In this document: piece by piece, positions 1 to 64,000 of the stretch
Layout: the number at the start of each line of letters is the position of its first letter
How positions within the stretch are numbered: position 1 is the stretch's first letter
Source: Acidobacteriota bacterium
GTDB taxonomy: Bacteria > Acidobacteriota > Blastocatellia > Pyrinomonadales > Pyrinomonadaceae
Length of the DNA stretch: 64,000 bases
Direction of reading: 5' to 3'
Assembly: GCA_025463135.1 (NCBI GenBank)
Contig: JAOAPY010000015.1
Coordinates: 248,001 to 312,000, forward strand
Translations under genes and position numbers: made by a program
The notes under the pieces: generated by a model
Databases searched by the model: none
What the model was told of the DNA's origin: nothing
Seen by the model: the letters and a program-made list of their open reading frames with translations, nothing else

Positions 1-1
1 C

Positions 2-1996
2 TGGGGCGTTGAACTGGAAGGTATTAACGCCGAAACGCCTCCGCGTCCTGACCTGGGTGATGTCGCCTTTCCGGTTGCGTTCGAATTGGCCCGGTTGATC
101 AAACAGGGAACGGGGATCAAGGTGGCTCCGCGAGCGATCGCTGAAGAGCTGAAACCCGCGCTTGAAGCCCCTGCAGAAGTGTCCCGCGTTGAGATTGCAG
201 GCGCGGGATATATCAACGTGTTTTTCGATCGCGCTAAATTGCTGGCCGACTTTTCCGTCAGCACTTTAGCGCCGGCTGAGACGATAACGGATGAGTCTCG
301 ACCAAAGATGATGGTCGAACATACAAGCATTAACCCCAACAAAGCTGCGCACATTGGTCACGTACGTAACGCCGTGCTCGGCGACACTTTTGTGCGGATC
401 CTGCGGGCCGCCGGTCAACGCGTTGAGGTGCAGAACTATATTGACAACACCGGGGTTCAGGTTGCCGACGTGGTAGTCGGATTCATGGATATCGAAGGTA
501 TGAATCTCGATCAAATCAAGGCGATGGACCAATCGCTGACCGGCGAGCAATCGTTTGATTACTACTGCTGGGACCTTTACACGCGGGTTGGGCTGTTCTA
601 TCGCGATGATAATCCCACCGCGGATCCAAATCCCGAAAAGCTAAAGCTGCGCACGGAGGTTTTGCATGCGCTGGAAGCCGGCCATAACCCCACTGCGGAA
701 CTGGCGGATTACGTAGCCACCAGGAATGTCGAGTGCATTCTGGACACAATGGACCGCCTGGATATTCGATACGATTTGCTCGCGCGCGAGTCGGACATTC
801 TCGGTTTGCATTTTTGGGATCGCGCTTTTGAATTGATGAAGCAGGCCGGCGTCATTCGCCTTGAAAGCGAGGGACGCAGTAAGGGTTGCTGGGTGATGCC
901 CTTTGAATCGCATACCGGTACGGAAGAACATGAGGCCGACAAAGTGATCGTGCGCTCGAACGGTACGGTGACCTATACGGGCAAAGACATTGCGTATCAA
1001 CTTTGGAAGCTCGGTCACCTCGGGCTTGATTTCAATTACCGACCGTTTCGGACTTACGCCAACGGCCAGATTGCGTGGACCACCAGCACTGTGCCTAATT
1101 CTGACGTGCTTCCTGAAGTGCCGCGTCCCAGCTTTGGCGGCGGCGTGACTGTCTATAACGTCATCGACTCGCGACAGTCGTATCCGCAGGAGATTGTTGC
1201 ACGCGGAGTCGCTGCGCTGGTGCCGGAACTTGGCAAGAGTGCCAGCGTGCATTTTGGCTACGAGATGGTGGCCCTGTCGGTGGCTGCCTGCGACGATCTA
1301 GGAATTGACTTGAGCGACGATGATCGAGCGCGGCCATTTATTGAAATGAGCGGACGGAAAGGTCTTGGCGTGAAGGCCGACGACTTGATTGATCGTCTGG
1401 AAGTAGATGCCCGGCGCGAAGTGGGATCACGTCATCCCGAATTGTCGCCAGAAGAGTGGCAGGCGACGGCGCATGAGATTGCGGTGGGCGCGTTGCGGTA
1501 TTTCTTGCTCAAGTTTACCCGGAGCACTGTGATTATTTTTGATTTCAAGGAGGCCTTGTCCTTCGAAGGCGAGACAGGGCCCTACTGTCAATACGCTGCA
1601 GTGCGAGCAAATTCAATCTTCCGCAAACTGGATTCCCAGGCTCCGGCCGCGGCCTGGGACCTGATACGAAATGCCGGCAGCGATGAAGCAATCAGAACCA
1701 AAGTCGCCGACGCCCTGCAAGGGGAAACGGGCACGGAGATTTGGTCTCTGGTAATGCTGGCCGAGAAGTTTGACGAAGTCATCGCTCAGGCGGCGGCTTC
1801 CGCCGAGCCGGCGAACGTTGCTAAATACACTTTTAATCTGGCCCGCGCCTTTAATCTGTTTTACCACCGTCACCGGATCATCGCGGAAGGAGACGCAACG
1901 AAAAAAGCGGTGTTGGTTGCGACTGCGGACATCGCGCGCCGACAATTGACCGCGGCGCTGCTTACCCTTGGTATCAATGTTCCCGAGCGAATGTGA
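2..1996 (+). CDS. argS: Arginyl-tRNA synthetase, 5' end cut by window
   Basis: This enzyme charges tRNA-Arg with arginine in the cytoplasm. The reading frame is open from base 2, with the residues GDVAFPVAF before the first in-frame TTG at 86, so the gene starts upstream of the window and the TTG is not the true start. The class I HIGH signature is at 350-361 (AHIGHVRN), and a KMSK-equivalent, MSGRKG, lies near 1346. The C-terminal anticodon-binding DALR domain follows, with ALRYFLLKF and a FNLFYHRHRII stretch near the end. Stop is TGA at 1994-1996. The family is unambiguous. The missing part is the start of the N-terminal tRNA-binding domain. Confidence 0.96.
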   Translation, partial: WGVELEGINAETPPRPDLGDVAFPVAFELARLIKQGTGIKVAPRAIAEELKPALEAPAEVSRVEIAGAGYINVFFDRAKLLADFSVSTLAPAETITDESRPKMMVEHTSINPNKAAHIGHVRNAVLGDTFVRILRAAGQRVEVQNYIDNTGVQVADVVVGFMDIEGMNLDQIKAMDQSLTGEQSFDYYCWDLYTRVGLFYRDDNPTADPNPEKLKLRTEVLHALEAGHNPTAELADYVATRNVECILDTMDRLDIRYDLLARESDILGLHFWDRAFELMKQAGVIRLESEGRSKGCWVMPFESHTGTEEHEADKVIVRSNGTVTYTGKDIAYQLWKLGHLGLDFNYRPFRTYANGQIAWTTSTVPNSDVLPEVPRPSFGGGVTVYNVIDSRQSYPQEIVARGVAALVPELGKSASVHFGYEMVALSVAACDDLGIDLSDDDRARPFIEMSGRKGLGVKADDLIDRLEVDARREVGSRHPELSPEEWQATAHEIAVGALRYFLLKFTRSTVIIFDFKEALSFEGETGPYCQYAAVRANSIFRKLDSQAPAAAWDLIRNAGSDEAIRTKVADALQGETGTEIWSLVMLAEKFDEVIAQAAASAEPANVAKYTFNLARAFNLFYHRHRIIAEGDATKKAVLVATADIARRQLTAALLTLGINVPERM

Positions 1997-2113
1997 GCGC
2001 CTGGGGACCGCACGCTTCCAGCGTGCCGGAGGTTGGGTTCGGTGGATCTGAAATCCCAGCGAGCTTCTTTCCAAACAGCAGCATGCTGGAAGCGTGCGGT
2101 CCCAGGGGGCGCT
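1997..2113. repeat. Palindromic repeat, family A, copy 1
   Basis: Two arms of about 30 bases face each other. The left arm reads GGGACCGCACGCTTCCAGCG and the right arm reads GCTGGAAGCGTGCGGTCCCA, with about 50 bases between. It begins right after the argS stop. A second copy is at 3172 and a half copy at 60285. No gene lies inside. Confidence 0.85.
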
Positions 2114-2148
2114 GTACTTTTTGTAAGTTGTGAGAGTATAAAACCAAC

Positions 2149-3168
2149 ATGTTAATCGTAATGAAACCCGACGCGACCGAGGCGCAAATCGAAACTGTTT
2201 TGCGCGTGATCGTGGATCTGGGATACAAGGGCCATCCAATGCCGGGAGCCACCCGCACGGCCATTGGCATCACGGGCAATCAAACCTCGGTCGATCCTTC
2301 GCATTTTGAGAACATGCCGGGCGTGGCCGAAGCTATTCGAGTCAGCAAACCCTACAAGCTAATCTCGCTCGATCTCAGACCGGAAAAAACAATTGTTCGA
2401 GTGGGAGACGCAACGATCGGCGGCGAGGAGCTGGCGATCATTGCGGGTCCTTGTGCTATTGAAAGTCGAGCGCAGGGATTTGCCATCGCCGAAGCGGTTC
2501 GACGAAGCGGCGCGCGGTTCTTTCGCGGCGGAGCATACAAGCCGCGTACTTCGCCTTACGCTTTCCAGGGATTGGGAGAAGAGGGCCTGCGGATTCTGGC
2601 GGACATTCGCGAAGCTTATGGTTTGAAAATCGTTACGGAAGCCCTGGATGAGAACGGTGTGGATCTGGTCGAGCGCTACGGTGACATGATTCAGATCGGT
2701 GCTCGCAACATGCAGAACTTTTCACTGTTGAGGCGCGCGGGAAGGGCGAAGTTGCCGGTGCTGCTAAAGCGAGGTTTGTCGGCGACGCTCGATGAATGGT
2801 TGCTGGCCGCCGAATACGTTATGTCCGAAGGCAATTATCAAATCGTTTTGTGCGAGCGAGGCATTCGCACTTTTGCGCAGCATACTCGCAATACGATGGA
2901 CCTCGCAGCTATCCCCGCGGTCCGGCGGCTGTCTCATCTGCCGGTGATCGTTGATCCGTCGCACGGAACCGGGAAGAATTATATGGTTACGCCGCTGGCG
3001 CGCGCCGGGGTTGCGGTGGGAGCCGATGGTCTGATCGTTGAGGTTCACGATCAGCCGGATCACGCTTTGTCGGATGGAGCGCAGGCGCTGAATCTCGAGC
3101 AGTATGAAGAACTCGTGAATGAAGTGCGCGCGATCCATGAAGTGATCGCGCCGGCCGCCGTGCGCTAG
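2149..3168 (+). CDS. aroF: 3-deoxy-7-phosphoheptulonate (DAHP) synthase
   Basis: This enzyme condenses phosphoenolpyruvate with erythrose 4-phosphate, the first step of the shikimate pathway. It has 339 residues. Residues 1-75 form a ferredoxin-like regulatory domain, as in the Thermotoga-type (AroF I-beta) enzymes. The catalytic barrel follows, with [47 protein letters not shown] and the metal-site segment VDPSHGTG. Length and motif order fit the family. The ATG at 2149 has no clear ribosome binding site. TATAAA sits only 7 bases upstream, so a leaderless transcript is possible but unproven. It stands alone between two copies of repeat family A. Confidence 0.95.
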
Positions 3169-3171
3169 TCA

Positions 3172-3279
3172 CACCTGGGACCGCACTCTTCCAGCGTGCT
3201 GAGGTGTTCAAGAAATTTCCTGAAGAGGGAACGAACGCTCGCAAATTCCAGCACGCTGGAGGCGTGCGGTCCCCGGGCG
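3172..3279. repeat. Palindromic repeat, family A, copy 2
   Basis: The left arm is CACCTGGGACCGCACTCTTC and the right arm is CACGCTGGAGGCGTGCGGTC, with roughly 50 bases between. The arms match copy 1 with a few changes. The element ends 7 bases before the chosen start of the next gene, so the in-frame codons upstream of that start are repeat and not protein. Confidence 0.85.
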
Positions 3280-3285
3280 TGCTTC

Positions 3286-4224
3286 ATGGCAGCAACAACT
3301 ATTCCCTTCCTCGACGACGCCGCCAAAATCGAACTTGTTGAAGCGCCTTTCCCACCTTACCGCGACTCACAACTTTCGACGCTGATCGTCGCTTCTTACA
3401 ATATCCGTTATGCAGTCGGCCGTTTCTTGATCTCGAGCGGTCTGCTGCGCAAGATTGGACTAAACCCGCCGCTGGGCCGCTCCGCAGCCGTCGCACGCAA
3501 CATAGCAATCGCCACAGCCGCCTTTTCCGAAGGCCGCTTGTTACCGCGAGCGGACATCGTAGCGTTGCAGGAAGCCGATAAAGAGACCGCCCGCGCGGGA
3601 GGTTTGCATGTGGCGAGAGAGCTGGCGACCAAACTAAAAATGAGCTGGGTGCATATGCCTGCAGGCATTCCGCGCGGGGTGGCGCCCAGGAAGCGTCAAT
3701 GGTGGCTGGATTTTGAGGAACAGATTGGACTAAACGATGCGGGCGACACTGGCATTGCGCTGCTAAGCCGTCTGCCCCTTGAAGACGTGACGCGAATCGA
3801 TCTGCCCTGGCACGATTGTCTTTGGCGTCCCCGGCTTGCTCAGGCAGCAACAATCTCGATTGGCCCAGACAAGTTGCGAATCTTCAATGCGCATATCGAT
3901 CCACACCCGAAAGCTGATGGTCAGCTCAGGCAACTGGAAGCGATCATGGACCAGGCTGACCAGTCCGGATTACCAACTATCGTAATGGGTGACTTTAATA
4001 CTCTGTCAGACAAAAAATGTGTTGAGACGCGAAGGTTCCTGGAAGCGCGCGGATATATGACCTCTATGCCTACGGGAACAGCCACCTGGCGCGGGGCTGG
4101 ACTGCGTTACCATGCCGATTGGATCTTTGTGCGTGGAGTGCAGATCAAAAAGTGGGGTGTTGCCAGGCCCTTGAACGTCTCCGATCACTGGCCCATCTGG
4201 GCAGAGGTGTCGATTGCTGATTGA
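3286..4224 (+). CDS. Endonuclease/exonuclease/phosphatase-fold hydrolase
   Basis: A member of the metal-dependent EEP phosphodiesterase fold shared by DNase I, exonuclease III and inositol phosphatases; its substrate is not evident. Motifs in order are SYNIRYA (near residue 36), the metal-binding Glu in ALQEAD (near 94), NAHIDPHPKADGQ (near 205), MGDFNTL (near 234), HADWIFVR and the catalytic SDHWPIWAEV at the C-terminus. I start it at the ATG at 3286. The frame is open further upstream to 3196, but that part is repeat family A. No signal peptide is visible. The spacing to its neighbours suggests it is transcribed alone. Confidence 0.85.
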   Translation: MAATTIPFLDDAAKIELVEAPFPPYRDSQLSTLIVASYNIRYAVGRFLISSGLLRKIGLNPPLGRSAAVARNIAIATAAFSEGRLLPRADIVALQEADKETARAGGLHVARELATKLKMSWVHMPAGIPRGVAPRKRQWWLDFEEQIGLNDAGDTGIALLSRLPLEDVTRIDLPWHDCLWRPRLAQAATISIGPDKLRIFNAHIDPHPKADGQLRQLEAIMDQADQSGLPTIVMGDFNTLSDKKCVETRRFLEARGYMTSMPTGTATWRGAGLRYHADWIFVRGVQIKKWGVARPLNVSDHWPIWAEVSIAD

Positions 4225-4342
4225 TGATTGTGAAGCTCTTTTGATCCAGCACTGTTAAGCTGCGAGTGTCGTCGAGGTTTCTCTCAAGAGAACATTCAAT
4301 TGTTAAGACAGTTACCGACTTTTGGCGAGAGTGACAATTTAC

Positions 4343-5137
4343 ATGGAGACCATTACCAGCCGCGATAATGCCCTGTTACGTCGTTTCCGCGCCGTGCGCG
4401 ACGGTAAGGTGGAAGAAGCAATTTTTGTTGAGGGACTCCGATTGTGCGCGGAAGCCTACCTGTCCGGATTGTCGATCGAAGCCGTGATTTATTCTGATGA
4501 ACTCGGGCAGAAGGACAAAGCAAAAAGGATCCTGACCGAACTCGGTTCCGTTTGCGAGCGCGTCGTGCCTGTTAGTGAAGCGCTGCTCGCCACCATCTCT
4601 TACACCAAGACTCCGCAGGGATTAGTGCTGCTTGCTTCGCGCCCGGAGGTGGATGAAAACGAATTCAAGAGGCGCCAACTTTCAAACCCGTTACTGATAG
4701 TGATGCACGGCATCAACAATCCCGTTAATGTCGGGGCCATTATGCGGACCGCCGAGGCGGCAGGTGCTACCGGTGCTATCACCACTGTGAACTCGAGTGA
4801 TCCGTTTTCGCCCAAAGCTCTGCGGGGAGCGATGGGTTCAGCCTTTCGTTTGCCGATCTGGACCAAAACGGATTACGGCGAAGTACTGGCATGGTGTGCC
4901 GCGAGCGGAATAAAAACGGTATGCGCGGACGCGCAAGCTTCTATTGCCTACACGGAAATGGATTGGACTGGCGCAAAGGCCATTGTCGTCGGACCGGAAT
5001 CGACAGGACTAACCCCAGACGAGGTAGCCGCAGCCGGCGCTGTCGTCAGGATACCCATGCACGGGCAAGTTGAGAGTTTGAACGTTGGTGTGGCGGCGTC
5101 GATTCTGCTTTACGAAGCAGCGCGGCAAAGAGGATAG
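4343..5137 (+). CDS. SpoU/TrmH-family RNA 2'-O-methyltransferase
   Basis: This protein methylates the ribose 2'-OH of rRNA or tRNA using S-adenosylmethionine through the knotted SPOUT fold. The three family motifs are present: NVGAIMRTAEAAGATG (motif 1), VVGPESTGLT (motif 2) and IPMHGQVESLNVGVAASI (motif 3, knot and SAM site). The N-terminal part (ITSRDNALLRRFRAVRDG through ASRPEV) matches the SpoU substrate-binding domain usual in 23S rRNA methyltransferases of the TsnR/RlmB type. I chose the ATG at 4343, where family-like sequence begins. A TTG at 4322 would add seven residues. The exact target base cannot be told from sequence. Confidence 0.92.
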   Translation: METITSRDNALLRRFRAVRDGKVEEAIFVEGLRLCAEAYLSGLSIEAVIYSDELGQKDKAKRILTELGSVCERVVPVSEALLATISYTKTPQGLVLLASRPEVDENEFKRRQLSNPLLIVMHGINNPVNVGAIMRTAEAAGATGAITTVNSSDPFSPKALRGAMGSAFRLPIWTKTDYGEVLAWCAASGIKTVCADAQASIAYTEMDWTGAKAIVVGPESTGLTPDEVAAAGAVVRIPMHGQVESLNVGVAASILLYEAARQRG

Positions 5138-5143
5138 CGGGAA

Positions 5144-5560
5144 TCAGAAGGGCTTGGAATCAATCTTGTCGAGGCGATCGTCGAGGCGAAGTTGATCGGC
5201 AGGCACAGTAACTATGTCTCTGCTAAGCACTTCAACCTTGCGTGAAAGTTCCGCCACGTGATTCTTCACTTCGCGAACTTCAGTCTTCACTTCCAGAATT
5301 TCAGCCAGGGCTCGCTCCCAGATTTGTTTGGTCTCAACAGCGCGTTTTTCGGCTTGGATTTCCAGTTTCTCAACCCGTCCATCGAGGCTGTCGAGCCGAG
5401 CTTCCATTCGATCAAGCCTACCATCCACGGCACCACGCCACGCATCGATTGCGTCAAATCGCGCGAAGACACGCTCTTCAAAAGAACGGTTCTCCGGCAA
5501 ATCTCGTGTGTGCTCCTGACTCATGCTATGCATCATGGAGGCTTGGCCTGATTGGTTCAA
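5144..5560 (-). CDS. Hypothetical coiled-coil protein
   Basis: A 138-residue protein that is very rich in charged residues, with a heptad-like pattern (RLDRMEARLDSLDGRVEKLE, then EVKTEVREVKNHVAELSRKVEVL) over residues 45-120. This predicts a long coiled coil and probable oligomerisation. There are no membrane segments and no cysteines. An internal ATG at 5524 (MSQEHTRD) may be the true start. It is convergent with the methyltransferase, and only 6 bases separate the two stops. Similar short coiled-coil proteins occur next to many unrelated genes, so the neighbours give no function. Unrecognised family. Confidence 0.6.
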   Translation of the reverse strand: MNQSGQASMMHSMSQEHTRDLPENRSFEERVFARFDAIDAWRGAVDGRLDRMEARLDSLDGRVEKLEIQAEKRAVETKQIWERALAEILEVKTEVREVKNHVAELSRKVEVLSRDIVTVPADQLRLDDRLDKIDSKPF

Positions 5561-5829
5561 GTATTATCAACATTCATGTCAGTCTTGAACTTTGTGCTGT
5601 TGCCTCAAGCGCCGGTCAAAATTCCTCTGACGCCACGGTCCTGCCCCTTGCCCCTACTCCCAAACTATTATTTCAGTTAGAATAACGCCGCACCGAAGCA
5701 TTGAGTTCCCTCTCCCGCGCAGTCACAATCCCGACTGCGTTTTTGACGTAGGGGTGTTTGCGAGAGGCTGTCGTGACAGTCAACGAGCGCGATTAAACAA
5801 TTGCGACGCAAAATCGTATTGGTATCCAA

Positions 5830-6663
5830 ATGACCGAAGAATCCAAATCGGCGCCCAGGAAAAAGCGTGAAGAGGCCCTGCCGGAACGGCTTCTGCGAAA
5901 GGTGCTGGAGAACGTGGGCGATGTCGTCGACCGCAAGTTCGGACGCACCGTCGAGCCCAAGAGCGGGCTGACGACTTCAAAGCTGGTCGAACGGATGAAG
6001 CGCCTGATTGACGAGCGCGTCCGTAACGAAGGACCAAAAGGCCGCATCGCTCCGCACTTGATGAAGCTGAAACTGGAATGGGGTACTCACGCCGAAGCCC
6101 CGCCGGAAATACTGAAAGACCTGGAACACGAACTCTTCGCCGAGGCGATAGATCACATCAACGATCATCGCTATCGCACACTCGCCCCGGTCCGCATCGA
6201 ATCGGAAGTGGACATTTTTACGACGGGAATTTCGGTGGATCCAAGCTTCGGCGAATTTGAAGAGGAACTAAGACAACAAGACGAAGCCAAGCGCGCAGCC
6301 CTTGCCGGTATAGCCATCCCTACTGCCGCGCCTCCGGTGCCAGACGTAACACTGATCGCTCGCGTGACGATGCGCGACAACACCCGCGAACTCTCTCTGG
6401 TTTTTGCGCCGGGTGGCAGACGTCTGAACGTTGGTCGGGTGTCCGACAATGACTTGAGCTTAAACGACGGCAGCGTTTCAAAGATTCATGCAGCGCTGGT
6501 TATGAATAAAGAAGGAACGCTGCTGGTTGCCGATACAGGTTCGACTAACGGCACTTACATTAATGGTCGTCGGATAGCTTATGGCGAATCTCGCCCGATC
6601 GAAGACGGCGACGTCGTGGGATTTGGAGACATTGAAGTTCGATTTCGCAGGACTGAAACATAG
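5830..6663 (+). CDS. FhaA-like protein, DUF3662 plus FHA domain
   Basis: Cytoplasmic phosphothreonine-reading adaptor of 277 residues. Residues 10-130 resemble the DUF3662 domain found at the N-terminus of actinobacterial FhaA (ERLLRKVLENVGDVVDRKFG onward, with ERMKRLIDERVRNEGPKGRI). The FHA domain occupies about 196-275, with the binding-loop signatures GRVSDNDL, SVSKIHAAL and DTGSTNGTYINGR, all consistent with phosphothreonine binding. It heads a six-gene plus-strand block with a PBP, RodA, a PP2C phosphatase, a kinase and a second FHA protein, so the likely ligands are substrates of that kinase. A partner role is inference. Confidence 0.88.
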   Translation: MTEESKSAPRKKREEALPERLLRKVLENVGDVVDRKFGRTVEPKSGLTTSKLVERMKRLIDERVRNEGPKGRIAPHLMKLKLEWGTHAEAPPEILKDLEHELFAEAIDHINDHRYRTLAPVRIESEVDIFTTGISVDPSFGEFEEELRQQDEAKRAALAGIAIPTAAPPVPDVTLIARVTMRDNTRELSLVFAPGGRRLNVGRVSDNDLSLNDGSVSKIHAALVMNKEGTLLVADTGSTNGTYINGRRIAYGESRPIEDGDVVGFGDIEVRFRRTET

Positions 6664-6677
6664 AACAGAACATCTCG

Positions 6678-6733
6678 CTGTTTAGAGAGCGGACTTGTCC
6701 GCCTCTCGGAACACAAGTGCCTTTCTAAACGGC
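6678..6733. repeat. Imperfect palindrome with nested hairpin
   Basis: The outer arms GCTGTTTAGAGAG and CTTTCTAAACGGC face each other, with a nested inverted pair GCGGACTTGTCCGC. A similar element (TCTCTCTAAACTCG ... ACAAGTCCGCTGTCTAAGCCGC) lies at 42691. It sits between the FHA gene and the PBP gene. Confidence 0.6.
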
Positions 6734-6772
6734 AACACACTATTGAAATAATCGCACTTTGACTCTTCAACG

Positions 6773-8677
6773 ATGCCCTTCCTCTTACTACTCCAATCAC
6801 CAACTCCCAGTCCGGTTTCCGCCCACGTTCCCGAATGGATGTCGGCGTTGCTGACGTTGATTTATGTTGGGGCATTCCTGCTTTTGATCCTGCTTTTGTA
6901 TGTGGCCCTGCTGCGATATCGATTGAGTCGCGCTCGACAATCCGCCAGCGTTCCTGACGATCTTCCCAAAGCTGTAAGGAAGCGGCTCGGCTCGACCACC
7001 ACGAATCGCGGACTAAAGGCGCTGCGCTGGGTTTTCGTTCTGTTGGCGGCGGGCGTATTTGGTTTTCACGTGTACTGGGCAAAGTATGCCGCCACCAACA
7101 ACGAAAAGTTTCAGGAGCTCAGCTACAAGGATCTGCGCAATCGCCGCATCTCTGAATCGACCCTGCGTGGTTGGATTCTTGATCGTAGCGGCAGACTGGA
7201 TCGAGCTTTGGCCCTTTACCGGCGCGAGGGCAATGGCGACATCGTGCGCGAATATCCAATGGATAAACCATTCGCTCACATCTTTGGTTCGGATCGCGGC
7301 GACCCGGGGATTGAGCGAGCGCTGTTTGGCGTGCAAAACGGATCGATGCCTGAGGCCCTCCAGGTGGTCCAGGGCGAGAGCACTACCCGCAAGGCAAATG
7401 CCGACGTGCGCATAACTATCGACCGCGATCTGCAACAGGCCGCTGTCGATCAGTTGAAAGGAAAACATGGTGCTGTAGTTGTCTTGAATCCACAGACCGG
7501 CGAGGTCCTGGCTCTCTACAGCGAACCTTCATACAGTCTCAAAGAAGTCGAAGACGAGGCGACCTGGATTCGGCTCGAAGCAAACGAGCGAGACAAGCCA
7601 CTAGTGAGTCGCGCGCTGGGCGCTTACTACATTCCCGGCTCCACTTTCAAAACGGTAACCATGACGGCGGCCTTTATCGCCGGCTTGCAGGACACACAGT
7701 TCACTTGCAGCGGCGGGGGTTACGTCGCAGCGCCAGGGGCTAACGCCATCCTGGATGACGGCGGGGCCGGAGAAGTTCACGGTACGATCGGCATCGATAC
7801 TGCCTTTGAGGTGTCCTGTAATCAGTATTTCGCACAAATGGGCGTGAAGCTGGGAGCTGATCGGCTGAAGCAGGCGGCCCAATTACTGGGTATTGGCACT
7901 TACGATACGCCGGTCGAGGCTTTGCGCGGACGAAAGCAACCTGAGATTTGGAACGCGAGTAGCGATGCCATCAAACGAGCGTTGGCTCCACGTGAAGCGA
8001 CGATCGTTACGGGTAAGCAGGTGACGCGGTATGACCTGGCATTGATTGGTTATGGGCAAGGCTATGCGGGCCAGATGACACCCTTTCAAATGGCGCTGGC
8101 GGCATCGGCGGTGGGCAATATGGAAGGCAAGCTGATGAAGCCCAAGATTGAATTCGATCGGCCGCCGGAAATGTTCAAGCAAGTAGTCCCGCCGCAGACC
8201 GCACAGCGGATGCGCGAGATAATGGGCCTGGTCACCGGCGGCCCAAGTGGCACTGCACGTGGAGTTTTCGGGCCGGTAAAGGCCGCGGGCATCAACACAG
8301 GCGGCAAAACGGGTACGGCGCAGAAAGTGATCCCGCTTTACGATCCAAAAACAGGTCAGCCAAAAACGCGACACCGCGTCGAGAAGGACAACAAGGGAAA
8401 CATAATTCGGGAATACGAAGAGACGATCATGGATACGGAACATCCACGCATCGACGCGTGGTTCCTATGTATCGCGCCGTTGGAACGGCCGCAGCTGGCA
8501 ATGGCGGTAATAGTCGAAGGAGGCGGGTATGGCTCGAAAGCAGCAGCACCCATAGCAGCCGCGCTGGTGATGAAGGCCAAAGAACTCGGATACTTCAATA
8601 ACGGCAACCCGCAAAAAGCGCAGCGGGGTCTGCCGAAGCAAACACCAACGCCCGTGCCCCGACCGCGGAGACAATGA
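6773..8677 (+). CDS. Penicillin-binding protein 2 / PbpA-like transpeptidase
   Basis: A class B PBP that cross-links peptidoglycan in the periplasm, probably paired with the RodA made next. It has 634 residues. Hydrophobic segments lie at about 24-48 and 85-103, so the membrane anchor is longer than the usual single helix. The transpeptidase domain carries all three active-site motifs: STFK with Ser near 290, SCN near 348 and KTGT near 512. The N-terminal dimerisation part includes ITIDRDLQQAA. The C-terminus is proline and arginine rich. The mycobacterial PbpA lies in the same gene neighbourhood of FHA, RodA, PP2C and kinase genes, so a role in elongation or septal growth under kinase control is likely. 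Confidence 0.93.
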   Translation: MPFLLLLQSPTPSPVSAHVPEWMSALLTLIYVGAFLLLILLLYVALLRYRLSRARQSASVPDDLPKAVRKRLGSTTTNRGLKALRWVFVLLAAGVFGFHVYWAKYAATNNEKFQELSYKDLRNRRISESTLRGWILDRSGRLDRALALYRREGNGDIVREYPMDKPFAHIFGSDRGDPGIERALFGVQNGSMPEALQVVQGESTTRKANADVRITIDRDLQQAAVDQLKGKHGAVVVLNPQTGEVLALYSEPSYSLKEVEDEATWIRLEANERDKPLVSRALGAYYIPGSTFKTVTMTAAFIAGLQDTQFTCSGGGYVAAPGANAILDDGGAGEVHGTIGIDTAFEVSCNQYFAQMGVKLGADRLKQAAQLLGIGTYDTPVEALRGRKQPEIWNASSDAIKRALAPREATIVTGKQVTRYDLALIGYGQGYAGQMTPFQMALAASAVGNMEGKLMKPKIEFDRPPEMFKQVVPPQTAQRMREIMGLVTGGPSGTARGVFGPVKAAGINTGGKTGTAQKVIPLYDPKTGQPKTRHRVEKDNKGNIIREYEETIMDTEHPRIDAWFLCIAPLERPQLAMAVIVEGGGYGSKAAAPIAAALVMKAKELGYFNNGNPQKAQRGLPKQTPTPVPRPRRQ

Positions 8678-8769
8678 GAGAAGTATGGCCACACGCATTC
8701 AGAGTTCAGTTCGTTTTGCGGCTGCACTGACGCAATCTGATAAAGAGTCACGAACGCCGATTTCAAAAA

Positions 8770-8803
8770 CACTGACTACTGATTACTGACTACTGACAAC
8801 TCT
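8770..8803. repeat. Short tandem repeat, family F (copy 1)
   Basis: About four imperfect copies of a seven-base word, ACTGACT / ACTGATT / ACTGACT / ACTGACA, directly before the rodA start. The same word, in inverted pairs, appears at 38731 and 57048. Confidence 0.7.
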
Positions 8804-8805
8804 TA

Positions 8806-10485
8806 ATGAAGAACCGCGCCTCGTCACATTTGCTTATCATCTTCGTGATCGTGCTTTTGCAGATCGCGGGATACGCCGCCATTCATCGTGCCGGGTTGTT
8901 GCGCGGCTACGAGACATCGATCATCGGAGCTGTCCGTGACCTCCTGATGTACCTGCCACTAATCGCGCTCGTGCTCTGGTTATCGCGTACCAAACATTTT
9001 GCCGGTAACTGGATCCTTTTCACGACAGCGATTCTGCTCTTTTCCATCGGCATGCTGATTCAGTACCGGCTCTATAGCGATCCGGAGTACAACTCGAGAA
9101 ATCGCGCTGAAGCCAGGTCGGCCAAGACCGATGCCATGCGGACGCGTTACATCATGGAGAACTACGAGCCGGCGAAAAAGCAGATGATGGGATTGCCGCC
9201 GACACCCGCGCAGCCGATCGACATAGAAAGCCTGCCCCGTAAGCCATCGAACTACACACTCTGGAACGCGTTGACTTCGAGTTATACCTGGGTACCCATT
9301 CTTTCGTTCCTGGCGTTCGCCATTGCCTACTCGTTTTGTGTTCATGACGGCTTTCTGTTGTGGCTTCAGCGAAACAGTTTCATTGTCGTGCTGGTGACGT
9401 TGGTACCCCTGGCCATGGCGGTGGTCACGTCCAGCGCCGGTAAGGCCCTGGGCAACATGACTCCATGGGAGCCGGCCAAGATTCCTTTTCTGGTGGGCTT
9501 CGCGGGAATTCTTACGGCTCGTTATAAGGACCTGGCCGAGACCTACTGGGGTATTCCGCGCGCGCGCGACATAGTGCCCCTGGTGGTCATGGCCATCATC
9601 CCCTTCATTCCCTTCTTTGCTCTGAAGGATTTTGGGCAGATGCTGATCTTCACCGGCGCCTATGTGACGCTCTATCTCGTAGCCGTGCGGCGCTGGCCAC
9701 AACTTTTGTTATTTGTCGGTTCGGTCATCCTGGTGATTTCACTTTTGGTGGTGGGGGCATTACCCAGAGATGTGCAGGAGAAAGTGCCGCTGTTGCCCAC
9801 CCTGGCCCGCCCCATCTCGGCCGCGCTGCCCGCCCGTATCCAACAGCGATTTCACTTATGGCTGGATGGGTTCGATCCGCCTTCGCCGGAAGTTTCCTGG
9901 TGGAAGAAGGATTATCAGGACGCCCTCAACAAAGATCCGCGGTTGAAGGAACTGGCTGAACAAAGTCCGGCTATGCAAAAGGCTATTAACGTGGATATTT
10001 GGTTCGACAAGCTCGCCTTCCAGCCGGCGCAAGCGGTGTTTGGCATGGCTGCCGGACGTACCACCGGACGTGGCCTCGGTCTGGGCTTCCCGGAACTGGT
10101 ACCTATCGCGGATTCGGACTATGTTTACGCCGCGATTGCCGAAGAAACCGGTCTCGTGGGCGGGCTTGTCGTGATTCTCGCCATACTGGTTTTCATCAGT
10201 GCTGGAGTTCGCACTTCTTTGGAGGCGCGTGATATGTTTACCAAGCTGTGTGCAGCTGGGTTGACGGCCGTTTTCGGTTTCCAGGCCGTGGTCAATATGG
10301 GAGGGATCACGCGTGCTCTGCCGATGACTGGGATCACTTTGCCTTTCGTTAGCCACGGAGGTTTCAGTTTGATCACCAGCTTTGCCATGCTCGGAATGCT
10401 GATGGCTTTTTCTCACCGTAGTGCTCGCGACAAAATGCTGGCCGCGCCGGTGCGCAGCGCTAGTGTGGTGGAGGCGGTTCAATGA
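8806..10485 (+). CDS. rodA: RodA/FtsW-family peptidoglycan glycosyltransferase (SEDS)
   Basis: A polytopic membrane protein of 559 residues that polymerises lipid II into glycan strands. About ten hydrophobic segments are visible. The SEDS signature region is at the C-terminal third: GRTTGRGLGLGFPELVPIADSDYVYAAIAEETGLVGG, then NMGGITRALPMTGITLPFVS and GGFSLITSFAMLGML. It is longer than typical RodA (about 370-420) because of two soluble inserts, one at about 95-150 (charged, with PPTPAQP) and one at about 325-400 before the signature. Its last four bases, ATGA, overlap the start of the PP2C gene, so translation of the two is probably coupled. Confidence 0.92.
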   Translation: MKNRASSHLLIIFVIVLLQIAGYAAIHRAGLLRGYETSIIGAVRDLLMYLPLIALVLWLSRTKHFAGNWILFTTAILLFSIGMLIQYRLYSDPEYNSRNRAEARSAKTDAMRTRYIMENYEPAKKQMMGLPPTPAQPIDIESLPRKPSNYTLWNALTSSYTWVPILSFLAFAIAYSFCVHDGFLLWLQRNSFIVVLVTLVPLAMAVVTSSAGKALGNMTPWEPAKIPFLVGFAGILTARYKDLAETYWGIPRARDIVPLVVMAIIPFIPFFALKDFGQMLIFTGAYVTLYLVAVRRWPQLLLFVGSVILVISLLVVGALPRDVQEKVPLLPTLARPISAALPARIQQRFHLWLDGFDPPSPEVSWWKKDYQDALNKDPRLKELAEQSPAMQKAINVDIWFDKLAFQPAQAVFGMAAGRTTGRGLGLGFPELVPIADSDYVYAAIAEETGLVGGLVVILAILVFISAGVRTSLEARDMFTKLCAAGLTAVFGFQAVVNMGGITRALPMTGITLPFVSHGGFSLITSFAMLGMLMAFSHRSARDKMLAAPVRSASVVEAVQ

Positions 10486-12026
10486 GCGAGTCCCCGAACG
10501 AAATCAGGATCACTTCCGCGTCCGTAAGCGATCGCGGCCTCAATGAGAGGCGTCCGCTGAATGAAGATTCGTTTCTCGCGGATCCGGAGCGCCACATCTT
10601 CGCTGTCGCCGACGGGGTGGGCGGAGCCGAAGCGGGTGAGGTTGCGTCCAAAACAGCAATCGAAGTATTGGGCGAAGCTTTTCGTCATCAGGTTGAAGGC
10701 GCGGACATTGAAGATCTGATGGAGCTGGCCATCCAGCGAGCCAACGCCTCAATTCATCAAATGGCGCGCGAGCATGCCAAGTTGTCTAACATGGCAACGA
10801 CCATGGTGGCGCTGCATTTGGCCGACAACATTGCGACGATAGGTCACGTCGGCGACTCGCGTCTTTACCGGCTGACGGCTGACGCCAAGCTGCTGCGCGA
10901 AACTGAAGATCATTCAATCGTAGAAGAAGAAGTCCGCGCCGGCCGGATGACCCCCGAACAAGCCGCAAATCATCCCAGCAAAAATGTCATCAGCCGCGCT
11001 TTGGGCGCCGAAGAGACGGTTGAAGTCGATCTCAAAACTATCGAAGTTGAAGAGGGCACTTGCTTCCTGCTTTGCAGCGACGGCATAACGCGTCATATTT
11101 CCGATAATGAATTGCGCCAGGTTTTAGTTACGCAGGAAGATCTCGAAGCCGCTTGCGCAGAACTCAAACGAAGGTGTTATGAGCGTGGCGCCGAGGACAA
11201 TTTGACGGCAGTAATCATTCGCCTCGGAGAGCCGGCCACTGGAGCGCAGGACGCCGGTTTAGGAGAACGCACTCTCTCTCTGGAATACCCACCCGCTGCC
11301 GCCGGAGCGGGCGCGGCGGATGGTGTGTTTGGCGGCAATCTTGATCGAACCGAGGATGCATTGGTCCCGCCTTCCCGCCTTGCGTTTCCCTCTAATAGTT
11401 CTTTGGCGAATACTCCCGCCGTTGGTACGCAAAACAAGCCGATGAACATTCCTGCCACGAAAAAGTCAGGGGGCGGGATTGGCAGGTCTATTGCCCGCTT
11501 TTTCGTATTCCTGCTGTTCGTGGGCGGAGTTGCCGCCGCTTTTTATGCCGGCTCCCGTTATCGCGGTGCTCTGCCTTTTGGCCTGAGCCGAGCACCAGAG
11601 GTGGCGCCTGTTGCGCTTACGACACCAACGCCGGAAGATCCCGTTGTGGTTTTCGAGAAAGCACGACGCGAAGTAGATCGCGCTCCCGGTGAGTGGCTAA
11701 GCAATACCATGCCAAAAGAAATGGCGCGGCAAAACCTGATTAACCCGCTCGAGTCTTCCGACCCAAAATTCCTTTATCTTTATGGGCGGGCCCTACTGAT
11801 GGCGGGTACTTACGAAGAGGCGGGTAAGGCCCTCGAGCAGGCAATAGCGCGTTGCGATCAAACTCCCGGGATTGAAAACACAGCGCTAAGAAAAGAGGCG
11901 GTGCTGGCACTGGCGGCGGCAACATTGAAATCCAATAAAGAAACGCAGCGAGCGTTGACGCACATCGACGAGCTTAAAGCTGGTCAGTCTCCCACGCCGG
12001 CCACGAGCCCGGTAAGTTCGCCCTGA
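10482..12026 (+). CDS. PP2C-family Ser/Thr phosphatase, membrane anchored with C-terminal repeat tail
   Basis: It dephosphorylates Ser/Thr phosphoproteins and most likely reverses the kinase encoded next. The catalytic domain (1-255) has the metal-binding motifs NERRPLNEDSF, FAVADGVGGAEAGE, IGHVGDSRLYRL, LLCSDGITRHI and EDNLTAVII. A low-complexity linker follows. A single transmembrane helix lies at about 335-355 (FFVFLLFVGGVAAAFYAG). The outer part, 370-514, contains a TPR-like unit (FLYLYGRALLMAGTYEEAGKALEQAIARC). The catalytic half is inside and the TPR-like half outside, an arrangement unlike the short tail of mycobacterial PstP. It starts within the stop of rodA. Confidence 0.93.
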   Translation: MSESPNEIRITSASVSDRGLNERRPLNEDSFLADPERHIFAVADGVGGAEAGEVASKTAIEVLGEAFRHQVEGADIEDLMELAIQRANASIHQMAREHAKLSNMATTMVALHLADNIATIGHVGDSRLYRLTADAKLLRETEDHSIVEEEVRAGRMTPEQAANHPSKNVISRALGAEETVEVDLKTIEVEEGTCFLLCSDGITRHISDNELRQVLVTQEDLEAACAELKRRCYERGAEDNLTAVIIRLGEPATGAQDAGLGERTLSLEYPPAAAGAGAADGVFGGNLDRTEDALVPPSRLAFPSNSSLANTPAVGTQNKPMNIPATKKSGGGIGRSIARFFVFLLFVGGVAAAFYAGSRYRGALPFGLSRAPEVAPVALTTPTPEDPVVVFEKARREVDRAPGEWLSNTMPKEMARQNLINPLESSDPKFLYLYGRALLMAGTYEEAGKALEQAIARCDQTPGIENTALRKEAVLALAAATLKSNKETQRALTHIDELKAGQSPTPATSPVSSP

Positions 12027-12119
12027 TTACCTGGACTTTGCCGGGTCCGATCGAACTCGCGCGCGGGACCCGCATCCAAACATGGGCGTACGAACAGGTA
12101 AAGGAAGTTTTACGGATTA

Positions 12120-13706
12120 ATGTCTGAGCTAAAGCTCCAGCAGTGCAGACTTGATGGCCGCTATGACATTCTCGAGTGTCTCGGCCGTGGCAGCTACGCT
12201 GAAATCTATAAAGCCCATGACAATGCTGCAATGGCCGACGCGCCCCCCGTCGTTGTGGTCAAGGCCCTCAATCTACTGCTTCAGGATGAGCCGGATGACG
12301 AACTCGAGCGAACCCTGGTCGCTAATTTTCAAAACGAGGCCGTTGCTCTGGATCGTGTGCGTCACCCAAACATCATCAGTCGCCTGGGACATGGCACGGC
12401 GATCGATCTCGACAGGACGACTTTTCATTACATTCTGCTTGAATACCTGCCGGGCGGGGATATGTTTGCCCTTTCAAAGAACCGACCGTTGCCGCTCGAT
12501 CGCGCGCTTTTTTATCTCGAACAGGTTTGTTCCGGTCTTGCTCACGCGCATAAGTGCGGGGTCATTCATCGCGATATCAAGCCACAGAACCTGCTCCTTA
12601 CCGGCGATAAGTTGACCGTCAAGATTGCAGATTTTGGCGTAGCGCGGCTTGAATCTCATGAGGGAGCGATTACGCGTGTCGGCACCAGCGTCTATTCAGC
12701 GCCGGAACATAACCCGCTGGTCCATACCTCGCAGTTGGAGATGGCTTCGGCCGCTCAGGGCCGAACGCAGCTGACACCTTCGGCTGACATTTACTCATTG
12801 GCGAAGACGGCATACACGTTATTGGCAGGTGAAACGCCGCGCCGCTTTGCGCAGCATCCAATTACCGAGTTACCGGTCTTGCTGAGAGATAAGTATTGGT
12901 CCGCGCCGCTGTTACGTGTACTGACGCGAGCGACCCAGCAACGCGCTGCGGATCGTCAGCAAACCGTGGAAGAGTTTTGGGAAGAATTGGCGGATGCTGC
13001 GTTGCCTGACACTCGGGAACTGCCGGGGGTAATCGGCAGAGAGTCTTCGCTGCGTGTTAGTGCGGAACTAAAAACAGAGCCGGAGGAAATGACTCAAGCG
13101 CCTCCGCGTCCGCGCTTTGAAGTACCGCACGCCGAAGAAACCGTAGCCACAGGTTTGGGAACCGCTCCGCGGCCAAAGATTGTGGTTCCGGTAACTCATT
13201 CGCGTCCTCAGCAGCCGACCTTCGCCAACATTCCCGAACGCCACACTGCGAGCCAAATAATTGCATCCTTTCCGAATGAACGGGCGCGATCGTCGTTGCC
13301 GCGGCGTGGCAATGGTCACGTAGGGTTGCCACGCGTCGAAAAGGTGGCCAGTAAAAGCAAACGGTTTCTGGTCGCTGCCCTGTTGGTCGTGCTTTTTTCA
13401 GGAATGCTGCTGGCGACTCATCGTTACGTTACGTCGCGTTGGAATCCGTTGGCCGACATTCCCGCGCTGTCTAATACTTTTGTGCTGGGACGCGAAGGCG
13501 TCACTACCACGGATCTGAATCTGCGCGCTGATCCAAGCCCTGACAACCAACCGATTGGCCTGGCGGAAAACGGCTCGCGCATCAAAGTGCTGGCCGTGAA
13601 CAGTAACTGGTACGAAGTCCAGGTGCTACAGCACGCGCGGCCTAAGACTGATCAGTACACTGCCGATCGCGGCTGGGTGAACAAGAAGTATTTGAAATTC
13701 GATTAG
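12120..13706 (+). CDS. Transmembrane Ser/Thr protein kinase with extracellular SH3-like domain
   Basis: A Hanks-type kinase of 528 residues. The glycine loop is GRGSYAEIYKA, the ATP-binding Lys is near residue 48, the catalytic loop HRDIKPQNLLL has Asp near 152, DFG is near 171, and GTSVYSAPE follows the activation segment. The kinase domain ends near 295. A proline-rich juxtamembrane linker (300-410) leads to one transmembrane helix at about 415-434. The external end (450-528) is an SH3b-like domain (TDLNLRADPSPDN, NGSRIKVL, NWYEVQVL, GWVNKKYL), a type that often binds cell wall. PknB-type kinases carry PASTA repeats here instead. Preceded by AAAGGAAG as a likely ribosome binding site. Confidence 0.93.
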   Translation: MSELKLQQCRLDGRYDILECLGRGSYAEIYKAHDNAAMADAPPVVVVKALNLLLQDEPDDELERTLVANFQNEAVALDRVRHPNIISRLGHGTAIDLDRTTFHYILLEYLPGGDMFALSKNRPLPLDRALFYLEQVCSGLAHAHKCGVIHRDIKPQNLLLTGDKLTVKIADFGVARLESHEGAITRVGTSVYSAPEHNPLVHTSQLEMASAAQGRTQLTPSADIYSLAKTAYTLLAGETPRRFAQHPITELPVLLRDKYWSAPLLRVLTRATQQRAADRQQTVEEFWEELADAALPDTRELPGVIGRESSLRVSAELKTEPEEMTQAPPRPRFEVPHAEETVATGLGTAPRPKIVVPVTHSRPQQPTFANIPERHTASQIIASFPNERARSSLPRRGNGHVGLPRVEKVASKSKRFLVAALLVVLFSGMLLATHRYVTSRWNPLADIPALSNTFVLGREGVTTTDLNLRADPSPDNQPIGLAENGSRIKVLAVNSNWYEVQVLQHARPKTDQYTADRGWVNKKYLKFD

Positions 13707-13712
13707 GAAGGG

Positions 13713-13830
13713 TCCGACAGACTTTAGTTTGTCGATTTGCATAGCACAGACTTCAGTCTGTGTATCGAGGCCGCCTACAGCGCTGGCCAGCCTGTAGTAC
13801 AGTAGCCGACAAACTGAAGTTCGTCGGACA
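13713..13830. repeat. Palindromic repeat, family B, copy 1
   Basis: The left arm is TCCGACAGACTTTAGTTTGT and the right arm is GACAAACTGAAGTTCGTCGG. Each arm is itself a hairpin (GACAAACT-TC-AGTTTGTC type). Between them is another inverted pair, ACAGACTTCAGTCTGT. It lies between the kinase stop and the ribosome binding site of the next gene. Confidence 0.88.
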
Positions 13831-13851
13831 TTCAGAGGAGAAATAAAACCC

Positions 13852-14703
13852 TTGGGCCTGCTGGAATCAATCAGGAAATGGATCGATGGCGAAGCGAACG
13901 AGGACTTGCTCGAGGCCGCTGACGAGCATGCGCGGCCCCGTCGGGTATGGGAAGAGTTTCTGGTGAAGATCGCTCGTGAAGTAGAGTCGGTCATGCAGCA
14001 GGAAATGTTTACACCACCGGGTGGTCCAACCTATATTCCGCGCGAATATATCGTCTACCTGAGCACTGACGACGATAAGGAATGGCAAGGTGATAAGCGA
14101 CGAGGACTGGAGCAGGGCTTATTTCACGTACTTTCGGAAAGGGCGCACGAGCTGAGCGGGCAGACTCAGTTAGCCGCCAAATCCTTCGCGGTCGAGCTGC
14201 GCGTTGACGGCACCCTGAACAAGGGTGAGTTTCGCGTGCAGGCCGTCTGGGACGAGACCGAAAGCGGGCATACGATGGTTACACCGCGGGTCGATGCGAC
14301 GCTGCCAACTTCGACGATGCCCGATCTGGCCGGCGACACGGTGAGCGAGGTAACCGAAGGAGAACAGACTATCGTGCGCGCCCGCCCCACAGTTCTTTAT
14401 CAGGTTGAAGTCTGGCGCAACAGCATGCGCGAGAGCGTGGTACCGATAAGCAAGTCCGAAATCACCATCGGCCGCGGCTCGCGCACAGTTTCAGTCGACC
14501 TGCCTATCAAAGGTGACGCCGAAGTCAGCCGCGTGCATGCCACTCTTGGACTCGATGCCGAGGGGCGTTTCTGGATTGTGGCTAAGGGCCGCAACCCCAC
14601 GCTCGTCAACGGCCATGAACTTCCACGTGGAGAGCCGGTCGAGGTATCTCCGGATCAAAAGATTGCCATCTGCGGCTTTGTCCTCCGCATCCAGCCAAAG
14701 TAG
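13852..14703 (+). CDS. FHA-domain protein with DUF3662-like N-terminus
   Basis: A second phosphopeptide-reading protein of 283 residues. The N-terminal 125 residues (GLLESIRKWIDGEANEDL, then IPREYIVYLSTDDDKEWQG) resemble DUF3662. The C-terminal FHA domain (about 198-282) carries ITIGRGSRT, AEVSRVHATLGL and KGRNPTLVNGHELP. The usual Ser-Thr-Asn of the binding loop is replaced by RNPTLVNG, so its specificity may differ from that of the first FHA protein. The start is TTG at 13852, supported by GGAG 11 bases upstream and by family similarity beginning there. It ends the kinase/cell-wall block. Confidence 0.85.
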   Translation: MGLLESIRKWIDGEANEDLLEAADEHARPRRVWEEFLVKIAREVESVMQQEMFTPPGGPTYIPREYIVYLSTDDDKEWQGDKRRGLEQGLFHVLSERAHELSGQTQLAAKSFAVELRVDGTLNKGEFRVQAVWDETESGHTMVTPRVDATLPTSTMPDLAGDTVSEVTEGEQTIVRARPTVLYQVEVWRNSMRESVVPISKSEITIGRGSRTVSVDLPIKGDAEVSRVHATLGLDAEGRFWIVAKGRNPTLVNGHELPRGEPVEVSPDQKIAICGFVLRIQPK

Positions 14704-14862
14704 TTACGCTACCTGGTGGAATTGGATGCGTCGTTGGATGAATTGGTAAAAGGCAAAGACTTTCGTGAGGTAAGAGTGGCGGTCTAGCCGCGCCCAGGAT
14801 TCCCGGCGCCAGTCATCTGGATGTGGTGAGAGCTTTACGTTTCCAGATTTATCACTCGATCC

Positions 14863-16140
14863 TTAAACCGAGCTGGCGGCAGATGAGATTTGAATGCAGT
14901 CTAGTTCAGAGATCAGTTCGCTGAGGAGTGGGATGATTTTTTCAGCCTCTACGTAATTCTTGCCCAACATCTTCAAAATGCGGCGTTCCTTGCTCTCGCC
15001 GTTGATTTCCTTCAACAGCGCGCGGCAAAACGCAATCACGACCTCACAATCAAACTGTTTACCTGTGTTGAAGCGAAAGTCAACGATGACGTCTTCAAGC
15101 GAACGGCGCGTCTTGTAGGGCCGATCGGTTGTCATCGCGTCGAACGAGTCGGCCAGCGAAACGATCTTCGCCCCCAGCGGGATTTGTTTGTCCGTCAACC
15201 CGTCAGGATAGCCGCGCCCGTCAAGCCGTTCGTGATGATACTTAGCCATCAGCGGAATATCGGTATACGGATGGTGTATCGGCGAAAGGATTTCAAAACC
15301 GGCAGCCGGATGGCGATTCAGTTCACTCGATTGCTTGGCATCTATACGGTAGGGCGCGTTGATAATGTCGCGTTCCACTACCAGCTTGCCGATATCGTGC
15401 AGGTAACCGGCGATGGCGATGCCTTCGACCTCTTCTTCGGCCCAGCCCATTTCGCGGGCGATAATTTCACTGTACTTACCGACCCGCTCTGAGTGACCTT
15501 GCGTGTACTTGTCCTTGATGTCGATGGCGGCGGCAAAAGCACGCACTGTCTGGCGATAGATGGTGCGCAGGTCCTCGTAGAGCCGGCGGTTCTCTTCCGC
15601 ACGCTGCTCGAGCTGTTCGAGCAACCGGTGAGTGTGAATGCCGACACCTATGTGCCGGACCATCGAAAAGATAATGTCGCACTCTTCGCCGGTAAACGAT
15701 TCACCGGTCGCCTTGCCTCCCAGCAAGACGGCGCCGACTAGTTCACCGCGCACGACCATAGGCACAAAAAGCTGAATACCAAAAGTACCCGCTGCGTTCT
15801 TGCATTCCTCAAGCAACGCGCAGAGGTCAGGCTTATCAGTCGTCAGCCGCTCGGGAGACAAAGCCGACAGTCCCGCATTCAGCAGGGCTACTCGTGCCGC
15901 ATCATCGATGTGCAATGGCTCCGGGAAACCTTCGTCGATTCCACGTGCGGCTACCAGCTTGAGCACCTGGCCGTCGGCCATATGCTCCAGAATCGCTCCG
16001 CCCCGGATGCCCAGCGCTCCCAGCAGCAAATGAAGCGAGGTCCGCACCATTTCACTGACATCACTGCTGTCAGTTATCTCCTGGCCCAGGTCCGCAAGCG
16101 CTCCGAAAGTATGAACCAGCTTCTGAGTCGGCAATTCCAT
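14863..16140 (-). CDS. GAF-HD-GYP protein, probable c-di-GMP phosphodiesterase
   Basis: A 425-residue cytoplasmic regulator. A GAF sensor domain spans about 20-175. A short helical linker follows. The HD-GYP hydrolase domain spans about 205-390, with HDIGKL at 248 and HHERLDGRGYPDGL at 302, both complete, and later SLADSFDAMTTDRPYK. These hold the metal ligands expected of an active enzyme that cleaves cyclic di-GMP. It is the last gene of a leftward operon and starts 9 bases after the STAS gene. The same operon encodes a GGDEF cyclase, so synthesis and breakdown of the messenger are encoded together. Confidence 0.9.
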   Translation of the reverse strand: MELPTQKLVHTFGALADLGQEITDSSDVSEMVRTSLHLLLGALGIRGGAILEHMADGQVLKLVAARGIDEGFPEPLHIDDAARVALLNAGLSALSPERLTTDKPDLCALLEECKNAAGTFGIQLFVPMVVRGELVGAVLLGGKATGESFTGEECDIIFSMVRHIGVGIHTHRLLEQLEQRAEENRRLYEDLRTIYRQTVRAFAAAIDIKDKYTQGHSERVGKYSEIIAREMGWAEEEVEGIAIAGYLHDIGKLVVERDIINAPYRIDAKQSSELNRHPAAGFEILSPIHHPYTDIPLMAKYHHERLDGRGYPDGLTDKQIPLGAKIVSLADSFDAMTTDRPYKTRRSLEDVIVDFRFNTGKQFDCEVVIAFCRALLKEINGESKERRILKMLGKNYVEAEKIIPLLSELISELDCIQISSAASSV

Positions 16141-16149
16141 ATTTGGTTA

Positions 16150-16536
16150 TTAGTGTCCGAACGATTGAGGTGGGGCGGCAAACTCATTTAATAGTGTGAG
16201 CGCTTCGTCCTCGTCTTTAGCCAGCGCTACGTGACGGGTCAAGCCGAGCATCTCGAATAGTTGAATTGTCTCGGTGTTGACGTCCGAAAAGATCAGTTGG
16301 GCGCCGCTCTTTTCCGCTACGTCAATCACCCCGAGGAGGATAGAAACGCCAATGCTGTTGACAAGTTCGGTACCGCGGAAATCGATGACGAGTGTTTGAC
16401 AACCGCATTCCAGTTGCCGCTTGCACTCACGCTCGATTCGTTCCCCACTCAATTTGTTGAGATAGTCGCTGGCGTAGATCACCGCCGCCGTGCCCACGCA
16501 ACGCGACCGCACAAAAAGGCTGGCTGGCTCTGCCAC
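16150..16536 (-). CDS. STAS-domain anti-sigma factor antagonist
   Basis: A 128-residue single-domain protein of the SpoIIAA/RsbV type. The family core is LVIDFRGTELVNSIGVSILLGVIDVAEKSGA. The phosphorylatable Ser follows Asn rather than the usual Asp (NSIG in place of DSSG). It would be expected to be phosphorylated by, and to bind, a RsbW-like kinase, and the protein encoded just upstream carries such a domain. The start is GTG with GAGGGAG seven bases upstream. It is followed after 9 bases by the HD-GYP gene. Partnering is inferred from gene order. Confidence 0.87.
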   Translation of the reverse strand: MAEPASLFVRSRCVGTAAVIYASDYLNKLSGERIERECKRQLECGCQTLVIDFRGTELVNSIGVSILLGVIDVAEKSGAQLIFSDVNTETIQLFEMLGLTRHVALAKDEDEALTLLNEFAAPPQSFGH

Positions 16537-16555
16537 TCAGAAGCTCCCTCTTTGA

Positions 16556-16644
16556 GTTCGACGAACTTAGTTTGTCGCCGTCACAGGTTACTCTCGATCA
16601 TCGTGCTAAACAGGGGGAGATCGACAAACTGAAGTTTGTCGGAC
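16556..16644. repeat. Palindromic repeat, family B, copy 2
   Basis: The left arm is TTCGACGAACTTAGTTTGTC and the right arm is CGACAAACTGAAGTTTGTCG. One base separates it from the stop codon of the ATPase/RsbW-like gene (16646-16648), and it fills the gap to the STAS gene within one operon. Confidence 0.88.
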
Positions 16645-16645
16645 T

Positions 16646-18907
16646 CTACGCTCGCAGGTACTTCGTCATGCGGAGGCTGGTGCCTTCATCCACGCGCTCA
16701 AACTCTACCTCATCCATCAGGCTCTTAATCATCTTGAGACCCAGACCGCGACGATTGGCTGAGGCCTCCTGGATTTCACCGGAGGCCGCTTCGCTTTCGC
16801 CATTTCGCGCCTCAACACTGACAGGGACTATACCACGGCTCGAAATAGTGATGACTAATTTATCATTTTCGACGCGAAAACGTTGATAAATCTTGCGGTC
16901 AGGACTGAGGCTGTGCTCAGAAGCATTTATTATAGCCTCTACCACCGCATGCTTGATTTGGTTGACGGCTTCGGGGCGAAAGTTCAAACGGCGAGCTATT
17001 TCCTCAACGGTGTGGGCCACTAACAACTCATTATCGTCGCCCATCGGAACAACCATCTCAAATTCAGTCGCGCTCGCTGCTTCGTTCCGCCCTGCTCGCG
17101 ATTCATCCAACCGTGCGGTCAACAGCTCCATTTGCTGACGGCTCGAAGCGTAGGCCCCGAACTCCGCGAGCAACTGAGAGGCTGCCGGCGAAAATCCTTC
17201 TCTGGCAATCAACCAGATGCGTACAGCGCCAAAGCCGGACTCCCGGGCCATTAAATTAAGTTGTTCGCACCAAACGTTGGCCACCTCGCGATTGGCTTCC
17301 AGCTTGGAATCGATCTCGGCCACCATCCAGACCACCTGGGTCGCATCAGTGTATTTGCTTTCGGTAAACGCATGGGCCACCACGCAACGCTCTTCGTCGC
17401 ATAGTGGTTGTGCCCCGGCATTGAATGCTGCGCAGCTGGCAACGTGCACGACTTGCGGCAGTCGCACCAGGCCCGGATCCGCTTCCAGTCCGGCGGCGAT
17501 TTCATCGAGGGTGCCGCCCTTGTAAGCATCACTGAACCGAGCGTAATCAAGCAGAATTGCCGGGACCCGCTGACAATCAAACCTGGCCAACAAATCCCTC
17601 AGACCGAGGGACGCAACGCGCCGGTAGTTCCTGGCCATGGTGTTCGGCGCCCGCTTCAACGAATCTGCGATGGTCTCAGCTACAACCAGGGCCCGCGCAT
17701 CACCCTTGATCTCCAATCGATAACGGATCTTCAGATAATCATTCCAGACAACCGAGCCGCCTCCAGCTTCGACAATGCCGCCGTCCCAGGTGATTATTTC
17801 GTGGGCATGCAGAGTACGTAACACTCTTTCCAGCTCCGCTGCCTCAAGATGCAAACTTCCCTTCCAACCGGCAAATGAGTTCCGCCGCGATCCCGGTGTG
17901 TTCGACTCGTAAAGAAGTCGAATGACGGCCCGCCGCAACCCCGGATCTGCTGCAACGTCTTCGAGCAACGAAGAGAAATAGCGACCGAAATGCCTTCCCA
18001 TCAATTCATCTACGTAGAGTCTTTCGCAAGCGAGATAAGTATCGAGCGATACGCCGAGTTCGCTCGCTGCCTGCAAGAAGGTGGTGATTAATAACGGACT
18101 GCACTCGAATTGCAGCACTAGTAAATCCCGCACTTCATCTGAAAGAGTGATGCGTTGCTTGTGTGCTACGTGTTCAATCAGTGCGCGACCGTCTTCATCT
18201 CTAAGCTTCTCGAGTCTGAGGATTTCAAAACCGGCAAAGTCGCATTGCGCGTCATGGACCGCGTCCAACATCTGCCTTCTCAGTCCGGCAATCAGGAAAG
18301 GCAAACGAGAGCGGCTGAAGATGCGAATCATCTCGGTGCGCAACGCGGGTCCATCGGCCGGGCTGTCAATCAATGCTACCGCATCAAACATGACGAACGG
18401 ATAGCCGTGCTGAGCGGGAACACTCTGCGGCGCACTCAGGCACCAGCGAACCAGGGCTTCGTCATCATTGCCGAACCGTTCGCGTTTATAGGATTCGACT
18501 AACTGGTTAATCCATTCATAGTCGGCAGGTGGCGCCAGCGCCAGAATATCATTGAGGCTCAGCGAGGACTGACAGAGCGACGGCTCACCGCGGCGAAAGG
18601 CGACATACTGCAACAGGAAAGTATTGAGGAACTCTATGGCCGTACTTACCGCGGTCTTTTCTTCCCTGGGTACGACAAAGAAAATGGGAATGATCTTGCC
18701 GCGCTGATGGTAAAACTGGTCGTACGCTTGCCGCAACAACTCCGAGACACCGGCTGTCGGAGCCAGCAAAAGGAGCAGACCCAGCGGCCCCTCGTGCAGC
18801 GGATGCGATACGATGCGGCGCAACTCGTCAGCACGGCCAACGAACTCGCTTCTGTCGACGCGACTAAGAACGCGCCGCGTGTTTTCGCCGGGGGTCTCAG
18901 TGCTCAT
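16646..18907 (-). CDS. AAA/STAND-like protein with C-terminal RsbW-type HATPase domain
   Basis: A 753-residue two-ended regulator. The N-terminal 300 residues look like a STAND/AAA module: it begins with FVGRADELRRI, and a Walker-B-like strand is at PFVMFDAVALID. The expected P-loop (LLLLLAPTAGVSELLRQA) lacks the invariant Gly-Lys-Ser/Thr, so nucleotide binding there may be lost. The middle (300-600) is unrecognised. Residues 630-753 form a HATPase domain with an N-box (AVVEAIINASEHS) and GLGLKMIKSLMDEVEFE, as in RsbW/SpoIIAB, but the G1 box reads SSRGIVP instead of DxGxG. Its start overlaps the cyclase gene by 11 bases. A partner-switch role with the STAS protein is inferred. Confidence 0.75.
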   Translation of the reverse strand: MSTETPGENTRRVLSRVDRSEFVGRADELRRIVSHPLHEGPLGLLLLLAPTAGVSELLRQAYDQFYHQRGKIIPIFFVVPREEKTAVSTAIEFLNTFLLQYVAFRRGEPSLCQSSLSLNDILALAPPADYEWINQLVESYKRERFGNDDEALVRWCLSAPQSVPAQHGYPFVMFDAVALIDSPADGPALRTEMIRIFSRSRLPFLIAGLRRQMLDAVHDAQCDFAGFEILRLEKLRDEDGRALIEHVAHKQRITLSDEVRDLLVLQFECSPLLITTFLQAASELGVSLDTYLACERLYVDELMGRHFGRYFSSLLEDVAADPGLRRAVIRLLYESNTPGSRRNSFAGWKGSLHLEAAELERVLRTLHAHEIITWDGGIVEAGGGSVVWNDYLKIRYRLEIKGDARALVVAETIADSLKRAPNTMARNYRRVASLGLRDLLARFDCQRVPAILLDYARFSDAYKGGTLDEIAAGLEADPGLVRLPQVVHVASCAAFNAGAQPLCDEERCVVAHAFTESKYTDATQVVWMVAEIDSKLEANREVANVWCEQLNLMARESGFGAVRIWLIAREGFSPAASQLLAEFGAYASSRQQMELLTARLDESRAGRNEAASATEFEMVVPMGDDNELLVAHTVEEIARRLNFRPEAVNQIKHAVVEAIINASEHSLSPDRKIYQRFRVENDKLVITISSRGIVPVSVEARNGESEAASGEIQEASANRRGLGLKMIKSLMDEVEFERVDEGTSLRMTKYLRA

Positions 18908-20636
18908 CGGTTAACCGTGTTTGCGGAGCTCGCTCCTGGTAAAAAGCGATCTTGTTCTTTCCCATGTTCTTTGCTTCATACAGAGCGCGATCCGCCGACC
19001 AAATAATCTCTTCAGCGGCATTAATTGTGGAGGAAAACGACGACACGCCGATACTTATAGTTACCGCATTCATAGGTTGCGCTTTCGAGTGCGGAATAGG
19101 CGTCTGTTCGATCCTTTCTCGCATACGTTCCGCGATGACTCCGGCTTCCTGAAGTGAAGTCTGCGGCAACAAGACACAAAATTCTTCGCCGCCATAACGC
19201 GATGCAACATCAGCGGCCCTAAGCGTTCCCTTTAATCCCTGCGCCGTCATCTGTAGTGCCAGATCACCCGCCTGATGCCCATTCAGATCGTTATAGATCT
19301 TGAAGTCGTCGATGTCGATCATCAGGAAACTCAAAGGCTGGTCATAGCGCTTGGAACGATTTACTTCTTCGGCTAATCGTTCTTCCAGATAGCGCCGGTT
19401 CGGAAGACCGGTGAGCGGATCTGTAATGGACATCAATTGAAACTGCGTTGCTTTCTCCTGCCATTCCGCGCGCTCCAGGGCCAGGGCCACTTGTGGCGCT
19501 ACGATCTCGAGCAGGGTCAGGTCAACCTCGTCGTAACTTCCACCACCACTCTTGTCCGTCATATTGAGGACGCCGATACGCCGGCCCCCAATGGTTATTG
19601 GATAGCTGATAAAGGATTGCGTCTTGTATTGGTGAGTCGCCGGCGCGGGAGTGATTCCCGCCGCCTCGAGGTCGTTCACCATTACGGGCCGTCCGGCCTT
19701 TAAAGCTTCGCCGGAAATGCCTTCGCCCAGACGCATACTCGAAACTTCGGCAATGTCCGTCGGGATCCCAACTGCGGCCTTGATCGTCAGTTGGTTTGTT
19801 GCTTCATCATAAATCAACAGCGACGCGCGCTCGGCATGCAGCAGGTCCCTGGAATTCATTAGGATGGCCAGGTAGGTTTGCCCGGGATCGTTGGAACTGA
19901 TTCGCTCGAGAAAATATTGCATCGATTGAGCGAATCGCGTCTGGTGCTCGACCTGACTGCGCAGCCGTTCGACTTCGCGCTCCAGATCGGGAACTTCAGG
20001 TTCTGTGCCCATCGCATGATCGGTTTGATCATCTGTGCGATGTTCGGGGGATGGGTCCGCGGGAGAGTCGCTGGACTCCTGCTTCGGAACCACGCGTAAA
20101 TCACGGGTACTTCTTTCTACCCTGGCCGCCAGGTCCTTTAACCTGGACATCGTTGTGAAAATGACATTCTCAAACGTCGCTTCTGTGAACAGATCCTTTA
20201 GATCACCCTCACGGAGGCGCTCAACTGTAGCTTTGTAATGGGCTGTCTCGAGAAAAGCACGACCGCCGATCACTGCCAGATCTTTTCTCTCGCCGATGTG
20301 TACCGGTTCTGAGAAACAGTGTAGCCCGGCGTGACAACGGTAATAGGTGGCTCGGCCGGCGCTCAGCGCTCGGCCATGGGCCTCACCGCAAAAAGGACGG
20401 CAGAGCCCTGCGTGTTTCGGTGACGACTGAATTGCCTGACAGATGGAATTATTATTTGCCGACAACAACTCTGGCGGCTGCAAACCTTCTACGAGGAGCA
20501 AAGAAAGACCGGCCCTATGGGCCAGTTCTTCTTGTTTCTCAGCCCAAGCCGGTGGCGTTTCATGCGAATCTTTCTGAAAGATTGTGCGCCGGGGATCGGG
20601 GGATTCCTTTGCCATTGCGAGATTTACTTGTCGCAT
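18897..20636 (-). CDS. PocR-GAF-GGDEF diguanylate cyclase
   Basis: It makes cyclic di-GMP from two GTP. It has 579 residues. The first 150 form a PocR-like sensory domain: CQAIQSSPKHAGLCRPFCGE, YRCHAGLHCF and VIGGRAFLE, a Cys/His-rich fold. A GAF domain covers about 225-375 (LAILMNSRDLLHAERASLLI, GISGEALKAGRPVMVND). The GGDEF domain covers 400-565, with DPLTGLPNRR, IDIDDFKIYND and the active-site GGEEF near 482. RAAD lies five residues before GGEEF and is a product-inhibition I-site. First gene of the leftward operon. An ATG at 20615 is an alternative start. Confidence 0.93.
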   Translation of the reverse strand: MRQVNLAMAKESPDPRRTIFQKDSHETPPAWAEKQEELAHRAGLSLLLVEGLQPPELLSANNNSICQAIQSSPKHAGLCRPFCGEAHGRALSAGRATYYRCHAGLHCFSEPVHIGERKDLAVIGGRAFLETAHYKATVERLREGDLKDLFTEATFENVIFTTMSRLKDLAARVERSTRDLRVVPKQESSDSPADPSPEHRTDDQTDHAMGTEPEVPDLEREVERLRSQVEHQTRFAQSMQYFLERISSNDPGQTYLAILMNSRDLLHAERASLLIYDEATNQLTIKAAVGIPTDIAEVSSMRLGEGISGEALKAGRPVMVNDLEAAGITPAPATHQYKTQSFISYPITIGGRRIGVLNMTDKSGGGSYDEVDLTLLEIVAPQVALALERAEWQEKATQFQLMSITDPLTGLPNRRYLEERLAEEVNRSKRYDQPLSFLMIDIDDFKIYNDLNGHQAGDLALQMTAQGLKGTLRAADVASRYGGEEFCVLLPQTSLQEAGVIAERMRERIEQTPIPHSKAQPMNAVTISIGVSSFSSTINAAEEIIWSADRALYEAKNMGKNKIAFYQERAPQTRLTDEH

Positions 20637-20953
20637 TCGGACAGGGGGCGAATCGTCTTCGCAAGGATGCCAACACCTTTGGGTGCTTTCATTTTTACAT
20701 TTGAACCTGGGCTACTTGACGTCGGGGCCGGAACGTTCTTCGTCAGCTTAAACCGGCAAAAGTTAGTATATACGCGCGATTTGCCCGCGGAAACCTGTCT
20801 GATTGCGACCTTCAAGAAAGCAAACGACAAGTCACTTAATTGCTATATGACTAATGAGCACTCGGTTTCATGGGAAAGACAGAGGAAAACTGCTATCCGG
20901 CGCGGAGAACCTCAGGTGATTGCGAAGAGAATCACCGCTGGAATTTTATTGAG
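20637..20953. other. Intergenic region between two leftward operons
   Basis: About 317 bases lie between the end of oppF and the start of the cyclase gene. It should hold the promoter of the cyclase operon (read leftwards) and the terminator of the opp operon. I see no clear hairpin with a T-run, no repeat of the families found elsewhere and no convincing small gene. Open frames that cross it on either strand have no ribosome binding site and no family features. Confidence 0.4.
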
Positions 20954-22021
20954 CTATGCGCTCAGTCCGGGCGCCTCGCCAGCCTTTACGCGGTCGATGT
21001 CCGGCTGGTCGGGACTGATTCTGATGCAAGCCGCAAAGTGGTCCGGCTTGATTTCAACCAGGGCAGGCTCGACTTCTTTGCAGGACTGAATGGCATAGGG
21101 GCAACGCGTGTGAAACCGGCAACCTGCCGGCGGATTCAACGGAGAGGGTACATCACCCTCCAGGACAATTCGCCGGCGCTGGGATTCGATCTCCGGATCA
21201 GGCACCGGCACCGCCGAGATCAAAGCTTTCGTGTAAGGCATCAATGGTTCTTCGTAGATGGTCCTGGCGCCGGTAAGTTCAACCAACTTGCCGAGGTACA
21301 TCACTGCTACGCGGTCGGAAACGTGTCTGACTGCGCGCAGATCATGGGAGATGAAAAGATAGGTCAGGTTCTTCTCGCGCTTGAGTCGCTCGAGCAGATT
21401 CATGATCTGAGCCTGAATGGAAACATCCAGCGCTGAGATTGGCTCGTCGGCTACAATAAAATCCGGATCCACGGCCAAGGCGCGGGCAATGCCGATGCGC
21501 TGCCGCTGACCTCCGGAAAACTCGTGCGGATAGCGTTTGACAAAGCGCTTGCTGAGCCCAACGGTTTCCATCAATTCCTGTACGCGACGTTCAGCTTCCG
21601 TTCCGCTCGCCAACTTAAAGGTGTCGAGTGGCTCGCCAATGATCTGGCCCACAGTCATGCGCGGATTCAACGAAGCATAAGGGTCCTGAAAAATAATTTG
21701 AAGATGACGACGTTGCTCGCGCATCTGCTTGGCAGAAAGCTTCGCTAAATCCTGATCGCGATAAAGAACCTGACCCGCGGTTGGTTCCGTCAGGCGCAGA
21801 ATCGTCCGACCGAGGGTCGATTTCCCGCAACCCGATTCGCCCACCAGGCCCAGCGTTTCTCCCTTAAAGATATCCAGCGTCACTCCGTCTACGGCTTTAA
21901 CAATCCTTCCCTTCCCCGCTTTGAAATACACTTTCAAATCGCGGATGGCGACCAGGGGCTCGCGCACCAAAGTAGTCAAGCGTGGCGGAGCTGATTGCAT
22001 AAGACCTGGTGACTCGGTCAT
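20954..22021 (-). CDS. oppF: Peptide ABC transporter ATPase, OppF-like
   Basis: One of two ATPases that power peptide import. It has the Walker [11 protein letters not shown]-loop region [13 protein letters not shown], signature [15 protein letters not shown] and Walker [13 protein letters not shown]. The C-terminal oligopeptide-transporter extension ([33 protein letters not shown]) carries cysteines that in relatives bind an iron-sulphur cluster. The frame is open to 22078, but I chose ATG at 22021: it overlaps the oppD stop as ATGA, typical of coupled translation, and the extra N-terminal residues lie wholly inside oppD. Confidence 0.95.
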
Positions 22022-23037
22022 AAACTGGTGCTCGACTCTTTCTGAGATTCCCGATAGACCTCGGCAGCGAAGTGGCAAAGAGAGTAATGTTCAGCGTTCA
22101 ATTGAACGAAGGGTGGAAATTCCTGGCGACAAATTTCTGCCACCCGATCGCAGCGCGGCGCAAACGGACAGCCCGGTTTTAGATGGGCGACATCCGGCGG
22201 CAGGCCGGGAATCTGGTAAAGCTTGCCTTGCTCCGCCGTAGGATCCGGCACCGAACGGAGCAGTCCTCGCGTGTATGGATTTCCGGGTAAGGCAAACAGC
22301 TCGCGCGTCGGGGCCCGCTCAAACACCTTGCCCGCGTACATTACGACGACGTGATCCGTCATTCCCGCCACCACGCCCAGATCGTGAGTGATGAGAATGA
22401 CGCTGGTGCCGGTCCGTTGTTTGAGCTTCTTAATCAGTTCCAGAATCTGTGCCTGAATAGTAACGTCAAGAGCAGTCGTTGGTTCGTCGGCTATCAATAA
22501 TTCCGGTTCGCATGACAGGGCCATCGCGATCATTACTCGCTGCCGCATGCCGCCGGAAAACTCGTGCGGATAGTCTTCAACCCTGGCCCGGGCATCTGGA
22601 ATTCCCACCATCTCTAACATTTTCACCGCGTGCTCGTAGGCCTGGGCTTTGTTATGTCCAAGATGAAGCCGCGTCATCTCCATCAGCTGCCTGGAGATCT
22701 TCATGAAAGGATTCAATGACGTCATCGGATCCTGGAAGATCATCGAAATACGCCGGCCGCGGATCTGGCGTACTTCCTCTTCGGTCAATTGCAACAGGTC
22801 CTGACCCGCAAAGACAATTTCACCGCCGGCGATTCTTCCCGGGGGATTTGGGACCAGACGGATAATTGAGAGATTGGTGACAGACTTTCCCGAACCTGAC
22901 TCGCCGACAATGCCCAATGTCTCACCGCGCTGCAATGCAAAACTAACACCGTCCACGGCTTTGACCGTGCCGTCCTCTGTTTCGAAGTACGTGCGCAGAT
23001 TTTTGACTTCGAGGAGTGTGCCGTTGTTATTACTCAT
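22018..23037 (-). CDS. oppD: Peptide ABC transporter ATPase, OppD-like
   Basis: Partner ATPase of OppF, 339 residues. Motifs are Walker [11 protein letters not shown]-loop [13 protein letters not shown], signature [15 protein letters not shown] and Walker [13 protein letters not shown], followed by [11 protein letters not shown]. The C-terminal extension [20 protein letters not shown] is the typical OppD/DppD tail. The stop codon overlaps the oppF start. Between it and oppC lies a 159-base gap filled by a tandem repeat, an unusual interruption in an operon that is otherwise closely spaced. Confidence 0.95.
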
Positions 23038-23081
23038 CAGCCAGTTCAGATCAGTTCAGTTCTCGAGTATGCGTTTAAGAT

Positions 23082-23191
23082 GACTTGAGATCTCAAGATT
23101 GAAATCTCAGATCTGAGATCTGAGATCTGAGATCTGAGATCGGAGATCTGAGATCGGAGATCTGAGATCTGAGATCTGAAATCTCAGATCC
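23082..23191. repeat. GATCTGA tandem repeat with inverted ends
   Basis: About 110 bases built from a seven-base word, GATCTGA (with GATCGGA variants), repeated about ten times, and bounded by TTGAAATCTCAGATC at the left and GATCTGAAATCTCAGATC at the right. Since the word contains the palindrome AGATCT, the whole tract can fold on itself. It lies between oppC and oppD. Confidence 0.9.
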
Positions 23192-23196
23192 TATTG

Positions 23197-24222
23197 TTAA
23201 GTCCGCATCTGCGGATCAAGCGCGTCACGCAGTCCGTCACCGAGAAAATTCAGCGAGAACAGAGTCAGCGCCATCGTTACTCCCGGGAAAATCAGCTGCC
23301 AGGGAAAGATCGCTATGTTCTGAATGCCCTCGGCCGCCAGGCTGCCCCAGGAGGCAAGTGGCGGCTGTACGCCGAAACCGAGAAACGATAGAAAGGCTTC
23401 GCTAAGCATTACCTGGGGAATCGTCAGCGTCGCATAAACGATAACCGGGCCCAGCGTGTTCGGGACTACATGACGAAAAATGATGCGCGTGGTCGAAACT
23501 CCTGTAGCGCGCGCGGCGACCACGAACTCCTGATTTTTCAAAGACAGGACCTGCCCGCGGACAATACGCGCCATGGTCAGCCACGAGACCGATCCCAGGG
23601 CAATGAACAGCAGGACCAGTTGGCCCACCGCCGTGCTGCTGCGAAATACCGCCAACAGGACAATCACCAGAATGATATATGGCAGGGAGTATAGAACGTC
23701 TACCAGGCGCATCATCCAATTGTCCACGCGCCCGCCGAGATACCCGGCCACCGCACCATAGCCAACACCGATAATCAGGGACACCAGGGTAGAAATAATT
23801 CCCACCATCAAAGAAATACGTCCACCCAGAAGTACGCGCGCGAGCAGGTCACGGCCCGAGTTGTCGGTGCCCATGGGATGCGCCCATGAAAAAGATCCGT
23901 CCGCCGATCTAAACGGCGGAATCGATTTGATCAGCGTTACGTCCCGCGGAATACTGTCGTAAGTAAAACCCGTGGCTGCTTTTATGATCGGTGGCCCGAG
24001 CAGTGAGATAAACGTAATCAGGACGACGACGATCAATCCAAATACAGCCAGCTTGTTCTTGAGCAGGCGGCGCCTGGCGTCTTTCCACAATGACGACCCG
24101 GCAACATATTCGTCTTCATCAAGCACGCGGACGGCGCCCTCTGCGACAGCAAATTCAGGTGGCACATGAATCAGGTCGCGTGGCTCCTGCCGGCTTATGA
24201 AATCAGGCGGTTCTTCTTTCAT
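23197..24222 (-). CDS. oppC: Peptide ABC transporter permease, OppC-like
   Basis: Inner-membrane channel subunit with 341 residues. An extended cytoplasmic N-terminus (1-50) leads to a first helix (KLAVFGLIVVVLITFISLLG), then the periplasmic segment with PMGTDNSGRDLLARVLLGGR, a hallmark of OppC/DppC proteins, and five further helices. The EAA loop that docks the ATPase is near VVAARATGVSTTRIIFRHVV. The C-terminus LNFLGDGLRDALDP is typical. The preceding operon member is oppB, 63 bases upstream. Confidence 0.95.
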   Translation of the reverse strand: MKEEPPDFISRQEPRDLIHVPPEFAVAEGAVRVLDEDEYVAGSSLWKDARRRLLKNKLAVFGLIVVVLITFISLLGPPIIKAATGFTYDSIPRDVTLIKSIPPFRSADGSFSWAHPMGTDNSGRDLLARVLLGGRISLMVGIISTLVSLIIGVGYGAVAGYLGGRVDNWMMRLVDVLYSLPYIILVIVLLAVFRSSTAVGQLVLLFIALGSVSWLTMARIVRGQVLSLKNQEFVVAARATGVSTTRIIFRHVVPNTLGPVIVYATLTIPQVMLSEAFLSFLGFGVQPPLASWGSLAAEGIQNIAIFPWQLIFPGVTMALTLFSLNFLGDGLRDALDPQMRT

Positions 24223-24285
24223 TAGAAATTTGTACTTCGTGCTTAGCGGTACCTTTTACCCTGAAGTGACTTCTATCGAAATCTT

Positions 24286-25209
24286 TCAGTAACGAATTCG
24301 TGGATCCAAATACGCGTAAGCGATATCCACCAACAGGTTCATCAACAACAGCGTAATAGCGATAAAAGCAACTATCCCGATTATCAGCGGCTCGTCGCGA
24401 TTCAAGGAAGCTTGAATGAAATAATTTCCCAGACCGGGCAAAGCAAAGATGCGTTCGACCACGACTGTGCCGGTCAGCAGGAAAGCGAGTGCCGGCCCCG
24501 TGAAAGAAACGACGGGCATCAAACCCGCGCGCAGCGCATGGCGAATAACAACATCCCGCTCACGCAAACCCTTTGAGCGGGCGGTGCGAATGTAATCAGA
24601 CCGCAAAACCTCGAGCATCCCAGCCCGCGTCAATCGCGCAATGTACGCCATGTAAAGACCCGACAACGTCAGTACCGGGAGGATTAGGCTCTTGCTCCAA
24701 AAGCCGCCCCAGCGGGCGGGCGGCAACCAGTAGAGTGACAACGAAAAGACCATCACCAGCAGCGGACCCACAACAAAGTTCGGGATCGATATTCCCAGCA
24801 TAGCCACCGCCATCGAGGCATAGTCCCACGCCGAATTTTGTTTCAGGGCCGCGATCGAACCAAAAGTTATGCCCAGGATCAGCGCCAGCAGATAAGCGAG
24901 CAAGCCAATCGTGGCGGAGACGGGCAGTGAGCGAGCAATGATGTTGCTGACTGGTTGGCCCTGGTATTTGAGCGAGTTGCCGAAATCCAAATGCCGCACG
25001 ATCGGCCACATGGCTTTCCCATACTGGACGTACCACGGCTTATTCAGGCCATACTTTTCCTTGATGTTTTCGCGGATAGCTTTGGGAATCGACCTTTCAG
25101 CCGTATAGAAGTTGCCGGGGGCTAATCTGATGAGACCCCAGGTCAAAGTGATCACGACGAAGATCGTTGGAATAGTGATCAGGAGGCGACGAATTATGAA
25201 TCGAAGCAT
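24286..25209 (-). CDS. oppB: Peptide ABC transporter permease, OppB-like
   Basis: The second channel subunit, 307 residues, six helices. It opens with FIIRRLLITIPTIFVVITLTW and carries the DppB-type features KYGLNKPWYVQYGKAM, FGNSLKYQGQPV, the EAA-loop region YIRTARSKGLRERDVVIRHAL and the C-terminal helix ending in YAYLDPRIRY. It lies between oppA and oppC, with 87 and 63 bases of spacing. Confidence 0.95.
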   Translation of the reverse strand: MLRFIIRRLLITIPTIFVVITLTWGLIRLAPGNFYTAERSIPKAIRENIKEKYGLNKPWYVQYGKAMWPIVRHLDFGNSLKYQGQPVSNIIARSLPVSATIGLLAYLLALILGITFGSIAALKQNSAWDYASMAVAMLGISIPNFVVGPLLVMVFSLSLYWLPPARWGGFWSKSLILPVLTLSGLYMAYIARLTRAGMLEVLRSDYIRTARSKGLRERDVVIRHALRAGLMPVVSFTGPALAFLLTGTVVVERIFALPGLGNYFIQASLNRDEPLIIGIVAFIAITLLLMNLLVDIAYAYLDPRIRY

Positions 25210-25296
25210 TGATTAGTTGCGCAGAATCAAAACGCTGTCTGAATAATCGTTAAGGCCCGCCCGCAAAACAAAATTCAATTCAACAACCGGTCGCGC

Positions 25297-27276
25297 TTAC
25301 TCGGCGAGACTCGGCGTTCCGTAATCCCACTTGGAACGGTCCCGCTCAATGTAGACATATTTCCAGGGAAACAGCGATGAAGCATTGGGATACATGCCTT
25401 TCACATAAGGCTTCTTGGTCCAGTTAACGGTCCCCGTTTCGATCGGAATGATTGGCTGAGCATCAACCATGATCTGTTCAGCCTGGGCCAACATCGCATA
25501 GCGCTTCTGCTTGTCAGTGATGCGATTCGCCTCGTCGAGTAAGTTGACGTATCGCTGGTCCCACCACCCCGTATTGTTGTCGTTCTCAGGCGTATAGAAG
25601 ATGCTCAGAAAGGTAAACGGATCCATGTAGTCGCCAACCCAGCCGCCGAAGGCAAATCCCTTGTACTCGAGTTTTGATCGGAAATCGGCGAAGGTCCTGA
25701 ATTCCATGCTTCTTAATGGCACCGTAATACCAAGGTTCTGTTTCCATTGCGCCTGCCAGAATTCCGCCGTGATTTTGTTTGAGGATGCAGAGGGGAACAA
25801 ATATTCGACCTGGTCCACCGGGAATTTAGGACAAGAATAGCTGCCGTTGCTGTTTTGAATCACCGGAAAACCAGCGTCGGCCAACAACTGTCTCGCTTTG
25901 ACCGGATCAAACGAATTAGACTTTGGTTCCGGATAGTCCGGAAAAATTCCATAGGGCGTCACACCCTTCAGCGGCTTAACAATCTTGCGCCACTTTAGCG
26001 CGGTCTCTTTATCGATAGCCATATCAAACGCCTTACGAACTCGCAGATCATTCATGGGCGGTTTCGTAACATTCATGACTATGTAAATCACCGCCGCCTC
26101 AGGTGCAGCCATATAGTCTTTCTTGAAGCGCACCGAATCTACCCAGGCGCTGATGATCGAATGGTTGGCTACAGCGTCGACTTCCCCGACCCTATAGAGG
26201 TTCATCATCGTAGGTTGATCGGCGAGAGGGAAAAAGCGAATACCGTCGAGGTGTACATTTGCCGCGTCCCAGTACATCGGATCCCGCACCAGAGCCAACT
26301 CGTTGTATGGCCGCCACGATTTCATTTTAAAGGGGCCGCAAGTGACGATGTGTGCCGGGTTGGTCCAATCCTTTTTGTATTGCTCGACTGCCTTTTGCGG
26401 AACCAGCCGAAAGAATTGATTCGCAAGCAGACCCGAAAAGAATGGTGTCGACTGGGTCAGCGAAAGGCGCAATGTGTAATCGTCGATAGCTTCGACGCCG
26501 ATGTCCTCTCCCTTTACTTTAACGAATTCCCTGCCGGCCACCGCCGTTTGTAATTTGGGGTTCTTCGCTAAAAACGCCGCGCGCGCCTGTTCATTGCCGG
26601 GCAAAGTCAGTCGCGTGGGCGAGTGCATAAGCTGGTGAAAAGGCGTGTCTCTGTCAGGTGTTGGCTCTTCCGCGGTGGGTTTGTATTCCACCACGTTAGC
26701 GGTGAGTGGCGTCTGGCTCAAAGGGATAATGGTGTTGCTTGCGGTCGTGAAATCCTTTTCCAGAAGAAACTGTTGTGTCTGGGGATCCCTGACAAATACC
26801 GCCCCCTGGTTATAACTCTCAGCATAGCGAATATAGTAAGCGAGACTGGCGCTGCGAGAAGTCAATTCCGGAGAAATGCCGCGACGGAAACTATAAACAA
26901 AGTCTCGCGCGGTAATTGGATCACCATTGGACCAGCGAGCAGTCTTACGCAAGTGGAAAACGAATTCGGACGAGTCCGCATTCTCGTCCCAGCGTTCTGC
27001 TATCGCCGGAACGGGATCAAGCGTTTTCTTGTCGTACTCGACCAATCCCTCATACAACGCAAGAAAGATGCGCGCATCAGGTTGGGTGCTGCTCAACTGT
27101 GGATCGAGTGATTCCGGTTCGTCACCGCTAATGTACCTGAGAACATTATCCGCAGGTGGTTCAGTGCGACCAAAGAACTCTTCATTGCTGGCCGAAGCCG
27201 CACAGGAGATCGTCCCGAGGACCAGGGTTCCCAGAAACAGGACCGCACTCAATTGCTTAATTGTAAGACCAAACAT
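25297..27276 (-). CDS. oppA: Peptide-binding lipoprotein, OppA-like (SBP family 5)
   Basis: Solute-binding protein that presents peptides to OppBC. It has 659 residues, longer than the usual 540. The lipoprotein signal ends at LGTISC with Cys25. The SBP_bac_5 domain begins GDEPESLDPQLSSTQPDARI, with YEGLVEYDKKTLDPVPAIAERW, TARDFVYSFRRGI and the C-terminal INWTKK-like region (TGTVNWTKKPYVKGMYPN). The extra length is an insert at about 160-250 between YYIRYAESYN and GVEAIDDYTLRLSL. First gene of the operon, so it probably has its own promoter in the 27277-27455 gap. Confidence 0.94.
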   Translation of the reverse strand: MFGLTIKQLSAVLFLGTLVLGTISCAASASNEEFFGRTEPPADNVLRYISGDEPESLDPQLSSTQPDARIFLALYEGLVEYDKKTLDPVPAIAERWDENADSSEFVFHLRKTARWSNGDPITARDFVYSFRRGISPELTSRSASLAYYIRYAESYNQGAVFVRDPQTQQFLLEKDFTTASNTIIPLSQTPLTANVVEYKPTAEEPTPDRDTPFHQLMHSPTRLTLPGNEQARAAFLAKNPKLQTAVAGREFVKVKGEDIGVEAIDDYTLRLSLTQSTPFFSGLLANQFFRLVPQKAVEQYKKDWTNPAHIVTCGPFKMKSWRPYNELALVRDPMYWDAANVHLDGIRFFPLADQPTMMNLYRVGEVDAVANHSIISAWVDSVRFKKDYMAAPEAAVIYIVMNVTKPPMNDLRVRKAFDMAIDKETALKWRKIVKPLKGVTPYGIFPDYPEPKSNSFDPVKARQLLADAGFPVIQNSNGSYSCPKFPVDQVEYLFPSASSNKITAEFWQAQWKQNLGITVPLRSMEFRTFADFRSKLEYKGFAFGGWVGDYMDPFTFLSIFYTPENDNNTGWWDQRYVNLLDEANRITDKQKRYAMLAQAEQIMVDAQPIIPIETGTVNWTKKPYVKGMYPNASSLFPWKYVYIERDRSKWDYGTPSLAE

Positions 27277-27465
27277 TACGACTTCCTTTGCCGCTACCGA
27301 GCGCTCGCAGGAATGAGAGCTGTCTGCTTCGTAAAGACGTCACCTGATTCAGGACTTGGAATCGGACGGCCCAGGGGGTTATGCAATCATGGAGGCCGCA
27401 CAATAACTCAGGCGGGCTCAACTTATCACGCGCCCGATCTTTGAGCAAGAATATACTTTTTTAGG

Positions 27466-27562
27466 AAGTGGTGCAGTTTCGCGGCAAATGTCCGACAAAC
27501 TTTAGTTTGTCGCGGCGTTACGACAATCTAAAACTTATCGGACATCAAACTGACCCACTACC
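27466..27562. mobile_element. Miniature inverted-repeat element, long form of repeat B (copy 1)
   Basis: A 97-base element. Its left end reads AAGTGGTGCAGTTTCGCGGC. Its right end, read inwards on the other strand, is GGTAGTGGGTCAGTTTGATG. Inside is the family B hairpin (CGACAAACTTTAGTTTGTCG type). It is flanked by the direct repeat CTTTTTTAGG at 27456-27465 and 27563-27572. A 147-base relative lies inverted at 56655 with a different flanking repeat. No protein is encoded, so it would depend on a transposase elsewhere. Confidence 0.8.
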
Positions 27563-27586
27563 CTTTTTTAGGCGGTTCCCTATGTC

Positions 27587-27689
27587 GTAAGGCAAACTGT
27601 TAGTTTCCGCGTTGAATGGCATTCAAACCTTCGCAAACCCGGATCCCTGGCAGGCAGCAGCGTTGGGGTGGCCTTAAAGTTTGCATTAC
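27587..27689. repeat. Palindromic repeat, family D, copy 1
   Basis: The left arm is GTAAGGCAAACTGTTAGTTT and the right arm is AAGTTTGCATTAC. The interior GCGTTGAATGGCATTC is close to the interior of the copy at 48333. It lies just beyond the miniature element, in the spacer before the lipoprotein gene. The rest of the 529-base spacer (27277-27805) holds nothing else I can name. Confidence 0.75.
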
Positions 27690-27805
27690 AACTTAGGGCA
27701 CCACCTTTTTTCAGCGGTTCCGCTGCGGAATAAGGTAAGGTAAGCTCGAGTAGCGATTCCGTTTGAGCCTCCTGCAAACATGGTCGGAAAGGATCGGTAG
27801 TTCGA

Positions 27806-28339
27806 ATGCTTCCAAACTCGCGACTGTTCTTATTTCTCCTGCTCGCGGCTGGGTGTGCTTTGCTCGCAGCCTGCCAACGAAATGCGAGCAGCTCAGGCGT
27901 TCAAGGCTCAAACACTTCGGCAGCGATACCTACGAATTTCTCCGCCACCGACCTGGCGAAGCTTCGCTGGATCGAGGGAACCTGGCGCGGCACAGGGGAT
28001 GTAGAAAATCCGTTCTACGAGCGTTATCGCTTTGAGAGTGATTCAACTCTGGTTGTCGAGACGTTCGACAACGATAAAGTCGACAAGGTAACCGACGCCA
28101 CGCGATTTGAACTTAAGGATGGTCAGTTTGGAAATGGCGGCAGCGACTCTCGTTGGTCGGCAACCGCAATTGACGGCGACTCCGTGACTTTTGCGCCCGT
28201 TGCCAAAACACGCAACTCTTTTCGCTGGAAACGAGTGTCAAAGGACCTCTGGCAAGCAATCCTGACTTGGCCGGCAGTTGATACTAAGCCCGCTCGTCAA
28301 CGTATCTATAAAATGGAAAGGTGGCCCCCGCCAAAGTAG
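27806..28339 (+). CDS. Hypothetical lipoprotein, DUF6265-like
   Basis: A 177-residue secreted lipoprotein. The signal peptide ends in LLAAC, with the lipidated Cys at 23. After a Ser/Asn-rich spacer comes a single beta-rich domain starting LRWIEGTWRGTGDVENPFYE and including WSATAIDGDSVTFAP and SFRWKRVSKDLWQAI. The opening WIEGTWRG pattern resembles the DUF6265/DUF1579-like lipocalin-type small proteins, whose function is not known. It runs in the same direction as the methyltransferase 22 bases downstream and may share its transcript. Confidence 0.7.
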   Translation: MLPNSRLFLFLLLAAGCALLAACQRNASSSGVQGSNTSAAIPTNFSATDLAKLRWIEGTWRGTGDVENPFYERYRFESDSTLVVETFDNDKVDKVTDATRFELKDGQFGNGGSDSRWSATAIDGDSVTFAPVAKTRNSFRWKRVSKDLWQAILTWPAVDTKPARQRIYKMERWPPPK

Positions 28340-28361
28340 CTTAGTCAAAAGTAGCTTGAGT

Positions 28362-29021
28362 ATGGAGCAACTGACCACACAGAACGGCTATTGGGATCGC
28401 GTCGCGGGAGAGAAGCGGTTCTCGCATCCTCTTCAACTTAACTGGTTAACGCGTCACTTGGCTTCCAGGCGAGAAGAGTCAAGGATTCTCGATTATGGGT
28501 GCGGCTACGGACGCATGCTGGCAGAGTTGAAACTTGTCGGTTATCAGAAAATTGTCGGCATCGATTTTTCCGCGGGGATGTTGGCCCGTTGCCGCCTGCA
28601 GCTGCCGGGCTCGCTGCTCGCTCGCAATGACGGCCGAACAATCCCGCTTTCCAATGAGTCTGTCGATGCTGTGCTCCTGTTTGCTGTACTGACCTGCATC
28701 CCGGACAGTAACGAGCAACACAGTCAGATGGCGGAAGTTTACAGAATTCTTCGGCCCGGTGGCCTGCTTTACATCAGTGATCTCTTGATTAGTGACGATC
28801 TGCGTAATCGTGAGCGATATGAGAGCTTTGCCGACATCTATGATTGTTATGGCGTATTTGAGCTACCGGAAGGGGTCGTGGTGCGACATCATCGCCGGGA
28901 ATGGATAGATGAATTAACCAGGTCGTTTGTGCAACTGGAATTTGAAACTTTTCCGGTTACGACAATGAATGGAAATGTATCGTCAGGCTTCCAATATCTC
29001 GGTCGCAAAATTCAGCAATAG
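28362..29021 (+). CDS. SAM-dependent class I methyltransferase
   Basis: A Rossmann-fold methyltransferase of 219 residues; substrate unknown. Motif I is ILDYGCGYGRML (near 43-54), with the acidic motif II at VGIDFSAGM, then RNDGRTIPLSNESVDAVLLF and the post-motif region YRILRPGGLLYISDLL. These fit the Methyltransf_11 group, which contains many small-molecule and quinone methylases. I chose ATG at 28362. The frame opens earlier at 28278, but that part overlaps the lipoprotein gene. Confidence 0.85.
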   Translation: MEQLTTQNGYWDRVAGEKRFSHPLQLNWLTRHLASRREESRILDYGCGYGRMLAELKLVGYQKIVGIDFSAGMLARCRLQLPGSLLARNDGRTIPLSNESVDAVLLFAVLTCIPDSNEQHSQMAEVYRILRPGGLLYISDLLISDDLRNRERYESFADIYDCYGVFELPEGVVVRHHRREWIDELTRSFVQLEFETFPVTTMNGNVSSGFQYLGRKIQQ

Positions 29022-29037
29022 CCGCGAGCGCTTTCTT

Positions 29038-29117
29038 GTACTGCAGGCTGCCGGCCTGCGGCTTCTCGAATTAATAACTGTCCGTTGGAGCACCAACAGG
29101 CTGGCAGCCTCTTGTAC
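29038..29117. repeat. Palindromic repeat, family E
   Basis: The left arm is GTACTGCAGGCTGCCGGCCT and the right arm is AGGCTGGCAGCCTCTTGTAC. A compact 22-base relative (GTACGCTGGCAGCCTGCGGT plus AC) lies at 56815. It sits just ahead of the small secreted protein gene. Confidence 0.7.
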
Positions 29118-29123
29118 GTTACT

Positions 29124-29330
29124 ATGAAACTCCTATCATCGCGCCACGCACTCCTGACTTTGCTGCTGTTGTGCTTCGTGCCCTTAACAACAACAGCGCA
29201 GGATACTACACGAAAGTACCTCGGCAAGTCGGTAACGACCGTGGATTTTCAAAAGGAGATGGAACGGGCCGGTGGGAATAGCTTAGCGCCGTTCTTTGAT
29301 AAGTGGGTGTACCTGAAGAAAACCGATTAG
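29124..29330 (+). CDS. Small secreted protein, possible M1-peptidase tail remnant
   Basis: A 68-residue product. The first 25 residues are a clear signal peptide (LLSSRHALLTLLLLCFVPL, cleavage after TTAQ). The rest, GKSVTTVDFQKEMERAGGNS then LAPFFDKWVY, resembles the extreme C-terminus of M1 aminopeptidases, where a helix of this kind ends with a Phe-Phe-Asp-x-Trp stretch. The zinc site and the rest of the peptidase are absent. The simplest reading is an internal deletion that joined the signal peptide to the tail. Whether it is still made is unknown. Confidence 0.5.
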   Translation: MKLLSSRHALLTLLLLCFVPLTTTAQDTTRKYLGKSVTTVDFQKEMERAGGNSLAPFFDKWVYLKKTD

Positions 29331-29350
29331 GGTCTTTGGCCGGGTGACTA

Positions 29351-31132
29351 TTATCGGCCCGGAAAAACGCTCGCGGTCTTTGGCTCCTGCCAGGTCGTAT
29401 CAATCCTGACGCTCTTAAGAGATGGAGCGTCAAGCATGTTACTTTCAAACCCCGCAACGTAAGGTTTGACCAGCGCATACGACGAGGCGAAATAGATCGG
29501 GATCGCGGTCACCTGCCGCAGCGCCTCAGCCTCCGTTTCGATCGGGATCGGCGATGACTTCTCACTTGTCTGCGCGTTTCCCTTTATAGCCGGGTCCGAA
29601 GGCCCAACTGGATTTCCAGCTTGAGACTCCGCGTTGATCGTTCTTTCTTCTGACGCGAACAGCATGCGAATGTTGCTGGTTTCATCCGCACTCTGCATCA
29701 CCGCACCGCGTCGCACCAAGTCATAGTCTCCAGCGCGAATTGCCGTTTCATACTCATCCCAGTTTTTGGTCTCTATCTCAGTCTCGATTTTCAAAACGTT
29801 GCGCCACATGGCCGCCACCGCCAGGGCCACCTGGCGTTGTTGTTCGTTGCGATTGATTAGCAGTCGAATAACTGGAAAGTTTTTTCCCTCGGGAAAGCCG
29901 GCTTCGGTGAGCAGCTGCCGCGCCCGCTCGTGATCCTTATTCAGCGTCGCGGATTTTGCCACCACCGCTTCGTTTACAGTCGCGGTTTTGATAACCGGCA
30001 GAAACGTTGTGGCCGGTTCCGTTGCTCCACCCATCTGTTCTTCGCTGATCCGCTCACGATCTATGGCAATGGCGAGTGCTTCCCGAACCCGAACGTCATT
30101 AAACGGTGCGCGCGAGATATTAAAACTGTAATAGGTCAGGGCGGCAAAGGTGTTACGCCGATAATCCGCGTATGGCGAGAGGAGTTTTAGTGCCAATGGT
30201 TCGAAAGGCGCGTTTGTCACTGCATCAATTTCACCGGCCCGATATGCATCGAGAGCAGTTTCCGCATCGCTCGTTTTGACGAACTCAACGCGCTCCAGAT
30301 TCACCTCGGCCTTGTCCCAGTAATTCTCGGCGCGCCGCAAGGACACCCGATCGCTGCCGCTCGTCGATAAGCGAAATGCGCCGTTTGAAACCAGCTGCGC
30401 GGCATTCATTTTCCGGCCTTCATCCTGCTCTTTGAGTTTCACCGGTCGAAAGACCGGATGAGCAACCAAAGCCGGGAAGTTCATGTTCGACCGATGCAAA
30501 TGCACACGTAGAATACGAGCACTGATCTCCTGGGCGCCGAACGCTCGCTCCGCGCTCCTATGCGTTGCGTCATCTTTATTGGTTTCGCTGCCGCGCTGTG
30601 AGGCCGCTGGGGCGACAGGCGGCTGCCCGCCAACTCGAACTGCGCCGACGTAAGGCCTGGCCCCCACAATGTTGCTGAGCAATTCAGTGTGCGGCGCCAA
30701 GTCTCCCAGGCGCAGGATGCGTTCCCATGAACGCACAAAGTCTCCTGCTGTTACCGACTCACCCGTGGACCAGCGCGCATCGTTCCGTAAATAGAAAGTC
30801 CATACGCGGCCCTCATCCGATGATTCCCATCGCTCAGCGACCCCGGGGGTGGGTTGCAGCGTACGCGGATCATAATCCGTGAGTCCTTCAAAGAGCGCGC
30901 GCACCACATCAGTGTCTGGCGGAGCCGCGGCAAAGGCCGGGTCAAAAACCTGAGGCAGGCCGCCATCGCTCCACCTGAATTCCTGTTGGTGCGGTCGTTT
31001 GACACGGCCGTAATATGAACCCGCCTCATCGCCGGAAAAGCATGCGGGAAGAGCAAGCGTGAGACAAAGGAGCAGCAAGGCGGCGACGTACACGCGCCAT
31101 CGATAATGTCCTCTGGTTCCGACTCTTGTCAT
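29351..31132 (-). CDS. Second peptide-binding lipoprotein (SBP family 5)
   Basis: A 593-residue OppA-type solute-binding protein. The lipoprotein signal ends in LALPAC with Cys31. The domain opens VFDPAFAAAPPDTDVVRALF, with EGLTDYDPRTLQPTPGVAERW and TAGDFVRSWERIL, as in OppA at 25297, and a low-complexity insert (residues 165-200, with AASQRGSETNKDDATHRSAE). No permease or ATPase lies beside it. It follows coaE by 7 bases in a folD-coaE operon, so it may feed the Opp system or act on its own. Confidence 0.88.
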   Translation of the reverse strand: MTRVGTRGHYRWRVYVAALLLLCLTLALPACFSGDEAGSYYGRVKRPHQQEFRWSDGGLPQVFDPAFAAAPPDTDVVRALFEGLTDYDPRTLQPTPGVAERWESSDEGRVWTFYLRNDARWSTGESVTAGDFVRSWERILRLGDLAPHTELLSNIVGARPYVGAVRVGGQPPVAPAASQRGSETNKDDATHRSAERAFGAQEISARILRVHLHRSNMNFPALVAHPVFRPVKLKEQDEGRKMNAAQLVSNGAFRLSTSGSDRVSLRRAENYWDKAEVNLERVEFVKTSDAETALDAYRAGEIDAVTNAPFEPLALKLLSPYADYRRNTFAALTYYSFNISRAPFNDVRVREALAIAIDRERISEEQMGGATEPATTFLPVIKTATVNEAVVAKSATLNKDHERARQLLTEAGFPEGKNFPVIRLLINRNEQQRQVALAVAAMWRNVLKIETEIETKNWDEYETAIRAGDYDLVRRGAVMQSADETSNIRMLFASEERTINAESQAGNPVGPSDPAIKGNAQTSEKSSPIPIETEAEALRQVTAIPIYFASSYALVKPYVAGFESNMLDAPSLKSVRIDTTWQEPKTASVFPGR

Positions 31133-31139
31133 CAGATCG

Positions 31140-31754
31140 TCAGCGCTCAGGGCTCTGTAGTTTCACCAGCTCTTCGTATACTTCTTTGGTCTGCTCACGC
31201 GTGGTCTCGAACCCTTCAGACGTATCGATCAGATAATCAGCGAAGGCCTTCTTTTCTTGCTGCGACATCTGCGCGTGAATCCTCTGCTCGGCTGCAACCT
31301 GAGACAGATTGCTACGCGTCATGACGCGGTCCAACTGCTTTTCGGCTTGGCAGTGGACCACAATCAGTTTATCGAAACGCTTGTAACCTCCTGATTCGAT
31401 CATCAGAGCGGCATCGACAACACCAATCCCGTGCGGGTCCTCTTTTTCCCAGGCCCGCAGGAATCCGTCCTGCCGGGTAATGATGTAAGGATGCAGAATC
31501 GAATTCAACAGTGCCCTCTTTTCGGCGTCGGCAAAGATGATCGAGCCCAGTCGCTCGCGATCCAGCGTGCCGTCTTGCCGCACAACCCCGCCACCGAAGG
31601 CGCCGGCGACCGCAAGCAGGCCGGGTGATCCTGGTTCGACAACTTCACGTGCGGTCCGGTCCGCATCCAGCACGTGACAACCAAGTTCAGAGAGCACACC
31701 GGCCACAAAGGACTTACCTACTCCGATCGATCCAGTCAAGCCTACTCGCAACAT
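31140..31754 (-). CDS. coaE: Dephospho-CoA kinase
   Basis: Catalyses the last step of coenzyme A biosynthesis, ATP-dependent phosphorylation of dephospho-CoA. It has 204 residues, the usual length. The P-loop is GLTGSIGVGKSFVAGVL at residues 5-21. Other family segments are LDADRTAREVVEPGSPGLLA, the DRERLGSIIFAD region, HPYI, and VVDAALMIESGGYKRFDKLIVVHC. The start overlaps the folD stop by one base (TAATG), which implies translational coupling. Confidence 0.95.
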   Translation of the reverse strand: MLRVGLTGSIGVGKSFVAGVLSELGCHVLDADRTAREVVEPGSPGLLAVAGAFGGGVVRQDGTLDRERLGSIIFADAEKRALLNSILHPYIITRQDGFLRAWEKEDPHGIGVVDAALMIESGGYKRFDKLIVVHCQAEKQLDRVMTRSNLSQVAAEQRIHAQMSQQEKKAFADYLIDTSEGFETTREQTKEVYEELVKLQSPER

Positions 31755-32707
31755 TATTGATCCAGCGCTCGCCGCAACTGAGCAGCCTTTAAGGTGTTTC
31801 GCATTAACATGGCAACGGTCAGCAATCCGACGCCGCCGGGCACGGGCGAGAAGCGACCGGCAACCTCTATCGCCTCAGCCGGATTCACGTCACCGATCAG
31901 AGTGTAGCCGCGCTTTTCCAGGACCTGAAGACGACGTTCGGCTTCGCTGCCAAAGAATCGTCGCACATCATCCTCTGCCGAGAGCCTATTCATACCAACA
32001 TCGATTAGGGTTGCGCCCGGCTTGATGTGTTCACGTCCAACAAAGCCCGCGCGCCCGATCGCCACTATCAGAATGTCCGCTTGCCGAGTCACACCCGGCA
32101 GGTCGCGTGTCTTTGAATGACAGATCGTCACGGTGGCATCTCGCTGCAAAAGAAGCTGGGCCACGGGCCGGCCAACGATCTGACTGCGACCAACGACGCA
32201 CGCGTTGGCGCCACTAATCTGAACCTGGTATCGATCCAGCAGCTCAATAATTCCTGCAGGGGTGCACGGCACAAGTCCAGGATGGCCCATTGCCAGTCGG
32301 CCGACGTTGATCGGATGAAAGCCATCGACATCTTTAGCCGGATCGACGGCCTCAATTACCGCGGACTCGTCAATTTGTGAAGGCAACGGTAGTTGGACCA
32401 GGATGCCATCTATCTCCTCGCGTGTATTCAAAGATTGTACGAGCGCGAGGAGTTCACTGGTTGAAGTGACAGCCGCAAGCGCGTGATGCTCAGATCGAAT
32501 GCCCACCGCTTCGCAGGCGCGGATTTTGTTGCGCACGTAAACCTCGGAGGCGGGATCATCGCCAACCTGGACTGCCGCCAAAGTGGGTACCGTGCCGTAC
32601 CTTTGACGCATTTCGGCAATTTGACCAGAGACCTCGAGCTTGATCTCATCCGCGAGTAAGGCGCCGTCGAGTAACTCGGCTTTGTGCTTTCCCTGTTCCG
32701 TGCTCAT
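31754..32707 (-). CDS. folD: Methylenetetrahydrofolate dehydrogenase/cyclohydrolase
   Basis: A bifunctional enzyme that interconverts 5,10-methylene-, methenyl- and 10-formyl-tetrahydrofolate. Family signatures are VGDDPASEVYVRNKIRACEA, with the catalytic Lys after the YVRNK Tyr, the PLPSQIDE segment, DVDGFHPINVGRL, the NADP site VVGRSQIVGRPVAQLLL and PVPGGVGLLTVAML. It is somewhat long at 317 residues. The preferred ATG is at 32707; the preceding TTG at 32710 is an alternative. First gene of folD-coaE-SBP. It supplies the methylene-THF used by the MTHFR fusion at 57.2 kb. Confidence 0.95.
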   Translation of the reverse strand: MSTEQGKHKAELLDGALLADEIKLEVSGQIAEMRQRYGTVPTLAAVQVGDDPASEVYVRNKIRACEAVGIRSEHHALAAVTSTSELLALVQSLNTREEIDGILVQLPLPSQIDESAVIEAVDPAKDVDGFHPINVGRLAMGHPGLVPCTPAGIIELLDRYQVQISGANACVVGRSQIVGRPVAQLLLQRDATVTICHSKTRDLPGVTRQADILIVAIGRAGFVGREHIKPGATLIDVGMNRLSAEDDVRRFFGSEAERRLQVLEKRGYTLIGDVNPAEAIEVAGRFSPVPGGVGLLTVAMLMRNTLKAAQLRRALDQ

Positions 32708-32809
32708 CAAACCTCAGACCAAAAAATATTGACGAACTGCTAGAGTACACTGAGTACGTTTCAAGTTGTAAGCGAGAAGAGTCCGTTAAGGAATTGGTTC
32801 CATCTCATT

Positions 32810-33160
32810 CACACCCGGTTTCAACGGCAACAACATACATGACGCATCAAGTGTTCGTTTGCCGCAGTGCCGGTTGAGATTGAGTGGAAAGCGATCTGAC
32901 GCCGAAGGCGTCAAACAATCGACTCACCTGACTTAGTTCCTGGCACATTCAGTGGCCTTACAAAATCGCTCAACCACAGTTCGCTTTGATGTTCCAAGTA
33001 TATTGATGCCGTTTCAACCGGGTGCTGTGGGACCGTGCTGATTTTCTATAACCGTTTCAACGGTTTACTTTCCGGACGGAAATCAAGAAACCGTTGAAAC
33101 GGTTCAAAGATCCAAAATAGCCACCATATCACCCGGTTGAAACCGGGTGAGAATGACATC
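32810..33160. repeat. Cluster of CCGTTTCAACGG-type palindromes
   Basis: This spacer holds several palindromes on one theme. They are CACCCGGTTTCAACGGCAAC at 32815, GCCGTTTCAACCGGGTG at 33008, AACCGTTTCAACGGTT at 33050, AACCGTTGAAACGGTT at 33089 and CACCCGGTTGAAACCGGGTG at 33130. The first and the last are inverted with respect to one another. The 32838-33000 stretch between holds nothing I can name. Confidence 0.75.
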
Positions 33161-33181
33161 AATCCACGTCCTGAATCTGTC

Positions 33182-35695
33182 ATGATGCTTAATGGGTTTG
33201 AGGATTTCGCGCGGCTGGCTGATAATCCGCTTGTGCCTTTCAAAGTAACACGCCGCCAAACTCTTCTGTTTTTTCTCTTAGTCCTCTTCGCGACCTCAGT
33301 TCTCGCGCAATCACCACAGGATCGCTCCGATAAAATTCGCTCCGCGGTTGAGAGGGGCGACCACAGCGCCGCGCTGGTCGAGTTAAAGGCGCTCAGGACG
33401 GCCAACCCGGCGCCCTTCACCCTTAACAATTTTGATTATCTGTTTGCTCGCTTGTTGGAACGCCGCGGCGATCACGCCGGAGCAGCGGCCGGCTATCAGT
33501 CCGTTGTCGCACGGCGTTCACTTCTATCACAATACGCCCTTTGGCACCTCGCCCAGCTGGCGCGCTCGACGGGTGATCTCGTATCAGAGCGGGAGCGTTT
33601 GCGCCAATTAACTATTACCGTTCCCGGCAGTCTGTTGCGTGATGCCGCGACCATCAGACTGGCCGAGAGCTTTTCTGAGAGCAAAGATTACCCAGCCGTA
33701 ATTTCAACCCTGCGACCTTTGACGGAATCAAAGAACGCGTCGATCGCTCGGCAGGCGCTGATGCTTTCGGGTGAGTCCTGGCTCAAAGCCGGAAAATCAA
33801 ATGAAGCGCGAGAAATATTTAAGCGGCTGGTGGCGAACCTGCCTGACGCGGCGCGACCGGATGATTTTGCTTTAGCGGCGGTGCGTGGCCTCGATGCCCT
33901 GGACAAATCCCAAACGGGGTCGCTTTCCGAGCAGGACCATCTGCAGCGCGCGAATGTGTATCAGTTCAATCGTGATTTTGCAGGAGCACGAATTCACTAT
34001 CTCGCCGTTGTTGAGCGTACGCCGGAAAGCGCAAGCCTTCCCGACGCGCTTTATCAGATTGGGCGCGGCTTTTACCAGGAGGCAAAGTACGACGAGGCGC
34101 TGAAGTACCTTCGACGAGTGTCTGCCGATTACAACTCGAGCGCGAGCGCTCGCGATGCGCTTGCATTGATTGCGGGGACACTTACTCGCCAGAAACAAAC
34201 GGACCAGGCCGTCTCGACCTACAAACAAATCATCGAACTTTATCCCACAGCCCCCAGCCCTGAGCGTCCTTATCTGAATATCATCGATGTCCTGCGCGAT
34301 GCCGGACGCGTTGACGAAGCGCTGTCATGGTCCAAACAAACACGTGAACACTTCAAAGACCAGTTGGGCGGCACGCTCGCCCTTTTTGCCCAGGCCCGCA
34401 TTCATCTGGCGCAGGATTCGTGGCCGGCTGCAGTCAGTGATCTCGATGAGTTACTACAGTCCGCGGACCTGGGAGGCGCGCGGGTCTCCGGAGGCACGAA
34501 TAAGTCGGAAGTGTTGTTCCTGCGCGCTTTGGCACTGGAGCAGTTAGGCCGCGCGCCGGAAGCTGTGGAGGTTTACCTTTCGATACCGGCAGGCAGAAAT
34601 GAATACTACGGCTTTCGCGCTGATGAGCGCGTCCGAGCTCTTGACGAAAATCCGCGATCGCATCAACTAATTGCAGACAAAACAGAGACGCTCAGCACCG
34701 CCGCAAAACGTCAGTGGGAAGCAGGCGAAACTGAAGCCGCTAGGCGAGCGGCGCAAAGTGCGCTGCGATTGGAAACGGAAGCCGGTAAGCGGAGGGAGCT
34801 GCTAGATCTTTTGAGGCGCGTCTACGAGAGTTCACCAGCCTACAAATTCCCTGCGTTCAAATTACTTTCACCTGGGCGTGTGGAAATGGTAAGCACGGCC
34901 CCCAAGAATTATGAAACGATGCCAACCCATGAAGCATTGGCGAAGGAGTTGCTTTTTCTGGGACTGTACGATGAGGCCGCCCCGGAAATGTCAGCGGCGC
35001 AGATGTTGAAGGGTACCGACCAAACGGCAACGGCCGGCAAGACGCCTCAGAACGACACTGGCACCGCGATGGATGCTGCTTATACTCTTGCCGTCTACTT
35101 TCTTCGCGGAGACAATCCGTATCCCGCGGTCCGTTTCTCCGAACAAACCTGGCGCAACATTCCGAGTGATTATCAGATCGAACTCGCGCCGCGCCCGCTG
35201 CTGGAGATGCTTTATCCCGCCGCCTATCGCAACTCAGTCCTCAAATATGCGCCGCCGCGGCAACTGGATCCGCGTTTTGTCTTAGCTATCGCGCGTCAGG
35301 AAACGCGCTTTCACGCCGATGCGAAATCCGTGGCTGCCGCTCGCGGTCTAATGCAGTTTATTGCGGCGACCGCAATAGAGACAGCAAAGGAATTGGGACG
35401 ACAAGACTTCCAGCAGGACGAACTCTATAATCCGGACTCAGCATTAGAGTTCGGGTCGCAATATCTGGCCTCGCTGTTTCAGCAGTTTCCCAATCAGCCG
35501 CAGGCTGTTGCCGCGGCCTATAACGGAGGCGCGGACAATATTGCTCGCTGGATAGCACGCTCGCATTCTCAGGATGCCGATCGTTACGTGCCGGAGATCG
35601 GCTTCGCGCAAAGTAAGGACTACGTTTTCCGCGTACTGTCCAACTTCTGGGTTTATCGAAGTCTCTACAACGAACAACTCCAAGCTCAGCCATAG
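33182..35695 (+). CDS. Soluble lytic murein transglycosylase with TPR repeats
   Basis: Cleaves peptidoglycan glycan strands in the periplasm. It has 838 residues from this start. A signal or anchor helix lies at about 25-44 (TLLFFLLVLFATSVLAQ), followed by a long superhelix of TPR units (for example YQIGRGFYQEAKYDEALKYL). The C-terminal lysozyme-like SLT domain starts LDPRFVLAIARQETRF with catalytic Glu near 707, then AAARGLMQFIAATA and AYNGGADNIARW. This is the Slt70 layout. The open frame continues upstream to a TTG at 33137, inside a repeat, so I prefer the ATG at 33182. Confidence 0.93.
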   Translation: MMLNGFEDFARLADNPLVPFKVTRRQTLLFFLLVLFATSVLAQSPQDRSDKIRSAVERGDHSAALVELKALRTANPAPFTLNNFDYLFARLLERRGDHAGAAAGYQSVVARRSLLSQYALWHLAQLARSTGDLVSERERLRQLTITVPGSLLRDAATIRLAESFSESKDYPAVISTLRPLTESKNASIARQALMLSGESWLKAGKSNEAREIFKRLVANLPDAARPDDFALAAVRGLDALDKSQTGSLSEQDHLQRANVYQFNRDFAGARIHYLAVVERTPESASLPDALYQIGRGFYQEAKYDEALKYLRRVSADYNSSASARDALALIAGTLTRQKQTDQAVSTYKQIIELYPTAPSPERPYLNIIDVLRDAGRVDEALSWSKQTREHFKDQLGGTLALFAQARIHLAQDSWPAAVSDLDELLQSADLGGARVSGGTNKSEVLFLRALALEQLGRAPEAVEVYLSIPAGRNEYYGFRADERVRALDENPRSHQLIADKTETLSTAAKRQWEAGETEAARRAAQSALRLETEAGKRRELLDLLRRVYESSPAYKFPAFKLLSPGRVEMVSTAPKNYETMPTHEALAKELLFLGLYDEAAPEMSAAQMLKGTDQTATAGKTPQNDTGTAMDAAYTLAVYFLRGDNPYPAVRFSEQTWRNIPSDYQIELAPRPLLEMLYPAAYRNSVLKYAPPRQLDPRFVLAIARQETRFHADAKSVAAARGLMQFIAATAIETAKELGRQDFQQDELYNPDSALEFGSQYLASLFQQFPNQPQAVAAAYNGGADNIARWIARSHSQDADRYVPEIGFAQSKDYVFRVLSNFWVYRSLYNEQLQAQP

Positions 35696-35706
35696 ATCAA
35701 ATCCAA

Positions 35707-36600
35707 ATGAAACTATCTCGAGTCCGGTTATTCATCCCATTCCTGTGCGTTTGTGTGCTTTCGATCGCGATCCTGGCCGGCTGCCGCCCGCGCAAATCCA
35801 GCGGCACGCGTTATGACTTCAAGGGCAAAGTCGTTTCAGTAGAAAAAGACAAGCAGCAGGTAACCGTGGCCCATGATGAGATCAAAGGGTATATGCCCGC
35901 GATGGTGATGCCGTTCAAGCTGAAGGAAGCCTGGCCCCTGGAGATATTGGCTCCCGGTGATGTGATTACCGCCGCGCTGGTTGTGGATGGCGGGTCGTCC
36001 TGGCTCGAAGAGGTAACGGTAAGACAGGAAAGCATCGATGCAGCGGCAGGGACAACTTCCGACAACGAAGTAAAGCCAGGCGCTGACGTTCCCAACTATG
36101 GTCTTGTTAACCAGGACTCAAAGCCCATTAAGCTTCACGATTACCACGGCAAGGCGCTGTTGTTGACCTTCATCTATACGCGTTGCCCGCTGCCGGACTA
36201 CTGCGATCTGATGAGCAATAACTTTGCCCAGGTTGACGAGGAGTTACAGAAGCAAGGTGAGATTTACCAGCGGACTCATTTGCTGAGCATCAGTATCGAT
36301 CCGGCCTACGATACGCCGCAGGTCCTGCGCAGTTACGGCGCCGCGCACACGGGCAGATATTCAGATGAGACATTTGCGCACTGGGAGTTTGCTTCGGGAA
36401 CAAAAGATCAGGTCAAAGGGATCGCTCAATTTTTCGGCTTACGATATTACGAAGGCGGCGATCAAATCATTCACGGCTTGCGGACCGTGATTATAACGCC
36501 CGAGGGCAAGGTGTTTAAGGTCTATCGTTCAAATGACTGGAAGCCGGCAGAAGCGGCAAGTGAACTGGTGAAGGCGCTGCAGGCGACGACAACAAAATAG
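35707..36600 (+). CDS. SCO1/SenC lipoprotein with CusF-like copper domain
   Basis: A 297-residue lipoprotein, Cys26 in LAGC. Residues 35-115 form a CusF-like beta-barrel (YDFKGKVVSVEKDKQQVTV, then GYMPAMVMPFKL), whose Met residues bind copper in relatives. Residues 135-297 are the thioredoxin-like SCO1 fold: FIYTRCPLPDYCDLMS holds Cys160 and Cys166, separated by five residues rather than the three of mitochondrial SCO1, and the copper-ligand His is in IHGLRTVII near 256. Such proteins deliver copper to cytochrome oxidase. No oxidase gene is in the window. It starts 11 bases after the transglycosylase gene. Confidence 0.9.
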   Translation: MKLSRVRLFIPFLCVCVLSIAILAGCRPRKSSGTRYDFKGKVVSVEKDKQQVTVAHDEIKGYMPAMVMPFKLKEAWPLEILAPGDVITAALVVDGGSSWLEEVTVRQESIDAAAGTTSDNEVKPGADVPNYGLVNQDSKPIKLHDYHGKALLLTFIYTRCPLPDYCDLMSNNFAQVDEELQKQGEIYQRTHLLSISIDPAYDTPQVLRSYGAAHTGRYSDETFAHWEFASGTKDQVKGIAQFFGLRYYEGGDQIIHGLRTVIITPEGKVFKVYRSNDWKPAEAASELVKALQATTTK

Positions 36601-36651
36601 TTCGCTCCTGTCTGAAACAATTCGCGATGTCGATAGCCCGGTTGGTTAAGC

Positions 36652-36801
36652 TACAGTCGGGAAGGCGACCCAGTCCCCGCTCTAGTTACGCGAGAATCAT
36701 CATCGACAAGAAAAATGCTTTGGGTTGAGTTGAAGGTATGACCCTTCAATGAATGTCCTGGAACTTGAAGCGGGGACAGGGTCCCCTTCCGGACTTGTCC
36801 G
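36652..36801. repeat. Palindromic repeat, family C, copy 1
   Basis: The left arm is GTCGGGAAGGCGACCCAGTC and the right arm is GGGGACAGGGTCCCCTTCCG. The arms are more diverged than in the three other copies (52324, 54815, 59059). It is centred between convergent genes and could end transcription from both sides. Confidence 0.85.
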
Positions 36802-36861
36802 CTGCTCACTAGACTTCTTACTCTGAAGGAAGAAGCGAGCTCCACAGAAAGACAGAGAGTC

Positions 36862-37842
36862 CTACCCCTTTATCTTCTTGATCTCTTCGGTGAGGGTGGG
36901 AACTACTTCAAACAGATCGCCGACGATGCCATAGTCGGCAATATCAAAGATGGGCGCTTCAGGATCTTTATTGATCGCCACGATCGTGCCGGAGTTCTTC
37001 ATCCCGACCAGGTGCTGGATGGCTCCGGAAATTCCCAGGGCGATGTAAAGTTTCGGGGCGACAGTTTGGCCGGAGGATCCAATCTGCCGATCGATTGGCA
37101 GCCATTCGGCATCGCAAATGGGGCGCGAAGCCGCAAGATCTCCGCCCAGCGCCTCAGCCAATTTTTCCGCCAGCGCGATATTGTCTTTGCTCTTGATGCC
37201 CCGACCAATAGCCACAATCACGTCGGCCTTGGACAAATCAACAGCTTGCTTAACTTCCTGGAAGGGAGCCTCGGGAGTCATGCGCAGCTGAGCAATCTCA
37301 ACCGGCTTTTCCTCGATCGGCGCGCCGCTTCCCTTCAACGCCTGATCGCCGCGATAGGCCCCGGACTGAAAAGTAGCAAAGATGGGCGCCTGGCCATCAG
37401 ACACAACGTCAGCATCGATCTTTCCCTGAAAGATTCTGCGCGTGAAGGTTACGGTTCCGGCCGTTACTTTAGCGCGTACGCAATCGCTGATCAAAGATTT
37501 GCCAAAGCGCGCCGCCAGTTTGGGTGCGTAATCGCGCACAAGATAGGTGTGCGGCATTAAGACAAACTGCGGATCGAGATCCCGTATCACCTGCTCCATC
37601 CCATCGGTATAGCCATCGGGCGTGTAGTCAGCAAGTTTCTCGTTATCGGCGTTGATGACCTGCGCGAGTTCATAGCCCGACAGCTGCTCTGCCAGTGAAT
37701 TCACCTTCGACCCGAGCAGCACCGCGGTAACGGGCTGCCCCAGTTCGGTCCCCAGGCTCTGCGCGGCCGCGATGGCTTCGAATGCCGTTTTGTTAATAGC
37801 ACCGTCGCGATGTTCTACGAATACTAAAATGCCTTCACTCAT
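36862..37842 (-). CDS. etfA: Electron transfer flavoprotein, alpha subunit
   Basis: FAD-binding partner of EtfB, which passes electrons from acyl-CoA dehydrogenases to the quinone pool. It has 326 residues. The N-terminal domain carries [10 protein letters not shown] and [16 protein letters not shown]. The C-terminal FAD domain has [43 protein letters not shown] (with the usual Arg), [20 protein letters not shown] and [20 protein letters not shown]. It is expected to work with the thiolase and the hydroxyacyl-CoA dehydrogenase at 46-48 kb in fatty acid breakdown. The etfB gene is 106 bases upstream. Confidence 0.96.
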
Positions 37843-37948
37843 TTGATTTGTGATTTCCTTCGATCGCGTACTGAACCTGGGACCTTCAAAGTTTACGGAT
37901 TACCGATCCTTTAGGAATAAGAACGTGCCGGTGTAATGTATCGGTGTT

Positions 37949-38722
37949 CTAAAATATGCGCGCTTCGGTGTGAAGCTTTTCAGCCAGTGCGACCGCCCCG
38001 GCTTTTGCGTTACCGTCACCCAAAAATTGCGTTTGCTTGGTCTTCTCAGGCAGATAAATTTTCTCAATACGCTGATGCGAAGGGCGGCCAATGGCTTCGG
38101 CGTCGGGAGTGACTTCCCGGATCTCCTTCTTCTTCGCGGCCATGATCCCCTTCAGAGAGGCGTAGCGGATTTGGCTGATGCCGGACTGAATAGTTAGCAG
38201 CGCCGGAGTCGGCATTGAATACCATTGATACCAACCGCTTTCGAGCTCGCGCTTAACGCGGAGTTTTTCGCCCGATGCATCCACCTCAATCACGATCGTC
38301 GCGTGCGGCATGGCCAGCAGCTCGGCCATGATCGCCCCAGTCTGACCAAAGCCGTTGTCGTCCGACTGTAACCCGGTCATGATCAGGTCTGGTTGTTCAG
38401 AGCGAATAGCCTCGGTCAGCACACTGGCTGCGGCGTAGGGCGATAGATTTGTCAACTGATCAACGACCACATGAATGGCGCGATCAGCACCGCGAGCCAA
38501 CGCATCTTTGATGACCGACTTAACACGTTGCGGGCCCATTGAGCAGACCACGACTTCGCCGCCGTGCTTTTCTTTCAGCCTCAACCCTTCTTCGAGCGCG
38601 TACCCGTCTGATTCATTCACTTCAAACGACAGGTCACCCTCTTCGATCCACGTCGAGTCTTTATTAATTCGCAGAATCGCATCCTTGCTCGCGACCTGTT
38701 TCATTAAGACGATGATTTTCAT
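37949..38722 (-). CDS. etfB: Electron transfer flavoprotein, beta subunit
   Basis: AMP-binding subunit of the ETF heterodimer, 257 residues. Typical segments are MKIIVLMKQVASKDAILRI, NESDGYALEEGLRLKEKHGG, LARGADRAIHVV, LIMTGLQSDDNGFGQTGAIM and the signature VKRELESGWYQWYSMPTPAL near 145-165. Upstream of it is repeat family F, then the fab gene cluster, which is read in the same direction. Confidence 0.96.
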   Translation of the reverse strand: MKIIVLMKQVASKDAILRINKDSTWIEEGDLSFEVNESDGYALEEGLRLKEKHGGEVVVCSMGPQRVKSVIKDALARGADRAIHVVVDQLTNLSPYAAASVLTEAIRSEQPDLIMTGLQSDDNGFGQTGAIMAELLAMPHATIVIEVDASGEKLRVKRELESGWYQWYSMPTPALLTIQSGISQIRYASLKGIMAAKKKEIREVTPDAEAIGRPSHQRIEKIYLPEKTKQTQFLGDGNAKAGAVALAEKLHTEARIF

Positions 38723-38730
38723 AAGTATCT

Positions 38731-38834
38731 GTAGTCAGTTGTTAGTAGTCAGTTGATTATCTGTTTTCCAAACTCTCGGTGGTCATCAAAGTTATTCTTC
38801 ACTAGAGACAACAACTGACTACCGACCACTGACG
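38731..38834. repeat. Family F repeat, copy 2 (inverted pair of short tandem words)
   Basis: The left arm is GTAGTCAGTTGTTAGTAGTC and the right arm is CTGACTACCGACCACTGACG. The two are inverted copies of the same TGACTAC-type word. It lies between fabF and etfB and closely matches the element at 57048. Confidence 0.8.
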
Positions 38835-38835
38835 A

Positions 38836-40095
38836 CTATTCCTCATATCTTTTAAACAACAGCGCTGCATTCGTGCCGCCAAAACCGAAGCTGTTCGAGA
38901 GTGCATATTCGACCTTCGCTTCGCGTGGCTCATTGGGAATGTAATCAAGGTCACAGTCGGGATCAGGATTCACGTAGTTGATGGTGGGCGGCAGAACATT
39001 TCGATGCAGCGCAAGCACGGAAAACACACCCTCAATCCCGCCGGCGGCTCCCAACAAGTGGCCGGTCATCGACTTGGTTGAGCTGACCGCCAATTTGTAG
39101 GCGTGCTCGCCAAACGTTTTCTTGATCGCCAGCGTCTCAAACTTATCGTTGTACGGCGTCGACGTTCCGTGCGCGTTGATGTAGCCGACCTGTTCGGGCT
39201 GTACGCCGGCATCACGCAGGGCTTTCTGCATGACGCGGATGGCGCCGGAGCCGGTTTCATCGGGCATGGTCAAATGAAACGCATCGGCCGACATTCCATA
39301 GCCGACCACTTCCGCATAAATGCGAGCGCCGCGCTGCTTGGCGAATTCAAGCTCTTCCAAAACTAATATTCCGGCCCCTTCCCCAATAACAAAACCGTCA
39401 CGGTCTCGCTCAAACGGCCGCGAGGCGTGCTGCGGATCGTCATTACGCGTCGACAGTGCCCTCATCGAAGCAAACCCGGCGACGCTCATCGGCGTGATAG
39501 CCGACTCGGCCCCGCCGCAAATCATCACGTCAGCGTCACCACGCTGAATTATTTTGAAGCTGTCGCCGATGGCGTGCGCCCCCGCGGAACACGCAGTGGC
39601 GGTGGCTGAGTTCGGCCCCTTCGCGCCAAAGCGAATCGAGACCTGGCCGGCGGCGAGGTTTACGATCGCAGAGACAATAAAGAACGGTGAGACACGATCG
39701 GGACCATCGTTCAGCAGCTTTGAGTGCTCGCGCTCGATGGCCCAGAAATCCCCGATGCCGCTGCTGATGTAGGTGCCGACCTTTTCGCCGACGTCGTCCG
39801 GAAATCGGTGGTCTTCGTTCAGCTTAAGGCCACTGTCAGCCAGGGCTTCGACCGAGGCGGCGATGGCGTAATGAATAAAGGCGCCCATCTTGCGCGCCTC
39901 TTTCTTGGGAATAAACTTCAGGGGATCGAAACCCTGGATTTCGCAGGCAAACTTGACGGAAAATTTTTCCGTGTCAAATTTCTTGATGTAATCGGCGCCG
40001 CTGCGCCCGCTCATCAGCCCGGCCCACGTTTCCTCAACTGTTTGGCCGATCGGTGTAATCAGACCGACACCTGTAACCACAACCCGACGTGTCAA
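38836..40095 (-). CDS. fabF: 3-oxoacyl-[ACP] synthase II
   Basis: Condenses malonyl-ACP with a growing acyl-ACP in fatty acid elongation. The Cys-His-His triad lies in ATACSAGAHAIG (active Cys), INAHGTSTPYND and STKSMTGHLLGAAG, with NSFGFGGTNAALLF at the end. I chose TTG at 40095, giving MTRRVVVTGVGLITP, the normal family start, with AAGGAG eight bases upstream. The frame runs on to 40131 but that part is a repeat. It follows acpP in the cluster. Confidence 0.95.
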   Translation of the reverse strand: MTRRVVVTGVGLITPIGQTVEETWAGLMSGRSGADYIKKFDTEKFSVKFACEIQGFDPLKFIPKKEARKMGAFIHYAIAASVEALADSGLKLNEDHRFPDDVGEKVGTYISSGIGDFWAIEREHSKLLNDGPDRVSPFFIVSAIVNLAAGQVSIRFGAKGPNSATATACSAGAHAIGDSFKIIQRGDADVMICGGAESAITPMSVAGFASMRALSTRNDDPQHASRPFERDRDGFVIGEGAGILVLEELEFAKQRGARIYAEVVGYGMSADAFHLTMPDETGSGAIRVMQKALRDAGVQPEQVGYINAHGTSTPYNDKFETLAIKKTFGEHAYKLAVSSTKSMTGHLLGAAGGIEGVFSVLALHRNVLPPTINYVNPDPDCDLDYIPNEPREAKVEYALSNSFGFGGTNAALLFKRYEE

Positions 40096-40107
40096 TGCTA
40101 GAGCTCC

Positions 40108-40196
40108 TTGAAAAGTCGTGACAGGTGACAAGGGACAAGAGACAAGAACCGGCTGAGCGTTCTTGCTTGTCTCTCATCACTGTCAAACGTCACTAC
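40108..40196. repeat. Inverted repeat built of ACAAG words
   Basis: The left arm is GTGACAGGTGACAAGGGACA and then AGAGACAAGAAC; the right arm is GTTCTTGCTTGTCTCTCATC and then ACTGTCAAACGTCAC. Each arm is a degenerate short tandem and the two are inverted copies. It fills the space between acpP and fabF. Confidence 0.75.
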
Positions 40197-40435
40197 TTTT
40201 TGTGCTGATCGATGTAGCTATAGGCATCGCGCACGCTTTGAATCTTTTCGGCGTCCTCATCCGGAATTTCGATGCCAAACTCTTCCTCAAAACGCATAAC
40301 GAGTTCGACCGTGTCCAGTGAATCCGCACCTAAATCGTCGATGAAACGTGCATTCGGAGTAACTTCGTTTTCGTCCACTCCCAGCTCGTCCACGATAATC
40401 TGCTTGACCTTATTCTCGATCTCTTGATCGGGCAT
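40193..40435 (-). CDS. acpP: Acyl carrier protein
   Basis: An 80-residue four-helix carrier whose phosphopantetheine-bearing Ser is in [12 protein letters not shown]. Its composition is strongly acidic, as expected. Length and sequence ([36 protein letters not shown]) are standard. GAGGAG lies 11 bases before the ATG. It is the acyl carrier for FabD, FabH, FabF and PlsX of the same cluster. Confidence 0.98.
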
Positions 40436-40475
40436 GTCGTTTTGCTCCTCTATGATTAATAAGAAAACTGCTCAA

Positions 40476-40554
40476 GTCCGACAAAGTTTCGTCTGTCGAT
40501 TTCTTCCAAACTACTCGACCCGCCCAGTAACGACAAACTGAAGTTTGTCTGACA
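40476..40554. repeat. Palindromic repeat, family B, copy 3, entering fabD
   Basis: The left arm is GTCCGACAAAGTTTCGTCTG and the right arm is GACAAACTGAAGTTTGTCTG. The right arm and part of the interior overlap the last 44 bases of fabD, so this repeat is partly coding. Confidence 0.85.
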
Positions 40555-41458
40555 ATGTCGAGTCGTCAATGTTAAGACATTGAACTTCGCGACTGATTTG
40601 CCGCACTAAACCTGACAACACTTTGCCGGGACCCACTTCCACGAAAGTGTTTACGCCTTTGCCAATCAATAGCTCAATCGATTCCAGCCAGCGCACGGGC
40701 GCTGAAACCTGCTTGATAAGCGCGGCGCGAGCGTCCGTTCCGCTTTCAATGATGCGAGCGTCGGCGTTGGTCAACAGCGGCACGCGTAGATCGCGAAACT
40801 CCAACTCTGCCAAGTCAATCGCCAATCGTTCCTGGGCCGGCATCATCAGCGCGCAATGAAAAGGAGCGCTTACGTTCAGCTTAATTACTCGCTTAGCGCC
40901 CGCCGCTTTCAATAGTTCAATGGCGCGATCAATGGCCGCCGCGTTTCCGGCAATCACGACCTGATTGGGCGAGTTTATGTTGGCCGGCGCGCAAATCTCG
41001 CCTTCGCTCGCTGCTGCGCAAATACGTTCGATATCAGCGAGCGTCGCACCCATAACGGCGGCCATCGCGCCAACACCGACTGGTACAGCTTCTTGCATGT
41101 AGCGGCCGCGCGCTCTAACCACTCCCACGGCGTCAGCAAATGAAAGCGAGCCGGCGGCTACCAGGGCCGAATACTCGCCGAGACTATGACCTGCGACGAA
41201 GTCAGGTATCGGAAAACCTGCCGCTTCCATCGCTCGCAACGCGGCAATCGAAGTCGTCAGAATTGCAGGTTGCGTGCTCTCGGTCAACTGCAACTGTTCG
41301 GCCGGTCCCTCAAAACAAAGACGGGAGAGCGGCGTTCCGAGGACTTCATCAGCTTCTTCAAAGACCTGGCGGGCTGCAGGAAAATTCTCAGCTAAATCTT
41401 TACCCATCCCTGCATATTGCGACCCCTGACCGGGAAAGATGTAAGCAAGGTTAGGCAT
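40511..41458 (-). CDS. fabD: Malonyl-CoA:ACP transacylase
   Basis: Loads malonate onto ACP. It has 315 residues. The oxyanion segment is FPGQGSQYAGMGKDL at 8-22, the nucleophile Ser is in GHSLGEYSAL near 92, and the catalytic His is in NVSAPFHCALM near 201. Family sequence continues to VEVGPGKVLSGLVRQI. The final 14 residues (LSDKLQFVVTGRVE) are encoded by repeat B and are not family sequence. The active site is intact, so activity is expected. In many clusters fabG follows fabD; here it does not. Confidence 0.95.
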   Translation of the reverse strand: MPNLAYIFPGQGSQYAGMGKDLAENFPAARQVFEEADEVLGTPLSRLCFEGPAEQLQLTESTQPAILTTSIAALRAMEAAGFPIPDFVAGHSLGEYSALVAAGSLSFADAVGVVRARGRYMQEAVPVGVGAMAAVMGATLADIERICAAASEGEICAPANINSPNQVVIAGNAAAIDRAIELLKAAGAKRVIKLNVSAPFHCALMMPAQERLAIDLAELEFRDLRVPLLTNADARIIESGTDARAALIKQVSAPVRWLESIELLIGKGVNTFVEVGPGKVLSGLVRQISREVQCLNIDDSTLSDKLQFVVTGRVE

Positions 41459-41465
41459 TTGTGCA

Positions 41466-41638
41466 ATCTTGAATTTCAGATCCGTGATACAGGATCTTTG
41501 GCCTTTGGTCTTTGGTCTTTGGTCTTTGAAGACTTAAGAGTTCTTAGAATGCCAGGTCAAGATCGACCCCTGCTTCTGTCAAAGACCAAAAGCCAATGAC
41601 CCAGGACCAAGTCAAAACTTTCTCTCGGATCTTGAAAC
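41466..41638. repeat. CTTTGGT tandem with inverted partner
   Basis: On the left, four copies of a seven-base word run in tandem (CTTTGGCCTTTGGTCTTTGG then TCTTTGGTCTTTG). On the right is the inverted counterpart CAAAGACCAAAAGCC and CCAGGACCAAGTC. The outer ends TTTCAGATCCG and CGGATCTTGAAA are also inverted. It sits between fabD and fabH. Confidence 0.8.
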
Positions 41639-41641
41639 TTC

Positions 41642-42628
41642 TTACCACCTAACCAGCACCCCACCCCACGTCACGCCGCCGCCAAACGAGGCCATCAGGA
41701 CCAAATCGCCTTCCTTGACACGTCCGGCTTCGACGCATTCGTCGAGAGCGATGGGGATTGACGCCGATGAAGTATTACCGTGCATGGCAATGTTTGAATA
41801 AACGCGCGCTTCTTCGACTTTCAGCTTGCTGGCCACAGCATCCGTAATCCGCTGGTTCGCCTGATGGGGAATAAACAGCGAAATATCTTCCGCTTTCTGA
41901 CCCGCCTCTTCCAGCACCTCGTTGGAAATTTCCGACATTGAACGAACTGCGACTTTGAACAGTTCGTTTCCCCGCATTTTGAAATAGTGATCGCCCGCCG
42001 CGAGGGTCGCGGCACTGGCCGGACGTCGCGTGCCGCCGCCGGGAGAAAATAATTGCTCGAGATAGCGCCCATCGGAACGGATTCGTGCCGCCAGGATTCC
42101 TTTGTCGGCTTCAACTGGTCCAAGCACTGCGGCACCCGCGCCATCACCGAACAAAATACAGGTTCCGCGATCGGTGTAATCAACGTATTGCGTCAAAATC
42201 TCGGCGCCGATCACCAGCACGTAACGCGACTGGCCGGTGCGAATCATCGAGTCGGCAAGTGTCAAGCCGTAAAGAAAACCGGAGCAGGCGGCAACGATGT
42301 CCATGGCCGCCGCTTTGTTTGCCCCCAGCTCGGCCTGAATTATGCAGCCGGTTGACGGCAGGATTTGATCGGGAGTCACTGTCGCGCAAAGCAGCAGGTC
42401 AATTTCCAGAGGATCGAGCTTTGCTCGTTCAATTGCCTGTCGAGCGGCGCGCACGGCAAACATCGACGTGTATTCACCCGGCGCCGCTTTGCGTCGCTGC
42501 TTGATGCCGGTCCGTGTGGTAATCCACTCGTCTGAGGTCTCGACCGTCTTCTCCAGTTCAGCATTCGTCAGAATGCCTGCCGGGTAAGCATGTCCAGTCC
42601 CCAGGATGCCGGCGTGTAGATTTCCCAT
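41642..42628 (-). CDS. fabH: 3-oxoacyl-[ACP] synthase III
   Basis: Starts fatty acid chains by condensing acetyl-CoA with malonyl-ACP. It has 328 residues. The active Cys is in DIVAACSGFLYGL near 113, His in FIPHQANQRI near 247 and Asn in SNIAMHGNTSSASIP near 277, the complete FabH triad. The N-terminal ILGTGHAYPAGILTN and C-terminal ASFGGGVTWGGVLVRW are standard. GAGGAG precedes the ATG. It lies between plsX and fabD, the common bacterial arrangement. Confidence 0.96.
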   Translation of the reverse strand: MGNLHAGILGTGHAYPAGILTNAELEKTVETSDEWITTRTGIKQRRKAAPGEYTSMFAVRAARQAIERAKLDPLEIDLLLCATVTPDQILPSTGCIIQAELGANKAAAMDIVAACSGFLYGLTLADSMIRTGQSRYVLVIGAEILTQYVDYTDRGTCILFGDGAGAAVLGPVEADKGILAARIRSDGRYLEQLFSPGGGTRRPASAATLAAGDHYFKMRGNELFKVAVRSMSEISNEVLEEAGQKAEDISLFIPHQANQRITDAVASKLKVEEARVYSNIAMHGNTSSASIPIALDECVEAGRVKEGDLVLMASFGGGVTWGGVLVRW

Positions 42629-42690
42629 CTATCTCCTCAGTCATTTACGAGCGGGGGTAATACTACCCAGAGCCCAAACAAAAAGCCAAG

Positions 42691-42752
42691 TCTCTCTAAA
42701 CTCGCTTGCCCTTGTTCTGCGGCTCAGCGCACAAGTCCGCTGTCTAAGCCGC
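42691..42752. repeat. Imperfect palindrome related to that at 6678
   Basis: TCTCTCTAAACTCGCTTGCC and CACAAGTCCGCTGTCTAAGC share words with the 6678 element (TTTAGAGAG, GGACTTGTCC). It lies between plsX and fabH. The likeness is partial. Confidence 0.45.
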
Positions 42753-43823
42753 AGGGGTTAGATCCAACTCGCGAGTTTCTGCTATCCCGCGCTCAATTCG
42801 CTCACTGGCTCGATTTTCCGAAAATTCGCGCACACTGCGTATGGCGTTTCTAATGGCGCGCGCGTTTGAGCTGCCATGTCCAATTACGACAATGCGCCTG
42901 ACACCGAGCAACGGTGCGCCACCGTATTCCGAGTAGTCCAACCGTTTCTTGATATTCTGAAAAGCGGGTCGTGCCAACATCGCGCCGGCCTTGGTGACCG
43001 CTGATGCTCTCAGTTCCCGTTTGATCATCGAGAGCATAGCGGCAGTCAGGCCTTCGGAAAGCTTGAGCATCACGTTGCCCGTGAAGCCGTCTGTGACGAT
43101 CACATCAACGGCGCCCGAGAAAACGTCACGTCCCTCGACATTTCCCACAAAGTTCAAGCTGCTGATCTGACGCAGGAGCGGGAAAGCTTCTTTCGTCAGG
43201 TCGTTGCCCTTGACTTCCTCTTCGCCGATGCTCATCAAACCGATCGTCGGCTTAACCGTTCCCAGCACTGCGCGAGAATAGGCGTCTCCCATTACCGCAA
43301 ACTGCGCCAGATGATAAGGCTTGCATTCGGCGTTGGCGCCAACGTCAATCAGCAGTGTCGGCCGCGGCGATTTTGTCGGCATAAGCGCGGCCAGAGCCGG
43401 CCGGTCCACTCCAGGCAGCATACCAATCACCATTTTGGCGGTGGCCATGGCCGCACCCGTGTTGCCGGCGGAGACAAAGCCATCAGCCCGTCCCTCGTGA
43501 ACCAACTTGCACCCGATTCTCAAAGAGCTCTTCTTCTTCCGCCTGATCCCGGTTGCAACGGCCTCGTCCATGCCAATGACTTCGGCGGCTTCGACAAGTT
43601 CGATACCGCGGTCGCCGTCACCTCGCCAGCCACACCGTCGCAATTCCGGCTCCACAATCTCCGGCTTGCCGACGAGTATTACTCCGATGCCAAAGTCTCG
43701 TGCGGCCGCCAGCGCGCCGTCAATCTCAGCATGCGGCGCGTGGTCACTGCCCATCGCGTCGAGCACTACTTTGCCCGTTAAAGGCGTTTCCTGCCTGGCC
43801 GAATCGCGCACAGCATTTCGCAA
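42744..43823 (-). CDS. plsX: Phosphate acyltransferase
   Basis: Makes acyl-phosphate from acyl-ACP for phospholipid synthesis. It has 359 residues. Typical segments are LDAMGSDHAPHAEIDGALAA, VSAGNTGAAMATAKMVIG, RPALAALMPT, LIDVGANAECKPYHLAQFA, the GLMSIGEEEVKGNDL loop and FVGNVEGRDVFSGAVDVIV. The frame opens at a TTG (43823), six bases after the rpmF stop. Since family similarity begins at VVLDAMG, a GTG nearer 43766 may be the true start. The upstream residues look non-conserved. Confidence 0.94.
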   Translation of the reverse strand: MRNAVRDSARQETPLTGKVVLDAMGSDHAPHAEIDGALAAARDFGIGVILVGKPEIVEPELRRCGWRGDGDRGIELVEAAEVIGMDEAVATGIRRKKKSSLRIGCKLVHEGRADGFVSAGNTGAAMATAKMVIGMLPGVDRPALAALMPTKSPRPTLLIDVGANAECKPYHLAQFAVMGDAYSRAVLGTVKPTIGLMSIGEEEVKGNDLTKEAFPLLRQISSLNFVGNVEGRDVFSGAVDVIVTDGFTGNVMLKLSEGLTAAMLSMIKRELRASAVTKAGAMLARPAFQNIKKRLDYSEYGGAPLLGVRRIVVIGHGSSNARAIRNAIRSVREFSENRASERIERGIAETRELDLTPAA

Positions 43824-43829
43824 AAGCCG

Positions 43830-44012
43830 CTAGCTCTGTTCTACGTGTACGATCTCACGGTCTTTGTAAAAACCGCACTTAGGACAGACTCGATGTTGTA
43901 AACGAGGTTCCTGACAATTGGGACAGAGGCTGGTCTGCGGGGCGACCAGCGCGTCATGTGCCCGGCGTTTTCCCCGGCGGGCCTTTGAGTGTCGTCTTTT
44001 AGGATTTGGCAT
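43830..44012 (-). CDS. rpmF: Ribosomal protein L32
   Basis: A 60-residue large-subunit protein. It begins PNPKRRHSKARRGKRRAHDAL and carries a four-cysteine zinc ribbon, CPNC then CPKC, which marks the zinc-binding form of L32. I chose ATG at 44012, with GGAG upstream. The yceD-rpmF-plsX-fab order is widely conserved and links ribosome and lipid synthesis. Confidence 0.97.
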   Translation of the reverse strand: MPNPKRRHSKARRGKRRAHDALVAPQTSLCPNCQEPRLQHRVCPKCGFYKDREIVHVEQS

Positions 44013-44054
44013 GATTACTCCATTGGTAAAAAGGTGAATCGCAAATGATATTTT

Positions 44055-44107
44055 GTACCGCAAGCTGCCAGCTTGCGAGAGATTCGCAAACTAACAGTTT
44101 GCGTTAC
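44055..44107. repeat. Palindromic repeat, family D, copy 2
   Basis: GTACCGCAAGCTGCCAGCTT with GCG is followed by CGCAAACTAACAGTTTGCGT with TAC. The two halves are separate hairpins. It sits between yceD and rpmF, five bases from the yceD stop. Confidence 0.75.
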
Positions 44108-44112
44108 ATTAA

Positions 44113-44679
44113 TCATTTGCGATTCGCCAGGTCTTTAAGTCCTGCCCAACGCGGATCTGAATCTCCGGTCCGGCAGTCGCATTCTTTCAAATTCCTGTCA
44201 GCGCCGCATGAGGGGCAAAACCCCTTGCAGTCTTCGCGGCAAAGTAACCGCGTAGGAACCGCGAGCAACACCTGCTCTCTCACGATCTCATCAACATCGA
44301 TCGTCTCGCCGTCAAAGACTGAAAGCGCCAGATCCGACTCTTCCAACGCCGCGGCGTGCATATTTTGATAATCGCCGGCGGTCACATACTGAAGCTTGAA
44401 CTCCGCGCGAACCGGAACATCGATTATTTCCAGGCAACGATCGCAATCAACTTGCGCCAGGGCCGTCAACCGGCCGTTTAGAAAGATCTCAGTTTCCTTG
44501 CGGACTACACGGCCTGAAATTTCAGGCGGCTCCAGCAATCGGACGCGCTCGTCACTAAAATTCAATTCGTCTTTCTGGTAGATGTGCGCGAAAGCCCCCG
44601 AGGTCCCTTCCAAACTGTCCAACTCTATCCGCACTGCCAACACCCTGCCGCCTCTGTCACGGTCCCCTGAATTAGCCAC
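44113..44679 (-). CDS. yceD: YceD / DUF177 family protein
   Basis: A 188-residue protein of the DUF177 family, which in bacteria is nearly always found ahead of rpmF. In relatives it is linked to 23S rRNA accumulation. Visible features are LTALAQVDCDRCLEII in the middle, DEIVREQVLLAVPTRLLC and the C-terminal cysteine motif CREDCKGFCPSCGADRN followed by CDC, likely zinc binding. The start codon is GTG. Confidence 0.9.
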   Translation of the reverse strand: MANSGDRDRGGRVLAVRIELDSLEGTSGAFAHIYQKDELNFSDERVRLLEPPEISGRVVRKETEIFLNGRLTALAQVDCDRCLEIIDVPVRAEFKLQYVTAGDYQNMHAAALEESDLALSVFDGETIDVDEIVREQVLLAVPTRLLCREDCKGFCPSCGADRNLKECDCRTGDSDPRWAGLKDLANRK

Positions 44680-44879
44680 TATGGCACAAAAGGGTTAATT
44701 ATAGCGACCAGACTCTCCCTGTCAACGCGGGGGATAGATCAGAGGCTTTGGAGCGCGACGAGCTGTCGTCGCTTTGGTCTCTGCGAACTGTCGCGGGAGG
44801 CACTCCCAAGGGCAACCTTGACTCATGCCGCAGCGAGCCGCCGCAGACGAAAGCAGTGCTCACGCCACCGCACACCAGA

Positions 44880-46082
44880 TCATTTCGCGGTCACAAACAC
44901 CTTGAGGGCGTCTTCGCGCAGGGCCCTGGCCAGGCGCAAATCACCTCCGGTCAGCAACCGTTTGCGTCTTCCAGTACCCGTGCGGAAGAGAGTTGGCTCA
45001 CCCTTTAGGAATTTGTTCTGTGGCAGTGAGAGCCTGGCGGCGGCGGCCTTTTCAAAGGCAAAACGTGCCGATTCCGCATTTCCGACTCGCCTGTAAACGA
45101 GACCCAGAAGGTGAAGAGCTTCGCCGTAGGTCGAATCCATCTCAACTGCCTTTAACAGGTAACGAGTAGCCAGCCCATCTCGGCCTAGTTGGTAGTAAAG
45201 ACAGCCGAGCGCGTAATGCGCTTCGGGCGAAGGCTTGGACGCCAACGCCAGTTTGAATTCGCGCACGGCCTTTTCCCATTTCTGTTCCGCGACAAACAGC
45301 CTGCCCAGGCCGTAGTGCGCCGCGAACGATGGCCCCGCACGCCGGGTGGTCGCCTCGAGCAATTCCCTTGCCTGCTCAGTCTCGCCTTCGTCGCCACAGG
45401 CCAGACCCAGCAATAGCAGTACATGATTGTCGTCCGGAACGATGGCAATTGCTTTGGCCAGAAACTGGCGCGCCAGTTTCATATTGCCGGTCTGGAAGAA
45501 TTGTTCGCCGATAAATGATAATAACTGGCCGTTCTCTGGATCTTTCTCTGCTGCCCGCTGCAGCAACTGAATAGCGGCGGCGTTTTGCGCTTCGACCAGT
45601 TGGAAAGCTTCTCCTATGAGAGCTTCGAAAGAACGACGATCGGCGCCACGGTAACTGCCGGTGATTTTGCCCTGGACGTGAGCGCGTCGGCTGGTCTGTT
45701 CCTGCGCCAACGCATCCTGCTCACAGCGTTGCTGCCATAACCGCTCCAGCTTGTCGTTCTCGACAACCCCGTCATCATCCAGCAGGCCAATCAGCGATTT
45801 CAGCAAGGCCCGATCAAGATAGGAATTCTGCGCCTGGCGCAACACGAGATCGAGCGCGCGTTCCATGCGGTCAGTCAATCGTCCCAGACGGTTCTCGAGT
45901 ACGGAGACTCGCTCGAGAATATGTTCTTCCGCCTCGCCGGCGCCGTCCAAATTGTCGTACCGCATCGATGCCGGCTCAACCACGATCATCAAGCGGGTGC
46001 CGCAACGAAAACAAAAATCCTGGCCCAGCAAATTCGCCGCCAGGCATTTTTGACAATAATGGGCTATCTCGTTCGCTTGCAC
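44880..46082 (-). CDS. TPR protein with N-terminal zinc ribbon
   Basis: A 400-residue cytoplasmic protein. Residues 8-30 form a zinc ribbon (HYCQKCLAANLLGQDFCFRC). Residues 35-110 are helical and probably coiled (LENRLGRLTDRMERALDLV). From about 160 to 360 there are five or six TPR units, such as AAHYGLGRLFVAEQKWEKA and AHYALGCLYYQLGRDGLA. No catalytic motif is visible, so it is most likely a scaffold. The start is GTG. It is read with yceD downstream, but the 200-base gap (44680-44879) makes co-transcription uncertain; I see nothing in that gap. Confidence 0.78.
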   Translation of the reverse strand: MQANEIAHYCQKCLAANLLGQDFCFRCGTRLMIVVEPASMRYDNLDGAGEAEEHILERVSVLENRLGRLTDRMERALDLVLRQAQNSYLDRALLKSLIGLLDDDGVVENDKLERLWQQRCEQDALAQEQTSRRAHVQGKITGSYRGADRRSFEALIGEAFQLVEAQNAAAIQLLQRAAEKDPENGQLLSFIGEQFFQTGNMKLARQFLAKAIAIVPDDNHVLLLLGLACGDEGETEQARELLEATTRRAGPSFAAHYGLGRLFVAEQKWEKAVREFKLALASKPSPEAHYALGCLYYQLGRDGLATRYLLKAVEMDSTYGEALHLLGLVYRRVGNAESARFAFEKAAAARLSLPQNKFLKGEPTLFRTGTGRRKRLLTGGDLRLARALREDALKVFVTAK

Positions 46083-46095
46083 TTAATACTCCGAC

Positions 46096-46184
46096 GGTCC
46101 GACGAACTTCAGTTTGTTGTTTGTACTGCTGATAATTCGAGTTGCATCAAATCCAGACTATCGACAAACTGAACTTTGTCGGTC
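46096..46184. repeat. Palindromic repeat, family B, copy 4
   Basis: The left arm is GTCCGACGAACTTCAGTTTG and the right arm is GACAAACTGAACTTTGTCGG. It touches the stop codon of the dehydrogenase gene (46185-46187) and lies 13 bases before the TPR gene start. Confidence 0.88.
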
Positions 46185-47030
46185 TCAATACTCATAAAAT
46201 CCGCGACCGGTTTTTCGTCCCAGCCATCCAGCCGCGACATAACGTTTTAATAACGGGCAGGCCCGATACTTCGAATCTCCCAGACCGTCGTACAACACAG
46301 TCATGATTGCCAGACAGACATCAAGCCCGATGAAGTCAGCTAACTCCAGTGGGCCCATCGGGTGATTCATTCCCAGCTTCATAATGCCGTCAATACTCTC
46401 GCGCGTCGCCACGCCTTCATAAAGAGTAAATACCGCCTCGTTAATCATCGGCATCAAAACGCGATTTGAAACGAAGCCGGGCGAGTCCTGGCAATCCAAC
46501 GATGTCTTATCCATTTTCTCGGCCAGCCCACGAACTCGCTCGTAAGTTGCATCGGAGGTCGCCATGCCCCTAATCACTTCCACCAGCTTCATCACCGGCA
46601 CCGGATTCATGAAGTGCATACCAATGACTTTGTCCGGACGGCGTGTGACCGCACCTAATTTCGTAATAGAGATAGACGAAGTGTTCGAAGCGAGTATTGC
46701 TTCCGATCCGGTGATCTCGTCCAACAGTTTAAAGACTTCAGTCTTCGCCGCCAGGTCTTCCGTTATGGCTTCGATCACAAATGAAGCATCGCGCAATGAC
46801 TCGAGTTCCGTAGTCGTCGTTATACGCGCAACAATTGAACTCTTTTCATCTTCCTTGAGCCGCTCTTTGTCGACGTCACGCTGCAGGTTCTTGCCAATTG
46901 CTGCCATTCCGCGTTGCAGAAATTCTTCTTTGACGTCCCGCAATATCACAGAGTAGCCGGCGCGCGCCGCAACCTGCGCAATACCATTGCCCATGGTGCC
47001 GGCGCCAATGACTCCGATAATCTCAGCCAC
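46185..47030 (-). CDS. 3-hydroxyacyl-CoA (3-hydroxybutyryl-CoA) dehydrogenase
   Basis: NAD(P)-dependent oxidation of 3-hydroxyacyl-CoA to the 3-oxo form, or its reverse. The N-terminal Rossmann motif is GVIGAGTMGNGIAQVAARAG. Catalytic features include MHFMNPVPVMKLVEVI (with His) and NRVLMPMINEAVF, and FYEY ends the protein. I use GTG at 47030, where GGAG lies nine bases upstream and family sequence begins. A TTG at 47063 is possible. It follows thiolase closely and precedes the TPR gene. Together with thiolase it could run acetoacetyl-CoA/3-hydroxybutyryl-CoA interconversion. Confidence 0.93.
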   Translation of the reverse strand: MAEIIGVIGAGTMGNGIAQVAARAGYSVILRDVKEEFLQRGMAAIGKNLQRDVDKERLKEDEKSSIVARITTTTELESLRDASFVIEAITEDLAAKTEVFKLLDEITGSEAILASNTSSISITKLGAVTRRPDKVIGMHFMNPVPVMKLVEVIRGMATSDATYERVRGLAEKMDKTSLDCQDSPGFVSNRVLMPMINEAVFTLYEGVATRESIDGIMKLGMNHPMGPLELADFIGLDVCLAIMTVLYDGLGDSKYRACPLLKRYVAAGWLGRKTGRGFYEY

Positions 47031-47069
47031 TCTCAATTGCTCCGCATTCACTGTTATTGTCAACGGTCG

Positions 47070-48257
47070 TTACCGTTCCACCGCCATCGCCACCGCGTTC
47101 CCACCGCCAAGACAAAGGGAAATAATCCCGCGATGCACATTGCGTCGTTTCATTTCGAAGAGCATGGTGGTCAGCAGGCGCGAACCCGACTGGCCGATCG
47201 CGTGGCCCAAAGCCACGGCGCCGCCGTTGACGTTCACACGCGCGGGATCCAGACCCAATTCGCGTGTAATTGCTACCGCCTGTACTGAAAACGCTTCGTT
47301 CAGCTCGATCAAATCGACTTCATTCAAGGACCAGCCGGCTTTGCGCAAGACCTTTTTGATCGCTTCGACTGGCGCCATCATTACCATCGCCGGCTCCAGG
47401 CCCGAAGTCGCCTGAGCAGCTATGCGGGCCATCGGCTCGACGCCCAGGGCCCTCGCCCGCTCCAGTGAAGTAACAACCACAGCGGAAGCCCCATCATTTA
47501 CGCCGGGAGCGTTGCCGGCCGTGACTGTTCCGTCCTTTTGGAAAGCCGGCTTTAGTTTGGCCAGGACCTCGATCGAAGTATCTTCTCGCACCGTTTCATC
47601 GGTATCAAAGATGACGGCAGCGCCCTTCTTTTGTGGAATCTCGACCGGCACAATTTCATCTTTGAAGTAGCCGGCCTTAATCGCCGCTGCTGCTTTGCGG
47701 TGCGAGTTGAGCGCGTACTCGTCCTGCTCCGCGCGACTCACGCTGTACTTCTCTGAGACTACTTCGCCGGTGCAGCCCATGTGGTAATTATTGTAGGAGT
47801 CCCACAGCCCGTCATTAATCATGGCATCGATCAGCACGCCGTTACCCAGACGATAACCCTCGCGCGCTTTGGGAAGCAGGTAAGGCGCGTTGGACATCGA
47901 CTCCATTCCGCCGGCCACGACTATGTCCGTGTCGCCAAGTTGAATTCCCTGGGCCGCCATCATCACGGACTTGAGACCAGAACCACACACCTTGTTGATA
48001 GTCACTGCCGAAACCGCCGGTAACAAGCCGCCGTGCAAAGCAGCCTGGCGCGCAGGGTTCTGGCCCAGGCCGGCCTGAATTACGCAACCCATAATTACTT
48101 CGTCGACATCTTCGGGCGCCACTCGGGCACGCTTTACACTCTCGCGCACTACGATGGCGCCGAGTTCAGTTGCTTTGAAGTCCTTCAAAGAACCGAGAAA
48201 TTTTCCCACCGGTGTGCGTACTGCGCTAATGATTACCGCGTCTCTGAATTCAGGCAT
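47070..48257 (-). CDS. Acetyl-CoA acetyltransferase (thiolase)
   Basis: Joins two acetyl-CoA, or cleaves 3-oxoacyl-CoA. The reactive Cys is in [16 protein letters not shown] near 90, and the others are [20 protein letters not shown] (His) and [17 protein letters not shown] (second Cys). [20 protein letters not shown] opens the protein. I start at ATG 48257; a TTG at 48272 would add five residues. The dehydrogenase follows within about 40 bases. With etfBA and the fab genes nearby, this is a region rich in acyl-CoA metabolism. Confidence 0.95.
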
Positions 48258-48332
48258 TTTATTTTCCGCCAATCCTTTTTATTCCCTCTTTACCATTTAC
48301 TCTTTACCAAATTGAGTGTCAAGGAGGGTAAG

Positions 48333-48403
48333 GTAACGCAAACTCTTAGTCCGCGACCACGTTGAATGCCATCCATGCTTCGCAAACTAACAGTTTGCAT
48401 TAC
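48333..48403. repeat. Palindromic repeat, family D, copy 3
   Basis: The left arm is GTAACGCAAACTCTTAGTCC and the right arm is CGCAAACTAACAGTTTGCAT with TAC. The interior ACGTTGAATGCCATCC matches the copy at 27587. It lies between the divergent thiolase and nucleotidyltransferase genes. Confidence 0.78.
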
Positions 48404-48446
48404 AAAAAAGCCAAACCCGGACACGACCCCATTGAATGCAACCAAA

Positions 48447-48475
48447 TTGAAACCGCATCGCGCGAGTGCTAGACT
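48447..48475 (+). promoter_or_regulatory. Predicted sigma-70-type promoter
   Basis: TTGAAA at 48447-48452 and TAGACT at 48470-48475 are 17 bases apart, close to the consensus. The start of transcription would be near 48482, 40 bases before the nucleotidyltransferase ATG. The match is by eye. Confidence 0.6.
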
Positions 48476-48521
48476 CAACCGTGCTATTCAACCTCCACTA
48501 TCACAAGTCGGTAACTAGAAC

Positions 48522-49571
48522 ATGCAGGCATTGATTCTGGCCGGCGGCAAGGGCACGCGTCTTCGTCCGCTGACTGTTTACACTCCAAAACCAATCGTTC
48601 CAATCTGTAATCGTCCGTTTCTGCTTTACCAGATTGACACCTTGCGACGGGCCGGCATTACGGACATAACGCTTTCGTTGTCTTATCAGCCGGACAAGAT
48701 CGAGCAGTTGCTCGGCGACGGTTCGGACCATGGCGTGAAACTGCGCTATACGGTTGAGCCACAACCGATGGGGACCGCCGGCGCTTACAAATTTGCCGAA
48801 GATCTAATCCGCGAACGCACCGTCGTTTTCAACGGCGATATTCTGACCGATCTGGATCTTAAGACGGTCATTCGCGAACACAACGATCGCAAGGCCCTGG
48901 CAACTGTAGTTCTGGCGCCAGTCGAAAACCCACGCGCGTACGGTTTGGTCGAGACCGAAAGCGACGGGCGCATCCGCCAGTTTCTGGAAAAGCCTGACGA
49001 AGACAAGATTACGGTGAATACCATCAACGCCGGAACCTACGTGCTTGAGCCAAAGGTTCTGGACTTTATTCCCGCCGGCGAAAATCATTCATTCGAATAC
49101 GGGTTGTTTCCGAATCTATTGGAACGGAAAGAAGCTTTTTACGCACACATCCCGCAGCGCACCTATTGGATCGATATCGGCACTCCCGAACGATACCTTC
49201 AGGTCCATCAGGATCTCCTGGCCAACCGCGTCGCGCGGATTCACATAAAAGAACGAAGGGGAAATTTCGAATCGGCCACCATCGCGGAAATTGATGAGCT
49301 TTCAATGATCGGCGACGACTGTCAAATAAAGCCAGGCGCGCAGATAATTAATTCCGTGCTGGGGGCGGGATGCTTTTTGGAAGAGCGCGCGCGGGTTGAG
49401 AACTCAGTCATTTGGCCGCATACCAGGGTCGGGACCGCTGCCACCGTCAGGAATGCCATCGTGGGACGCGGTTGTCACATCGGTCGCTCGGCAACTGTTG
49501 CCGCGGGATCCGTATTGGGTGACAAGACTTCCCTGACGGACTACACCATGACCGGAGAAATCAAATCGTGA
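48522..49571 (+). CDS. Sugar-phosphate nucleotidyltransferase with hexapeptide C-terminus
   Basis: Makes an NDP-sugar, probably GDP-mannose or a related one. The N-terminal nucleotidyltransferase domain (1-235) opens LILAGGKGTRLRPLTVYTPK, with FNGDILTDLDL, NAGTYVLEP and YWIDIGTPERYLQVH. The C-terminal 100 residues form a left-handed beta-helix of hexapeptides (IKPGAQIINSVLGAGCFLEE, IWPHTRVGTAATV). This fits the mannose-1-phosphate guanylyltransferase type. The stop overlaps the phosphomutase start as GTGA. The pair would supply activated sugar for polysaccharide or glycoprotein synthesis. Confidence 0.9.
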   Translation: MQALILAGGKGTRLRPLTVYTPKPIVPICNRPFLLYQIDTLRRAGITDITLSLSYQPDKIEQLLGDGSDHGVKLRYTVEPQPMGTAGAYKFAEDLIRERTVVFNGDILTDLDLKTVIREHNDRKALATVVLAPVENPRAYGLVETESDGRIRQFLEKPDEDKITVNTINAGTYVLEPKVLDFIPAGENHSFEYGLFPNLLERKEAFYAHIPQRTYWIDIGTPERYLQVHQDLLANRVARIHIKERRGNFESATIAEIDELSMIGDDCQIKPGAQIINSVLGAGCFLEERARVENSVIWPHTRVGTAATVRNAIVGRGCHIGRSATVAAGSVLGDKTSLTDYTMTGEIKS

Positions 49572-50992
49572 CCAGGACTCTGGCGCCAATTCGGTTTGGT
49601 ACCGACGGATGGCGAGCCATCATTGCGCAGGACTTTACTTTTGCGAACGTCGAGCGCGTGGCCCAGGCCTATGCGGCGCATCTATCGGAACAGGCAGCGA
49701 CCTCGGGCGCAACACTCGTAGTCGTCGGCTACGATCGTCGCTTTCTCTCGGACAAGTTTGCGCGACGCGCCTGCGAGATTCTGATTGGTAACGGATTGCG
49801 AGTGGCTCTGTTTCCACACGACACTCCAACGCCGTTAATTTCCTGGGCAGTAAAAGTTTTGCAAGCCATCGGTGGTATCGTCATTACCGCTTCTCACAAC
49901 CCATTCGATTTTAATGGCTTCAAGATCAAGGCTCCGTGGGGCGGAAGCGCGCCACCTGAAACCACCACCGCAGTGGAACGGCTGGTTGATGTATCGCTGC
50001 CGAAACGAGCAGAACTTTTGGTGGATGGAAGAGAATTGCTCGCACCAGCAGTCGAGAGTTATCGCCAGCAAATTGAATCCTACGTGGATCTCGAGCGCCT
50101 GAGGACGGCAATCGGTACTGTCATCATCGATCCCATGCATGGTACAGGCGGGCGTTGGGTTGAAGGATTTCTGTCAGGTGGGACGTTAATGGTTGAGACC
50201 ATTCGCGCCAATCGCGATCCGCTTTTTGGAGGCATTAATCCTGAGCCCATCGATCGCAATCTCGCTGCGTTAAGACAGCGGGTGATTGACTCGCAGGCCT
50301 TTCTCGGGCTGGCTACGGACGGTGACGCCGACCGCATCGGTGCAGTTGACGAGCGCGGCCAAACGATGACGATGCACGATGTCGTCCCGTTGCTGCTCTT
50401 GCATCTGGCGCGCCGACGAAAGATGACCGGCGGCGTGGTTCGCACTTTCTCTCAATCCGTTTTGACCAGCCGCATCGCTGCCGCCCATGGCCTAAAGCTT
50501 TACGAGACGCCGATAGGTTTCAAGTACATTGCCGATCTGATGCTGCATGAAGACATCCTCATTGGCGCGGAAGAGTCCGGAGGCATCGGCGTCAAGGGAC
50601 ATATTCCGGAGCGCGACGGGATCTTGAATTCTCTGCTCTTCCTCGAAGCCGTCATCTCTGCCGGCAAGCCGCCATCAGAAATGCTGCGCGAGCTTCATAA
50701 AGAATTCGGCGAGTTTTATTTTGGGCGCCGCGACCTGCACGTCGCAGTGGAAGCAGGTAAGGAGTTGGCGGCGCGTCTTGCTTCGGATCCTCCCGCGGAG
50801 CTCGGGGGGTTTGAAGTCGTAAACGTCGCTACAGTTGACGGCACCAAACTCGAGTTCAAAGACGAATCGTGGCTGCTCTTCCGGCAGTCCGGTACCGAAC
50901 CGGCCTTACGTATTTACTGCGAAGCCACCTCGGCGCAAAAGATGGCGTCGCTGCTGGCCGCAGGTGTTGCCCTGGCTCCTCACAATTCGTAG
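49568..50992 (+). CDS. Phosphoglucomutase/phosphomannomutase
   Basis: Isomerises hexose 6-phosphate to 1-phosphate, the substrate of the enzyme encoded just upstream. It has 474 residues. The catalytic Ser is in GIVITASHNPFDFNGFK near 103, the metal loop is ATDGDADRIGA near 254, the sugar-binding loop is GAEESGGIGVKGH and the phosphate-binding loop is FRQSGTEPALRIY. The start is GTG, overlapping the previous stop. The family is certain; the preferred hexose is not. Confidence 0.94.
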   Translation: MTRTLAPIRFGTDGWRAIIAQDFTFANVERVAQAYAAHLSEQAATSGATLVVVGYDRRFLSDKFARRACEILIGNGLRVALFPHDTPTPLISWAVKVLQAIGGIVITASHNPFDFNGFKIKAPWGGSAPPETTTAVERLVDVSLPKRAELLVDGRELLAPAVESYRQQIESYVDLERLRTAIGTVIIDPMHGTGGRWVEGFLSGGTLMVETIRANRDPLFGGINPEPIDRNLAALRQRVIDSQAFLGLATDGDADRIGAVDERGQTMTMHDVVPLLLLHLARRRKMTGGVVRTFSQSVLTSRIAAAHGLKLYETPIGFKYIADLMLHEDILIGAEESGGIGVKGHIPERDGILNSLLFLEAVISAGKPPSEMLRELHKEFGEFYFGRRDLHVAVEAGKELAARLASDPPAELGGFEVVNVATVDGTKLEFKDESWLLFRQSGTEPALRIYCEATSAQKMASLLAAGVALAPHNS

Positions 50993-50998
50993 GCGTGG

Positions 50999-51017
50999 CA
51001 TGGGCCTCTCGCCCATG
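50999..51017. repeat. Small hairpin after phosphomutase gene
   Basis: CATGGGC and GCCCATG are separated by five bases, and lie six bases after the stop codon. There is no T-run, so it is a weak candidate for a terminator. Confidence 0.4.
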
Positions 51018-51151
51018 GATCCGCGCGACTCGCCCTTCGCCAGGAAAGCATTTTCCCTCAGTCAGAATCCGAAGAATCCCCAGTGGGCGGCACAAAGCTT
51101 GCTGAGCTCATCCTCGAACCGTGAAGAGACTGTCTGAGGAGGATCAAGATT

Positions 51152-51304
51152 ATGGGGCTCATTCTACTAATTATCCTGGTGTTATTGCTTTTGGGTGCCA
51201 TTCCCAGTTGGCCGCATAGCAGAAACTGGGGTTATGGACCAAGCGGCGGCATTGGTTTGATTCTGGTTATCGTTTTGATACTGGTGCTGCTCCGAGTGTT
51301 CTAG
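51152..51304 (+). CDS. Small DUF3309-like membrane peptide
   Basis: A 50-residue protein. Two hydrophobic segments (GLILLIILVLLLLGAIPSW and GLILVIVLILVLLRVF) flank a short loop with WPHSRNWGYGPSG. This matches the DUF3309 family of tiny two-helix proteins, whose role is unknown. A strong ribosome binding site, GAGGAGG, lies nine bases before the ATG. It falls between the phosphomutase and mutM and is followed at once by repeat B. Confidence 0.85.
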   Translation: MGLILLIILVLLLLGAIPSWPHSRNWGYGPSGGIGLILVIVLILVLLRVF

Positions 51305-51318
51305 AATGATGCTTCGGT

Positions 51319-51456
51319 GTCCGACAAACTTCAGTTTGTCGTTTATCGTAGGACAAGCCGCCAGCGTGCCGTTGATGCGCAGTGCGATGGCCGGCAGCCT
51401 GCGCACTACCGCTAACGACAAACTGAAGTTTGTCGGGCGTGATAGTTGTCGGACAT
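51319..51456. repeat. Palindromic repeat, family B, copy 5
   Basis: The left arm is GTCCGACAAACTTCAGTTTG; CGACAAACTGAAGTTTGTCG and a second GTTGTCGGACA end the right side. The interior holds a further pair, GATGCGCAGTGCG and GCCTGCGCACTAC. It runs up to the mutM start. Confidence 0.88.
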
Positions 51457-51468
51457 ACTAGCGGGCAG

Positions 51469-52299
51469 ATGCCCGAATTACCCGAAGTCGAACATGTGGT
51501 GCGCGCCCTACGCGGCGCCATCACAGGCCGGCGGATCGTCACCACCGAACTTAGACTGGCTCGGATCGCTCCCGATGCCTCGGCGGCGCAGTTTCGGCGC
51601 AAGCTGCGGGGCGCACTCATAAAGAACGTTAGCCGGCGCGGCAAATACATCCTAATCGAACTCGATAATGATCGAGTGCTGCTCACTCATCTCAGGATGA
51701 CCGGCAAATTCGTCAGCTTAACAATCGATCAGATTCTTCCGTCGCATGCGCATGTCGTCTTCTATCTCGACGATGACCGTCGCCTGGTCTTCTGCGACAT
51801 GCGCCAGTTCGGTCGGATGATCGTCGTCGCTAAATCTAAGCTTGCGACGACCCGCCAGCTTAGCGAACTTGCACCAGAGCCGCTATCCGATGATTTCTCA
51901 CTTGAATATCTGCGCGCCATCCTGGCTCGGTCTCATCGATCACTGAAGCAATTGCTGTTGGACCAGACCAAGGTGTTGGGACTGGGAAACATCTATGCCG
52001 CTGAAGCACTGTTTCTCGCGCGCATCAGCCCTTTTGCCGTTGCCTCGAAAGTTTCAAAGCAGCGAGCCCTCAGACTTCATGAGGCCATTCGAAAGATTCT
52101 GAGTGAAGCGATCGAGGGTGGTTCGACTTTGCGGATCGATCTACAGGAAGAAACCAGCAGCTACATCGGGACATCGGAGAGATTCTGGCGAGTCTATGAA
52201 CGCGAGGGCGAGCCGTGCGTCAGATGCGGAACAAGGATCCGCCGTACGGTGCAGGGCGGCCGCTCGACTTACTTCTGCTCGCGCTGCCAGCGGACGTGA
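51469..52299 (+). CDS. mutM: Formamidopyrimidine-DNA glycosylase
   Basis: Removes oxidised purines such as 8-oxoguanine from DNA and nicks the site. It has 276 residues. The mature start MPELPEVEHVVRAL, with catalytic Pro2 and Glu3, fixes the ATG at 51469; the frame runs on to 51430 but there it is repeat. Other features are the conserved Lys in RRGKYILIEL, DQTKVLGLGNIYAAEALF and the C-terminal zinc finger CVRCGTRIRRTVQGGRSTYF followed by CSRC. Confidence 0.97.
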   Translation: MPELPEVEHVVRALRGAITGRRIVTTELRLARIAPDASAAQFRRKLRGALIKNVSRRGKYILIELDNDRVLLTHLRMTGKFVSLTIDQILPSHAHVVFYLDDDRRLVFCDMRQFGRMIVVAKSKLATTRQLSELAPEPLSDDFSLEYLRAILARSHRSLKQLLLDQTKVLGLGNIYAAEALFLARISPFAVASKVSKQRALRLHEAIRKILSEAIEGGSTLRIDLQEETSSYIGTSERFWRVYEREGEPCVRCGTRIRRTVQGGRSTYFCSRCQRT

Positions 52300-52323
52300 G
52301 AGTAAGGTCGATTTCAGATTAGT

Positions 52324-52486
52324 GGGCAGTCAGGAAGGGACCTTGTCCCCGCTCAGGGGACGGAACGCTTTTCGAAAAACAAAAGAGTCAAATACGCTGC
52401 GCCCGGTTGATGTCTTTAGTTTCGGTAATCGACTGAACATTTCATTCAAGGTTGAGGCGGGGACAGGGTCCCCTTCCCGACTGCCC
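52324..52486. repeat. Palindromic repeat, family C, copy 2
   Basis: The left arm is GGGCAGTCAGGAAGGGACCT and the right arm is GGGGACAGGGTCCCCTTCCC, closing with GACTGCCC. The arms extend about 30 bases. It lies between mutM and the convergent peptidase gene. Confidence 0.9.
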
Positions 52487-52532
52487 TCTACTGCGGACTC
52501 TGGTTTCTGGCTTAAGTGCATCTTTGGCACTC

Positions 52533-54737
52533 TTACAAATTCTCCAGAATAAAATCCATCATCATCTGCCGCATGTGCTTCACCAACACCGGATCGGTGA
52601 CACCGTGCCGCGACTTTGGATACAGCATCAACTCAAACTGCTTTCCTGCCTTCTGCAGCTCATACACAAATTGAATGGTGTTCGACATGTGCACATTGTC
52701 GTCGATGGCGCCGTGAATCAGCAGCAGCTTGCCGTGCAAATCTTTCGCCGCAAACACAGGCCCGCTCTTTTTGTATCCGTCCAGATTGTTCTGCGGCGTC
52801 AACATTACACGTTCAGTATAAATCGAATCGTAGTTGCGCCAGTCCGAGACTGTGCCGCCGGCGATTCCCAACTTGAATGTCTGGCTGTGCGTCAACGCGT
52901 AGCTCGTCATGAATCCACCGTAGCTCCAACCCCATAGACCAATGCGCGACCCATCGACATAAGGCTGACTCTTCAGCCAGGAATAACCATCTTCCAAATC
53001 CCGCAGTTCCAACTCGCCGAGGTTCTTATAAGCCATCCACGTCGGTCCAAGACCGCGACCACTGGCGGTGCGGTTGTCACAGATCCAAACAATGTAGCCT
53101 TTCTGTGCCAGCATCTGGTGCCAAAGGTAGACACTGCCGCCCCAAGTGTTGCGCACGGACGGCGAGTGCGGTCCGCTGTAAGTAAAAGACATCACCGGGT
53201 ACTTCTTCTTTGGATCAAAGTTGGGTGGCCTGATGATCTGCGCGTCCATGGGAAATCCGTCGCGCGTCTTCACCTGCAGGAGCTCGGTCGCGCCCAGCTG
53301 GTATTGCTTTAACGCCTCGGCTTTGTTGTCGTCGATCACGCGCACCAGCTTGCCATCGACGTCGTACAATCGTTCCTGGCTCGGATTATTAACATCGCTC
53401 CAAACATCGACGAAATGCGCAAAGTCAGGACTAAAGTTGACGCGATGCGAGCCTTCGGTATTGGAAAGACGCGTCAGCCCAGTGCCATCGAGTTTGATAC
53501 GGTAAGCCTGAGGCCCGATGTTGCTGTGCTCGCTGGCGGCGAAATAGATCAAGCCTTTGTTTTCATTTACGCCTTCAAACGAGCGCACTTCCCAATCTCC
53601 CTTTGTGACCTGACGGAGCAGCTGGCCATCGGCGGCATAGTGGTAGAGGTGGCGCCAACCGTCGCGTTCACTCTGCCAAATGAACGAACCGTCCTTGAGC
53701 CAGGCAGGATTGTCGATCACCTCGACCCAGGCTTTCGAGGTCTCATGTATCAGGGTCGTCGACTTGCCGTCCTTCGGATCAGCCGCATTCAAATCGAGAA
53801 ATGTTTGTTCGCGATTTTGTGCCTGGTAGACGACTTTCTTTCCATCTCCCGACCAGGCAACGCGCGCGATCAGAAAGTCGGAGGGCTGATATTTGTAAGT
53901 ATCAATCCAGCGTGGCGTACCGCCCGCAGCGTCGACCAAACCCAGTGAAACAATCGGGTTCGGATCGCCTGCTTTCGGATAAGGAGTTACCTCCACGTTC
54001 TGTTCCAAAGGAATGTGATCGACGACTGTGTAGTCGGGTACCGGATGTTCGTCGAGATGCAAATAGGCAATCATCGTCGAGTCCGGGCTCCACCAGTAGC
54101 CTTCAAAGTTTCCGCGCCCGTACAACTCTTCCTGATAGACCCAATCAAGCCTGCCGTTGAGAATCTTCGGCGACCCATCGATCGTCAAACGTCGTTCTCG
54201 CTCCGTACTCAGATCAAGTACGTAGATATTGTTGTTGCGAACAAAGCTGACCATGCGACCGTCAGGACTGAACATCTCGCCGACTTCTTCTTCAGGGTTA
54301 TTCGTCAGACGAGCAGCTTTATTACTTCCGAGTTCGTAATAGAAAACATCGTTCGCGAAATTTATCAGCACCGCGCTTTCGGTCGGGTTCAACTGGTACG
54401 ATCCGCGACCGCTCAACTGCTTTGCCTGTTGGGGCGTGATGCCGGGGATAGACGAAAACGCAACTTGCATCTTCGCCGCGTCAAAAAACGGAACCGCTTC
54501 GCCGGTCAAGGCATTTACTTTCTGAATGCGCGGCAGGTGCTTTGACGGATCGTTGGTCTGGAGATAGTGAACGCCATCCTGCAGCCACTTGATCGTGGGT
54601 ACCGAGCCGCCGAAGTTGACTTTCTTTGCCGGATCAAAAATGTCGTCGATGGTTAATTGTTTTTGCTGGCCGAGCGTGGTGAGGGAAATGGAAAGCAGAA
54701 AAACAAGCGCGTACAAAGACCTTCTGAAATTGTTCAA
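52533..54737 (-). CDS. Dipeptidyl-peptidase IV-like serine peptidase (S9B)
   Basis: A secreted enzyme that releases dipeptides from proteins, typically after proline. It has 734 residues. The signal peptide is residues 1-23 (RRSLYALVFLLSISLTTLG). The beta-propeller part (about 60-480) includes DWVYQEELYGRGNFEGYWWS, with the Glu-Glu that holds the substrate amino terminus in this family. The alpha/beta-hydrolase part has Ser605 in GWSYGG, Asp in HGAIDDNVH and His711 in SRHGV. The TTG start is supported by AGGAGAG seven bases upstream. The dipeptide importer POT is encoded directly upstream. Confidence 0.94.
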   Translation of the reverse strand: MNNFRRSLYALVFLLSISLTTLGQQKQLTIDDIFDPAKKVNFGGSVPTIKWLQDGVHYLQTNDPSKHLPRIQKVNALTGEAVPFFDAAKMQVAFSSIPGITPQQAKQLSGRGSYQLNPTESAVLINFANDVFYYELGSNKAARLTNNPEEEVGEMFSPDGRMVSFVRNNNIYVLDLSTERERRLTIDGSPKILNGRLDWVYQEELYGRGNFEGYWWSPDSTMIAYLHLDEHPVPDYTVVDHIPLEQNVEVTPYPKAGDPNPIVSLGLVDAAGGTPRWIDTYKYQPSDFLIARVAWSGDGKKVVYQAQNREQTFLDLNAADPKDGKSTTLIHETSKAWVEVIDNPAWLKDGSFIWQSERDGWRHLYHYAADGQLLRQVTKGDWEVRSFEGVNENKGLIYFAASEHSNIGPQAYRIKLDGTGLTRLSNTEGSHRVNFSPDFAHFVDVWSDVNNPSQERLYDVDGKLVRVIDDNKAEALKQYQLGATELLQVKTRDGFPMDAQIIRPPNFDPKKKYPVMSFTYSGPHSPSVRNTWGGSVYLWHQMLAQKGYIVWICDNRTASGRGLGPTWMAYKNLGELELRDLEDGYSWLKSQPYVDGSRIGLWGWSYGGFMTSYALTHSQTFKLGIAGGTVSDWRNYDSIYTERVMLTPQNNLDGYKKSGPVFAAKDLHGKLLLIHGAIDDNVHMSNTIQFVYELQKAGKQFELMLYPKSRHGVTDPVLVKHMRQMMMDFILENL

Positions 54738-54814
54738 GACTGGACTCTCCTGATTTGCGTCTAAACGGTTTTCTGGAAATTTATCTCACCGTATCAAGAA
54801 TTCAAGTTGGCCTC

Positions 54815-54905
54815 GGACAAGTCAGGAAGGGGACCCTGTCTCCGCTCCTGTGATGTGAAAATGCCCCACCTTGAAGCGGGGACAGGGTCCCCTTCCCGAC
54901 TGCCC
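54815..54905. repeat. Palindromic repeat, family C, copy 3
   Basis: The left arm is AAGTCAGGAAGGGGACCCTG and the right arm is GGGGACAGGGTCCCCTTCCC. It is the shortest of the copies (91 bases) with nearly identical arms, and lies between the POT stop and the DPP start, both read leftwards. Confidence 0.9.
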
Positions 54906-54934
54906 GATGAAAATTTGACTTTTCGTTTTGTGGC

Positions 54935-56485
54935 TCATGCTGAGCGCGGTGTCATCTTTCTGATCAGCGGTGTTAATAAAGCGAGAACGACAGCGGCCAC
55001 GATCGTAATACCGGCGACGGTGCCAAACATTTTGACCAACGCCCCTTCTTGTTTCTCATTGAACATGCCGCCCATGATCCCGGCGAGAAAATTACCAATA
55101 GACAGCGCCAGAAACCACACGCCCATCATTAGTCCGACCATGCGGCCCGGCGAAACCTTGGTTACCGTACTTAGACCAACCGGGCTGAGACACAATTCGC
55201 CCAGCGCCTGCAGAAAGTAAACAACCACCAGCCACATCGGACTTACTTTTTGGAACTCACTCAGATCGCCGCCGCCGCCCTTCACCGGGACCAGTGTCGA
55301 AGCAAAGGCAACCACAGCAAATGCAGCCGCCGCCAGGACCAGGCCGTACGCGAACTTCATCGGGCTGGATGGGTTTCTTCGTCCCAGTCCTTGCCAAATG
55401 ATCGCAAACACCGGCGCCAACAAGACTACAAATACCGGTTCCACCGATTGATACCAGCTGGAAGGAAATCTAAAGCTACCCAAACTGAGGCGAGTTAACT
55501 TATCGGCAAATAGCGTCAAGCTGGTTGCCGCCTGTTCAAACGACATCCAAAAAATTATCGCGAAGACAAACAGAATGAAGATGACGCCTACCCGCAGCGC
55601 CTCATCGCGATTCAGGTGTCGCATAGTGCCTGCGATGTAGCCGAAAAAGAATCCTACGACTCCCGGAAAAATTCCGCCTACGAGCCCGGCGCCGCCCCAA
55701 TGCACACCGGCCATGAACATTAGAACGCCAGCCACGACCGCGAGCACTGCCGTGACCATGTCAAATCCGGCCTGCTCCACTTCGCTTCCGATTTTATCTA
55801 CCTGGGCAAGATCGGAAACTGTGTTTGGGACCTTGCGCTCGCCGACTCCGCGCAGGCGGTTCTTGCCCAAAACATACTGCAACAAGCCGAGCACCATGAA
55901 TACGCCGGCGGCCCCAAATCCGTAATGCCATTCAATATTCTGGCCCAGGTAGCCAACTACCAGCGGCGCCAACAACGCACCCAGATTGATTCCCATATAG
56001 AAGATCGAAAAGCCCGCGTCGCGTCGTTTGTCGTTCTCGTCATAGAGATCGCCTACCATCGTGCTCACGTTGGGTTTTAGGAAGCCGGTGCCAATCGCGA
56101 TAAGGGCGAGGCCGATATAAAAGTTCGGCATCGTTCTGATGGCCATCGAAAAATGACCGCAGGCGATGATGATGCCGCCCACCAGCACCGCGCGGCGTGC
56201 TCCCAACCACTTGTCCGCAATCCAGCCGCCCACCAGGGGCGTCCAGTAGACTGACGACGTATAAGTGCCCATTATCAATCCGGCATAGGGACGATCGAAC
56301 GCCAGACCGCCCTTCGACAACTCAGCCGTCATATAAAGGAAGAGAATCGCCCGCAGTCCGTAAAAGCTGAAGCGCTCCCACATCTCCGTGAAGAAGAGCG
56401 TAGACAGTCCGCGTGGGTGACCAAAGAATCCTTTGGTATCCAACGAGGCAGCGCTAGTACCGGTGGCGTCAATTGGTGTGCTCAT
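54935..56485 (-). CDS. Proton-dependent oligopeptide transporter (POT/PTR family)
   Basis: Imports di- and tripeptides with protons. It has 516 residues and about 12-14 hydrophobic segments. The family motif FFTEMWERFSFYGLRAILFL (ExxERFxYYG type) is at residues 31-50, and the PTR motif FSIFYMGINLGALLAPL is near 165. GTGFLKPNVSTMVGDLYDE is also typical. Its gene precedes the peptidase gene on the same strand, 197 bases apart, so uptake of peptides made outside by the DPP is a reasonable joint role. Confidence 0.95.
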   Translation of the reverse strand: MSTPIDATGTSAASLDTKGFFGHPRGLSTLFFTEMWERFSFYGLRAILFLYMTAELSKGGLAFDRPYAGLIMGTYTSSVYWTPLVGGWIADKWLGARRAVLVGGIIIACGHFSMAIRTMPNFYIGLALIAIGTGFLKPNVSTMVGDLYDENDKRRDAGFSIFYMGINLGALLAPLVVGYLGQNIEWHYGFGAAGVFMVLGLLQYVLGKNRLRGVGERKVPNTVSDLAQVDKIGSEVEQAGFDMVTAVLAVVAGVLMFMAGVHWGGAGLVGGIFPGVVGFFFGYIAGTMRHLNRDEALRVGVIFILFVFAIIFWMSFEQAATSLTLFADKLTRLSLGSFRFPSSWYQSVEPVFVVLLAPVFAIIWQGLGRRNPSSPMKFAYGLVLAAAAFAVVAFASTLVPVKGGGGDLSEFQKVSPMWLVVVYFLQALGELCLSPVGLSTVTKVSPGRMVGLMMGVWFLALSIGNFLAGIMGGMFNEKQEGALVKMFGTVAGITIVAAVVLALLTPLIRKMTPRSA

Positions 56486-56654
56486 GCGTAATTGAACCTC
56501 TGGCTGAAATGTGAACTCAAAGTAGGGTAAAGCAACGCTCCCGCATTATTGGGGGAGAGATACGACTCCGATCTTTCATAAATAATTGCAGAGAGAAGAT
56601 GACACCGCATTCAGCCAAAATATCAGTAGATCTGTCAAGGCGGCTGGGACTGGA

Positions 56655-56801
56655 TTTAGTGGTGCAGTTTGATGTCCGATAAGCTTTTGAAGTTTGTCCG
56701 ACGAGCTTCAGCTTGTCGTCTAGCTTCGGAAAATGCTTCCTAACAAGGAAAACGACAAACTAAAGTTTGTCGGACATTTGCTGCGAAACTGACCCACTAC
56801 C
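56655..56801. mobile_element. Miniature inverted-repeat element, long form of repeat B (copy 2)
   Basis: A 147-base element, inverted relative to the one at 27466. The left end is TTTAGTGGTGCAGTTTGATG. The right end, read on the other strand, is GGTAGTGGGTCAGTTTCGCA. The interior holds two family B hairpins. Flanking direct repeat GGGACTGGA is at 56646-56654 and at 56802-56810. Together with the different flank of copy 1 this indicates movement. Confidence 0.8.
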
Positions 56802-56814
56802 GGGACTGGAGACA

Positions 56815-56836
56815 GTACGCTGGCAGCCTGCGGTAC
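56815..56836. repeat. Short family E palindrome
   Basis: A 22-base imperfect palindrome starting GTACGCTGGCAGCC and closing GGTAC. It shares the GGCTGCCAGCC core of the 29038 element. Confidence 0.5.
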
Positions 56837-56872
56837 ATAGTTCAGCGCCGGCGCCTAATTCAGCACGCATCC

Positions 56873-56902
56873 TTGACAGCCCCAATCCGTCAGGCGTATA
56901 AG
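56873..56902 (+). promoter_or_regulatory. Predicted sigma-70 promoter for the leader
   Basis: A perfect TTGACA at 56873-56878 and TATAAG at 56897-56902, 18 bases apart. Transcription would start near 56909, at the 5' edge of the structured leader. Confidence 0.75.
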
Positions 56903-56908
56903 CACAAA

Positions 56909-57043
56909 TGACAAACGTGGTGAGTTAAGGCGACTTGCGGCCACGTAAAACAAACGGCTAAACAGCTCGGAGCAAGTCCGGAAGGACCCGAACCGAAAAC
57001 TTCTTAGATCAGGAAGTCCCGCGCTGCTTGGCGCGGGATTTTT
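56909..57043 (+). promoter_or_regulatory. Structured leader RNA, candidate riboswitch, class unknown
   Basis: About 135 nucleotides of leader with strong folding potential. Helix 1 pairs ACGTGG (56915-56920) with CCACGT (56941-56946). Inside its loop, GACTTGC (56932-56938) is complementary to GCAAGTC (56972-56978), which forms an H-type pseudoknot. GTCC-GGAA-GGAC (56976-56987) is a competing hairpin that uses three of the same bases, and ACTTC/GAAGT (56999-57017) is another hairpin next to the terminator. Mutually exclusive folds next to a terminator, ahead of a methionine-cycle gene, suggest control by a ligand such as SAM, SAH or a folate. It has GGCTAAA in its linker, as do SAM-II/SAM-V types, but it is not an evident match to them or to SAM-I, cobalamin or SAH classes. 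Confidence 0.6.
57017..57043 (+). terminator. Intrinsic terminator in the leader
   Basis: TCCCGCGC (57017-57024) pairs with GCGCGGGA (57031-57038) across a 6-base loop and is followed by five T. It is 115 bases upstream of the gene start, as expected of an attenuator. Its first T is shared with the preceding GAAGT hairpin. Confidence 0.85.
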
Positions 57044-57047
57044 ACTT

Positions 57048-57157
57048 AGACAGTTGTCTGTGGTCAGTTGTACTTGTAATGCAAACTACGATGCCGTGCC
57101 TGAGAATCCAGGAACTGACCCAAACTCAACCACTGACTACTGACCACTGACGACTGA
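57048..57157. repeat. Family F repeat, copy 3
   Basis: The left arm is GACAGTTGTCTGTGGTCAGT and the right arm is CACTGACTACTGACCACTGA. The arms are inverted and closely match 38731. It separates the leader terminator from the coding start, and may have been inserted there. Confidence 0.8.
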
Positions 57158-57158
57158 A

Positions 57159-59057
57159 ATGAAAGACTTCAGAGAGCTATTGGATCGCGACGGTATCCAC
57201 GTCATCGATGGCGCGATGGGCACGATGCTGTATGCCAAAGGCGTCTATATCAATCGCTGCTACGACGAATTGAATATCAGCAACCCGGATCTGGTGCGCG
57301 AGATCCACGGCGAATATGTACGCGCCGGCGCGGAGATTATCGAAACCAACACTTTCGGCGCGACCGCTCACAACCTGAATCAGTACGGTCTCGAAGGCAA
57401 CCTGCGCGAAATAAACATTTCCGCCGCGCGCATCGCCAACCAGGCGGCGGGCGACAAGGCCTACGTCGCCGGTGCTATCGGACCATTGGGTTTGCGCATC
57501 GAGCCTTATGGACCAACCTCGTACGACGAAGCCAAAGACCTCTTTAAGGCCCAGGCCGAAGCGTTGCTCGAGGGCGGCGTCGATCTGTTCTGCATTGAAA
57601 CCTTTTCCGACATTTCTGAATTAAGGCAGGCGATCCGCGCCGTGCGCGAGCTCAGCGACTTACCAATCATTGCCCAAATAACCATCCAGATTGACGGCAA
57701 CACGTCGTTTGGAACCACGCCTGAGGTTTTCACCGCTCGCCTGGATGAATGGGGCGCCGATGTTGTCGGCCTGAACTGCGGCGTCGGTCCGGCAATAATT
57801 TTGAACGCGCTCGAGAAGATGCGCGCGGTGACAAAGAAAAAACTGTCGGCCCAACCCAATGCCGGCTTACCGCGCGACGTGCAGGGGCGACAGTTCTACA
57901 TGTGCTCTCCCGAATACATGTCCAAGTTTGCGAAGCGCTTCATCCAGTCCGGCGCGCGTTTCATCGGCGGTTGCTGCGGCACCACGCCTGCGCATATCAA
58001 ACTTATTTCGGATGCAGTGCGTGCCGCCTCACCGCGCGCGCAAAGCATGGTGATGAGCACGGGCGCCGCCGCACACGTACACGATATTACGCCGCCCGAT
58101 ATCAAGGTAATTCCACCGGCCGAGCGTTCGCAGTGGTCACGGAAGATTACCAACGGCGAGTTTGTTACTTCGGTGGAAGTGCTTCCGCCCAAGGGCGTCG
58201 ATGCGCACAAGACGCTCGAGTCCATTCGCCTGCTCAAGACAGCCGGCGTCGACGGTGTGAACATTCCCGACGGCGCGCGCGCGCAGTCACGCATGAGTGC
58301 CCTGGCTACGGCGGTGCTGGTCGAGCAACAGATTGGTATCGAATCTGTGCTTCACTATTGCTGCCGCGATCGCAACTTGCTGGGCATGATGTCGGACCTG
58401 CTGGGCGCCGCGGCTTTGGGACTTAGAAACCTGCTGATCATTACCGGCGATCCGCCGAAGATGGGTCCCTATCCTGACGCCACCGCGGTTTTTGATATCG
58501 ACGCCATCGGCCTGACGAACATGGTCAATAAGTTGAACCACGGTTTGGATCTCGGCAATAACCCTATTGGCGAGCCAACAGCGTTCTGTATTGGCGTGGG
58601 TGTCAATCCGGGAGCGATCAATCCTGAAGAAGAACTGCGACGTTTTGAATACAAGGTCGAGGCCGGAGCGCAATACGCGATCACGCAGCCGGTGTTCGAT
58701 ACCGATCAGCTACGCGACTTTATCAAGAGCATTGAACACGTACGTATTCCGATCATCGCGGGCATCTGGCCACTGGTTTCGTTCCGTAATGCCGAGTTCA
58801 TGCACAACGAAGTGCCCGGTGTGCGCGTCACGCCCTCGATCATGGAACGCATGCGCGCTGCTTCGGCCATCAGTAAAGAGGCCGGTCGCGATGAAGGCTT
58901 GAAGATCGCCCGCGAGTCTTTATTGGAAGTGCGCGATATTATTCAGGGCGTGCAGGTGTCAGCACCGTTTGGGAATGTGAAGTATGCGCTGGAAGTGTTT
59001 GAAGCACTCGATGAGTTTCGCGGGCTCGAAGATTCGAATATTCTCCCACCTAACTAA
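57159..59057 (+). CDS. Fused homocysteine S-methyltransferase / methylenetetrahydrofolate reductase
   Basis: Combines two steps of the methionine cycle, 632 residues. Residues 1-300 are the homocysteine methyltransferase barrel with zinc Cys at 207 (GLNCGVGP) and 272-273 (GGCCGTTPAHI). Residues 325-620 are the MTHFR barrel (FVTSVEVLPPKGVDAHKTLE, LLIITGDPPKMGPY, QYAITQPVFDTDQL, IIAGIWPL). It lacks the folate-binding and B12-binding domains of complete MetH, so the methyl donor is not evident; S-methylmethionine or an external B12 protein are possible. Known as the YitJ-type bifunctional protein in Firmicutes. A promoter, leader and terminator precede it. Confidence 0.93.
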   Translation: MKDFRELLDRDGIHVIDGAMGTMLYAKGVYINRCYDELNISNPDLVREIHGEYVRAGAEIIETNTFGATAHNLNQYGLEGNLREINISAARIANQAAGDKAYVAGAIGPLGLRIEPYGPTSYDEAKDLFKAQAEALLEGGVDLFCIETFSDISELRQAIRAVRELSDLPIIAQITIQIDGNTSFGTTPEVFTARLDEWGADVVGLNCGVGPAIILNALEKMRAVTKKKLSAQPNAGLPRDVQGRQFYMCSPEYMSKFAKRFIQSGARFIGGCCGTTPAHIKLISDAVRAASPRAQSMVMSTGAAAHVHDITPPDIKVIPPAERSQWSRKITNGEFVTSVEVLPPKGVDAHKTLESIRLLKTAGVDGVNIPDGARAQSRMSALATAVLVEQQIGIESVLHYCCRDRNLLGMMSDLLGAAALGLRNLLIITGDPPKMGPYPDATAVFDIDAIGLTNMVNKLNHGLDLGNNPIGEPTAFCIGVGVNPGAINPEEELRRFEYKVEAGAQYAITQPVFDTDQLRDFIKSIEHVRIPIIAGIWPLVSFRNAEFMHNEVPGVRVTPSIMERMRAASAISKEAGRDEGLKIARESLLEVRDIIQGVQVSAPFGNVKYALEVFEALDEFRGLEDSNILPPN

Positions 59058-59058
59058 A

Positions 59059-59206
59059 GGACAGTCAGGAAAGGGGCCCTGTCCCCGCTCACGCTCGAAA
59101 CCATTCAACTAGAGTTCAATTTTCAACCTGCCTGAATTCAGGGGCACTCTGAACATTGACTCTGGAGAGACTAGTGCGGGGACAGGGTCCCCTTCCTGAC
59201 TGCCCT
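59059..59206. repeat. Palindromic repeat, family C, copy 4
   Basis: The left arm is GGACAGTCAGGAAAGGGGCC and the right arm is GGGGACAGGGTCCCCTTCCT, closing GACTGCCC. The interior shares CTGAACATT with the 52324 copy. It lies between the convergent MTHFR fusion and SDR genes. Confidence 0.9.
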
Positions 59207-59265
59207 GACCTATCTGCTCTCTTTCCTTCCATAGACTAGTCAATCGACCAACGCTTTGCGGAGGT

Positions 59266-60168
59266 TCAACGAGTCTTCTCAAGCACGCGCGCCAGTGCCC
59301 CATCGATTTCAGCAAACTTAAACTGGTAGCCTGCGCCCGAAAGCTGCGCCGGCTGCACGCGTTGACTGGCCAGCAGTAGCGCATCGGCCATCTCTCCAAA
59401 AGCAAACCGTACCGCAAATGCCGGTATCGGAAAGATCGTCGGCCGTGATAACGCTTTGCCCAACGCCTTTGTGAATTCCGCGTTTCTCACCGGATTTGGC
59501 GCGACGAAATTCACTGGGCCCTCCAGTGAGTCCTTATCAATGGCGCACGTCAGTGCGCCGATGACGTCATCAAGCGCAATCCAACTCATCCATTGCTGAC
59601 CGCTGCCCACTCTTCCGCCTACACCCATGCGAAATGGCGGCAGCATCTGCTTCAGCGCTCCACCGTCGGCACTAAGAATTACTCCGAAGCGAGCGAGCAC
59701 TACGCGCATTCCCTTCTCTCTCGCTGACTCAGTCGCTTGTTCCCATTCCGCACACACGCTGGAAAGGAAATCGTTGCCGGGCGCGGTTTGCTCAGTCAGA
59801 ATCAGATCGCCGCGGTTGCCGTAGTAACCAATCGCCGATGCGGAGATCAGTGTTGCGGGCGGATGTTTCAAATTCGAAAGCGCTTCGCTGAGCACGGTCG
59901 TTCCCTTGACCCTGCTCTCGCGTATGCGCTGTTTCTTCTTTTCGTTCCAACGGCCATCGGCAATGCTCTCCCCCGCCAGATGGACCACGGCGTCCATTCC
60001 TTCCAAACGCGCCAGCGCCAGGCTGCCACGCTCGGGATACCATTCAACCTCGGATTGAGAATTCGGCGCATGCCTCACGAGCGCAAAGACCTCGTGCCCG
60101 GCGCTGCGCAATGAACTGACTAACGCCGTGCCGACCAAACCGTGCGAACCGCTGACGAGAATTTTCAT
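59266..60168 (-). CDS. TIGR01777-family SDR epimerase-like protein
   Basis: A 300-residue extended short-chain dehydrogenase of the YfcH/TIGR01777 group. It begins MKILVSGSHGLVGTALVSSL, the nucleotide-binding GxxGxxG. It has a catalytic-type Tyr-Gly-Asn sequence (SASAIGYYGN), the family trait VHLAGESIADGRWNEKKK, LARFGVILSADGGALKQMLP and the C-terminal DUF1731-like segment (PAFAVRFAFGEMADALLLAS). Plant relatives act in plastid division; bacterial ones are uncharacterised. It is convergent with the MTHFR gene and separated by repeat C. Confidence 0.92.
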   Translation of the reverse strand: MKILVSGSHGLVGTALVSSLRSAGHEVFALVRHAPNSQSEVEWYPERGSLALARLEGMDAVVHLAGESIADGRWNEKKKQRIRESRVKGTTVLSEALSNLKHPPATLISASAIGYYGNRGDLILTEQTAPGNDFLSSVCAEWEQATESAREKGMRVVLARFGVILSADGGALKQMLPPFRMGVGGRVGSGQQWMSWIALDDVIGALTCAIDKDSLEGPVNFVAPNPVRNAEFTKALGKALSRPTIFPIPAFAVRFAFGEMADALLLASQRVQPAQLSGAGYQFKFAEIDGALARVLEKTR

Positions 60169-60618
60169 ATGAGAAGCCTAAGGAGATTCAATCATTAAAG
60201 AAGCGACTTTAAGATAGCGAAGCAAGGACGATTTCTCAATCCAAAGAACTCACTGACCTGCGAGGGTCGTGATCGAGACCGACTGGCACGCTGCAAGCGT
60301 GCGGTCCCGGGTTAGAGCAAATCGCTTTGTCCTATGAGGGGAAACGTGTAAAATGCGCGCGCCGGAAAAATTAAGGGAACCGAGGACCTCAACCTCCTTG
60401 TTCGTCGTCTTCATGACAGGTGACCGCTGTCCCGCGTTCTTCCCGCATTCAGGTATGCGCGGCCGCATTACTCCAGGCCGCGGGAAAGAGTTTCCAGCAA
60501 GTATCGCTCGTCGTAGCTGATCATTTCAGCCCGGATATATCGCACATAACTCTCGGATGGTTTTTGAGCATTCGCCCTAGTGCCCCAAGTCAACCATAAT
60601 TTCGCTAAGGCCTCCCTC
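60169..60618. other. Intergenic region, 450 bases
   Basis: A gap between two divergently read genes. It contains the repeat A half copy at 60285. A frame for about 55 residues near 60353 with GAGGGG upstream is open, but has no family traits, so I do not call it. The rest should hold the promoters of the flanking genes, but I see no clear consensus. Confidence 0.4.
60285..60311. repeat. Palindromic repeat, family A, half copy
   Basis: GGCACGCTGCAAGCGTGCGG followed by TCCCGGG resembles one arm of the elements at 1997 and 3172. The other arm is missing. Confidence 0.6.
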
Positions 60619-63600
60619 TTGCCGCGCGCCAGACTTCTGGTCGCGTTGGCGCTTGCGGTCGCTGTGGTCGGCATCGCCATTCTGTGGCCGGGCGCTTCGC
60701 AGTCTGATACTGTGCTGCGACGTATTACCAACACTGCGGAAACCGGTATCAATCTCAATCCTTCCATGAGCGGCGACGGTCACCGCATCGCTTTTGAGTC
60801 GACAGAGGATCTGTCAAACACCGGCGGCGCCAGCGGGTTCCACGCCTTTCGCGGAGATATCACGGTTAACCCCGCGCAGTTTCTGCGTCTGGCTCTCAGC
60901 CGTGCGGTCGCTCCGGGAATATCGCAAGACGGCTCGCGCATCGCCTTCGCTTCCAGCAGCGACCTGCTGGGCAGGAACCTGGATGGCAACTCCGAAATTT
61001 TTCTCTTCGACGGCAACACGTTAAGACAGATTACGGAGACAACACCCGCCAGTGAAAGCTCGCGAGTCCAGGACGGTAACTTTCAACCATCGATCAGCGA
61101 CGACGGCCGCTTCATTGCCTTTGCTTCGAACCGCAATCTGGCTAATCAGAACTCCGATGCTAATTTGGAAGCGTTTGTTTACGACAGTTCCTCACTGAGC
61201 TTTACACAGATCACGAACACGGTTGGCAGCGTCGGAGTCAGTAATGTAAAGATCAGCGGCAATGCGTCGCAAGTTGCCTATGTGCGCGACACTGGCACTA
61301 CAGCAGCACCGCACCGCGACCTGGTTATCTACAACCGGCAAACAGCCGCGGTCCAGATCATCGCCGCGAATGTGAATACCCTGGCCCTGACTTATGGGCG
61401 CGCTATCAGTGACGATGGCACACGCGTGGCTTACGCTCAGCAGACGGCGACAAACACCACTCAGGTTTTTCTGTTTGACTCGCGAGCAAGCGGCACGCGC
61501 CAGCTGACGACCCTCCTGGCGCGTGCGACGGACGTGCCGCTCAATCCCTCGATCAGCGGTGACGGTAAGCGAATTACTTTTGCAACGCGACGCAATCCGC
61601 TCGGGACAAACAGCGATGGCGGTGTAGAACTTTTTCTTTACGACGTACCTACGGGTGCGTTGACACAGATCACCGCTGCTCCAGGGACCGCCACAGCCGA
61701 AGTAGTGTCATCGCTCAATGACGATGGCAGTGCGGCCGTGTTCAGTTTCCCGCGGCTCTTATCCGGCGCTGTTTCGGACACCACCTTCAATAACAATTCT
61801 GAGATTTACAGTACAGAGCTATCGCCGCGCGCCAGTTCCGGAACGCTGACAGTTTTGAATGGGGCTTCACTGGGCAATGATCCCTCGTCACCCAAAGCGA
61901 TTGCTCCCGACAGCATCACCATTGCCCAGGGTGGCTCGTTGGCCTTGAGTTCAGAGCAGGCCCAGCCACTCAGTGACGGCACTTTTCCGCTTTCGGTGGC
62001 GGGCACCAGCGTCAGCGTCAATGGCCGTTTGGCCCAGATACTCTATGTTTCTCCCGGCCAGGTTGTTTTTCTAAATCCGCCCCAGACCGCGGTCGGCCCG
62101 GCCACCGTAGTGGTCACCAACGCTGAAGGCTTTCCCTCAACGGGCTCGATCATGGTCCTGTCAACTGCGCCCGGCATTTTCACCTACGGCGGAACCGGAA
62201 CCGGCGAAGGTGTCATTCTCAATGCGGACACGCTTGTGGCGGGGCCGTTTGATCCGACCAACGGCAGGCTGCGCCTGATCATTTTTGCCACCGGTGTTCG
62301 TAACGCCGCCCACGTTACAGCGACGTTTGCCGGACAAGCCGTGAACGTGGAAGCAGTTTTGCGATCCGCAGAGCTGCCGGGCCTGGATGAGGTTCATGTG
62401 TTTGTGCCGGCCAACTTCCGCGGCGCCGGCATTGTGGATCCGGTAATACAAGCTGACAACCAGGCCAGTAACCCTGTCGCGGTTACTTTCACCGGCAGTT
62501 CCCTGCGGGACATTCTGATCAACGAGGTCCTTGCCGATCCGCCAGCCGGGACCGCCGGCGATGCTAATCACGATGGCACACGCAGCGCCACTCAGGACGA
62601 GTTTGTTGAACTTGTGAACACAACAACTCGCGATATCGACATCAGCGGGTTTGACCTGCTTACGCGCGGTACCAGCGGCAACAGCACGATTCGTCATACC
62701 TTTGCCGGCGGGACAATCGTAAGCGCGGGAACGGCGGTGGTTGTATTCGGCGGCGGTACTCCAAATCCCACTGATCCAATCTTTGGAGGCGCGCTCGTTT
62801 TCAAAGCATCGACCGGAGGATTATCTCTGGGGAATACAGGTGGAGTCGTCACGTTGCGTGATCTCTCTGATGTAGAAGTCAGTACCTTTACTTACGGAGG
62901 GTCGACGGGACTGGCCGGCGATAGCAGTGAGTCACTGACTCGCTCACCGGATGTCACCGGCGGTTTTGCCTTGCACCAAACCGCGCCGAACAGCGGCGGC
63001 AGATTATTTAGTCCCGGGACGAAACTTGACGGCGCGCCTTTTGTCGCCAGTCCTCCGATTACTCAGATCCAGGTCTCACCTTCGTCCGCAACCATAGCCA
63101 CGGGATCGCAACAACAATTCACGGCCAGGGCTTTTAATCAGAGTGGCCAGCAAGTCAATGACGTAATTTTCAAGTGGAGATCAAGCGACACCGGCATCGC
63201 GACCGTGACCAATTCCGGCTTGGCGACCGGGATCGGTGGCGGCGCCGCGCAGATTTTCGCGTCTGCCCGCGGTGTCGATTCGGCGCCGGCGACCTTGACC
63301 GTGACGGGTCCATCGCCAAGTCCCAGTCCTTCGCCCGGCGTGTCACCGTCACCGAGTCCGACTCCCTCAGCATCGCCCAGCCCGACTGGCTCGCCTACGC
63401 CAACACCGCCGGTGGTGATCAGTGAATTCCGCACTCGCGGGCCGAGCGGCGCTAACGATGAATTCATCGAGCTCTATAACAATAGCGATAGTTCAGTTGA
63501 TGTCAGTGGCTGGAAGATTCGCGGCTCTAACAATGCCGCCGGTGTTACTACGCGCTTGACGATTGCGAATGGCACGAGTATTCCCGCGCGTCGACATTTC

Positions 63601-64000
63601 CTGGCTACCAACAGCAGTGCCAACGGCTACAGCGGCAGTGTTGCGGGTGATCAGACCTACACGAGCGGCATCACTAATGATGGCGGCATCGCCGTTACTC
63701 TGCCTGATGATTCGATAGTCGATCAGGTAGGCATGAGCGCGGGTTCGGCCTTCAAGGAAGGTACCAATCTGGCGCCGCTGACCAGCGATGCCAATCAAAG
63801 TTATGAACGCAAACCTGGCGGCGGCAGTGACAGCACGCAGGACACGGGCGACAACTTCAACGACTTCCAATTGATTACCAGTGATCCGCAGAACTTGAAC
63901 AGTGGGCCCACGCCTGGTGGTTCGCCAAGTCCGTCGCCCAGTGTCTCACCATCGCCATCACCGAATCCATCGCCGTCGCCATCACCCAATCCATCTCCGT
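60619..64000 (+). CDS. Large secreted multidomain protein with lamin-tail domains, 3' end cut
   Basis: The reading frame is open from after the TAA at 60598 to the end of the window, at least 1,127 residues. TTG at 60619 has AAGG upstream and begins a signal peptide (RARLLVALALAVAVVGIAIL). The order of domains is TolB/PD40-like propeller repeats (35-400; NPSMSGDGHRIAF, PSISDDGRFIAF, PSISGDGKRITF), an acidobacterial TIGR03437-like domain (412-627), a lamin-tail domain (632-760; DEFVELVNTTTRDIDISGF), a BIG2-type Ig domain (816-894), a Pro-Ser linker (897-929), a second lamin-tail domain (932-1077; DEFIELYNNSDSSVDVSGW) and a second Pro-Ser linker at the cut. A surface or extracellular protein; target unknown. 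Confidence 0.9.
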   Translation, partial: MPRARLLVALALAVAVVGIAILWPGASQSDTVLRRITNTAETGINLNPSMSGDGHRIAFESTEDLSNTGGASGFHAFRGDITVNPAQFLRLALSRAVAPGISQDGSRIAFASSSDLLGRNLDGNSEIFLFDGNTLRQITETTPASESSRVQDGNFQPSISDDGRFIAFASNRNLANQNSDANLEAFVYDSSSLSFTQITNTVGSVGVSNVKISGNASQVAYVRDTGTTAAPHRDLVIYNRQTAAVQIIAANVNTLALTYGRAISDDGTRVAYAQQTATNTTQVFLFDSRASGTRQLTTLLARATDVPLNPSISGDGKRITFATRRNPLGTNSDGGVELFLYDVPTGALTQITAAPGTATAEVVSSLNDDGSAAVFSFPRLLSGAVSDTTFNNNSEIYSTELSPRASSGTLTVLNGASLGNDPSSPKAIAPDSITIAQGGSLALSSEQAQPLSDGTFPLSVAGTSVSVNGRLAQILYVSPGQVVFLNPPQTAVGPATVVVTNAEGFPSTGSIMVLSTAPGIFTYGGTGTGEGVILNADTLVAGPFDPTNGRLRLIIFATGVRNAAHVTATFAGQAVNVEAVLRSAELPGLDEVHVFVPANFRGAGIVDPVIQADNQASNPVAVTFTGSSLRDILINEVLADPPAGTAGDANHDGTRSATQDEFVELVNTTTRDIDISGFDLLTRGTSGNSTIRHTFAGGTIVSAGTAVVVFGGGTPNPTDPIFGGALVFKASTGGLSLGNTGGVVTLRDLSDVEVSTFTYGGSTGLAGDSSESLTRSPDVTGGFALHQTAPNSGGRLFSPGTKLDGAPFVASPPITQIQVSPSSATIATGSQQQFTARAFNQSGQQVNDVIFKWRSSDTGIATVTNSGLATGIGGGAAQIFASARGVDSAPATLTVTGPSPSPSPSPGVSPSPSPTPSASPSPTGSPTPTPPVVISEFRTRGPSGANDEFIELYNNSDSSVDVSGWKIRGSNNAAGVTTRLTIANGTSIPARRHFLATNSSANGYSGSVAGDQTYTSGITNDGGIAVTLPDDSIVDQVGMSAGSAFKEGTNLAPLTSDANQSYERKPGGGSDSTQDTGDNFNDFQLITSDPQNLNSGPTPGGSPSPSPSVSPSPSPNPSPSPSPNPSP

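Follow-up and report, generated by a model that had tools for sequence, protein, structure and literature searches.

A SAM-II riboswitch leader of Pyrinomonadaceae whose ligand-binding strand may serve as antiterminator

The leader of a homocysteine methyltransferase/methylenetetrahydrofolate reductase gene in a Pyrinomonadaceae genome is, judged by its sequence, a riboswitch of the known SAM-II class and not of a new one. It lies on the forward strand, as do all features described below, at positions 56907–56982 of the window, the whole 64,000-nucleotide stretch of DNA that was analysed. The leader is probably a transcriptional OFF switch in which the core of the aptamer acts as the antiterminator; family membership, conservation, complementarity with covariation and nascent-chain energies were computed, and we infer SAM binding, the direction of control and the kinetics. 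The methionine gene would thus very probably be shut off when S-adenosylmethionine (SAM) is plentiful. More broadly, we lean towards an Acidobacteriota lineage of SAM-II in which the ligand-binding strand is the antiterminator on the terminator loop, and in which the Pyrinomonadaceae add a U10-to-G change that may tune affinity or selectivity. Most descriptions of SAM-II come from Alphaproteobacteria, and the crystal structure was solved for a translational member. The antiterminator of transcriptional members is not specified in the SAM-II literature that we surveyed, of which coverage was partial. Neither the Acidobacteriota core-to-loop antiterminator nor the G10 pocket variant is reported there, which at this coverage is weak evidence of novelty; the use of the ligand strand as antiterminator in Pyrinomonadaceae seems to be little described. 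Some hundred leaders suggest a SAM-II antiterminator with defined base pairs, they show natural variation at a position of the pocket that is reported to be invariant, and the SAM-II regulon is extended across a large, little-studied soil phylum.

The aptamer and its surroundings

The Rfam covariance model of SAM-II (SAM_alpha, RF00521) matches the leader with 45.1 bits (E 6.2e-7 in 64 kb; gathering cut-off 36 bits). The match is full length, covering model positions 1–79, and a local scan of the leader gave an E value of 5.4e-9. No family besides SAM_alpha reached its gathering threshold in the 64-kb window. SAM-V, SAH, THF-II and cobalamin riboswitches were found neither at or above gathering in the window nor among the permissive matches in the leader, where matches to other families were all far under their own thresholds. 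An initial annotation of this DNA had described a leader that fits no riboswitch class and had proposed an Rfam search; the search returned a known class, RF00521. That annotation rightly saw a likeness to SAM-II in a GGCUAAA linker, and erred in taking the rest of the sequence to match no known class.

Helix P1 (ACGUGG, 56915–56920, with CCACGU, 56941–56946) was read directly and sits in the register of the RF00521 stem. The alignment to the model also places the third strand, L1, at 56922–56926 (GAGUU; G8 A9 G10 U11 U12 in 2QWY numbering), with G8 at 56922 and U11/U12 at 56925–56926. The 5′ strand of P2b, UUGC (U20 U21 G22 C23, 56935–56938), is kept in relatives and pairs with GC(U)AA at 56957–56961, within the GCUAAA of 56957–56962. 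The latter belongs to the P2 3′ strand GCUAAACAGC (56957–56966), which carries the SAM contacts U44 and A47 and is the proposed 5′ strand of the antiterminator. The triples and SAM contacts reported for 2QWY are G8-C23-G42, U11-U21-A45, U12-U20-A46, U44, A47 and G22 (PMC3764141); all of these nucleotides are kept in the window leader, position 10 being the exception in the pocket. P2a, for which position pairs were counted, would join GC at 56930–56931 to GC at 56965–56966. These GC/GC pairs are mostly kept in relatives; of four position pairs, one is paired more often than after shuffling (96/116 against 85.5 ± 1.8) and the other three are not. Consensus folding of 13 leaders gave no two-sided changes, as the aptamer hardly varies and P3 is misaligned in the alignment.

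The aptamer is preceded by a sigma-70-type promoter, TTGACA-N18-TATAAG (56873–56902), read directly, with its −35 box at 56873–56878, its −10 box at 56897–56902 and a spacer of 18 nt. The −35 box and P1 are kept in relatives: TTGAC stands 5′ of P1 in 86 of 91 leaders of the family Pyrinomonadaceae, mostly at a distance of 37–42 nt. Downstream, folding predicts a hairpin P3 (UCGG...CCGA, 56967–56996) capped by GUCC-GGAA-GGAC, with its cap strands at 56976–56979 and 56984–56987. Read by eye, the cap GUCC/GGAC appears as GUUC/GAAC or GUUCG/CGAAC in several leaders of this type, which suggests compensatory change. A second predicted hairpin, P4 (ACUUCUU/AGGAAGU, 56999–57017), has ACUUC...GAAGU counterparts in 18 family leaders. 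Sequence and folding then indicate an intrinsic terminator at about 57016–57043, a GC-rich hairpin followed by a U-tract, whose loop and inner stem contain GCUGCUUGGC (57023–57032), the proposed 3′ strand of the antiterminator. The bifunctional homocysteine S-methyltransferase/methylenetetrahydrofolate reductase gene (57159–59057, ATG at 57159) was identified by NF006396 with 740 bits against a cut-off of 453. The initial annotation had named the promoter, P1 as ACGTGG/CCACGT, the GTCC-GGAA-GGAC hairpin, the terminator and this gene, and all are borne out by the sequence and, for the gene, by the NF006396 match. Between terminator and start codon (57050–57155) the window holds degenerate short repeats (ACTGACTACTGACCACTGACGACTGA), and relatives' leaders such as L049 and L055 have TTTTAGATTTTGATTGCCGATT-like short repeats in the same place.

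The leader shares with previously described SAM-II riboswitches (RF00521; Corbino et al. 2005, PMC1273637) P1, the P2 pseudoknot, the GCUAAA strand, U11/U12 and UUGC, and also a promoter just 5′ of P1, an intrinsic terminator after P2 and a methionine gene downstream. It differs in having G in place of U10 and in its acidobacterial host. P2a is short, about 2–3 bp, whereas it is 5 bp in 60% of SAM-II (PMC6061858), and the complementarity of its terminator loop extends to the core, whereas in previously described SAM-II it involves the P2a strand alone. SAM-V has a nearly identical SAM pocket in an H-type pseudoknot, but is translational (PMC6061858) and has no match in the window.

Complementarity of the core to the terminator loop

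Read in reverse, the terminator loop complements the P2 3′ strand, and in most family members its sequence is GYUGUUURGC. In the window, GCUAAACAGC (56957–56966) forms nine of ten pairs with GCUGCUUGGC, the tenth being an A-C mismatch. A run of at least seven pairs between core and terminator was found in 76% of 78 family leaders and in 10% with shuffled cores; for 42 other Acidobacteriota leaders the values were 57% and 6%. No such excess was seen in 57 alphaproteobacterial leaders (4% against 7% with shuffled cores), a set from which loci that were Acidobacteria despite their label had been removed. A minority of leaders have no core-loop complementarity, including the upstream unit of the tandem pairs L033, L288, L289 and L290.

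Covariation with the loop is seen at core position 7. When the register is set from core positions 1–6 alone, this position is paired in 43 of 52 distinct leaders, as raw counts regardless of relatedness, against 27.1 ± 3.0 after shuffling, and none of 2000 shuffles reached this number. The pairs are C-G (29), G-C (10), G-U (3) and U-A (1), and the C and G variants each occur in more than one family. Covariation of core positions 8–10 with the loop was not significant in the same leaders. The initial annotation had looked to covariation across homologues for support; it is found here, between core and terminator loop, and not between the two strands which that annotation had paired.

Loops of the UUUAG type as a generic habit of this genome's terminators were considered and rejected. 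In 464 kb of the genome, 13 hairpins resemble terminators and only that of the SAM-II leader is strongly complementary to the core; the other exact match to the loop in the genome has no U-run after it.

Folding of the growing RNA gives GCUAAACAGC paired with GCUGCUUGGC, enclosing P3 and P4, as the lowest-energy structure when the 3′ end of the transcript lies at 57032–57034. By 57036 the terminator outcompetes it. The finished terminator reaches −49.1 kcal/mol and the forced antiterminator −42.1; because the complete terminator is more stable, the antiterminator would have to act kinetically. At least seven core-terminator pairs appeared in some nascent fold in 77 of 78 family leaders and in 38 of 42 other Acidobacteriota leaders, but also with 43% and 34% of shuffled cores, respectively, and at 43% the test is weak taken alone.

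In the switch that we propose, the RNA would start from the promoter, and its first ~60 nt would fold into the SAM-II pseudoknot (P1, P2b with UUGC on GC(U)AA, and the short P2a). Without SAM, GCUAAACAGC would be free once polymerase has made the 5′ arm and loop of the terminator, and would pair with GCUGCUUGGC to close a junction that holds P3 and P4. This core-loop pairing would delay or prevent the terminator and the gene would be read. With SAM, U44 and A47 would hold the ligand and the P2 3′ strand could not leave P2, and the terminator would then fold and turn off the homocysteine methyltransferase/MTHFR gene. The initial annotation was right in its idea of a riboswitch leader that carries a terminator and precedes a methionine gene, and in that of a pseudoknot whose stabilisation by ligand sets the terminator, although the pseudoknot it named was the wrong one. 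SAM-I before yitJ of Bacillus subtilis is a transcriptional OFF switch too, and the gene it controls is a fusion of this kind. Its aptamer fold is unrelated to that of the window leader, and SAM-I was not detected in the window. Most SAM-II riboswitches are held to be transcriptional (PMC6061858; see also PMC2258182).

Alternative readings and pocket position 10

The pseudoknot named initially joins GACTTGC (56932–56938) to GCAAGTC (56972–56978). These strands are indeed complementary, and all seven pairs form an unbroken run in 23 of 92 family leaders, compared with 2% after shuffling (at least six pairs in 34 of 92, shuffles about 9%), which would speak for a new riboswitch class built upon them. 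In 36 of the 92, however, the runs with GACUUGC are of 3–4 pairs only, and the 5′ strand hardly varies, so that the pairing comes without covariation. Since GACUUGC contains UUGC, the pairing would moreover exclude the canonical P2b, while the SAM-II core is conserved. As a functional, fold-defining pseudoknot it was rejected on these grounds, as not generally kept in relatives and exclusive of P2b, and a new class was rejected on the RF00521 match above cut-off; its probability is close to nil. A switch of the alphaproteobacterial kind only, in which the P2a 3′ strand and the next bases pair with the terminator 5′ arm and the core-loop complementarity is incidental, deserves more weight and is still unlikely. 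Complementarity along the aptamer does peak at the P2a strand in Alphaproteobacteria, 6–7 nt into the core, and in the window CGG at 56968–56970 can pair with CCG at 57019–57021. The Acidobacteriota peak, in contrast, lies at the core, at its first base, and the covariation of core position 7 is with the loop; the downstream bases match their cognate 5′ arm not significantly better than the arms of other leaders (p 0.065). Pairing of the core with the terminator loop remains our preferred antiterminator.

The remaining alternative concerns the ligand. Position 10, U in canonical SAM-II, is G in the window leader (G56924), and U10 is reported to be completely conserved in SAM-II (PMC3764141), yet of the Acidobacteriota leaders fetched, 85 have G10 and 69 have U10. 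Among the remaining loci, G10 was apparent in five more cases, of which three lay on Acidobacteria contigs and two were artefacts of the pattern. A change from U10 to G might signal another ligand, such as S-adenosylhomocysteine or another SAM derivative, bound by a fold that is still SAM-II. We regard this as very improbable: U11 and U21, which recognise the sulfonium through their O4 atoms, are kept, likewise U44, G22 and A47, and the same two genes lie under U10 leaders in relatives, Pyrinomonas among them. As the U10 leaders of Pyrinomonadaceae precede the same two genes, the ligand of the G10 leaders is most likely unchanged from SAM-II. G10 is read as a variant and not as non-membership, the RF00521 score being above cut-off, and we retain SAM as the probable ligand.

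The SAM-II leader of Sinorhizobium meliloti metZ shares a predicted termination of transcription on SAM binding (PMC9373788), and differs in that alphaproteobacterial leaders as a group have no core-loop complementarity. At alphaproteobacterial loci (L139–L256) the sequence of the P2 5′ strand recurs in the 5′ arm of the terminator (ACCGGYC, CCGGCC), which gives the P2a 3′ strand two possible partners. From its sequence, this arrangement solves the switching problem in another way.

Distribution and target genes

One other SAM-II copy over the cut-off is present in the genome, at 54862–54937 of contig C40, and the gene after it is metH-like (first 320 residues scanned). SAM-II matches were obtained in 97 of 99 genomes of Pyrinomonadaceae and in 151 of 162 of the class Blastocatellia (both with E up to 0.1), and in 66 of 396 genomes of the phylum Acidobacteriota (E up to 0.01). 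Elsewhere in the class, the targets include threonine synthase, O-acetylhomoserine sulfhydrylase, aspartate kinase, peroxiredoxin and short-chain dehydrogenase. Considering the window gene, the second copy and the targets in the class, SAM-II leaders adjoin genes of methionine and SAM synthesis. The peroxiredoxin gene, which follows SAM-II leaders in two families (L130, L288), is a surprising gene to find under a SAM switch.

Aptamers of other Blastocatellia families (L120, L129, L131, L134, L138 and others) score about 20–33 bits, and many of them have GGCGAUUU in place of GGUGAUUU. Because these scores are below the Rfam gathering cut-off, standard annotation will miss such aptamers.

Tandem SAM-II units (L033, L071, L072, L074, L120, L288, L289, L290) lie roughly 115–230 nt apart, usually with a terminator each, and precede threonine synthase, peroxiredoxin or short-chain dehydrogenase genes. 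In several of them the downstream unit has core-loop complementarity and the upstream unit does not. Tandem arrangement as such was dismissed as a novelty, with 44 examples already reported (PMC9481103).

Upstream of the promoter, positions 56671–56801 of the window are a dispersed repeat, of which the last ~49 bases (ending in ctgacccactacc) are repeated dozens of times, almost unchanged, in the genome. One copy (C40:54987–55035) lies a short way upstream of the second leader of SAM-II type, and on contig C53 another part of the repeat is arrayed in tandem.
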